Source of the DNA: Candidatus Brennerbacteria bacterium RIFOXYC1_FULL_41_11 | Lineage (GTDB): Bacteria > Patescibacteriota > Minisyncoccia > UBA6257 > Brennerbacteraceae | NCBI GenBank assembly: GCA_001817215.1 | Contig: MHHX01000006.1 | Location: 383-37,499, forward strand | Length of the DNA: 37,117 nt | Reading direction: 5' to 3' | Shown here: positions 1 through 37,117 of the stretch, piece after piece | Position numbering within the stretch: position 1 is the first letter of the stretch | Layout of the letters: every line of letters starts with the position of its first letter | Position numbers and translations under genes: made by a program | Notes under the pieces: generated by a model | Told to the model about the DNA's origin: nothing | What the model saw: only the letters and a program-made list of their open reading frames with translations | Database searches by the model: none

Positions 1-99
1 GCCGTTTTGGGAAAGGGTTGCCTCGAAACTTCGTGGCACCCATATCTAACCTCCACCTAACCTTAATATTAAATTATTTTAAAAATCAAAGCCTCAATC

Positions 100-411
100 A
101 TGAAAAATTTTAAATATCTCACTCAAACATTCCCTTACGCTGTTGGTGTTTTCGCCTATGTTTCTGGCATAGCTTATTTTATTTTCAATGCCGAGAGTAT
201 TTTTAACGAAGATGCCCAAAGTTTTCTGATTCCGGTTTTCATGCTTCTGCTTTTTATTGTTTCCGCCACAATCACCAGCGCCTTGGTTTTGTATAAACCA
301 ATCCAGTTATTTTTATCGGGTGAGAAAAAACCAGCGATTCTGACGCTAGTCGCGACGCTAACTTGGTTAATACTCTTTTTACTGCTTGTCATTCTCAGGC
401 TTTCTAAATAA
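100..411 (+). CDS. hypothetical membrane protein
   Basis: 103-aa ORF with several hydrophobic segments; followed by hairpin TATCTCT-AAAA-AGAGATA (440-457) and a T-rich stretch. Confidence 0.6.
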   Translation: MKNFKYLTQTFPYAVGVFAYVSGIAYFIFNAESIFNEDAQSFLIPVFMLLLFIVSATITSALVLYKPIQLFLSGEKKPAILTLVATLTWLILFLLLVILRLSK

Positions 412-487
412 AGACATTAACAGCGCACGTTGAGACTCTTATCTCTAAAAAGAGATATTTTAATGTTTGTTTCAGAATGCTAAGATG

Positions 488-699
488 ACACTACATGCGT
501 GACTAACGCGAGAGGCCGACCCCACTCGCTTATCCACGCGATGTAAACAAGATGCTGTCTTGGCATTGCCATGCCAAACCCATGATCAGCTTGAACCCTA
601 CGAATCGGCAGGCATACTCAAGCGACCACATAACCAGATCGTGGCGGCCAAGACAGCATCGGCACACCTCCCTGATTCAATCGGGGAGGGTGTTTTTTT
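488..699 (+). ncRNA. candidate structured non-coding RNA, unknown family
   Basis: No convincing ORF; perfect 14-bp stem 551-564/647-660; nested helices 580-587/637-644 and 589-594/618-623; 5' domain helices 492-501/535-545 and 508-512/525-529; Rho-independent terminator at the end. Confidence 0.55.
667..699 (+). terminator. Rho-independent terminator
   Basis: CCTCCCTGAT-TCA-ATCGGGGAGG (10 bp, one G.U) followed by a T tract. Confidence 0.8.
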
Positions 700-726
700 G
701 ACAAAACCATGATTATGGTTTATAAA
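698..726 (+). promoter_or_regulatory. sigma70-like promoter of the 752 CDS with palindromic spacer
   Basis: TTGACA (698-703), 17-bp spacer, TATAAA (721-726); inverted repeat AAACCAT-GATT-ATGGTTT (704-721) fills the spacer. Confidence 0.6.
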
Positions 727-751
727 TGCTTAAACCACCAAGGAGGTTTAC

Positions 752-1246
752 ATGTTCAACTACAAAGATCTTAATGGAGACAATATTTCAGGAGCAGAAT
801 CAAACTTCTGGATTTTAATGATCATTAATCTCGTTTTTAGCTATTTCAAAGACAACCTGATATCGTTGCCGAATCAATTTCCGATTCCGACATTTATCGA
901 AACCGTTGTTTTCTTCGCTCCGATCATCTTATTCATTCTGCAGATTGAAGAAGGTGTAAGAATTTTTGTCTTGCAAAAAGATCTGCAAAAAATTGTCTGC
1001 TCATCGAGAAAAAGAATTGAAAAGGCGAAGCAAAACACAATCGCTTGGGCATGTCTCTCCTTGGCGCCGCTTGCTTGTTCACTTTTCTCTCTTGATCCCG
1101 GAGGTATTTCACCAAAAATCTTTATCCTCCCGACTACTTCTCTGGTCTTCATGGCACAGATTTGGGGATTCAGACACTGGCGCCTGAAATGCGAAGAAGA
1201 ACAAGCATTGCAAAAAATTCTGACAGAAGAAGCGGAAAGGTTATGA
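752..1246 (+). CDS. hypothetical membrane protein
   Basis: 164-aa ORF, AAGGAGG Shine-Dalgarno at 740-746, hydrophobic segments. Confidence 0.75.
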   Translation: MFNYKDLNGDNISGAESNFWILMIINLVFSYFKDNLISLPNQFPIPTFIETVVFFAPIILFILQIEEGVRIFVLQKDLQKIVCSSRKRIEKAKQNTIAWACLSLAPLACSLFSLDPGGISPKIFILPTTSLVFMAQIWGFRHWRLKCEEEQALQKILTEEAERL

Positions 1247-1250
1247 AAAA

Positions 1251-1280
1251 AATAAGTCCCTGATAACGGGGACTTATTTT
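1251..1280. terminator. bidirectional terminator between convergent genes
   Basis: AATAAGTCCC-TGATAAC-GGGACTTATT with flanking A/T tracts. Confidence 0.85.
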
Positions 1281-1292
1281 TCGTAAAAAACC

Positions 1293-1718
1293 TTATTCTT
1301 CAAACTCTACGCCCATTGACCGAGCCGTACCACGAATAGTTTTTTCTGCAGTTTTTTTATCGTAAACATTCATATCGGCCATTTTCTTCTCCACCATCTC
1401 TTGAAGCTGTTTTTTTGAAACCTTGCCGATTTTTTTCTTGTTCGGCACGCCAGAACCTTTTTCCGCGCCAACGGCTTTTCTCAACAAATCAGAAACCGGC
1501 GGCGTTTTCATAATGTACTCGAAACTTCGATCTTTAAAAATCGTAATCTCAACCGGAATAATATCAGTGCCTCGATCCGCCGTGGCATCGTTAAATTTTT
1601 TAACAAACTCACCGATATTAACACCGTGCTGACCCAGGGCCGGACCCAAAGGCGGCTGCGGCGTCGCCTTGCCGGCTTGAATCTGAAGCTTCAAAACTGC
1701 TTTAATTTCTTTTGCCAT
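1293..1718 (-). CDS. rplK: 50S ribosomal protein L11
   Basis: 141 aa; [33 protein letters not shown] is typical of L11. Confidence 0.98.
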
Positions 1719-1754
1719 ATGCTTTTTAAACTCAAAATACTAATTTTCCAAAAA

Positions 1755-2300
1755 CTATAGTTTTTTAATCTGTAAAAAATCCAGTTCCACCGGAGTTTCA
1801 CGACCCAAAAAATTAACCATAACTTTAACCTTGCCTCGGTCGTGATCCACCTCGCTCAGCTTTCCATCCTGATCTTTGAACGGCCCATCAGTAATTCTCA
1901 CCAGATCACCGATACCGGCATCCATGACATACTGCGGCTCCCCGGTCTCCAACTGTTTCAAGATATCATCCATTTCTTTTTTATCAACCGGAATCGGAGT
2001 AATGCCAGAACCGACAAACCCTGTCACTTGCGGCGTGTTCCTGACTACATACCAAGACTCATCCGTGACAATCATCTCCACGAAAACATACCCAGGAAAC
2101 AATCTCTCTTCTATATTCACTTTCTTTCCGGCACGAATCTTAACTCTTTCGAGCTTCGGCACCAAGACATTAAAAATCCTGTCTTCCATATTAAAAGACT
2201 CAATCCTCTGACGAAGGTTCCTGGCCACCGCGTCTTCATAACCGGAATAGGTGTGAATGACGTACCAGTTTTTTTCTTGCGATAACTGCTGCTTAGCCAT
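1755..2300 (-). CDS. nusG: transcription termination/antitermination protein NusG
   Basis: NWYVIHTYSGYED N-terminus and a C-terminal KOW region (ITDGPFKDQDGKLSEVDHDRGKVKVMVNFLGRETPVEL). Confidence 0.98.
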   Translation of the reverse strand: MAKQQLSQEKNWYVIHTYSGYEDAVARNLRQRIESFNMEDRIFNVLVPKLERVKIRAGKKVNIEERLFPGYVFVEMIVTDESWYVVRNTPQVTGFVGSGITPIPVDKKEMDDILKQLETGEPQYVMDAGIGDLVRITDGPFKDQDGKLSEVDHDRGKVKVMVNFLGRETPVELDFLQIKKL

Positions 2301-2306
2301 TATCCG

Positions 2307-2501
2307 TTATTTAACAATGATCTTTTCAATTATCTGTAGAAAGCCGAAATCAAACAGTCCCAAAAACATCGCCATCACGCCGGAAAAAAACAAGATAATA
2401 ATAAGGTACCTCGTCGCCTCTTGTTTCGTCGGCCAAGAAACTTTTTGCAACTCGATCTTAGTCTCTTTCAAATAATTTTCCAAAAACTTAAAGAGTTTCA
2501 T
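2307..2501 (-). CDS. secE: preprotein translocase subunit SecE
   Basis: 64 aa; ETKIELQKVSWPTKQEATRYLIII; located next to nusG. Confidence 0.95.
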   Translation of the reverse strand: MKLFKFLENYLKETKIELQKVSWPTKQEATRYLIIILFFSGVMAMFLGLFDFGFLQIIEKIIVK

Positions 2502-2556
2502 TTTTTTATTATAACAAAAATTTGACTAATCTAAAAAGGCCTCACGGCCTGAGATA

Positions 2557-2584
2557 AATATAGCAGAAATGAGATAATTGTCAA
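2557..2584 (-). promoter_or_regulatory. promoter of the secE-nusG-rplK operon
   Basis: Minus strand TTGACA-16 bp-TATATT; hairpin AGGCC-GTGA-GGCCT (2537-2550) at the predicted 5' end. Confidence 0.6.
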
Positions 2585-2620
2585 ATAATTCTTTGGGACG
2601 CATCCCTTCCTTTATTTCGT

Positions 2621-3163
2621 TCAATCCCCGTACGTCACCCGGTATCTTTCTTGCGAGATCAAAATTTCTTTTTTGACTGCTTCAGTCTTTTCCCAGCCAA
2701 TCACCTGGACTTTTTTCCCTTGCAGATGCTTGTAAGTTTCGAAATAATGTCCAATCTCTTCAAGTAAATGCGGAGAGAACCTTTCAATATCTTCAAGGGT
2801 TGTAATCATGTTAAACCTCGGATTTTTGTTTTGGACTGCCAAAACCTTGCTGTCTGACTCTCCAGAATCGACCATTTTCAAAAGTCCGATCGGCCTCGCT
2901 TCAACCAGACAACCAGGGAAGACCGGCTCATTGCCCATGACCAAAATATCCAGAGAATCGCCGTCTTCTGAAAGAGTATGCGGAATAAAGCCATAATCCA
3001 ACGGCGAGTGAACCGCTGAATAAAAAGCGCGATCCAAACGAATGACGCCGAATTCTTTGTCGAGCTCATATTTGTTCTGACTACCCTTGGGAATTTCAAT
3101 CAAGGCATTAACAATCTCGGGCGTTTTTGACCCAGTCGGAATTTTATCAAAAAAATGATTCAT
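2621..3163 (-). CDS. ppa: inorganic pyrophosphatase
   Basis: EIPKGSQNKYELDKEFGVIRLDR, DGDSLDILVMG; internal Met chosen as start (MNHFFDKI). Confidence 0.95.
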   Translation of the reverse strand: MNHFFDKIPTGSKTPEIVNALIEIPKGSQNKYELDKEFGVIRLDRAFYSAVHSPLDYGFIPHTLSEDGDSLDILVMGNEPVFPGCLVEARPIGLLKMVDSGESDSKVLAVQNKNPRFNMITTLEDIERFSPHLLEEIGHYFETYKHLQGKKVQVIGWEKTEAVKKEILISQERYRVTYGD

Positions 3164-3176
3164 AATTTTTTGTAAA

Positions 3177-3566
3177 TTAATTACGATGCCACAGATGTTT
3201 TTCCAAATCCACGTGCGTCTCATTAATAAACCTTACCCCTTCTTTTAAAAGCCGTCGTTTCTGCTCCCGCCAACCCCCAGAAAAAGCATAGTTCAAGGCA
3301 ACGCCACCGTTCTTATTCACCACCCTATGACAAGGGATTTTTAAATCAGTGTTACCGTGCAAAGCCCAACCAACCTTCCTTGCATCCCTTGTCCCTAAAA
3401 CCGAAGCGATCTGGCCATAAGTCATGACTTTGCCTTCAGGAATTCCCTTGGCGACGGAATAAACCCTTCTGAAAAAACCACTTCTTTCTTTCTCAATCTG
3501 TGACTGTTGAAGTTGCAACTCTTGTCCACCAACTTTCGGTTTGACTTTTGACACTTCCTCAAACAT
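3177..3566 (-). CDS. MGMT/Ogt-like 6-O-methylguanine-DNA methyltransferase, C-terminal domain only
   Basis: VMTYGQIASVLGTRDARKVGWALHGN...IPCHRVVNKNGG; start overlaps the gyrB stop codon. Confidence 0.85.
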   Translation of the reverse strand: MFEEVSKVKPKVGGQELQLQQSQIEKERSGFFRRVYSVAKGIPEGKVMTYGQIASVLGTRDARKVGWALHGNTDLKIPCHRVVNKNGGVALNYAFSGGWREQKRRLLKEGVRFINETHVDLEKHLWHRN

Positions 3567-5565
3567 CAATCTCCTTAACCAAACTAGCCTGAGACTGAAT
3601 AAACTTTTTCCTCGGTAAAACCTCGTCACCCATCAACACGTCAAAGAGCTTGTCTGCTTCAACAGCATCTTCAATGGTCACTCGGTTCAAAACCCTAGCT
3701 TTCGGATCCATAGTTGTTTCCCAAAGTTCCTCAGCGTTCATCTCGCCCAGACCCTTAAACCGTTGAATGGACGCGCCTTTAATTTTCTCCTCGGCGACAT
3801 CGGTTTCCATAATCTCTTCGACTTCCGATTCTTTGATTTTCGCCTTAACACCGAGAGTCTGAGATTTTATTTTCTGAAGTTCCGCTACGATCCTGTCTCT
3901 TTCTCCGTCTGAATATGCATACCTAATCTCTTTGCCTTTCTTAATTTTGTAAAGCGGCGGCTGAGCGATATACAAATATCCGGCATCAATCACCGGTTGA
4001 AAATATCTGAAAAACAGCGTCAGAAGCAACGTTCTGATGTGCATGCCATCAACATCCGCATCTGTCATGATGATAATTTTATGATATCGAATTTTCGCCA
4101 AATTGAACTCATTGGCGATCGCCGTACCCAATGCAATCACCAAAGTTCTGACCTCCTCATTTATTAGCATTTTTTCCATCCTGGCTTTTTCAACATTCAG
4201 CGGCTTGCCGCGCAAAGGCAATATTGCTTGAGTTTGTCTGTCTCTACCACCTTTAGCCGAACCGCCAGCTGACGGACCCTCAACAATGAACAGTTCTGAT
4301 TCCTCCGGTTTTTTTGATGAACAATCAGCAAGCTTTCCTGGCAACCCAGCGCCCTCTAAAGCCCCCTTCCTCAAAACAGACTCCTTGGCGGCCTTAGCTG
4401 CCACTCTGGCTTTTTGCGCCAAAAGAACTTTTTCGATAATGGCCCTGGCATCATTCTGATTTTTCTCCAAGAACTCTTTCAGGCTTGCCGAGACAACAGA
4501 GTCAACGCTTGACCGCGCTTCAGGATTTCCAAGCTTTGCTTTTGTTTGACCTTCAAACTGAGGAGAACTCAATTTGACTGAGACCACCGCCACTAAACCT
4601 TCACGAACATCATCGCCGGTAAATGCTTCTATGTTTTTAAAATACCCGTTCTGTTTGGCATAATCATTCAAAACCCTTGTCAAGGCCGTCCTGAACCCGG
4701 TTAGGTGCATGCCACCTTCTCCGGTTTTAATGTTATTGGCGAATGAAACTTCCATCGGTTGAAGATCGTCAACAAAACAAAGGCTCACCTCAACCGACAT
4801 CGAATCAAAATCTTTTTTGACATAGAAAATATTATTGTGAAGCTGCTCAAGATCTTCGGTAAGATATTTTAGATAAGAAATCACGCCACCCTCAAAATAA
4901 AAAACATATTTGAAAAGAGCGTTACCGTCCCTTTCGTCGAAAACCGAGATTTTTGTTTTTGAAATCAGATAAGCCTGTTCGCGCAAATGATCAATGATCC
5001 GCTTGAAATCAAGTTTCATCTCCAAAAATATCTCAGGATCAGCATCAAAAATCACTGTTGTACCGGTTCGGTCAGTTCTCTCCTTTTTCTCAACTTTTGT
5101 TGTCGGCTTGCCCCGAGCATATTCCTGAGTCCACAGAAAACCGTCACGCTCAACTTCAACGCGTAACCACTTTGACAAAGCGTTAACCACTGAGACGCCG
5201 ACACCATGCAAGCCTCCTGAAATTTTGTAAGAATCGCCACCGAATTTACCGCCGGCATGAAGCGTGCAAAGCACCGTTTCCAAGGCTGATTTTTTTGTCT
5301 GCGGATGGATGTCAACCGGGATGCCACGACCATTATCTTTCACCGAAACTCTGCTGTTAGGCAAAAGCTTGATCTCAATTTCTGAAGCGTAACCGTTCTG
5401 AGCTTCATCCAAAGAGTTATCTACAACTTCCCAAATCAAATGATGCAAACCGTCAACCCCTGTCGAGCCAATATACATACCCGGCCTTTTCCTGACCGGC
5501 TCCAAACCTTCCAGAACATAAATATCTTTGGCCGAATAACTTTTTACTTCTTCTTTTTTTATCAT
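3559..5565 (-). CDS. gyrB: DNA gyrase subunit B
   Basis: 668 aa; RKRPGMYIGSTG, GLHGVGVSVVNALS, EGPSAGGSAKGGRDRQTQAILPLRGKPLNVEKA, TDADVDGMHIRTLLLT. Confidence 0.97.
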   Translation of the reverse strand: MIKKEEVKSYSAKDIYVLEGLEPVRKRPGMYIGSTGVDGLHHLIWEVVDNSLDEAQNGYASEIEIKLLPNSRVSVKDNGRGIPVDIHPQTKKSALETVLCTLHAGGKFGGDSYKISGGLHGVGVSVVNALSKWLRVEVERDGFLWTQEYARGKPTTKVEKKERTDRTGTTVIFDADPEIFLEMKLDFKRIIDHLREQAYLISKTKISVFDERDGNALFKYVFYFEGGVISYLKYLTEDLEQLHNNIFYVKKDFDSMSVEVSLCFVDDLQPMEVSFANNIKTGEGGMHLTGFRTALTRVLNDYAKQNGYFKNIEAFTGDDVREGLVAVVSVKLSSPQFEGQTKAKLGNPEARSSVDSVVSASLKEFLEKNQNDARAIIEKVLLAQKARVAAKAAKESVLRKGALEGAGLPGKLADCSSKKPEESELFIVEGPSAGGSAKGGRDRQTQAILPLRGKPLNVEKARMEKMLINEEVRTLVIALGTAIANEFNLAKIRYHKIIIMTDADVDGMHIRTLLLTLFFRYFQPVIDAGYLYIAQPPLYKIKKGKEIRYAYSDGERDRIVAELQKIKSQTLGVKAKIKESEVEEIMETDVAEEKIKGASIQRFKGLGEMNAEELWETTMDPKARVLNRVTIEDAVEADKLFDVLMGDEVLPRKKFIQSQASLVKEIDV

Positions 5566-8066
5566 TGTCTTTGTTTGGCGCCAAATTCTATTTCTAATTT
5601 CTTAAGAATTTTATTTTCAATCTCAACCACTTCTTTATCGGTCAGGGTCCTGTCGCCGGCAGAGTACTTCATCCTAAAAGCGACGGACTTTTTGTTATTG
5701 CCAAGATCAAAAGCACTCAAGAAACTGTCGACATTCGCCCATAAAGAATCTTCTTTTTCATAAACCCCATCGACAACCTGTCTAAGATCTTGCCAGACAA
5801 CTGAATTATCAACCTCGACTGCCAAGTCCCTTAAAATTGCCGGGAACTTTGCCAATGGCTTATATTTAGCAGTTTGTTTTTCACTAAATGATCTCTCTAG
5901 CAGATTGAAGTCAAGTTCAAATAATACTACTTGCTTATTGCGAAAGTCAAATCTCTGGCAAACCCCTGGGTTCAAAACACCCAAATAACCAATCATGTCA
6001 TTGACGCAAAACACTCCTTGAGACTTTTCTTGATCAAGAAACTCGGGCAGATTTCCCGCTTTGAAACTAGCCCTGGGCAGAATTTGAGCCAGAGCCAAAT
6101 CAGTTATCCCCTTGACGACGCCTTTAGTTTCAAAAAACAGATTGCTTTTTTTGTCGCCAACGACCACGCCGGAAATTTTATATGGCTGACAAGGCAGATT
6201 GTCATTTCCATCAAACTTTCCTTTACCCAAAGAAAAGACACGGGACAGTTCAAACAAGCTGAAACTGTCAAAAAACCTCAGATTGTCTTCGGCATTCTGC
6301 AGTAATCCAAAGACAAGAGAGTTTTTCAAAAACTTATTTTTTTCTGTCGGCGGATTAAGAATCTCAACCAACTTTTCTTTAATACCAAGTTTTTCTAAAA
6401 TTAAAGAATCTGTCCAGGGATAATTATAAACCTCGGCCATGCCACAACCGACCGACAAAAGATTTTTAATCTTCAGCTCAAAGTCATAACGCGGTTGGTA
6501 TTTTGCCGGCTCAAGATTTACTAACTCTTGTTTCGCCAAAAGCCTGTCGTAACCGTAAATTCTGGCCACTTCTTCAACAATATCCTCGGGAATCGAGACG
6601 TCACCAGTCGCCCGCCACCAAGGAATAGAAATTCTCAACTTTTCGGTTTTCTGATGAAACGTCGTTTTAAAACCAAGACTCTGTAAGATTTTCAATGTCT
6701 TCGCCTTCCCAATATCAATGCCGATTCTTTTCACCAAAAAATCATAGTCAAGCTCCACTGCTTTTTCTTTTTTTGAAAAATTATTAGCATCGGTGATTTG
6801 AATTAACTTTGATTCCTGACAAACTTGCTTTATCAATTCTAACGCTCTTTGCATACCGAGCTCGGCGAGATTCGGATGCAAAGACTTTTCGTAGCGAACC
6901 GAAGCTTCAGTACGCAGTCCAAGTTTCTGAGAAGTTTTCCTAACTGCCACCGCGTCGAAATTGGCAGATTCCAAAACAATGGTTTTCGTCTCTTGACTAA
7001 CTCCGGTTTCCAATCCGCCCATGATCCCGGCTAGAGCCACTGGTTTCTCTGAGTCTGCAATTACGAGACTGTCTTTTTCTAATTTTCTCTCTAGGCCATC
7101 GATTGTAGTGATTTTTTCTCCCAGCCTTGCCAATCTGACGTTAATTTCTACTTTGTTTTGGATTTTGCCCGCCGGCTGGCGGGTTGACTTTTGACTTTCA
7201 GGCTTCAATTTATTGAAGTCGAATGCGTGCATTGGCTGACCAAACTCAATCAAAACATAATTCGTGATGTCCACAATATTATTGATTGGTCTTAGGCCGC
7301 AAGCGGTAAGATGTTTTTTCAGCCACTCTGGCGATTCTCCAATCGAAACGTTCTCGATCACGGCACCCAAATATCTCTGGCAAAGTTTTTTCTCATCGAT
7401 CCCAACTGAAAGACAGCCGACCTTGCGACTTTTAAGAGCATCAATGCTTGATTTCGGTTGTTTCAGTTTCGATCCAAAAATCACTGAAAGTTCCCTCGCC
7501 ATACCGTAATGAGACCAAAGATCCGGCCTATTAGTTAACGACTTGTTATCAATTTCAATGACGACATCGTCTAGTCCCAAAACTGTTTTAAGATCTAGGC
7601 CAGGTTTCAATTTGGCAAGCTTCAGATCCATCACTTCCGCTTCTTGGTGTAAAAACTCGTTGCCCAAACCAATCTCTGAAGCCGTGCAGATCATTCCTTG
7701 TGATTCAACACCGCGCAATTTTGCTTTTTCAATCCTAACGAGATCTCCCTGGCCATGCCACCTGACCATAGCTCCAGCCTTGGCCACGGCTGAAAACATG
7801 CCTTCATAAAGATTTGAGCCGCCGCAAACAATCTGTAAGAGTTCGCTCTCGCCGATATCGACACGAGTTAGCCGAAGCTTGTCCGCTCCGGGTATTTTCT
7901 CAATCTTCTTAATCTGGCCGACAACAATGTTCTCAAGATTTTTGCCTTGATCGTGTAGCTTCTCAACCTCGACCGTAGATTTTGTCAGACCAAGCTGAAT
8001 TTTTTCCGGCGTGATGGACCGAGGTAAATCAAGATATTTTTTAAGAAGGTTTAAACTCAACAACAT
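5562..8066 (-). CDS. pheT: phenylalanine--tRNA ligase beta subunit
   Basis: 834 aa; tRNA-binding domain, B3/B4, B5 and C-terminal ferredoxin-fold regions recognisable; 4-nt overlap with gyrB. Confidence 0.97.
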   Translation of the reverse strand: MLLSLNLLKKYLDLPRSITPEKIQLGLTKSTVEVEKLHDQGKNLENIVVGQIKKIEKIPGADKLRLTRVDIGESELLQIVCGGSNLYEGMFSAVAKAGAMVRWHGQGDLVRIEKAKLRGVESQGMICTASEIGLGNEFLHQEAEVMDLKLAKLKPGLDLKTVLGLDDVVIEIDNKSLTNRPDLWSHYGMARELSVIFGSKLKQPKSSIDALKSRKVGCLSVGIDEKKLCQRYLGAVIENVSIGESPEWLKKHLTACGLRPINNIVDITNYVLIEFGQPMHAFDFNKLKPESQKSTRQPAGKIQNKVEINVRLARLGEKITTIDGLERKLEKDSLVIADSEKPVALAGIMGGLETGVSQETKTIVLESANFDAVAVRKTSQKLGLRTEASVRYEKSLHPNLAELGMQRALELIKQVCQESKLIQITDANNFSKKEKAVELDYDFLVKRIGIDIGKAKTLKILQSLGFKTTFHQKTEKLRISIPWWRATGDVSIPEDIVEEVARIYGYDRLLAKQELVNLEPAKYQPRYDFELKIKNLLSVGCGMAEVYNYPWTDSLILEKLGIKEKLVEILNPPTEKNKFLKNSLVFGLLQNAEDNLRFFDSFSLFELSRVFSLGKGKFDGNDNLPCQPYKISGVVVGDKKSNLFFETKGVVKGITDLALAQILPRASFKAGNLPEFLDQEKSQGVFCVNDMIGYLGVLNPGVCQRFDFRNKQVVLFELDFNLLERSFSEKQTAKYKPLAKFPAILRDLAVEVDNSVVWQDLRQVVDGVYEKEDSLWANVDSFLSAFDLGNNKKSVAFRMKYSAGDRTLTDKEVVEIENKILKKLEIEFGAKQRQ

Positions 8067-8079
8067 AAAAATAAAAAAG

Positions 8080-9120
8080 TTAAAATTGATTCAAGAATCT
8101 CAAGTCACCCGAATGCATCAAACGAATGTCGTCGATGCCATGTTTCATCATGGTGATCCGATCCAAGCCGATATTAATGTAAAATCCCTGCCAAACTTTC
8201 GGATCAAAACCGCCAGCTTTTAAAACATTCGGATGAGGTGGCCCGCCCGGCATCATCTCCACCCAGCCGTCCCATTTGCAAACCGAACAACCCCTGCCTG
8301 AACAGTTCAAACACTGCATGTCAATCTCAAATCCCGGCTCAACAAAAGGAAAAAACCCCGGCCGCATTCTCACCTCAACTTGCCGACCGAAAACTCTTTC
8401 CAAAATTGTTGTCACCAAAATCTTTCCGCCTGACAAAGAGATATCTTTATTAACAATCAGGGCCTCATATTGATAAAAACAACGCTCATGCCCAGCATCA
8501 GTCGCCTCGCTCCTAAAAGCTCTGCCGGGGTAAACAAACCTGAACGGCTCCTTCTTTTTCTTTGCCTGCATATAACGCACACTCATACCAGTCAGGTGCG
8601 GCCTCAAATCAAGCCTTTTCAAACCATTCCCAAGCACATCTGTTTCCGGCTTTATCCAATAAGTATCCATTGACTCTCTGGCTGGATGATCTTTAGGAAA
8701 ATTCAAAACATCAAAGTCATAACCTTCACTTGAAATCTCCGGACCTTCATAAATCTCAAAGCCCAAAAACTTAAAGGCGTCATTTAACTCATTTTTGACC
8801 TGGGTAATCGGGTGCAAGTGTCCCAAGTTAAGATTTTTACCCGGCTCGGTAATATCAAAACCACTTCTTACTGGTTGTCGAGTACCAGCTATCTTTTGTT
8901 TATCAAAAAGAAGTCTTTCCAGTTCTTGCTTCAAACCGTTGGCCTTTGGTCCAAGTTCACGTTTTTCCTCAAGTGTTTTTTCTGCCAGGCTTCGCAAAAA
9001 CAAACTCAGATCAGAGCTCCGACCAAGATACTTAACCCGCCAAGCCTCGAGCTCATCGTTGGTCCTTGCTGTTGCCAGCTCAGCCCTGGCTCTTGTTTTT
9101 AAATTATCCAGATTAATCAT
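8080..9120 (-). CDS. pheS: phenylalanine--tRNA ligase alpha subunit
   Basis: 346 aa; HPITQV, GFEIYEGPEISSEGYDFDVLNFPKDHPAR, GLDRITMMKHGIDDIR. Confidence 0.98.
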   Translation of the reverse strand: MINLDNLKTRARAELATARTNDELEAWRVKYLGRSSDLSLFLRSLAEKTLEEKRELGPKANGLKQELERLLFDKQKIAGTRQPVRSGFDITEPGKNLNLGHLHPITQVKNELNDAFKFLGFEIYEGPEISSEGYDFDVLNFPKDHPARESMDTYWIKPETDVLGNGLKRLDLRPHLTGMSVRYMQAKKKKEPFRFVYPGRAFRSEATDAGHERCFYQYEALIVNKDISLSGGKILVTTILERVFGRQVEVRMRPGFFPFVEPGFEIDMQCLNCSGRGCSVCKWDGWVEMMPGGPPHPNVLKAGGFDPKVWQGFYINIGLDRITMMKHGIDDIRLMHSGDLRFLNQF

Positions 9121-9136
9121 TATTTCTTATTTTATC

Positions 9137-9170
9137 ATGAAAATAACGCCTGCTCAGGCGTTATTTTCAT
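9137..9170 (-). terminator. hairpin at the end of the pheST leader (putative attenuator terminator)
   Basis: Perfect 16-bp inverted repeat ATGAAAATAACGCCTG-(2 nt)-CAGGCGTTATTTTCAT; core AACGCCTG/CAGGCGTT followed by ATTTT. Confidence 0.7.
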
Positions 9171-9186
9171 ATTTTCAAACAAAAAA

Positions 9187-9243
9187 TCAACGCCCAGATG
9201 CGATTCTAAAGATAAAAAAGAAAAAGTTAAAAAATTTATTCAT
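9187..9243 (-). CDS. Phe-rich leader peptide MNKFFNFFFFIFRIASGR
   Basis: 18-codon ORF with 7 Phe codons read from the minus strand; ATG begins 1 nt after the stop of the upstream ORF; stop codon lies in the antiterminator arm. Confidence 0.85.
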   Translation of the reverse strand: MNKFFNFFFFIFRIASGR

Positions 9244-9244
9244 T

Positions 9245-9526
9245 CTAACTTGCAAGTTCTCCAAACGCTTCTCTCAAAGCATAGGCCCTGATAAATTCCT
9301 CAAATTTCTCATATGAACCAGCTGAAAAATCTTCAACCCGATAGCCTTCAAGTAGCTGAAAGCTACCAAGAGTTCTCTTATGAGGATTAATGTCCATAGA
9401 AACAAGAAATCGCTTGTCATGGTAGGTCCCTGAAACATTAACTCTGCCGGTTTCTATTACTTTATAATTGAGAAAATCAAAATGGCTTGCTCCAAGCTCA
9501 GCTGACATTCTATTCCAATGCTTCAT
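9245..9526 (-). CDS. hypothetical protein
   Basis: 93-aa ORF, no family recognised; in line with the pheST leader. Confidence 0.55.
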   Translation of the reverse strand: MKHWNRMSAELGASHFDFLNYKVIETGRVNVSGTYHDKRFLVSMDINPHKRTLGSFQLLEGYRVEDFSAGSYEKFEEFIRAYALREAFGELAS

Positions 9527-9602
9527 AAAAAAATAAACTTACATTGTTTGCCGAACCAAATCCCCTAACAAGAACTGGCCCACGCTGAGCGGAGCTAAAG
9601 TG

Positions 9603-9674
9603 TTGCGGGGGAGGGATTCGAACCCCCGACCTCATGGTTATGAGCCACGCGAGCTGCCTCTGCTCTACCCCGCT
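9603..9674 (-). tRNA. tRNA-fMet(CAT), initiator
   Basis: Full cloverleaf; anticodon loop CTCATAA; acceptor AGCGGGG/CCCCGCA gives an unpaired A1:A72, the initiator hallmark; CCA not encoded. Confidence 0.93.
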
Positions 9675-9697
9675 GTAAAATATAGCATACAAAGTAT

Positions 9698-9803
9698 AAA
9701 ACAAAACGCGCTGGAATACCAGCGCGCTAGATTTTAGACGAGGTGGGCTGGCAGCGCAAAGCACTGCCAGCCCTGTCGCAACTCCTCGAAGGAGAGGATG
9801 TTC
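9698..9803 (-). ncRNA. candidate sRNA 1
   Basis: Minus TTGATA-16 bp-TAAAAT promoter; hairpins CTCCT-TCG-AGGAG and GGGCTGGCAG/CTGCCAGCCC; terminator CGCGCTGG-TATT-CCAGCGCG-TTTTGTTTT. Confidence 0.55.
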
Positions 9804-9868
9804 ACGATTATTTTAACACACGATCCAGAAATATCAACAAAAAACTTTAACAGAACCGACGGGATCTT

Positions 9869-9977
9869 ACAAAAAGAAGCTCGGGAAATGATCCCGGGCT
9901 TCTTTGCTTTTTGAGAGAGCCGCAGACACGCCTGGTCTGCGGCTCTCCTTGCAAAAGGAGGAGAAAGAGATGAACTC
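9869..9977 (-). ncRNA. candidate sRNA 2
   Basis: Minus TTGATT-17 bp-TATAAT promoter (9984-10012); hairpins CTCCTT-TTGC-AAGGAG and GAGAGCCGCAGAC/GTCTGCGGCTCTC; terminator hairpin 9873-9905 with T tract. Confidence 0.55.
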
Positions 9978-10019
9978 TTAGATATTATATCATAATCTAT
10001 AATAAAAATCAAATAGAGT

Positions 10020-11432
10020 CTACCAGTTTTCCGATTCCACTAAGATATCTTGATATTTTAAACCAATGCCATTTGTTTCAGTAATGGTGGCCGAATTAGC
10101 AAAGAATTTTATTCCTTGTTGCTGCAACTCTTCTATTTTTTCTTGATAACTAGAGTTTATCCAATAGAAGTACGACTGATCCGAAATAATAGCGTCAGTG
10201 CCATCATTGCGCCAAGATTTCAAACTGGTTTCATTCCCGCTCGATGCTGTTTTTTTAACCAGCTTGTAATCTTTCAAATCCAGCGGTAGCTCATTGGGAT
10301 TAAACATCTTCACAAAATCAGCATTAGTATTTTCTTCAACACCAAACTGGATCTCAATGATCTGCGGGTGAAGCAAGGCTTGCGGGTGAATCGATGGCGT
10401 TATTAACGGCTCTGACGTCGGCGAAAGGCTTGGGGAAGGGATCACCGGAGGCGATAGCGCCGGCGTCGATACGACTGATGGCGCTAAAGAAAATACAGGA
10501 CTGGCCTGAGGCGAACCAGTTGAATCCAATGCCGGGGCTGGCGGTGGCGAAGACACAGAAACATAGGCAATAAAATTGCTTTTCGGAGATGATTGAGAAA
10601 AAACAAAATCCTTCTGATTATTATCTGTGTCAATATTTTGCGAACGGCTCACGCTAATGCCTGATTCAGGGACTGAACAAGCCGCACCCTCATAATCAAA
10701 CGCGGAGCCGCAGCCGACTAAATCAATCCGCCTGCTGAAATTATCAAGCAGATAGATCACGTTATTTTCAGAGATTGAATAGCTCTTACTCGACCAAACT
10801 AAATCCGCCCCATATTTATCCTGGAAATCTGGATGTGTAATCAAAAAATAAGATTTTATCCCGATGCTGCCAAAAAATTTTTGCGAGGAAACCAAAACCG
10901 AATCATTACCTGACTCTGTTTTTTTCCTCAATTCCCATCCCAAAACATCAACCGCAAAATCATTCGGATTAAAAATCTCGATAAACTCTTCTTTAGCAGA
11001 ATCTTCCGTGCCGAATAAAACCTCAGAAATAACTAATTTCTGCAATGGCCCGGGTTCTATCGACCCAGAGTCTTGATTGTTTTTCAACTCAAAAAATTCA
11101 CCTGGCAAGGGCAGCAAGAACCTATCGACCGAACCAGAAGCTGGTTTTTTTACATTAAAACTAACCTCCCTTTTTTCATATTGGTTAAACTGCGCCTTTG
11201 GTGATGCGAAGATTTTCGCCAGAAAATTTTGAGGATTATTGGCCAAAACAGACGGAGTTGTCTTTAGGCTTAACTCCTTGATCAAGCTCGCCTCTCTATT
11301 CCAAAAACCGCTATTCAAAAACTGAAGGCTGAAAAAAATCAAAACCACCAGGGTTGTTAAAAAACCCGCGACCAAAAACGTGATTTGCCCGAACCCAGAA
11401 AAAAATTTTCTCCTGAACCCGAACATTTTCAA
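10020..11432 (-). CDS. secreted/anchored protein with two lamin-tail-like domains
   Basis: N-terminal TM segment; two LTD-like units (LVISEVLFG...EEFIEIFNPNDFAVDVLGWEL and IIEIQFGVEE...DFVKMFNPNELPLDLKDYKL) joined by a Pro/Ser/Ala-rich linker. Confidence 0.8.
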   Translation of the reverse strand: MKMFGFRRKFFSGFGQITFLVAGFLTTLVVLIFFSLQFLNSGFWNREASLIKELSLKTTPSVLANNPQNFLAKIFASPKAQFNQYEKREVSFNVKKPASGSVDRFLLPLPGEFFELKNNQDSGSIEPGPLQKLVISEVLFGTEDSAKEEFIEIFNPNDFAVDVLGWELRKKTESGNDSVLVSSQKFFGSIGIKSYFLITHPDFQDKYGADLVWSSKSYSISENNVIYLLDNFSRRIDLVGCGSAFDYEGAACSVPESGISVSRSQNIDTDNNQKDFVFSQSSPKSNFIAYVSVSSPPPAPALDSTGSPQASPVFSLAPSVVSTPALSPPVIPSPSLSPTSEPLITPSIHPQALLHPQIIEIQFGVEENTNADFVKMFNPNELPLDLKDYKLVKKTASSGNETSLKSWRNDGTDAIISDQSYFYWINSSYQEKIEELQQQGIKFFANSATITETNGIGLKYQDILVESENW

Positions 11433-14045
11433 TCAAACTACGAAATTAATGATTCGATCTTTAACGAATATTATCTGTTTTATCTTCTTGCCTGCTAACC
11501 ATTTAAAAACTTTGGCAGAAACTTTGGCTTTTTTTATCACTTCGTCCTGAGACGATGATGCCTGAATCTTCAACGTATCCCTAACTTTACCGTTAACCTG
11601 AATCGCATAAACAGAACTCTGTTTTTTCAAGGTCGCTGGATTGTATTTTGGCCATTTTTGCAGTTCAACAAAACCCTGATTACTCCAAGACCAAATTTCC
11701 TGAGACAAATGCGGTGCAAAGGGAGACAAGACGAAAACTAATTTCAAAAAAGATTCTTTTCTGTCTTTTTCCGAAAATTTGTCTTTCGCTTCGGTGAAAG
11801 CGTTTAAAAACTCCATCATTGCCGAGATGGCAGTATTAAACTGCATCGACAGAATATCATCACCGACTTTTTTAATTGTCTGATGCAATAATCGTTTAAT
11901 TTTAACGGTTGTTTCCTTGTCAACGACCAATTTCTGATCTTGCTTAGATCTTGCAGATTTAGCATGGCGAAGTTCAGTTTTTTTCTGGAAGAAAATTTCT
12001 TTCCCTAAAAAATGAACTCGATTCAGAAACCTATACACGCCGACAATGCCGTTTGTGTCCCACGGCTTTGCCGTTTCAAGCGGTCCCATAAACATCTCGT
12101 ACATCCTTACGGAATCAGCGCCATATTTTTCAACAATTTCATCGGGATTAACGACATTGCCGCGTGACTTAGACATTTTTTCTCCATCAGGACCAAGAAT
12201 GAGACCCTGATTAACAAGCTTGGCGAAAGGCTCTTTATTCGACAAGATCCCAAGGTCAAACAAAAACTTGTGCCAAAATCGAGCATAAATTAAATGACGA
12301 GTAGCGTGCTCAACTCCACCAACATAAAAATCAACCTCTTTCCAATACTTTAAAATTTTCTGATTCCAAAACTTTTTCACGTCTTTGCCTTTCAACTTGA
12401 GCTGTTTATCCCCCAAGGCAAAAGCCAGATAGTACCAACAAGAACCCGCCCATTGAGGCATGGTATTAGTTTCTCTCCTCGCTAGAAATCCACACTTTGG
12501 ACATTTCGTCTTCACCCAAGACTCAATGTTCGCCAACGGCGATTCGCCTGTTCCGGTCGGTTCGTAATACTTAACTTTTGGCAACGTTAGAGGAAGATCT
12601 TTTTCTTTTAGCCCAACCCACCCGGGATTGATTATCTCGCCCAAAGAATATTCCCTGTTTTTAATCTTGAATTTCTTATCTGAAATTTGTTTAGAGTTTC
12701 GGGGATTCGGTTTAGAATTTTCTACTGATTTTTTACAGTTCTCGCAAAAAATCAATGGCATCGGTTCTCCCCAATATCTTTGCCGATCAAATCCCCAATC
12801 CTCAAGTTTGTAATGAATGGTTTTTTTCGCGCCGATAAAATTGGCAATCTTCTCTTGAGCCGGAATCGACGGCGTTCTATCAAAAGGACCCGAGTTAATC
12901 AAAGTACCAGAATCAATATCGGTGTAGGCTTCATCCAAAATATGCCCCTTACCATCCGGAGAAATGACCTCAATGATCTCTAGACCGAATTTTTTCGCAA
13001 AGGTGAAGTCCCTTTCGTCATGAGCCGATACGCCCATGACCGCACCCGTGCCATAACCCATCATCACGTAATCGGCAACCCAGATCGGAATTCTTTTCTG
13101 ATTTGCCGGATTTATTGCATAGCTACCAGTGAAAACCCCGGTTTTTTCTTTCTCAGTTTCCCTGGCAAGATCAGTTTTGTTTTTACTCTGGGCAATATAC
13201 TGCAAAACCCTGCTTCGATACTCCGGCAAGGCCAGATTTTCTAACAATGGATATTCAGGCGCCAAAACCAAAAAGGTCGCGCCAAAAATCGTGTCCAACC
13301 TTGTAGTGAAAACACCGATCTTTTCTTCTCGGCCAGCCAAGGAAAAATCAAACTCATAGCCGTGAGACTTGCCAATCCAATTCTTCTGCATCTCTTTCAC
13401 CCCTTCCGGCCAGTCAAGATCTTTAAGATCCTCAAGTAATCTATCGGCGTAATCAGTAATTTTCAAAAACCACTGCCGCATCGGTTGACGAATAATGTCT
13501 GACTTACAGCGTTCACATTTGCCGTCTTCAAGGTCTTCGTTCGCCAAACCAGTCTTGCAAGACGGGCACCAATTTATCGGTCTTGTTGATTGATACGCCA
13601 GACCACGATGAAACATTTGCAAAACTATCCATTGAGTCCATTTATAATACTCGGGATCGCAGGTTTCCAAATCTCGCGACCAATCATAAGACAATCCCAT
13701 CATTTCCATCTGTTCGTGAAAGTGTTTTATATTCTTCTCAGTCACTGAAGCCGGGTGGACTTTATTATTAATGGCATAGTTTTCTGCGGGCAGACCAAAA
13801 GCGTCAAACCCCATTGGGTGCAAGACGTTGTAGTTATTCATCCGCAAATAACGCGAATAAATATCTGTCGCGGTATAGCCCTCAATGTGCCCGACATGCA
13901 GGCCGTCTCCGGACGGATACGGAAACATGTCAAGAATATAGAATTTCTTCTTCTTGGATAAGTTTCGAGCCTGCCAACTCTTAAACTTATTCTTTTGCCA
14001 AATCTTTTGCCACTTTTTTTCAATCTTTGAATGATCGTATGTCAT
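11433..14045 (-). CDS. leuS: leucine--tRNA ligase
   Basis: 870 aa; MFPYPSGDGLHVGHIEGY, MSKSRGNVVNPDEIV. Confidence 0.98.
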   Translation of the reverse strand: MTYDHSKIEKKWQKIWQKNKFKSWQARNLSKKKKFYILDMFPYPSGDGLHVGHIEGYTATDIYSRYLRMNNYNVLHPMGFDAFGLPAENYAINNKVHPASVTEKNIKHFHEQMEMMGLSYDWSRDLETCDPEYYKWTQWIVLQMFHRGLAYQSTRPINWCPSCKTGLANEDLEDGKCERCKSDIIRQPMRQWFLKITDYADRLLEDLKDLDWPEGVKEMQKNWIGKSHGYEFDFSLAGREEKIGVFTTRLDTIFGATFLVLAPEYPLLENLALPEYRSRVLQYIAQSKNKTDLARETEKEKTGVFTGSYAINPANQKRIPIWVADYVMMGYGTGAVMGVSAHDERDFTFAKKFGLEIIEVISPDGKGHILDEAYTDIDSGTLINSGPFDRTPSIPAQEKIANFIGAKKTIHYKLEDWGFDRQRYWGEPMPLIFCENCKKSVENSKPNPRNSKQISDKKFKIKNREYSLGEIINPGWVGLKEKDLPLTLPKVKYYEPTGTGESPLANIESWVKTKCPKCGFLARRETNTMPQWAGSCWYYLAFALGDKQLKLKGKDVKKFWNQKILKYWKEVDFYVGGVEHATRHLIYARFWHKFLFDLGILSNKEPFAKLVNQGLILGPDGEKMSKSRGNVVNPDEIVEKYGADSVRMYEMFMGPLETAKPWDTNGIVGVYRFLNRVHFLGKEIFFQKKTELRHAKSARSKQDQKLVVDKETTVKIKRLLHQTIKKVGDDILSMQFNTAISAMMEFLNAFTEAKDKFSEKDRKESFLKLVFVLSPFAPHLSQEIWSWSNQGFVELQKWPKYNPATLKKQSSVYAIQVNGKVRDTLKIQASSSQDEVIKKAKVSAKVFKWLAGKKIKQIIFVKDRIINFVV

Positions 14046-14110
14046 AAAAATAAAAAATTAGTTAATCCAAGATCCTCCGCAAAAAAATTTTGCCGAGGAT
14101 GATTAACTAA
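14046..14110 (-). terminator. large terminator hairpin immediately upstream of leuS
   Basis: TTAGTTAATC...GATTAACTAA (10 bp) around ATCCTC-G-GCAAAA/TTTTGC-G-GAGGAT, then TTTTTTATTTTT directly abutting the leuS ATG. Confidence 0.85.
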
Positions 14111-14183
14111 GGAGATCGGTCGAGCCCTTAAAATGCTTGGTTTGGATTTTTTTATGGTTCAACTTTTGAATTTCCGTTTTCAT
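14103..14183 (-). CDS. possible leader ORF MKTEIQKLNHKKIQTKHFKGSTDLLS
   Basis: ATG overlaps the stop of the upstream DHH gene (ATGA); ends CTC CTT AGT TAA at the base of the terminator. Confidence 0.4.
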   Translation of the reverse strand: MKTEIQKLNHKKIQTKHFKGSTDLLS

Positions 14184-15199
14184 TTTTGAATTTTACCTTT
14201 TGAATTTTTAATTTGCTCCCAGATCAATTCCTTCACTTTCGCTATTATTTTAACACTACTCATGCTTGATTGAAAACCAGCGGCTTTCTTGTGACCGCCG
14301 CCGTTAAAAAACGCCGCGATTTTTGACACATCAATTCCCGATTCTTCCGAAGACCTAATACTGGCTCGAAAAAATCTCTGGCCTTTTATCTTCTTTAAAA
14401 CCAAAATTGATTTTATCTCTCTGATAAAAATGCTCTGGTTCGAAATGCTCGAAGTTAAACTGCCAGTATCACCAACTAAATTGTTGATCACCACCAATCC
14501 AAAACCCAAAGAACGGTCAATCTTCATCAAGGTCGCATACTTTGAAAATCTCACAAAATCATCAACCCGGTTCCAGCTTCTGGACAACAAGGACGCCTTC
14601 TGAAACTCTTCGCCGGTTTTATTTAATCTGATAATCGTCCTCATGCTTTTCAACGTCAATGGATAATAAGCAAAAATGCCGGTATCATGAAGCATTCCCG
14701 TCAAAAGAGCCGTTCTGGTTTTCTCGGTAAGATCAACCTTCATTGAAAAAAACAAACGCGATAAAATTTCACAGCAAGAATGAATGCTGTCGTCAATATA
14801 GATCAAGTCACCAAGCTGACTGTGTTTCTTGTGATGATCAATCGTGATAATAAAAGCATTTTGCTTTTCCAAAAATTTCAAAGCTCCCAGTTCCAAAACA
14901 TCTCTATTTGAATAATCAACCATAATCACCAGGTCGGGATTGAATTCACGACTAACCTTTCTTGATATTTCTGGATTGTTAAAGTTTGTCCAAGCCGAAT
15001 GCTTAAAATCACTCAAAACCCTGACATCTTTTTCCCTGGATTTCAAAACATAAAAAAACGAAACAAGAGAACCGACGCAGTCAAGATCGGGGCTACGATG
15101 ACCAATCAATAAAACTTTTTTTGATTTTTTAATTTTCTCAGTGATCAACCGGAAAGCCTTATTTTCAGTCAATTTTAAAGATTCTTTTTCCGTTTTCAT
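14180..15199 (-). CDS. DHH-family phosphoesterase (NrnA/RecJ-like)
   Basis: LLIGHRSPDLDCVGSL, VDYSN, IDHHKKHSQLG, C-terminal GGGHKKAAGF. Confidence 0.93.
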   Translation of the reverse strand: MKTEKESLKLTENKAFRLITEKIKKSKKVLLIGHRSPDLDCVGSLVSFFYVLKSREKDVRVLSDFKHSAWTNFNNPEISRKVSREFNPDLVIMVDYSNRDVLELGALKFLEKQNAFIITIDHHKKHSQLGDLIYIDDSIHSCCEILSRLFFSMKVDLTEKTRTALLTGMLHDTGIFAYYPLTLKSMRTIIRLNKTGEEFQKASLLSRSWNRVDDFVRFSKYATLMKIDRSLGFGLVVINNLVGDTGSLTSSISNQSIFIREIKSILVLKKIKGQRFFRASIRSSEESGIDVSKIAAFFNGGGHKKAAGFQSSMSSVKIIAKVKELIWEQIKNSKGKIQK

Positions 15200-15956
15200 A
15201 AGTAATTTTGCACACTTCATCATAACTCACGCTTCGGATCTCAGCAATTTTTTGCGCTACTAAAACCACATTTTGGGGCTCATTAGCCTCGCCTTTATTT
15301 TGAGTACGTAATGGCTCTGGCAGTAAATAAGGCGAGTCGGTTTCGACCAGAACTCTATCAAGGGGCATCTTTTTGATAATCTCCGAAAGATACTCCCCTG
15401 ATTGATAAGTAATGATGCCACCAAACCCAAGATAAAATTCAAAATCAAGCATTTTTTTAGCGTATTCCCAATCCTGTGTAAAACAATGACAAACACCAGT
15501 TAATCCATCCTTTGAATATTTTTCAACCAGCTCCAAAACTTCTTTATCGCCGTTGCGGTTATGAATCACGATCGGCAAATGATTCTTCACTGCCAACTGA
15601 ATCTGAATTTCAAACAGCTCGAGTTGCTCTTCTAAATTTCTGCCGCCTTGCCAATTCGAAATATCCAAACCGATCTCGCCAATGGCTTTTATTTTTGAAG
15701 GTTGCGACAAAAACTCCTCAAGCTTCTTTTCTAAGACATTAACCGCATGATCCCTGTCGTCATGAGGATAAATACCAATACTACAATAAACATCGTCAAA
15801 CTTTTTCGTCGTTTCAATCGCTCGACGACTTTCTTTCAAACTCGTACCGATATTCATTAATAAACTTACTTCCGCCATTCTGGCATCAGCCACGACATCT
15901 TCTGAAGTTTTTTTGTATTTCGCGTGAGGAAAATGACAATGAGTATCAAATAACAT
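15165..15956 (-). CDS. tatD: TatD family hydrolase
   Basis: DTHCHFPH, IGEIGLD, HNRNGDKE, HCFTQD, VETDSPYLLPEP. Confidence 0.95.
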   Translation of the reverse strand: MLFDTHCHFPHAKYKKTSEDVVADARMAEVSLLMNIGTSLKESRRAIETTKKFDDVYCSIGIYPHDDRDHAVNVLEKKLEEFLSQPSKIKAIGEIGLDISNWQGGRNLEEQLELFEIQIQLAVKNHLPIVIHNRNGDKEVLELVEKYSKDGLTGVCHCFTQDWEYAKKMLDFEFYLGFGGIITYQSGEYLSEIIKKMPLDRVLVETDSPYLLPEPLRTQNKGEANEPQNVVLVAQKIAEIRSVSYDEVCKITYENGKRIFKID

Positions 15957-16007
15957 AAGAAATAATTAAAAATTCAAGTCTGGGACACAAGACGAAGCTC
16001 GTCTATA

Positions 16008-16439
16008 TTATAATTTCACTAAGTAAGTTTTAATAAACTTCCCGACAGCCAGAACAGTCTCTTTTTGTAATTTAGGGTTGCTTTCCGCCACCCATTTGAC
16101 AAACCGATACAGCTCATGATGATCGGTCTCCAGCCATCTCCTGTTTTTCATCAAAAAATAAAGCAAGGTTGCTGTCGCAATTCGCTTATTGCCGTTTTGA
16201 AACGGATGATTCTTGATCAAAAGATAAAACAAAATCCCCGCTTTTTCTTCAAGCCCATGATAAAGATTTTTTCTGGCAAACGTGGAAAACGGCACCGCCA
16301 AGCAACTCTCTAAAATATTCGGGAAACGAGAACCGAACTCCGGAATCGGTTCATCCCAAGACATTAGTTTCTTTGCCAAAACAAAAGCCACTGCTTCAAC
16401 CTCTCTCACAGACAAGCTCTCAATTTTCATATCCATCAT
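16008..16439 (-). CDS. Doc/Fic family toxin
   Basis: Doc-type motif HPFQNGNKRIATATLLYFL. Confidence 0.9.
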   Translation of the reverse strand: MMDMKIESLSVREVEAVAFVLAKKLMSWDEPIPEFGSRFPNILESCLAVPFSTFARKNLYHGLEEKAGILFYLLIKNHPFQNGNKRIATATLLYFLMKNRRWLETDHHELYRFVKWVAESNPKLQKETVLAVGKFIKTYLVKL

Positions 16440-16690
16440 TCCTCACCCAAAAGACGCAAGGCTTCTCCGTATTGTTTGACGATTCGTTCAACTGACTTTT
16501 CGATCAATTCTTTTTCTTCTGATTTCAAATCATGACCTGAAATTTCTTTAATGCTGTTTATTGGAATCAAAAAATCCCTGCCGTCTTTAATGGCATCAAT
16601 TTTCCCGGCTTTAATTCTTTTAAAAACCGCGATCCTGCTTATTCCTAAGATTTTTGCCAGTTGAGTCGTTGTAAAAAACTCTTTCTTCAT
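16436..16690 (-). CDS. putative antitoxin, excisionase/MerR-like helix-turn-helix
   Basis: FFTTTQLAKILGISRIAVFKRIKAGKIDAIKDGRDFLIP; 4-nt overlap with the Doc/Fic gene. Confidence 0.85.
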   Translation of the reverse strand: MKKEFFTTTQLAKILGISRIAVFKRIKAGKIDAIKDGRDFLIPINSIKEISGHDLKSEEKELIEKSVERIVKQYGEALRLLGEE

Positions 16691-16696
16691 ATATGC

Positions 16697-16743
16697 AGGT
16701 TAATCTAGGTTAATGCACCTGTCAATAGTTAACCTAGGTTAAT
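16697..16743 (-). promoter_or_regulatory. promoter/operator of the toxin-antitoxin pair
   Basis: Minus TTGACA (16720-16725), 17 bp, TAACCT (16697-16702); GGTTAAT repeats at 16698, 16708, 16737 and palindrome TTAACCTAGGTTAA (16729-16742). Confidence 0.75.
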
Positions 16744-16806
16744 CGGAAGCAACTATAAGATAGTAAACGTAGCAAAAAAGAACTGAGCTATACTTGAATA
16801 TAACCA

Positions 16807-16835
16807 AAAAGCCACGGCTGATAAGCCGGGCTTTT
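16807..16835 (-). terminator. terminator of transcription unit A
   Basis: AAAAGCC...GGCTTTT with inner CGGCT/AGCCG. Confidence 0.75.
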
Positions 16836-17045
16836 GAAATAATTGCTTGAAAGAACTTTTCTCCCCTTTGGAGATTTTGGGATTCACTTGCGTAAATCCC
16901 CTAGAAGAGTTGCAATCCAATGTATTTCGGCTCCCGCAGGACTTACTCCGAGTAGGCACAGGATTAGACTTTGGCTCTGTAATCAACGGGACTCAATCCA
17001 GAAGCCAACTTTTTTACAAGGTTGTTTCCCTTGTGGAAACGAAAG

Positions 17046-17444
17046 TTAGGACTTCAGGTGCGCGACAACCTTCGCGTTATGCTCGCAAATGTCGCAATGA
17101 CAGATACCATCACCATGGCCCAGCCTCAGGGCTCGACCGTCGAACCTCCGCTGAAGAGCCGAAGAGTAATGTTTAGAGCCCCGCAGGCTTTCGGAAACCA
17201 TGGCTTCCAGCCACTCCTCGTTCAGGGTGGCTAGTATAAAGCGGGAATGCGAACTGAATCGTACTCCTGCCTCCTGCCATCCCAAATTCACGATCGCATC
17301 GTTCTTAAGATGTGCAATCGCGACATCAAGAGACGCACACAACTCTGGAATCCTGGAAGACGTTCCAACATCCAGGAAAACCTTCTCCCCGATGTTTGGC
17401 ATGGAAATTTCTCCTACACCCAGTAGTTGATGTAATTTATCCAT
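17046..17444 (-). CDS. hypothetical protein (unit A)
   Basis: 132 aa from MDKLHQLLGV, preceded by AAAGGAGG; C-x-C-x2-C motif near the C-terminus. Confidence 0.7.
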   Translation of the reverse strand: MDKLHQLLGVGEISMPNIGEKVFLDVGTSSRIPELCASLDVAIAHLKNDAIVNLGWQEAGVRFSSHSRFILATLNEEWLEAMVSESLRGSKHYSSALQRRFDGRALRLGHGDGICHCDICEHNAKVVAHLKS

Positions 17445-17473
17445 CTCATCCTCCTTTCTAGAGGAAAACTTGG

Positions 17474-17572
17474 CCCCGACCGATGATGTCGGGGTTGCCG
17501 CTGGTCTGGTTACCAGTTTAAATTGTTTAGGTTCGATAATTATATTATAGCACATAGAACATCAAAAGTCAA
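17474..17572 (-). promoter_or_regulatory. unit A promoter and structured leader
   Basis: Minus TTGACT-17 bp-TATAAT; leader hairpins CTGGT/ACCAG and CCCCGAC/GTCGGGG. Confidence 0.7.
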
Positions 17573-17596
17573 CGTAGTTTGTTGCCTCTAAAAACG

Positions 17597-17627
17597 AAAA
17601 AGCTCGCGAACAATGTCGCGGCTTTTT
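17597..17627 (-). terminator. terminator of transcription unit B
   Basis: AAAAAGC-TCGCGA...TCGCG-GCTTTTT. Confidence 0.75.
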
Positions 17628-17978
17628 GTATAATTACTTCAATTCTTCGCTCCCCCAAGGAGCTGTTTTCTCTATTTATTCGGATCCGCCATCCCGGGAT
17701 GCGGAAATTCCTTGCGCCGAGAAAGCGCGGGACCAGGCATCAAACTCTACCTGGCGAAGCACTGTTTCGCCTCGCGTCTTTCATGATCGCGAGACCGTGC
17801 TCTACCCATCTTTTTCGATTCCTCATGAACTTGCCGTCTGCCCTTTTCTCCAGACTACATGAGGTTACGGAAGACTCGGTGTCCCACCGACTAGAATCAC
17901 CTTAACCAGTGAGTCTTCATTATTTAGGCTTTAAGCCAAGGCGAGTGATCCTTTCGGATTGGTTATCGCCAGACTGGG

Positions 17979-18335
17979 TCAGCAACCCAGTGTTTTCATG
18001 ACATCTATCATTTTCCCCAAGACGCCATCTTTCTCAACCGCTTTGACGACTTCGTCAATAGCGGCGACAAACTGCGGGTTTTCTTTTTCCGCGTCACGGC
18101 GGAAAAGAATCGTTTGTCCAGGCTGAGGCAAACCGTCCTGCGGGGCGCGTGAGAATCTCTGTGTCTTTTTCGCCTCATTGAGGCGAAGTCGACACTGGAA
18201 CTTCGAGACAGGGTCCGTGATGACCCAGTCTCCATTGGACTGATAACTTTCCAAAATCAGTCCAAAATGATCTACTATGGTCGCGATGACCATATAATCA
18301 TGTCCCATAAAGGGTTCCAAGGCTAACCTTGCCAT
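17979..18335 (-). CDS. hypothetical protein (unit B)
   Basis: 118-aa ORF MARLALEPFMGHDYMV; upstream AAAGGTAGG. Confidence 0.65.
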   Translation of the reverse strand: MARLALEPFMGHDYMVIATIVDHFGLILESYQSNGDWVITDPVSKFQCRLRLNEAKKTQRFSRAPQDGLPQPGQTILFRRDAEKENPQFVAAIDEVVKAVEKDGVLGKMIDVMKTLGC

Positions 18336-18337
18336 TT

Positions 18338-18467
18338 TAACCTACCTTTCTTTTTGAGTAATGCGGGGTTAGGCTTCCCCGCTTTGAATTGACAAAGGTT
18401 GACTGAAATTACTCTCAAGCCAACCGTACGATACTTATATTATAGCACGAAATAGACACTTTTGCAA
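18338..18467 (-). promoter_or_regulatory. unit B promoter and structured leader
   Basis: Minus TTGCAA-17 bp-TATAAT; hairpin GCGGGG/CCCCGC inside GAGTAAT/ATTACTC; alternative pairings near the ribosome-binding site. Confidence 0.65.
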
Positions 18468-18526
18468 GTACTACAATGCCTTATAGTCACATTGAATTAA
18501 ACAAGCGTGGATATGGCTTTATTTCT

Positions 18527-18572
18527 TGTCCTGTCCACTATACTACCGATCGACAGTATAGTGGACAGGACA
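18527..18572. repeat. perfect 18-bp inverted repeat with 10-nt loop
   Basis: TGTCCTGTCCACTATACT-accgatcgac-AGTATAGTGGACAGGACA. Confidence 0.95.
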
Positions 18573-18624
18573 TAATAACGCCGAAAAGGATGCTCCTATC
18601 GAGCCACGACGGAAAATCAAAAAG

Positions 18625-20181
18625 TTATTTTTCCAGCCGCGGGAATAAACTTGAGTATTCTGAAAACCTGATTTTCTTGTTTATCCAGCCGTAATTTTCA
18701 GAACCAATGATTCGACTTTGCTCGCCACTCATCCCTTTGGGACTCGCCAAACCTAACATTATCAAAATCTTTTCCGAAGTTTGCGGCATAAAAGGATCTA
18801 ACATCCAGGCAATATTTCCCAAAAGCAAAACCAACGAAGAGATTACCTTTTCAAATTGCCCCGCAATTTGTTCTGAGCTTGTTGAAGTGTCACGTTTCAA
18901 AAGCTCCCACGGCTTATGCTCATTCACATAATTGTCACCCTCAGAAACCAGTCGGTTAATCAAGCTCAGGACCTCGTTGAATCTGTATTCTGAGATCAAT
19001 TTTTCATACTCATTCCAAACAGAGTTAATTTTTTCCTGAAAATCATTTTCTTGAAGCCCGATCTCCTTTCCATACAAATTCCCAAGCTTAGAGACGCGCG
19101 AAACTAAATTACCAACACCATTGGCCAGATCGCCATTATAACGAGCTTTGAACTTTTCATGAGAATAATCCCCGTCTTCAAAAGGATTTATCTCGCGCAG
19201 AAAAAAGTAACGCACAGCGTCGCTCGAAACACCGTATTTTTTCATGATCTCAATCGGCGAGATACCGTTGCCAAGTGATTTTGAGATCTTTTCACCAGAA
19301 ACGGTCAAAAAACCGTGGATCATCAAAGATTTTGGCAAGGGCAGATGAGCTGACAAAAGCATGGCGGGCCAGATTAAAGCATGAAACTTCCAGATGTCTT
19401 TGCCGACAATCTGCAGATCCGGCGGCCAAAATCTCTGAAACTTACCACCAGCTTGCGCATACTCCACGCCGGAAAGATAGTTTGTCAAAGCATCGGCCCA
19501 GACATAGATCACTTGCTCGTCATCGTCGGGCACGGGAATGCCCCATTCCAACTTGTTTTTTGGCCTGGAAAAGCTGACGTCTTGTAATCCATTCTCAATA
19601 AATCCCAAAACTTCGGCTTTTCTGAACTCGGGAATAATTTTTAGACCGCCGGACTCAATAATGTTTTTCAGTTGATCCTGATATTTTGAAAGTTTGAAGA
19701 AATAATTGTCTTCGTCAATTTCAATCGGTTCTTTTTTGTGAATTTGGCATTTGCCATCTTCAAGATCAGACTCAACCAAATATTTTTCGCAGCCAACACA
19801 ATAGCGACCTTTATAATGGCCTTTATAAATATCGCCCGAATCCAGTATTGACCGCCAGATCTTAGCCACATTCGGCCAATGGTTTTTCTTGTCCGTTGTC
19901 CGGATAAAATAATCAAAAGAAACATTCAAGGCTTCGGCTGACTCTTTGAATTTGCCGGAGATATCATCAACAAATTGCTGCGGTTCTTTGCCTTTTTTCT
20001 TGGCAGTTTCGGCGATCTTAATGCCGTGCTCATCCGTGCCAGTTAAAAACCAAACTTCTTTTTGCAGAAGGCGCTGATGACGAGCAACAACATCAGCTTG
20101 AATAAACTCCAAAAGATGGCCGATGTGGGGTTCGCCGTTGGCGTAGGGAATCGCGGTCGTGATGAAAAATTTTTGAGACAT
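18625..20181 (-). CDS. metG: methionine--tRNA ligase
   Basis: 518 aa; ITTAIPYANGEPHIGHLLE, TGTDEHGIKI, KISKSLGNGI. Confidence 0.97.
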   Translation of the reverse strand: MSQKFFITTAIPYANGEPHIGHLLEFIQADVVARHQRLLQKEVWFLTGTDEHGIKIAETAKKKGKEPQQFVDDISGKFKESAEALNVSFDYFIRTTDKKNHWPNVAKIWRSILDSGDIYKGHYKGRYCVGCEKYLVESDLEDGKCQIHKKEPIEIDEDNYFFKLSKYQDQLKNIIESGGLKIIPEFRKAEVLGFIENGLQDVSFSRPKNKLEWGIPVPDDDEQVIYVWADALTNYLSGVEYAQAGGKFQRFWPPDLQIVGKDIWKFHALIWPAMLLSAHLPLPKSLMIHGFLTVSGEKISKSLGNGISPIEIMKKYGVSSDAVRYFFLREINPFEDGDYSHEKFKARYNGDLANGVGNLVSRVSKLGNLYGKEIGLQENDFQEKINSVWNEYEKLISEYRFNEVLSLINRLVSEGDNYVNEHKPWELLKRDTSTSSEQIAGQFEKVISSLVLLLGNIAWMLDPFMPQTSEKILIMLGLASPKGMSGEQSRIIGSENYGWINKKIRFSEYSSLFPRLEK

Positions 20182-20231
20182 GAAAAATCAGCTTATGATC
20201 GTGTGTGTATTATAGAATAAAAACATTCCCA

Positions 20232-20261
20232 ACACCAAACCGCCCTTTCAGGCGGTTTGGT
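20232..20261 (-). terminator. terminator upstream of metG
   Basis: CACCAAACCGCC-TGAAAG-GGCGGTTTGGTG. Confidence 0.75.
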
Positions 20262-20283
20262 GATAGAAACGAAAATCAACGTC

Positions 20284-20631
20284 TTAAACTTCATTCAAAT
20301 ACTCAATAAATTTTTCAACAGCCTCTGCTGTTTTATCATCAACAACATCTTCCAAACTTAAAACATCTTGAGCAATAATACCGTCATCTTTTAATCTGCC
20401 TAAAATAATTTTTAGTTTCTCCAGGCCAGCCTCTGCCATCACTTGTTTCCATTTGACTTCATCAAAAGCAGCAAATGCTCCGGGGTCTCTCTTCTTAGAC
20501 TTACTGATAAAATCTTCAACATCATAAGAAAAACTAAAACCGCTCATACGACGAGCCTCTCTATTTGCAGCATTCTTTCTTTCAACAGCTGACGCTTCGT
20601 CCTCAATTTTTCCTCTCCAACCAGTGGCCAT
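20284..20631 (-). CDS. hypothetical protein
   Basis: 115-aa ORF with a plausible upstream promoter; charged and mostly helical in appearance. Confidence 0.6.
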   Translation of the reverse strand: MATGWRGKIEDEASAVERKNAANREARRMSGFSFSYDVEDFISKSKKRDPGAFAAFDEVKWKQVMAEAGLEKLKIILGRLKDDGIIAQDVLSLEDVVDDKTAEAVEKFIEYLNEV

Positions 20632-20745
20632 ATTTTTAAAAATTATTAATTTTTAATTACACCACTATAATATCACAAATTTGAAAGTTCCACTTCTGCC
20701 AAACACCCCTAGCTTAAAGATGAGGTCTGCGTTATATCACTCGTA

Positions 20746-22128
20746 TCAGAGAATAATCTTGTCAATCAAATAAAGTTTCAAATCCCCCAACCCCACCCTT
20801 TCCTGTTTGGCTGTATCCCTGTCCCGGACCGTGACCGTATTGTTTTCCAGTGTCTCAAAATCTATGGTCACACAAAACGGCGTGCCGATTTCGTCTTGAG
20901 AATAATATCTTTTACCGATATTCCCACGTTCATCCCAAACAATATTCAACCCCGACTGTTTTTTCAAAACCTCATAAACTTCGCGAGCTTTTTCAACTAA
21001 CTGCGGCTTGTTGGCCAGAAGCGGAAACACGGCCGCTTGATACGGCGCCAAATACGGTTTAAGTTTCAAATAAACTCTTTCGCCATCTTCCCGATAAGCT
21101 TCAAACAGAATAGCCAAAAAATTACGATCAAACCCGGCCGAGCTTTCGACAACAAACGGAATAAATTTTCTCTTTGTTTCCGGATCGAAATAAGATAGGT
21201 CTTCGCCGGAAAATTTTTGGTGTTGAGAAAGATCATAGTCGCCTCTATCGTGCAAGCCTTCCAGCTCTTTAAAGCCCATGCCCTCGAAATCATAAGTAAT
21301 ATCCCAAGCATCCTTGGCATAAAAAGCTCGCTCCTCATCAGCATGTTGACGCCACTTCAAGCGCTTTTCCGAAAGACCGAGATCGTTGAGATACCAGTTC
21401 CAGCGAATCGTTTTCCAGTCTTCATAGAATCTTGATGAATCCTCTGGCCTGCAAAAATACTGCACATCCATTTGATCGAACTCTTTTTGACGGAACAGAA
21501 ACTGTCCAGACGACGTAATCTCGTTCCTGAAAGCACGACCAACCTGGGCAATACCAAAGGGTAATGGTTTGTGCATCGACTCAAAAACTTGTTTGAAATT
21601 AACGTAAATGTTTTGGCATGATTCACCTTTCAAATAAACCTGAGTTTTCTCGCCCTCAACCGTACCTAAATAAGCCGGCACTAAAAGATTAAAGTTTTTC
21701 GGCATGGTTAATTCATTACCCTCTGGGCTTTTTAACTTTCCTCCTTTGATCAAGCCGCTGATTGCTTCAATATCATTGCTCTTAACGGACAGATTGAGCT
21801 GTTCTTCAATCAGCTTGTCAGCGGCATACCTTTTGTGAGTTTTTTTGTCTTCAACCAAAGCGTCGGCAAAACCAGAAACGTGACCAGATGCTTCCCAAAC
21901 TTTTGGATGCAAAATAATCCTCCCGTCAATTCCAAAAACATCCTCTCTTTCCGTCACCATTTTTCTCCACCAAAGATCAAAAATGTTTTTCCGCAAAAGC
22001 GCGCCCAAGGGACCATAATCATAGAGGGCGTTCATGCCACCGTAAATCTCTGAATTGGGAAACACAAACCCGCGTCTCTTGCAAAGACTAACGATCTTTT
22101 CCATCAAATTATTCTTCATTTCACTCAT
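20746..22128 (-). CDS. glyS: glycine--tRNA ligase
   Basis: 460 aa; FVFPNSEIYGG, YDYGPLGALLRKNI, GRAFRNEI; homodimeric class II GlyRS. Confidence 0.96.
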   Translation of the reverse strand: MSEMKNNLMEKIVSLCKRRGFVFPNSEIYGGMNALYDYGPLGALLRKNIFDLWWRKMVTEREDVFGIDGRIILHPKVWEASGHVSGFADALVEDKKTHKRYAADKLIEEQLNLSVKSNDIEAISGLIKGGKLKSPEGNELTMPKNFNLLVPAYLGTVEGEKTQVYLKGESCQNIYVNFKQVFESMHKPLPFGIAQVGRAFRNEITSSGQFLFRQKEFDQMDVQYFCRPEDSSRFYEDWKTIRWNWYLNDLGLSEKRLKWRQHADEERAFYAKDAWDITYDFEGMGFKELEGLHDRGDYDLSQHQKFSGEDLSYFDPETKRKFIPFVVESSAGFDRNFLAILFEAYREDGERVYLKLKPYLAPYQAAVFPLLANKPQLVEKAREVYEVLKKQSGLNIVWDERGNIGKRYYSQDEIGTPFCVTIDFETLENNTVTVRDRDTAKQERVGLGDLKLYLIDKIIL

Positions 22129-22193
22129 AATAAAATTTCAAAACATCAAATTCTACAAGCTTTTGAATTTTTAACTTTGACTTTTAACTTATT

Positions 22194-24134
22194 TTACTGC
22201 CCTACCCGGCCCGTGCCCTGATCAACAATATTATCATGCGGCAAATCGGAAAAAATGCCTCTAACCACTTCTTTAAATTTATTAAAAGTGAAAACATCGT
22301 CTCCGGTAACGTTAATGTCTTCGACTATTTGCATCAAGTGGCCAAGCTGATCCATTGACGGCAAGGCACCAATCTGAAAAACGATGCTCTTTTTCTGCCA
22401 AGCAGGCAAATAATCAACTCTCCAAGTCAGCTGCCCCGTTCTTTGATTAAAAATAAATTCCGTAGTTTCTGTGTCGCCCTTAATTTTACCGTCATAAGAG
22501 ACATTGGCCGGGAACGTTGTCGTGATAAAAACATTTTTGAAATCATTTGCCTGAGCTTCAAGATCAAGATAAAAACTATACTGAGTCACCTTATTCACTT
22601 TTGGCTGCGCCATACCAAGATTCGTAAACCCTGTTTGCGGATTGTCTTTGAATAAAACTTTGGGAATCAAAACGAGACGGCCGTTAATCTTTGAAACCGA
22701 CTCTGTTTTCGTCAGAACCTGCGTGCCAATACTGCCAGGTTTATTGGCTGCCGAGATCTCGATCTTAACGTTCATTTGGTTATTAATCGCTCCTTTGGGG
22801 TAGATCTTTTTAACCCCGAGGTAGACCATAACCTCACCTGTCTCTCCGGAATCCAAAGACAGGATAGCAGGCGTGTTGCCGCCATTCCAGGTGATCTTCT
22901 TTGTTTTTGAGGAATAAAATCCCGTATCGAGCCTGATTGATGATTGATCAACCCATGGATCTGAAAAATCAGCCGAGATAACCACATCCTTCAGGGGCAC
23001 GCTGTAATTATTTTTGAAATTTATTTTATACTGTAAATTTTCCCCAGGCGTCACTGAATAAACACGAGAATCATTGATAGTCACGTCTAAAGCAAGAGGA
23101 TTGGCAACGACCACCAAATCTTCGTCGGTCTCTGAGATAACTATATCTTTCCCTCTAACCGGAACCTTGAAAATGGCTTTGAGTATCTGTCCAGAATCAT
23201 CATTGCCGGAAATAATCGCTTTAAAATTAACTCGTTGTTCCTTTTGCGGTTCAAGATCCGTGTTTTGCCAAACATAATTCCCAACGGAATCACGCGAACT
23301 ATGCTGAGGCTCAATAAAAGAAAAAGAAAGTCCTTTAAGCGATTCCAGAATCAACCGGCTCTGAGAAAGTTTTTTTCCCGTGACATTACGATATGTGAAA
23401 TAACCGGAAAAAATCTCTCCGGAAAGAACTTCCTGCGGCAAAGAGATTGCCATCTGCGCGCCAGAATTCACGATCACTGGGTTCCATTCAATAACTTTTT
23501 CAAAACTATTCTGCTGACCGGCAAAATTATATCTGGCAGTGACCTCAACCTTTCTCTGCTCATGATTCTTACCCCAAAAAATCACGGGGATCAGCTCTTT
23601 AAACTCGGCTTGCGACTCAAGATCGCCTATTGCCTTTTGCATTAATGCCGAACCGGGCAAATCGCTAAAAACAGTTCCGTCATCAGCGCGAATCGTTAAG
23701 GAAAGATCTTCAATTATTTGAGAGCCCGAACGATTAGCAATAATAACTTCAAATAAAACTTTCTCTCCGACATTCACCGTATTTGCCGCCAAGATATCAA
23801 GGCCCAGATTATCTGGTGGCGCCATGTTCGCAAGATAACTGAAAAAACCAAGAACAATGCCACCGAGAAAGATTACTCCGCCGGCAATTAAGGCAACTTT
23901 TTTAAGATCAAAATTAAGTTTCAAGATCTGCGGAACTGGTCGAGAAGTTTCATGAATCGGAGCTTCTTCAAGCCATTCTGTCCTTGGTTTCTTCGAAATA
24001 TTAATCTTGACTTGCGAACTGGCTTCTGTTTCTTGCCGAATTTCCGGATTTTGAGAAAAAATATCTTCCTTTGGCAAAACATTATCGGAAGTCAATTCCG
24101 GCGATTCTAAATTATCAAAAGGTTGATCTGTCAT
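22194..24134 (-). CDS. large single-TM protein with repeated beta-sandwich (DUF11/CARDB-like) segments
   Basis: N-terminal disordered region, TM LIAGGVIFLGGIVLGFFSYL, repeated Ig-like segments (VNVGEKVLFEVIIANRSG, TPGENLQYKINFKNNYSVPL). Confidence 0.7.
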   Translation of the reverse strand: MTDQPFDNLESPELTSDNVLPKEDIFSQNPEIRQETEASSQVKINISKKPRTEWLEEAPIHETSRPVPQILKLNFDLKKVALIAGGVIFLGGIVLGFFSYLANMAPPDNLGLDILAANTVNVGEKVLFEVIIANRSGSQIIEDLSLTIRADDGTVFSDLPGSALMQKAIGDLESQAEFKELIPVIFWGKNHEQRKVEVTARYNFAGQQNSFEKVIEWNPVIVNSGAQMAISLPQEVLSGEIFSGYFTYRNVTGKKLSQSRLILESLKGLSFSFIEPQHSSRDSVGNYVWQNTDLEPQKEQRVNFKAIISGNDDSGQILKAIFKVPVRGKDIVISETDEDLVVVANPLALDVTINDSRVYSVTPGENLQYKINFKNNYSVPLKDVVISADFSDPWVDQSSIRLDTGFYSSKTKKITWNGGNTPAILSLDSGETGEVMVYLGVKKIYPKGAINNQMNVKIEISAANKPGSIGTQVLTKTESVSKINGRLVLIPKVLFKDNPQTGFTNLGMAQPKVNKVTQYSFYLDLEAQANDFKNVFITTTFPANVSYDGKIKGDTETTEFIFNQRTGQLTWRVDYLPAWQKKSIVFQIGALPSMDQLGHLMQIVEDINVTGDDVFTFNKFKEVVRGIFSDLPHDNIVDQGTGRVGQ

Positions 24135-24204
24135 GGAATATTAAATTATATCACGCCCAGTATAGGTCACGTTTGTCGAAAATTAAGCCCGACAAAAAAC
24201 GACC

Positions 24205-24807
24205 TTATGCCATATAGCTCGCGGCCTGATCTTTAAATCGAAGCGCGATTTTTTTTATCTCTTCCGAAAAAACCGATTTTGCCAAGATATTTCCACCAAG
24301 AATTATTTTATACTCATCAAAAAAACGAGCATCAAGATCACGATCAGAAACTTCAGGCAAAAAACCAAGTTGTTTTAAAAATCGAAGCTCTGTCTGGACT
24401 TCTAAAAACTCGAAGTCAAGAATCTCGCCCGGAATAAGATGGCTTTCAAGGTAATCCAAAAAAGAATCCCAGATAGAAAAAAATTCGTCATCCGTATCCT
24501 TCCCGACAAATCCGTTAATGAAATCAGATAATTTTAGCACCAGAGAAAGAGCCCCTTGATTCTTCTTCAATTTTGAAAAATTCTTTTGCTCAAGCGCCTG
24601 GGTCAACTGAAAACTGTTGCCCCTCTCTATCAGCTCCACCCAACAAAGACTCGGTGGCTCAAGGTGGCCGGCCAGCTTTGAGTTCGACTTTAAAATGCTT
24701 TTGACAACCGCCTCGATTTTGCCAAAATCTCGGGTCAACAAAGAATATCGACGATCAAATTCGTTGATGTTTTTATAAGACAAAACAAAAGCGTTTGTAA
24801 AAGACAT
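24205..24807 (-). CDS. recO: DNA repair protein RecO
   Basis: AFVLSYKNINEFDRRYSLLTRDFGKIEAVVKSILKSNSKLAGHLEP; start moved to avoid overlap with tRNA-Gly. Confidence 0.85.
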   Translation of the reverse strand: MSFTNAFVLSYKNINEFDRRYSLLTRDFGKIEAVVKSILKSNSKLAGHLEPPSLCWVELIERGNSFQLTQALEQKNFSKLKKNQGALSLVLKLSDFINGFVGKDTDDEFFSIWDSFLDYLESHLIPGEILDFEFLEVQTELRFLKQLGFLPEVSDRDLDARFFDEYKIILGGNILAKSVFSEEIKKIALRFKDQAASYMA

Positions 24808-24817
24808 AGAAAAACTG

Positions 24818-24888
24818 AGCGGGATACGAGAATCGAACTCGCCCTTCGTCCTTGGCAAGGACGCGTACTACCAATATACTAATCCCGC
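24818..24888 (-). tRNA. tRNA-Gly(GCC)
   Basis: Cloverleaf GCGGGAT...ATCCCGC; anticodon loop TTGCCAA. Confidence 0.95.
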
Positions 24889-25058
24889 CTATTGTTGCAG
24901 TAATCCTGCCACGACGGAATGACCCCTTCTTGGTTAAAAAATTTACCCTCACGGATAAATTTCCCATTCTACTAACCGAACTATCACCTATAAAATAAAT
25001 ATAACACAACTCTTTATAAATCATCAACAAAAAGCTAAAATGAAGTGACCAACCTTTT

Positions 25059-26630
25059 ATGAACGAGATAAATCCTATTGTTTTAATTATTCTTGACGGT
25101 TTCGGTATTGGGAGAAAAAGTCAAGGCAACCCCGTTACACAGACGGTAACGCCAACTTTTGATTGGTTTAAGCAAAATTTTCCTCATTTTGGCCTACAAG
25201 CCTCGGGCATTGCCGTTGGTCTGCCGTGGGGAGATCCTGGCTCTTCGGAAATAGGACACCTGGCCATTGGCACCGGAAGAATCAATTACCAAAACTATCC
25301 AAGAATAACCCTGGCGATCAGAAACGGTTCTTTTTTTGACAACTCAATACTTTTCCAAATAAAAAATCACGTTTCTGCAAACTCCTCAACGCTTCACCTT
25401 GTCGGCCTCTTATCTTCAGCAAAAACCAACGCTGCGATTGAGCATCTCAACGCCATCTTGGAATTCGTCAAAAACAATAAGATAGAAAAAGTGTTACTCC
25501 ACATTATCTGCGACGGCAAAGAAACACCGCCCAAGGAAATCGTTAATCTCATCAAAGATCTTCAGGAAACACTCGGCGAGGTGAGAGGAATAAAGATCGC
25601 AAGCCTCTCGGGAAGATACTATGCCATGGATTCAAATGAATACTGGGAAAGAACGGAAAAAGTTTTTCAGATGCTCACTCAAGGCGAAAAAATAAAACCA
25701 GATGCAAGAACGGTCCTTGAAGAAACTTTTTCAAAAAACATCACTGAAGAATTTGTTGAACCCTGCCTTATCGGAACAACCGAGGAGAGAGAGTCTCTGG
25801 TCATAAAAAACAATGATGCCATTCTATTTTTCAACTTCCGAGAAGAAGGCTTAAAACAGCTCGCCGAATCATTCGCCTCGCCAGAATTCAATGCTTTTCC
25901 AAGAACCGTCCCTCAAAATCTTTATCTCGCTTCGCTGACAGAATATGAAGGCAACCTACCGATCAAAACAATCTTCAACAAACAGCATATCGAAAACAGT
26001 CTGACCGAAACAATATCGCAAAACAATAAAAGACAACTAAAACTGGCCGAATCAGCCAAGGACAAGCTCCTCACCTATCACTTCAACGGCATGGTCAACC
26101 GCCAGTTCGCCAACGAACTGAGGATAATCCTCCCTTCAAATAAAATCGAAAAAGATTTCCGGATGCAAACAGAACAACTGACCACACGATTGCTTTCGGC
26201 AATGGAAGAAAAAATCTACGACCTTATTGTCATTAACCTTGCCAACGCCGACTGGGCCGGCCACCAAAAAGATTTTGAGATTTCCAGACAGGTCGTCTCG
26301 TACCTAGACTCTATTTTAAACAGAATTGCCACGGCTAGTTTGAAACTAAAAACGTCTTTAATCATCACTTCTGACCACGGCAATATTGAGAATATGTTCG
26401 ACGCCATCACCGGCGAACCAGACATGAGACACAACGACAATCCCGTACCGTTCATGATAATTGATCAAAGATTCTATAGACAAAAAACCGAAAGAGACAT
26501 CTTGGAAGACGAGAAAAGCATCCGTGGCAGTCTGCCCGATATCGCCCCAACCATTCTTGAGATGATGAACATAAAAAAACCAGAACAGATGACCGGCCAA
26601 AGTCTGCTTAAGTTCTGTTCGTCCCGTTAA
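25059..26630 (+). CDS. gpmI: 2,3-bisphosphoglycerate-independent phosphoglycerate mutase
   Basis: IVLIILDGFGIG, GSSEIGHLAIGTGRI, SLSGRYYAMD, TSDHGNIENM. Confidence 0.95.
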   Translation: MNEINPIVLIILDGFGIGRKSQGNPVTQTVTPTFDWFKQNFPHFGLQASGIAVGLPWGDPGSSEIGHLAIGTGRINYQNYPRITLAIRNGSFFDNSILFQIKNHVSANSSTLHLVGLLSSAKTNAAIEHLNAILEFVKNNKIEKVLLHIICDGKETPPKEIVNLIKDLQETLGEVRGIKIASLSGRYYAMDSNEYWERTEKVFQMLTQGEKIKPDARTVLEETFSKNITEEFVEPCLIGTTEERESLVIKNNDAILFFNFREEGLKQLAESFASPEFNAFPRTVPQNLYLASLTEYEGNLPIKTIFNKQHIENSLTETISQNNKRQLKLAESAKDKLLTYHFNGMVNRQFANELRIILPSNKIEKDFRMQTEQLTTRLLSAMEEKIYDLIVINLANADWAGHQKDFEISRQVVSYLDSILNRIATASLKLKTSLIITSDHGNIENMFDAITGEPDMRHNDNPVPFMIIDQRFYRQKTERDILEDEKSIRGSLPDIAPTILEMMNIKKPEQMTGQSLLKFCSSR

Positions 26631-26727
26631 AAATCACAACGAACCCGTTAATTAACCACGGAAAGAGGGCGTCATGCACCCACCGTCACTCTTACATTAA
26701 AATCAAAGATTCTTTCTAACGAGATCC

Positions 26728-28017
26728 ATGATTTTAAAACTTTCGCAAGATTCAAGCGCCACGCTTGACGCGGTTAAAAAAATTCCGGAAAAACCGGGAG
26801 TTTATTCATTTTTAGACGGACAAAAAAGACCTCTTTACATCGGTAAGGCCATAAATTTAAAAAACAGGGCTTTGTCCCACGTGCGAAATAAAAAAGAAAA
26901 TTTATTCAAAAAATCAAAGTTCCTAAGGATAGCGGTCTTCGATTCTGGGGTTGCCGCCTTGATCAAAGAATCAGAACTAATTAAAAAATTCCAGCCGAAA
27001 CTCAATGTCGTTTTCCGAGACGACAAACAATATTTTCATCTGTGTTTTACTGATGAAGACTGTCCAAGAATCAATGTTTTACACCAGAAAAAAGGGTTTT
27101 GCCTTGGCCCTTTCACTGACGGCAAAACTCTAAAAAACTCTTTAAATCTCGTCAGGAAAACTTTCTCGTTTTGCACCTGTAAAACAACTCATCTGCGCCG
27201 CTGTTTAAATTCGCAGATTGGTTTGTGTTTCGGTTTCTGCTGTAAAAAATATCAAGTAATGACAAGAGCAGAAAAATCAAAATATCAGGCAAACATCAAA
27301 AAAATAAAGAAGATTTTCTCAGGAAAAGACAGATCTTTAAAAAAGGAAATCGAAAAAGTAATAAAAATATCTGTTAAAGATGAAGATTTTGAAAAAGCTC
27401 AAATGCTTAAATTACAACTGATTGGATTGGAAAAGATATTTTCTCACCAGGAGTTCCTGAAACAAAGTTACGAACTTGGCCGCGCCAAGCATGACTATAG
27501 CCCCGGGGAAGAGTTAAAGAAGCTTACTGGTCTTAAAAAAATAAATCGAATTGAGTTTTATGACTCTTCCCAGCTTCAAGGCTCAAACCGCGTTGCCGCC
27601 ATGACTGTTTGGGAGCGTGCCGCTTTTAATAAAAATCAGTGGCGTTTATTCAAAATAAAAAATGAAAAAGCCGTTGATGATCTGGCGATGTTAAAAGAAG
27701 TATTCGAACGGCGACAAAAACACCCGGACTGGCAAGAACCGAGTTTGATTATTGTCGATGGTGGTAAAAATCAATTAAAAATCGCCCGAAACACGATAAA
27801 AGATAAAAAAATCAAAATGCTGGCTTTACAGAAAAACATAAAACACGCCCCTGAACAGCTTTTGATTCTCCAGCCCAACAGAAAATCTGTTAAGATTATC
27901 AACTTAAAAAGCATTTCTCACCCTCTAAAAAACTTCCTTGAGGATTTTTCCGCAAAAACCCACGGCTTTGCCGTCCGCTTCCATAGAAAATCAAGGGATA
28001 AATTCAAACACGAATAA
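26728..28017 (+). CDS. uvrC: UvrC-like excinuclease subunit, short form
   Basis: GIY-YIG-type N-terminus (KPGVYSFLDGQKRPLYIGKAINLKNR), Cys cluster, UVR-like segment, RNase H-like endonuclease motifs (IEFYDSSQLQG, SLIIVDGGKNQL). Confidence 0.88.
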   Translation: MILKLSQDSSATLDAVKKIPEKPGVYSFLDGQKRPLYIGKAINLKNRALSHVRNKKENLFKKSKFLRIAVFDSGVAALIKESELIKKFQPKLNVVFRDDKQYFHLCFTDEDCPRINVLHQKKGFCLGPFTDGKTLKNSLNLVRKTFSFCTCKTTHLRRCLNSQIGLCFGFCCKKYQVMTRAEKSKYQANIKKIKKIFSGKDRSLKKEIEKVIKISVKDEDFEKAQMLKLQLIGLEKIFSHQEFLKQSYELGRAKHDYSPGEELKKLTGLKKINRIEFYDSSQLQGSNRVAAMTVWERAAFNKNQWRLFKIKNEKAVDDLAMLKEVFERRQKHPDWQEPSLIIVDGGKNQLKIARNTIKDKKIKMLALQKNIKHAPEQLLILQPNRKSVKIINLKSISHPLKNFLEDFSAKTHGFAVRFHRKSRDKFKHE

Positions 28018-29752
28018 TCACCGGAATCACCATTGGCCGGCGCTGAGTTTTATAATAAAGGAAATCCGAAATCTCATCACGAAGCATGTTTTTCAAGAAA
28101 TTATCGCCATTGCCGTTTACTTCCGGTACCGCTTGATGAGAGTGGCTTTTCTTTGCGTATTTTTCCACTGTTTCCCTGATTTTCCGTCTGACTTCTTGAA
28201 TCAATTCTTTGGATTCTTTCATGTAAACAAAACCTCGAGAAATCACGTCTGAATCTTGCTTGAGTTTCTGGGTTTTTTTGTCAATCAGAGAAACCACGAC
28301 CATGATACCGTCATCAGACATAAGTTGTCTGTCCTTTATCACGAGATCTGGAATATCGCCAATGCCAAGACCATCAACGAAAACATAACCAGTATCAGCT
28401 TTCTGCGGCAGCAACCGAGCCTGACCGCGCCTGAATTCCAATTGCGAGCCATTGTCCAAAACAAAAATCTTCTCTTTTTTAATACCGGCGCCAACAGCTA
28501 ATTTCGCTGCTTCCTTGAGAAAATAATGGTTGGCATAAACAGGTAGGAAATAATCGGGTTTAACCTGTTTCAATATCTCTTGAATTTCTTTAACTCCGGA
28601 ATGGCCGCTGATATGAACATCTAAAATGTCCGTATGAATGACATTGTCACACTTCCGATAAAGCTTATCTTTCAACTTCTGCACCGTCCGTTCATTACCA
28701 GGAATAACCGAAGAAGAAAAGATTATGGTGTCGTCTTTCTTGATCTTCAGATAACGATGTTCGTCATTGATGATCCTGTTCAAAACCGCATTATCCTCGC
28801 CCTGAGCACCGGTACAGATAACCACAATTTTATCTGAAGGAAACTTGCCAACTTCAGGAATCGGCACGAGCGTATCGCGATGAGCCTTGATATAACCGAG
28901 ATCCTTCGCAATGCCAACATTCATCTTCATGCTATAACCATCAAGAAAAACTTTTTTGCCGATACTTTCTGAATACTTGATGATCTCGCCGATCCTGGAA
29001 ACCTGTGACGCAAAAGTACCAATAATCACTCGACCTTCAGCAGAACGAATAAGACCAAAAAGATTTTCGTACATTTCCTCTTCAGTCACTTTTGAATGCC
29101 TGGCGTCAGTCGAACCAAGACTTTCAAGCATCAAAATTCTTGGTGAAGGCAATTTTGCCAAGTGATTGTAAGTCAATGGCGCTCGATTCATGGGATGTTT
29201 TTCCATCGTCCAATCTCCCGGATGAATAATCGTCTCGTAAGGTGTCTTTATAATCACGCCGACAGCATCCATAATCGAGTGTTCAACCTCAAAAAATTCA
29301 ATCTTTAATTTCCCCAAAGTAAGCCTATCTCTAGTTGAATTAATTCTCAAAGTTTTCAATTTCCGAGCTGAGTTTTTCTCAAAATCCTCCATTCTCCTCT
29401 TAACCAAGGCCAAGGTCAGATCGCGACCGATGGTCAAAGGATAGTTAAGTTCTCTCAACAAAATCGGCGCCGCGCCAATATGATCAAGGTGGCCATGGGA
29501 AAGAATTACTCCTTTGATATTTTTCTCCTTGCCTTTCAGATAACTGATATTGGGAATAACATAATCAATCCCAGGCATATCTTCTTCAGGAAATTGAAGG
29601 CCCATATCAAGGATAACAATGTCTGAACCATATTCAAAAACAGTCATGTTGCGACCGACTTCTTCCAAGCCACCCAGGGGAATAATCTTCAAAGATTCGC
29701 CCGACTCTGGCTTAACGATTAACTGATTCCCAGTCTTTTTCTGTAAAATCAT
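28004..29752 (-). CDS. rnj: ribonuclease J
   Basis: IIPLGGLEEVGRNM, LSHGHLDHIGAAPILL, HISGHSGVKEIQEILKQVKPDYFLPVYANHY. Confidence 0.95.
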   Translation of the reverse strand: MILQKKTGNQLIVKPESGESLKIIPLGGLEEVGRNMTVFEYGSDIVILDMGLQFPEEDMPGIDYVIPNISYLKGKEKNIKGVILSHGHLDHIGAAPILLRELNYPLTIGRDLTLALVKRRMEDFEKNSARKLKTLRINSTRDRLTLGKLKIEFFEVEHSIMDAVGVIIKTPYETIIHPGDWTMEKHPMNRAPLTYNHLAKLPSPRILMLESLGSTDARHSKVTEEEMYENLFGLIRSAEGRVIIGTFASQVSRIGEIIKYSESIGKKVFLDGYSMKMNVGIAKDLGYIKAHRDTLVPIPEVGKFPSDKIVVICTGAQGEDNAVLNRIINDEHRYLKIKKDDTIIFSSSVIPGNERTVQKLKDKLYRKCDNVIHTDILDVHISGHSGVKEIQEILKQVKPDYFLPVYANHYFLKEAAKLAVGAGIKKEKIFVLDNGSQLEFRRGQARLLPQKADTGYVFVDGLGIGDIPDLVIKDRQLMSDDGIMVVVSLIDKKTQKLKQDSDVISRGFVYMKESKELIQEVRRKIRETVEKYAKKSHSHQAVPEVNGNGDNFLKNMLRDEISDFLYYKTQRRPMVIPVIIRV

Positions 29753-29785
29753 AAAACTACTTAAATTTTAATTAATTATTTTCCG

Positions 29786-29869
29786 TGCCCAAGGGGGGAG
29801 TTGAACCCCCACGACCTTGCGGTCACTAGCACCTGAAGCTAGCGCGTCTGCCGATTCCGCCACCTGGGC
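29786..29869 (-). tRNA. tRNA-Leu(CAG)
   Basis: Class II tRNA with long variable arm; anticodon loop TTCAGGT. Confidence 0.95.
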
Positions 29870-29876
29870 ATTGTCA

Positions 29877-30809
29877 CTATCTCTTTTTAAGCTCCTTTTT
29901 TAATCTTTCCTGAATTAAATTTTCAAAAGGATCAATCTTATTTATCTCTGCTAGCTTGAAAGAAAGGGCATAGATAAGTGCGAACTGCGACAAAAAATCC
30001 CTGATCGCATTTTTCTTTGAAATCTTAAAAATAACAGAATCAATGCCTAGATATTTTCCAAAAAACTTGGCAGTCAAATTGATTCTATTATTGAGAAAAC
30101 TGTTATCTTCGAGAAAGATCGCGAAAAAACGGTTTCTAAATTTCTTGTTCGTGAAACTGGCAAGATCGTGATGATTGATATCGGGAATTTCACCGCAGAA
30201 ACACGGCTGTTTTGCGGTTTCATCCACGTTAATCTCCCAAAAATGCGCTAAACCCCTCAGTGAATGCGGAGAATAAACGAGGATAATTTTATTTTTCATT
30301 TGCCCGATCAAAGTACTTAATCTTTTTCTCTCCGGGAGCGGGCTTTCTTTAAACGGAACGCTTCCCTTTGAAAAAATTCCCCAGAGCACTCCCAGCATAA
30401 AGGGTACAGCTAATCGAGGTGCTAAAAAGTCAGGAATTTCGAAAAAGTTTTTCGGTTGGGAAAGTTTTTTCAACCGACCGCCACGGCTAAAACACAGAGT
30501 TTTAATACCGAGTTTTTCCGCTCCGCGAAATACAGACAAAGTTTCTTCTGTGTTCCCTGAATAAGAAAAACAAAAAACCACGGCATCCTTGCCGTCCTTT
30601 ATCTTCGGCAAAGAGTAGGTTTCGATAATCTGAAAATTATTTCCCGTAAGATCACGAAACAATTCCGCCGCCAATATAGAGCCTCCCATGCCGGCCATAA
30701 AAAAACTTGCACGAGAAGAAAAAAGTCCTGATCTCTTGACAAAAACACGCCCGTCCCTGACCCCCAAGTTGAAACTTTCCAGTAATATTTGAATATCTTT
30801 CAGGTTCAT
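29877..30809 (-). CDS. SIS-domain phosphoglucose/phosphomannose isomerase-like protein
   Basis: MAGMGGSILAAELFRDL, VVFCFSYSGNTEETLSVF, PQINHHD-like region (IPDINHHDLASF). Confidence 0.8.
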   Translation of the reverse strand: MNLKDIQILLESFNLGVRDGRVFVKRSGLFSSRASFFMAGMGGSILAAELFRDLTGNNFQIIETYSLPKIKDGKDAVVFCFSYSGNTEETLSVFRGAEKLGIKTLCFSRGGRLKKLSQPKNFFEIPDFLAPRLAVPFMLGVLWGIFSKGSVPFKESPLPERKRLSTLIGQMKNKIILVYSPHSLRGLAHFWEINVDETAKQPCFCGEIPDINHHDLASFTNKKFRNRFFAIFLEDNSFLNNRINLTAKFFGKYLGIDSVIFKISKKNAIRDFLSQFALIYALSFKLAEINKIDPFENLIQERLKKELKKR

Positions 30810-30812
30810 ATT

Positions 30813-32528
30813 TTAGCGCTTCCAGACTCTTTTTAGATATAAATACCACTCGTTAACCCGTGAAAATCTCACCCCCGAATCAGAAATAAACTCGACCGGA
30901 GGAACATGAAACGATTCATCAACAAACCAATTAATTTGTGGCTGAAACAGAAATACTCCGGGTAAATCATTTTTTATCAAAGCGTCGAGTTCCTCATAAG
31001 ATTCATTGATATCAGCATCTTTGGTTCCTCTAATATAGGAAAGGATCTTGTCAACTTCTTTGTTTTCATAAACGGCGAAATTCAAACCAGGAGAAGATAA
31101 CTGAGAAGAGTGCCAAAATGGAAACAGATCTGGTTCTTTTCCGATTGGGCTGGAAAGACCCAAGAGCACCATCTGATATGACCTCGTCTGCAGCCTCGAA
31201 GAAAACTCATTTACCCCCATTGGTTTCAATATTACGCTGATTCCGACGGCCGCCAAATCAGTCTTGATTCTTTCCGCTACGTTAGTGATTCCGGGTGTAT
31301 CATGAAAAAGAATTGACAACTCCAATTTTGTAACAGTTTTTGTTTTTGAAGAAAGCCTCTTTTCAAGAAATCCGTCCTCATCTTTATCCTGCCAACCGTC
31401 GTCAAGCAATATCTCCTTTGCATTCGCTTGATCAAAGACATCTTTGAAATTTTCGGAAAATCTTTTTAGTGGAATCGCGGAGTCCGTTAACGAACCGGCT
31501 CCCGGGAATGATTCAGACAGAACAGCTGTTTTATTTATAGACAAATTAATTGCTTTCCTGATAGAAAAATCTTTCAACAGTTCATTGCTGTTATTAAACA
31601 ACAAAGAAAAGACCTGAGCTTCAAGAATTTTTTTCATCTCGTAATTTGAAGACTCCCCCGGTAAACTCACGGCCAATCCATTTATCTCTTTTTTCCTAAA
31701 CGCGCTTAAGGCCGCCGCTTCATCACCAAAAAACTTTAGGTTAAAAGATTCAAGATATGGTCCGGCGTAATATTTATCAAAAGCCACAAGACCATACGAA
31801 ATCACTTTCCCGTCTTTATCCTGAATGATTTTCTTGAATTTATACGGACCAGAGCCGATTGGTTTTAAATTATATTCAGAAAACACAAAAGCGTTAACCT
31901 GCGTATCTTTCCAGATATGCTCGGGCATAATTCTAAAGGTTAGATAAAAAGGGAAGAATCGATAGCTTTTTTTCAAAGTAAATTTCAAGGTTTTATCTGA
32001 CAAGATTTCAACAGCGATTTCTTTCCAAAAATCTGCCAGTGGATTCTGGAGCTCCTGATTTTTCAAAAGCTCTAACGTAAAAATCACATCCCTTGCTGTC
32101 AGCGGCTCGCCATCATGCCAAAATATGTTCTCCCGCAAAGACACCAGAAAAACCTTCCCCTCCTCAAAAAGGGTCATTGATTCAGCCAAATCAGGCAACA
32201 CCCCTCCTTGTCCGTCTGGCTTATAAAGACTTGAAAAGACCAGGCTCTCAAGAATCTCCTCGGCGTTATTCTGATCAGGAATAACGGGGTTAACGTACCT
32301 TGGAAAACTAATGACCGCCTCAGTGTAAACGCCGCCTGATTCTGGGATCAAAACCGTGTTCGAAAAATAAAATCTCGCGGAGAATAAAGACAAACCGATC
32401 GTACCGGCAATAATCAAAAAGGAAAAAATAATTTTATCCCTCAGGCCAAGACCAAGAAAACCACTGATCAATCTTTTAAAAGACAGCTTCAAAAAAAAGC
32501 TCTTTGACTTTTCCAATAAGGGCAACAT
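30813..32528 (-). CDS. ABC-type peptide-binding (SBP family 5) protein
   Basis: TEAVISFPRYVNPV..., WHDGEPLTARDVIFTLELL, GSGPYKFKK, RKAINLSINKTAVL. Confidence 0.9.
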   Translation of the reverse strand: MLPLLEKSKSFFLKLSFKRLISGFLGLGLRDKIIFSFLIIAGTIGLSLFSARFYFSNTVLIPESGGVYTEAVISFPRYVNPVIPDQNNAEEILESLVFSSLYKPDGQGGVLPDLAESMTLFEEGKVFLVSLRENIFWHDGEPLTARDVIFTLELLKNQELQNPLADFWKEIAVEILSDKTLKFTLKKSYRFFPFYLTFRIMPEHIWKDTQVNAFVFSEYNLKPIGSGPYKFKKIIQDKDGKVISYGLVAFDKYYAGPYLESFNLKFFGDEAAALSAFRKKEINGLAVSLPGESSNYEMKKILEAQVFSLLFNNSNELLKDFSIRKAINLSINKTAVLSESFPGAGSLTDSAIPLKRFSENFKDVFDQANAKEILLDDGWQDKDEDGFLEKRLSSKTKTVTKLELSILFHDTPGITNVAERIKTDLAAVGISVILKPMGVNEFSSRLQTRSYQMVLLGLSSPIGKEPDLFPFWHSSQLSSPGLNFAVYENKEVDKILSYIRGTKDADINESYEELDALIKNDLPGVFLFQPQINWFVDESFHVPPVEFISDSGVRFSRVNEWYLYLKRVWKR

Positions 32529-32581
32529 TCAGTATTTAACTTTTAGACAATGAGGGAAACTAAAAATCTGCCGTTCGGCAG

Positions 32582-32803
32582 TTAAACGAAAAACAAACCC
32601 ACGACGATAGAGACGGCGAAAAGAAAAACAAAAATAATCGAAGCAATAAAAACAGTCTTCTCCAGACCGCGACGGGTAGCATAAAATTCTCCCAGGCCGC
32701 CAAAGACACCAGACAGGCCTTCACCTTTCTGCTGCAGAAGAATTGAAACAACCACTAAAACCGAAAGAGTAATCTGGACAATGCTTAAAAATTGTTTAGT
32801 CAT
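32582..32803 (-). CDS. secG: preprotein translocase subunit SecG
   Basis: 73 aa, SILLQQKGEGLSGVFGG, two TM segments. Confidence 0.92.
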   Translation of the reverse strand: MTKQFLSIVQITLSVLVVVSILLQQKGEGLSGVFGGLGEFYATRRGLEKTVFIASIIFVFLFAVSIVVGLFFV

Positions 32804-33302
32804 TTTTCTTTTCTACCATGTCAAATAAATAATTGATAAAAGTGATAATCAAAGTCGTGTAAAGTAAAGCAAGAAAATTGGAAAAACTCAACTGTGGCGC
32901 CCAGTAAGTCGCCAACCAAAGCATGGCGGCATTGATGATTAAACCAAAAAGACCAAGAGTAATGAAGACAAACGGCGCCAGAATAAACTCCAAAAACGGC
33001 TTCAAAAGAATGTTTAGTAAAGTGATGATTGCCGCGGCTCTTGCCAGATCTAAAAACGCGCCTGAAAAAGAAATACCAGGAATGTAGTTAATGGCTATTT
33101 GTAAACCTACAAAATTAGCCAGTAGCCTCAAAAGAATTTTGGCGATTGCTGCCATAAAGATAAACCATGATAGCACAAACAATGAATATAGCAAAGCCGT
33201 CATGATGACGGCTTTTAAAATCAGATTTTCCTCTAGTTGGGGATAGGCGGCTAGAGTATTATTCTGGCCCTCAGTTATTGAATCTTGCAATAACCCAAGC
33301 AC
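32796..33302 (-). CDS. multi-TM protein, phage holin family 4-like
   Basis: LLNILLKPFLEFILAPFVFITLGLFGLIINAAMLWLATYW; apparent GTG start. Confidence 0.65.
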   Translation of the reverse strand: MLGLLQDSITEGQNNTLAAYPQLEENLILKAVIMTALLYSLFVLSWFIFMAAIAKILLRLLANFVGLQIAINYIPGISFSGAFLDLARAAAIITLLNILLKPFLEFILAPFVFITLGLFGLIINAAMLWLATYWAPQLSFSNFLALLYTTLIITFINYLFDMVEKKND

Positions 33303-33482
33303 CTAGGCTAATCTAGGGCACAATTGCGAAATTCCTTCCTCAATGTCTGATGTATCACTACTATCTGCCGACGGCGTTTCCTATCTCCTACCGCGGGATC
33401 AATGAGGTGTTAACTAGTATGCGGATTCGCAAAGCCCCGATACTATTATTAATAACATAAAGATACGAAAAAGACAAGTTAT

Positions 33483-33509
33483 TGAAACTTAGCTGAAATA
33501 ACTTATAAT
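33483..33509 (+). promoter_or_regulatory. promoter of the trpS leader
   Basis: TTGAAA-type -35 and perfect TATAAT (33504-33509), about 16-bp spacer. Confidence 0.75.
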
Positions 33510-33515
33510 CAGGAA

Positions 33516-33572
33516 ATGAATTCAATACTGAAATTTTGGTGGCGAACAATAGTTAAAAACCTCTGGCAATAG
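33516..33572 (+). CDS. Trp-containing leader peptide MNSILKFWWRTIVKNLWQ
   Basis: 18-codon ORF with tandem TGG TGG and a third TGG just before the TAG stop; upstream of an intrinsic terminator and trpS. Confidence 0.8.
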   Translation: MNSILKFWWRTIVKNLWQ

Positions 33573-33595
33573 AGCTTATTTGCGCGTAATTCTAA

Positions 33596-33618
33596 AGCTC
33601 CCGTCAGGGAGTTTTTTT
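33596..33618 (+). terminator. trpS leader terminator (attenuator)
   Basis: AGCTCCC-GTCA-GGGAGTTTTTTT. Confidence 0.85.
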
Positions 33619-33645
33619 AATTCATTATTAAGATAAAATATAAAC

Positions 33646-34665
33646 ATGAACACAAGATCAACACCAAAAACAAAAAAACGAATTCTCACTGGCGACACGC
33701 CAACGGGCAAGCTTCACCTTGGCCATTATGTTGGTTCCTTGGAAAACAGAATCGAACTCCAACACAAGTTCGACACTTATATCATGCTCGCCAACCTTCA
33801 TGCCTATGCTAATCACTACTATGAGGCCGACCGTATTAACAACGACGGCCACAATGTTGTTCTCGATAACCTGGCTGTTGGATTAGATCCGAATGTGGCG
33901 ACGATTTTTCTGGAATCAGGCGTACCGGAAATTCTTGAACTTTATTCATTTTTCATGACCATGGTCAAACACTCTCGAGTGATGATGAACCCAACTGTCA
34001 AAGATGAGGTCAAATACAAAAAACTTGATCCTTCTGTCGGCTTTATTAACTACCCAATTCTACAAGCGGCCGATATTCTTGCTTTCAATGCCGATTTAGT
34101 GCCAGTAGGCGAAGACCAGTCACCCGTGATTGAACAAACCAGAGAGATTGCCAAGGATTTTAACAAGACTTTTGGCAAAACTTTTGTGATTCCCGAAGCT
34201 AAAATCGGTAGGGTCGCCAGGCTTTGCGGCACAGACGGGAAGCCCAAAATGTCAAAATCCGGCGGCAACTCGATTTTGCTTTCTGACGACGAAAAAACTC
34301 TGAAAGAGAAGGTTATGTCAATATACACTGATCCGAAAAGAATCCACGCCACCGACCCCGGCAAGGTTGCCGGCAACCCGGTGTTTATTTATCACGACGC
34401 TTTCAACCCGAATAAAGACGAGGTAGCTGATCTCAAATCAAGATACAAAAAAGGCGCTGTTGGCGACATCGAGGTCAAGCAAAAGCTTTTCATGGCTTTG
34501 AATAACTTTCTTGAACCAATCAGGGAAAAAAGAAAATACTTTGAATCCCGACCCAAAGAAACAAAAGAAATCCTGGTTGAAGGCACAAAAAAAGCCAGAA
34601 AAACCGCACAGGAAACAATCGAGATTTTCCGTGAAAACTCAAAGTTCCTGGGATTATTAAGATAA
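33646..34665 (+). CDS. trpS: tryptophan--tRNA ligase
   Basis: TGDTPTGKLHLGHYVGSLENRI; PKMSKSGGNSILLSD. Confidence 0.97.
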   Translation: MNTRSTPKTKKRILTGDTPTGKLHLGHYVGSLENRIELQHKFDTYIMLANLHAYANHYYEADRINNDGHNVVLDNLAVGLDPNVATIFLESGVPEILELYSFFMTMVKHSRVMMNPTVKDEVKYKKLDPSVGFINYPILQAADILAFNADLVPVGEDQSPVIEQTREIAKDFNKTFGKTFVIPEAKIGRVARLCGTDGKPKMSKSGGNSILLSDDEKTLKEKVMSIYTDPKRIHATDPGKVAGNPVFIYHDAFNPNKDEVADLKSRYKKGAVGDIEVKQKLFMALNNFLEPIREKRKYFESRPKETKEILVEGTKKARKTAQETIEIFRENSKFLGLLR

Positions 34666-34693
34666 AAGCCGCCTGAGTTCCGATGTGTTGATA

Positions 34694-34723
34694 GCAAAAA
34701 TCCCGCTTAAGCGGGATTTTTGC
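34694..34723. terminator. bidirectional terminator between trpS and ileS
   Basis: GCAAAAATCCCGC-TTAA-GCGGGATTTTTGC. Confidence 0.9.
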
Positions 34724-34740
34724 GAAGTGTCCTAGAAAAT

Positions 34741-37116
34741 TTACTTTTCTAAACCAATTACGTATTTCTGACCGTTTATTTCTATCTCCTCTCTTACATT
34801 TTCTGGTGGTACCTGACGAACAAGTATTGTATTTGTAGATCCAGAAACTTCATACAACTCCATGAAAGATGGTTCATCTACAGAGTAGCGTCTTGCTTTT
34901 TCTTGCGGCAAGTACCCTTTTTCTTGCCTTTTTTCTTGAAGAATCCGAATATATTCACGAGCCAGGCCTGCATTCCTTAACTCTTCCGTAATTCTTGTAT
35001 CAAGTCCAACACCTTCTTCAAAAACAATGCCTTCGGAAAACTTTCTAACAGTTTCCACTTCTTTAACATTAAGTTCTTCGCAAAGAATTTGCTTGGCATC
35101 TTCCGAAATATTCATATTTAGCAGCTTCAATGCTTGCAGTGGTTGTCTGACTTTAATGCCGGCCTTGGCGCGCAAAGCAAGTCCTTGTTCGGCAATTTTT
35201 CTCACCCGTGTCATCTCTGAAATAATCTTTTCCGAGTCAGAAACAACTGGTAATTCCTGCCATAAACTTAAGTGAACACTCGATTCTTTTTTGTTTATCA
35301 ACTTGTTGTTAATGCTTTGCCAGATCTGTTCTGCTAAAAACGGCGTGAACGGCGCCATTAACTTTGCCAGTTCCAAAAGAATACCGGCAAAGAATTGAAG
35401 ATCTTTTTCAAACTGCTCTTGCGACTCTGGTTTTTGGAACCTCTTTCTGGAACGTCGCAAATACCACCGAGACAGATCATCAAAAAACTCTCTCAACAAT
35501 CTCGAGGCTTCAAAAATTTTGTATTCTGACAAATTCTTATCGACGCCAGATGAAATTACTTCCAGTCTCGACAAAATCCATTTATCAAGCAGATTCTGCG
35601 GTTCAAGATTTGATTTTTCTAGAGCGCCAGCCTCGCCAAGTCCGATGCGATTCAATTCGGGAGAATAAAGCTCGAAAAACTTCAGAACGTTCGAAACCGT
35701 CATTAATTCTTGTGAGAATACGGCCAGGTCTTTTTCCGAAAACTTTTTGTATTCTCCAGGCGAATTAACCGTATAAAAATACCATCGCAAAGAATCAGCT
35801 CCGTATTTTTCTATCATCTGCCAGGGGTCAACAATATTGCCTTTAGACTTTGACATTTTCTCACCATTTTTATCCAAAACATGGCCAACGCAGACAACGT
35901 TCAGATAAGACGGACCCAGATCAAGGGCTGTTGAGATCGCCAGTAGCGTATAAAACCAACCACGCGTCTGATCAATGGCTTCGGAAATGTAATCACCCGG
36001 GAATGGAAGTTTTTCTCTGATCAATTTTTGGTAATCAATCTTGGCCGGATCATCGCCTTGGTTCATCTGTTCAAACGGAAAATGAAACTGAGCCAAGGGC
36101 ATGGCACCGGAATCAAACCAAACATCAATCACTTCTTTGACTCGAAGCATCTTCGACCCCACCGCGTCTGACATGCCAGTCGCGTTTGACGCGGCGCATT
36201 CCGTGCATTTCAAAAAGATATCATCAACATATGGTCGATGAAGATCAATTTCGTTTTTCTCGTTATAGGGCAGATTTTTTGAAACAAACTCGCGCGACTC
36301 TGCCAAACCAAACTTTCTTGACCCAGGAACGCCATGATCATTATTATTAAGTCCAGACCACAGCGTTGAGAGCACGCCTTTGTGCGAAACCAAAGCGATT
36401 GTCTGCCCGAAATACTTTTTTTCCAGTTCTTTAAAAAGCTCAAAAGAACGATTGAGAACATCTTGAAAGCTCTCGCCACCTTCAGGCTTAAAACCAAACC
36501 AGTCACTACCTTTAAAAGAACTGTCATAGTCTTTAATCGGCTTACCGCTCAATATTCCGGCATCAACCTCTCTTAACCTCTTGTCATAGATTAATTCGGC
36601 TTCTGGAAAATTGCTCTTCAAAATTTCGGCGGTCTCTTTTGTTCTTGTTAAATCAGAAACAACAAAAACATCGATTTTCTCCGTAGCGATCTTTTGCGCC
36701 AGTCCAATAACTTGTTGTTTTCCGTTTTCGGTAAGATGGTTGGGAATTTTTTGATCACCGGAAAAATCAATTAAAAGATTGTCAATGATTGACTGTGACT
36801 CGCCGTGACGAATTAAAAGATATTTATTCTTTGAAAGAGCATGCTCGGAAAAATCAGTCAGTGAACCAACAACGAATTTATGATTGGAATCTTTTTCACA
36901 TTCCCAGACTGGCAAGGGCGTACCCCAATATCTGTCTCGCGATAAAGCCCAGTCTTTTAACTCTCGCAACCATTCGCCGAAACGGCCTTGCTGGAGATGT
37001 TCGGGTTCCCAGTGAATTTTTTTGTTATTTTCAATCAACTTCTGCTTGACCTTGTTCATCCGGATAAACCAAGAACTGTAAGCATAATAAAGCAAAGGAG
37101 TTTTGCAACGCCAGCA
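34741..37116 (-). CDS. ileS: isoleucine--tRNA ligase, 5' end beyond the window, with inserted histidine phosphatase domain
   Basis: Frame open to the window edge (CWRCKTPLLYYAYSSWFIRM); LSRDRYWGTPLPVW, EVIDVWFDSGAMPLAQ, KMSKSKGNIVDPW; inserted LLIRHGES...VSHKG domain. Confidence 0.95.
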   Translation of the reverse strand, partial: CWRCKTPLLYYAYSSWFIRMNKVKQKLIENNKKIHWEPEHLQQGRFGEWLRELKDWALSRDRYWGTPLPVWECEKDSNHKFVVGSLTDFSEHALSKNKYLLIRHGESQSIIDNLLIDFSGDQKIPNHLTENGKQQVIGLAQKIATEKIDVFVVSDLTRTKETAEILKSNFPEAELIYDKRLREVDAGILSGKPIKDYDSSFKGSDWFGFKPEGGESFQDVLNRSFELFKELEKKYFGQTIALVSHKGVLSTLWSGLNNNDHGVPGSRKFGLAESREFVSKNLPYNEKNEIDLHRPYVDDIFLKCTECAASNATGMSDAVGSKMLRVKEVIDVWFDSGAMPLAQFHFPFEQMNQGDDPAKIDYQKLIREKLPFPGDYISEAIDQTRGWFYTLLAISTALDLGPSYLNVVCVGHVLDKNGEKMSKSKGNIVDPWQMIEKYGADSLRWYFYTVNSPGEYKKFSEKDLAVFSQELMTVSNVLKFFELYSPELNRIGLGEAGALEKSNLEPQNLLDKWILSRLEVISSGVDKNLSEYKIFEASRLLREFFDDLSRWYLRRSRKRFQKPESQEQFEKDLQFFAGILLELAKLMAPFTPFLAEQIWQSINNKLINKKESSVHLSLWQELPVVSDSEKIISEMTRVRKIAEQGLALRAKAGIKVRQPLQALKLLNMNISEDAKQILCEELNVKEVETVRKFSEGIVFEEGVGLDTRITEELRNAGLAREYIRILQEKRQEKGYLPQEKARRYSVDEPSFMELYEVSGSTNTILVRQVPPENVREEIEINGQKYVIGLEK

Positions 37117-37117
37117 G

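Follow-up and report, generated by a model that had tools for sequence, protein, structure and literature searches.

Leaders of the biosynthetic operons for threonine and tryptophan (thrABC, trp) carry runs of Thr or Trp codons, which are followed by an attenuator; thrS of E. coli is controlled by a translational operator. Patescibacteria (CPR) are reduced, mostly host-dependent bacteria, which are thought to import most of their amino acids, and to our knowledge very little is known about their gene regulation. Classical leader-peptide attenuators with cognate codons upstream of aminoacyl-tRNA synthetase (aaRS) genes are described for trpS and leuS of Streptomyces in the part of the source consulted here (PMC1262725), and a His leader peptide precedes hisS paralogues in bacilli (PMC2965389). 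A survey of 2010 knew leader-peptide systems from Proteobacteria and Actinobacteria only, Firmicutes being newly added (PMC2965389). In the open-access literature searched, outside of which most subscription papers lie, leader-peptide attenuation has not been reported for CPR/Patescibacteria, and the original prediction knew of no description of such an attenuator in a CPR-like bacterium; the literature searched likewise yielded no Thr leader at thrS and no such leader at tyrS. In a perspective on Patescibacteria from 2024, 'attenuat' occurs nowhere in the text (PMC11665869).

In the stretch of DNA analysed here (37,117 nucleotides, referred to as the window), positions 9120-9243 very likely represent a ribosome-mediated transcription attenuator of pheST, and the same design would be used at trpS, thrS and tyrS of the family, a reading to which we assign a probability of about 0.88. 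The phenylalanyl-tRNA synthetase genes lie on the minus strand, as do all features of this locus: pheS (alpha subunit, 8080-9120; PF01409 with 242 bits, PF02912 with 46.8 bits) is followed by pheT (beta subunit, 5562-8066; PF03483, PF17759, PF03484, PF03147, PF01588). Upstream of pheS we find a short ORF of 18 aa, MNKFFNFFFFIFRIASGR (9187-9243), with its ATG at 9243 and its TGA at 9189-9187. Phe occupies codons 4, 5, 7, 8, 9, 10 and 12, that is, seven of the first 12 and seven of all 18, which provides the cognate codons expected of an attenuator at pheS. Directly before this leader a 93-aa ORF without Pfam match (9245-9526) ends at 9245, leaving a gap of 1 nt, a spacing which would permit coupled translation. 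A tRNA-Met gene (CAT, 9602-9674) lies further upstream and is a same-strand upstream neighbour of the Phe leader in all four leader-bearing genomes described below.

Between leader and pheS, a terminator-like hairpin (9137-9170) is formed by a 16-bp inverted repeat, which reads ATGAAAATAACGCCTG-AG-CAGGCGTTATTTTCAT from 9170 to 9137; its formal loop has 2 nt, a loop of 4 nt closed by about 15 bp being more realistic, and its folding energy is about -19 kcal/mol. The U-rich 3' arm UUAUUUUC makes a weak U-tract, situated inside the stem and weaker than those of the relatives; good U-tracts are found in the pheS hairpins of three relatives and at the trpS leader of the window. A second segment, region 2 (GGGCGUUGAUUUU, 9183-9195), contains the leader stop codon and would serve as the 5' segment of an antiterminator: read from 9195 to 9183 as GGGCGTTGATTTT, it can pair with AAAATAACGCC in the 5' arm of the hairpin (region 3, 9155-9170), with a predicted fold of -13 to -15 kcal/mol as long as the 3' arm is still unmade. 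The antiterminator (2:3) and terminator (3:4) helices are mutually exclusive, and only 0.6% of shuffled versions of region 2 match the energy of the duplex. The main elements had been put forward in the original prediction, namely an unannotated Phe-rich ORF with seven Phe in its first 12 codons, its position 1 nt past the stop of the 93-aa ORF, a 16-bp hairpin ahead of pheS, a region 2 competing for the 5' arm and a leader TGA within that region; coordinates and codon count were re-derived, the gap was re-measured and the pairing computed, with the same outcome.

The genome to which the window belongs (G000; 608 kb, 96.5% complete) was compared with five genomes of the same GTDB family (G001 to G005). 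A Phe-rich leader with five to seven Phe, a terminator-like hairpin and an antiterminator pairing between regions 2 and 3 precede pheS in four of the six: besides the window, in G001 (MAIFKNSFSFFKHLFGR), in G002 (MNQFTFSFFNFKKSV; Parcubacteria group bacterium GW2011_GWF1_45_5, L007) and in G004 (MSLFFFSFNFSNCY). In each of these three relatives a hairpin with a good U-tract comes after the leader, and TGNTAAAATAAG comes next. Neither Phe leader nor competing pairings were found before pheS of G003 and G005 (the latter CG1_02_44_31, L006). The region 2/region 3 pairs of the four genomes are GGGCGUU/AACGCC, GGGCGCU/AGCGCUC, ACAGGCG/CGCCUGU and GCGGGC/GCCCGC, and since region 3 pairs with region 4 in all of them as well, three segments vary together, the helices being kept and the letters differing. 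Across the four leaders, 0-0.9% of the shuffled versions of region 2 pair as stably as the real one, and in every case region 2 holds the stop codon or adjoins it. In a MAFFT alignment of the pheS leaders, the hairpins came to lie in different registers. It had been stated beforehand that attenuation would be contradicted by relatives without either the Phe run or the pairings; three of the five relatives have both, with differing helix sequences, and the attenuation reading of the pheS leader is supported by this comparison.

As a control, 143 regions upstream of pheS (from the family, the order, the phylum and some other phyla) were scanned by one rule for each of 20 residues, asking for a short ORF at most 300 nt away with at least five of one residue per 12 codons and a terminator-like hairpin within 130 nt. 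For Phe, the rule retrieved four of the 143 regions, which are exactly the four members of the window's family; no Phe leader with hairpin was seen in the last 300 nt before pheS in other families of the order, in the phylum or in the other phyla scanned. Matches for other residues were sporadic (Pro 2, Leu 2, Gln, Arg and Ala one each) and did not occur in the four Phe-leader genomes. Because Phe leaders appear in exactly these four regions, all in one family, the combination of Phe leader and hairpin at pheS is more than chance.

PheS of the family falls into two markedly divergent types, which share about 46-50% identity (L003/L005/L006/L007 versus L004/L008), and this suggests horizontal replacement of pheS within the family. 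Directly upstream of pheS, inverted-repeat elements ATCCCGTTAGA...TCTAACGGGAT were moreover observed in two genomes of different families (L004, L009), the L004 copy being located between attenuator and pheS.

A comparable arrangement, absent from the original prediction, lies in the same window on the plus strand (33482-33646) and comprises leader, promoter, terminator and antiterminator. A Trp leader peptide ORF, MNSILKFWWRTIVKNLWQ (33516-33572, three Trp codons), is preceded by the promoter sequence TTGAAA-16-TATAAT (33482-33509), whose -10 is separated from the leader ATG by 6 nt; the putative region 2 AAAAACCUCUGGCAAUAGAGCUUA (33555-33578) includes the leader stop codon, and the candidate terminator AAAGCTCCC-GTCA-GGGAGTTTTTTT (33594-33618) is followed by trpS (33646-34665, TIGR00233 with 269 bits). 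TAAAAT at 33634-33639, directly before trpS, is a possible second promoter element, not scored by the -35/TG rule.

Further aaRS genes of the six family genomes (thrS, trpS, tyrS, leuS, serS, proS, glyS, hisS, valS, ileS and metG) were then located by family searches and their upstream regions inspected; identity of the window trpS, of three thrS and of the G002 tyrS was established by NCBIfam equivalogs. Trp leaders precede trpS in three genomes (the window, G004 with MLIRNWRQARIQKLWR and G002 with MNKTLKNWFWLTVKRSWRKS, the last with a GTG start), Thr leaders precede thrS in three (G000 with MQQLTTTTAS, L223; G002 with MQKFTTTTTTTATPLYRQWF, L227; G004 with MKTLITTTTAIV, L221) and a Tyr-rich leader precedes tyrS in one (G002 with MKYFSIYYYTMNV, L280), a terminator-like hairpin following each of them. 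Around the stop codon the trpS leaders share the core CTGGC..(T)AGAGCT.ATTT, a likeness exceeding that of any of 500 shuffles and kept between genomes whose TrpS are merely 34% identical. Order-wide, Trp leaders with hairpin were not found outside the window's family among 53 trpS regions, nor were convincing Thr leaders among 66 thrS regions; one formal Thr-leader match (thrS L307, MRTKLGGTATKTRPDRK) was judged to be due to chance, its Thr codons being scattered. No convincing cognate leader was seen at the scanned serS, proS, glyS, hisS, valS, ileS and metG genes or at most tyrS of the family, these names being judged by Pfam family, length and sequence and not by a curated model. Upstream of leuS in G000 (window 14046-14200, minus strand) and G001 (L154), a short ORF with the C-terminus LLS(R), and with CTCCTTAG shared, is followed by a weak hairpin which begins at its stop; this is too little for claiming a Leu attenuator, and the arrangement is possibly a decayed or minimal one. 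In G004, leuS is distributed between two open frames (L158, L159; query residues 1-427 and 385-870); the gene may be a split one, or a frameshift or an error of the assembly may have divided it.

Pairing was assessed over all 11 leaders (four at pheS, three each at thrS and trpS, one at tyrS) by comparing the best pairing between the segment past the first cognate codon and the terminator hairpin with 2000 shuffles. Competing pairing reached p ≤ 0.025 in nine of the 11, the exceptions being the window pheS copy against its whole hairpin (0.058) and tyrS (0.19); of 50 control hairpins, taken from in front of pheS, thrS and trpS genes that have no such leader, 5 reached this level (Fisher exact p 5e-6). 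The competing segment spans the stop codon or is at most 28 nt off in every leader, falling within -26 to +28 of the stop and therefore in the region which a terminating ribosome would cover, a placement suited to the masking of region 2.

Based on these features, the following course of events is proposed. With charged tRNA-Phe plentiful, the ribosome would pass the Phe codons, reach the stop and cover region 2, in which case regions 3 and 4 would pair and transcription would end ahead of pheS. Under scarcity of charged tRNA-Phe, a ribosome stalled on the Phe run would allow regions 2 and 3 to pair, the terminator could not form and the polymerase would read into pheST. Since the same genomes also carry cognate leaders before thrS, trpS and tyrS, there is a strong case for translation of the cognate codons being what is sensed. 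This lineage would accordingly place four or more aaRS genes (pheS, trpS, thrS, tyrS) under leader-peptide attenuation.

In seven of the 11 leaders, the best promoter match leaves exactly 6 nt between its -10 hexamer and the start codon and in most cases has a spacer of 16 nt, as in the window trpS leader (TTGAAA-16-TATAAT-CAGGAA-ATG) and the thrS leader of the same genome (TTGACA-16-TAAAAT-AAACCC-ATG); the shuffle p values range from 0 to 0.1, some matches not being significant singly. At ordinary genes of the window, distances from -10 to start are scattered between 8 and 37 nt. Since a -10 at this position predicts a transcript beginning at the start codon, these seven leaders are predicted to be leaderless, and most leaders of the family probably start at the first nucleotide of their transcript.

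The Phe leaders of G000 and G001 have no convincing promoter just upstream, and in the window transcription would therefore need to come from the side of the tRNA-Met gene and the 93-aa ORF. Directly after the hairpin stands an extended -10-like element, TGATAAAAT (9129-9137, minus strand), a putative internal promoter P2 for pheST, TGNTAAAATAAG being kept in all four Phe-leader genomes, and the window has 12 copies of the motif TGNTAWAAT, more than the 4.25 expected. Taken together, this would suit a hairpin that is nothing but an ordinary terminator of the tRNA-Met/93-aa ORF transcript, pheST being driven solely from 9129-9137 and the Phe ORF arising as a by-product of poly-T. We consider this improbable: Phe leaders recur in the relatives, that of G004 with the consensus promoter TTGACA-16-TATAAT just upstream, region 2 can base-pair with the hairpin in each of the four genomes, and poly-T cannot account for the Thr and Trp leaders that precede thrS and trpS. 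As a marker of attenuators, TGNTAAAATAAG was rejected, as it is too common class-wide, typically with one or two occurrences per genome. For the attenuation reading, the element at 9129-9137 is probably an internal pheST promoter supplying basal enzyme, with the attenuator as an extra, starvation-induced source; lying past the terminator and ahead of pheS, it suggests that pheST is transcribed in part without passing the attenuator, and it could leave pheST largely independent of the attenuator. This element, the lack of an obvious promoter near the Phe leader and the leaderless layout of most sister leaders did not figure in the original prediction.

A short hydrophobic peptide with its own stop and hairpin might also be a functional product, such as a toxin or a peptide acting in the membrane, with the hairpin as its terminator. 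Across the relatives, however, the Phe content alone is conserved and not the sequence, the location before pheS is constant, and the sister leaders carry the residue cognate to their aaRS and are not all hydrophobic (the Thr leader of G002 being an example), which makes such a peptide very improbable. Sensing of the leader by uncharged tRNA directly, in a T-box-like manner, or by a protein instead of a stalled ribosome would be in line with aaRS genes being typical T-box targets in Firmicutes (PMC1262725). In none of the 11 loci did a T-box or other leader family score up to its gathering threshold, no T-box was among the weak matches of the window pheS and trpS leaders, and a T-box does not depend on an open frame with cognate codons in a row; hardly any weight can thus be given to this mode of sensing, and ribosome-mediated attenuation is retained as the preferred reading.

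Leaders persist in front of rather distant enzymes: PheS of G001, a member of the same genus, is 47% identical to that of the window and yet has its Phe leader, and TrpS of G002 and G004 are 72% and 34% identical to the window TrpS. The simplest reading would be that the enzyme gene was replaced behind a retained attenuator, as the leaders persist despite this divergence in G001 and G004; repeated gain of leaders appears less likely. We lean, with confidence slightly above even, towards a family regulon of at least four aaRS attenuators, mostly with leaderless leaders, which was retained while the enzyme genes were swapped for distant homologues.

An aside concerns the genetic code. In another family of the same order (f26; L337, L355, L356 and L357, from G030, G048, G064 and G078, respectively), in-frame TGA codons occur in pheS, thrS and trpS, and because three of the four TGA columns of pheS correspond to a conserved Trp, this family appears to read UGA as Trp. 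UGA = Trp has been reported for the family JAKLIH01 of the order UBA6257, class Minisyncoccia (PMC13092985, 2026), and f26 is probably that case. This points, short of proof, to UBA6257 as the order of the window's genome.

If the leader-peptide regulon holds true, Patescibacteria would monitor charged tRNAs one by one and tune the enzymes that charge them, and classical attenuation would be extended to a deep phylum as well as to thrS and tyrS. Being self-contained regulatory elements, these attenuators are testable in laboratory strains; a leaderless layout, if true, would offer a clean system coupling transcription start, ribosome loading and termination.

Among known systems, the Streptomyces attenuators resemble those described here in their cognate codons before aaRS genes and in the shared target trpS; they belong to Actinobacteria, and the targets in the part of that source consulted are trpS and leuS, with pheS, thrS and tyrS leaders not among them (PMC1262725). 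The hisS case of bacilli is similar in that a leader peptide supplants the usual aaRS control outside Proteobacteria, but concerns His only (PMC2965389). Unlike the leaders of thrABC and trp, the Thr and Trp leaders of this family precede thrS and trpS and not biosynthetic operons. Rfam comparison of the window pheS leader gave Phe_leader (RF01859) as the best sub-threshold match, end to end with 24.3 bits, far below the gathering score of 55 bits, and none of the 11 loci reaches threshold; STnc, snoRNA and miRNA-type matches at the hairpin were weak and not credible. The logic of E. coli pheM-pheST, invoked in the original prediction, is nevertheless recognisable in the layout, though membership of RF01859 is not reached by score: both have a Phe-rich leader peptide, exclusive 2:3 and 3:4 helices, a stop codon at region 2 and pheST downstream. 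The present locus differs from its E. coli counterpart in belonging to another phylum, in having no visible Shine-Dalgarno sequence and a probable second promoter past the terminator, in the predicted leaderless state of the leader in its relative G002, and in that several other aaRS genes appear to be equipped with attenuators as well.

Follow-up and report, generated by a model that had tools for sequence, protein, structure and literature searches.

A probable leader-peptide attenuator before trpS in a Brennerbacteria genome, with cognate leaders before thrS and pheS in the same family

The trpL leader of Escherichia coli (RF00513) combined a leader peptide containing Trp codons with mutually exclusive antiterminator and terminator structures, and it controlled biosynthesis. 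At E. coli pheST, a synthetase gene was attenuated by a cognate leader peptide, pheM. At synthetase genes, T-box leaders also answered starvation for amino acids, and they sensed uncharged tRNA directly through RNA structure. In Streptomyces coelicolor, attenuation of trpRS1 was reportedly described by Vecchione and Sello in 2010, as cited in PMC4787780. A leader attenuator was also predicted for trpS2 of S. avermitilis (PMC1262725), and in S. lividans leaderless leaders were found before trpS, leuS, thrS and other genes, among them TrpL2, which had a single Trp and lacked a U-rich tract (PMC8079986). Since Streptomyces trpS attenuators were already known, the kind of mechanism considered here was not new. 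A limited literature search turned up no publication on leader-peptide attenuation in CPR bacteria, and its occurrence there and the set of target genes were new to the literature searched.

The window, that is, the whole stretch of DNA that we analysed, covered 37,117 nucleotides of Candidatus Brennerbacteria bacterium RIFOXYC1_FULL_41_11 (contig MHHX01000006.1). The source genome comprised 608 kb in 22 contigs and is called G000 below. It was very likely that trpS in this window was controlled by a ribosome-mediated transcription attenuator, as an initial annotation of the same DNA had suggested. A divergent intergenic gap held, in this order, a promoter, a leader ORF, an intrinsic terminator and trpS (Table 1), and a check of the sequence placed all of these, together with the pairing segments, exactly where that annotation had put them. 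The TTGAAA/TATAAT pair (TATAAT at 33504-33509) agreed with the consensus at 11 of 12 positions and was the top promoter-like site in a scan of 32000-35500. Three of the 18 codons of the leader were Trp codons, cognate to the gene downstream, and the terminator lay between this short ORF and trpS. Its core had been read as CTCCC-GTCA-GGGAG-T7 at 33598-33618, and our terminator scan lengthened the stem to 9 pairs (33594-33615). The probable leaderless position, the stronger antiterminator strand CTCTGGC, the TAAAAT hexamer and the Phe-rich leader before pheS were additional to the initial annotation.

Table 1. Features of the trpS and pheS leader regions, in positions of the window
Feature	Position	Strand	Remarks
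Sigma-70-type promoter, TTGAAA-16-TATAAT	33482..33509	+	-10 ends 6 nt before leader ATG
Leader peptide ORF, MNSILKFWWRTIVKNLWQ, then stop	33516..33572	+	ATG 33516, stop TAG 33570-33572; homologues in G002 and G005
Sensor Trp codons W8 and W9	33537..33542	+	W8 invariant, W9 in this genome only (ungapped comparison of three leader peptides)
Segment A, CTCTGGC, putative antiterminator strand	33561..33567	+	Includes last Trp codon W17 (33564-33566)
AGAG	33571..33574	+	Can form a weak local hairpin with CTCT at the stop codon; within conserved core CTGGCNNWAGAGCTKATTT
GAGCTT	33572..33577	+	Can pair with AAGCTC 33595-33600; auxiliary, specific to this genome
Intrinsic terminator, AAAGCTCCC-GTCA-GGGAGTTTT and U tract	33594..33618	+	Segment A can pair with GTCAGGG 33603-33609
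TAAAAT, -10-like	33634..33639	+	Exactly 6 nt before trpS ATG; candidate unattenuated basal promoter
trpS, tryptophanyl-tRNA synthetase, 339 aa	33646..34665	+	Regulated gene; TIGR00233, 269 bits (cut-off 177)
Phe-rich leader before pheS, MNKFFNFFFFIFRIASGR, then stop	9187..9243	-	Begins 1 nt past the stop codon of the preceding gene; not leaderless
Terminator of the pheS leader, AACGCC-TGAGCA-GGCGTT	9145..9162	-	5' arm can pair with GGGCGTT 9189-9195 (minus)

Since the -10 hexamer ended 6 nt before the ATG, transcription was expected to start at the leader start codon. Thus, judging from this spacing, the leader is probably leaderless and translated from the very 5' end of the transcript. We also infer where the ribosome would stall and how termination would respond to Trp. 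RNA polymerase would start at or beside the leader ATG, and a ribosome would load on the 5' AUG. When Trp-tRNA is ample, this ribosome would reach the stop codon at 33570 and cover segment A, so that the terminator would fold and end the transcript at about 100 nt. If Trp-tRNA runs short, the ribosome would stall at W8 or W9 and its leading edge would lie near 33550, which would leave segment A free to capture the emerging terminator loop and 3' arm, and transcription would continue into trpS.

The two states corresponded to mutually exclusive folds in computation. When the A site of a stalled ribosome held W8 or W9, the free RNA of the window preferred the antiterminator at -18.2 kcal/mol (free-RNA fold), which consisted of the CTCTGGC:GTCAGGG helix and a helix between an A-rich segment and the U tract, accompanied by GAGCUU:AAGCUC. 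For a ribosome at the stop codon, the terminator alone formed, at -12.7 kcal/mol (also a free-RNA fold). Segment A and its target both lay in RNA that a ribosome at W8 or W9 leaves free. Computation therefore yielded an alternative helix that excluded the terminator and was available upon stalling at a cognate codon.

In comparison to E. coli trpL, the gene under control here encoded a synthetase, biosynthesis was lacking as far as trpB shows, and no Rfam match was obtained. Moreover, the antiterminator strand was inside the ORF at the last Trp codon and was directed at the terminator loop and 3' arm, and the leader had no Shine-Dalgarno sequence. The trpS leader differed from pheM in its amino acid and its unrelated lineage, and the leaders described here were probably mostly leaderless. 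The Streptomyces trpS leaders were alike in that a short Trp-containing leader, leaderless in S. lividans, was located upstream of a tryptophanyl-tRNA synthetase gene, with ribosome-mediated attenuation as the mechanism. However, they belonged to another phylum, and the leader of the window had three Trp codons and a U7 terminator.

Two further genomes of the family had homologous leaders before trpS, namely Parcubacteria group bacterium GW2011_GWF1_45_5 (G002), whose TrpS was 72% identical to that of the window, and G005. The G002 leader (VNKTLKNWFWLTVKRSWRKS, then stop) had a TATACT hexamer 6 nt upstream and was followed by a terminator with a poor U tract (TTCAGTTTC). The G005 leader (MLIRNWRQARIQKLWR, then stop) contained two Trp and was followed by the terminator ACTCCTCGCCAGAGGAGTTTTTT; our leader filter, set at three or more Trp, excluded it, and it was recognised by reading the sequence. 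In an ungapped comparison with the G005 peptide starting at position 3, W8 and W17 were invariant in all three leaders and 27 nt apart. The counterpart of W9 was Phe in G002 and Arg in G005. Thus, of the Trp-Trp stall site named in the initial annotation, the W8 codon was upheld, whereas the tandem pair was not a conserved sensor. The core CTGGCNNWAGAGCTKATTT, which spanned the stop codon, had three exact matches in 244 genomes of the order, all of them in trpS leaders, and none of the one-mismatch matches in other families was near trpS.

The conserved antiterminator pairing joined CTCTGGC with the terminator loop, which read GTCAGGG in the window and CGCCAG and CGCCAGAG in the relatives. In G002, the helix CGCU-CUGGCG:CGCCAG-AGCG (-19.1) was the best fold before the 3' arm of the terminator is completed. 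Similarly, CUGGCG:CGCCAG was the best fold in G005 once the loop had emerged and the 3' arm was still incomplete, and the G005 strand offered eight perfect pairs (CUCUGGCG:CGCCAGAG). In both genomes the finished terminator was the more stable fold at equilibrium, so antitermination there would have to be kinetic. The initial annotation had instead taken GAGCTT:AAGCTC as the antiterminator, to be given up if close relatives did not conserve it. This pairing had no perfect counterpart in G002 or G005 and was thus discarded as a conserved helix; at most it adds to CTCTGGC:GTCAGGG in G000. The weak CTCT:AGAG hairpin proposed at the same time could form in both the window and G005, and G002 had an equivalent in GCUC:GAGC. 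The general idea of ribosome-mediated trpS attenuation was well supported, with the leader, the promoter geometry, the terminator and the alternative pairing present in three genomes.

The trpS leaders were known from these three genomes only. They were absent from G001, which belonged to the same genus as the window, and from G003 of the same family. Outside the family, the nearest TrpS relatives, from Woesebacteria (78%) and WS6 (72%), had no leader upstream, and a scan of more than 100 trpS upstream regions outside the family gave no comparable leader. ORFs with at least three Trp upstream of trpS at L040, L086 and L096 were rejected because their layout did not match.

Two non-orthologous types of TrpS were found at the same ileS-adjacent locus within one family (window 33646-34665; L033, L034, L035, L053). 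The proteins of G000 and G002 were of one type and those of G001, G003 and G005 of the other, with about 32% identity between the types, and in all five genomes ileS followed trpS on the opposite strand in a convergent orientation. Since the locus was the same and the leader was shared by three genomes with different TrpS types, the coding sequence appeared to have been displaced in place. The trpS leader thus stands, at one locus, in front of two TrpS proteins that are not orthologues of each other. In the TrpS tree, the closest relatives of the genes from the window and from G002 were not placed firmly.

The attenuation of trpS was also backed by parallel leaders at two other synthetase genes. 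Poly-Thr leaders with terminators, apparently leaderless, preceded thrS in G000 (L155), G002 (L159) and G005 (L153), and the thrS leader peptides of the family were MQQLTTTTAS, MQKFTTTTTTTATPLYRQWF and MKTLITTTTAIV, each followed by a stop codon. None of the other thrS loci taken from the order had a Thr leader. Phe-rich leaders, a direct parallel to E. coli pheM, preceded pheS in four genomes, G000 (in the window), G001, G002 and G005; that of G001 was located just downstream of an apparent tRNA 3' end. A search by eye and by pattern gave no convincing cognate leaders at ileS, leuS, valS, metS, glyS, serS, hisS and tyrS of the family. A TANNNT hexamer was positioned exactly 6 nt before the start codon in seven of nine leaders compared, the other two being the pheS leaders of G000 and G001. 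In the G005 trpS leader, such a hexamer was at 5 nt.

In eight of nine leaders, a set that excluded the later identified G005 trpS leader, the region around the leader stop was complementary to the leader's own terminator hairpin beyond shuffles (p<0.05; Fisher p 1.4e-9). A control of 48 ordinary pairs of a gene and a terminator showed no excess (median p 0.49; 3/48 at or below 0.05), and it answered only partly the point that the region for the duplex test was chosen after some leaders had been inspected. A scan with no amino acid requirement looked for ORFs of 7-32 codons that started 6 nt after a -10 hexamer and were followed by a terminator. It gave seven matches, six of which were cognate leaders, in 330 kb of DNA from the family that consisted mainly of synthetase loci with some overlap. 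In 953 kb of other loci, the sole cognate match was one more copy of the thrS leader of G002.

Among the other explanations, the most serious one was that the attenuator coexists with a constitutive second promoter. In this case, TAAAAT at 33634-33639 would drive a leaderless trpS mRNA, and the attenuator would add expression only in starvation. Besides its distance from the trpS ATG, the hexamer recurred after the terminator at nearly all leaders (trpS of G002, thrS of G000 and G002, and all four pheS), at times again exactly 6 nt ahead of the synthetase start codon, and TAAAATAA was over-represented in the window, with 11 matches against 3.8 expected. However, TAAAAT had no convincing -35 element, its G002 counterpart was 15 nt from the ATG, and AT-rich spacers were expected before start codons anyway. 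We therefore regarded such a promoter as a tentative possibility; if it is real, the control of trpS by the attenuator would be weakened.

It was very unlikely that, instead of serving as a sensor, the ORF encoded a small protein with a function of its own or a leader peptide that acts in trans. The peptide was basic, contained Trp and had some conserved residues, and a precedent was available in Sinorhizobium peTrpL, for which roles in trans are reported (PMC7298713). On the other hand, conservation centred on W8, W17 and an RNA core that extended past the stop codon, and the amino acid matched the gene at three loci. A chance combination of a random Trp-containing ORF with an ordinary terminator was highly improbable, even though the leader had only 18 codons and trpS leaders came from so few genomes. 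Namely, dinucleotide shuffling of the intergenic region in the window produced an ORF of 6-30 aa with three or more Trp in 0.3% of cases (0.18% if WW or WxW was required), the region of the sister genome gave 0.04%, and the core was conserved in three genomes. The cognate leaders at thrS and pheS shared the same plan. Moreover, there was no plus-strand ORF of 60 aa or more between the divergent gene (33302, minus strand) and trpS, so the terminator served the leader transcript alone. Finally, control by a T-box or another RNA sensor was hardly credible: T-box-like elements did occur in the family at proS, at valS and before G001 trpS, all below the Rfam cut-off, but a search of 32500-34500 for Trp_leader and cis-regulatory families at E up to 1 returned only three unrelated chance-level matches and no T-box.

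CPR bacteria are assumed to rely on other cells for their amino acids. A search for trpB gave no match in the six family genomes and a match in 14 of 14 control genomes, which for this one enzyme supported the view of the initial annotation that Trp biosynthesis was lacking. Taken together, we consider it reasonably likely that leader-peptide attenuators at trpS, thrS and pheS serve as a direct starvation sensor, mostly leaderless and exchangeable with T-boxes, across a Parcubacteria family without detectable Trp synthesis, and that the trpS sensor was retained while a non-orthologous synthetase displaced the gene behind it. If this is true at the three synthetase genes, then reduced genomes would sense the supply of charged tRNA through coupled transcription and translation, and the attenuators would offer a bioinformatic handle on the amino acids that CPR cells run short of. 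A leader that outlived its replaced gene would also be a clean case of regulation outlasting the regulated protein.

T-box-like elements occurred in the same genome family, although there was none at the trpS locus of the window. They were at L164 (G000 proS), L165 (G005 proS), L180 (G004 valS) and L033 912-1148 (G001, before trpS, with a small ORF in between). They were far below the Rfam cut-off, yet had a GGTGGNACCRCG-like core. Another T-box-like element was located upstream of a related trpS in Collierbacteria (L078 1270-1428). In four genomes, G030, G049, G204 and G205 (family f26 of the order), the TrpS and/or ThrS frames contained several TGA codons that were read through, which was consistent with a reassigned TGA.
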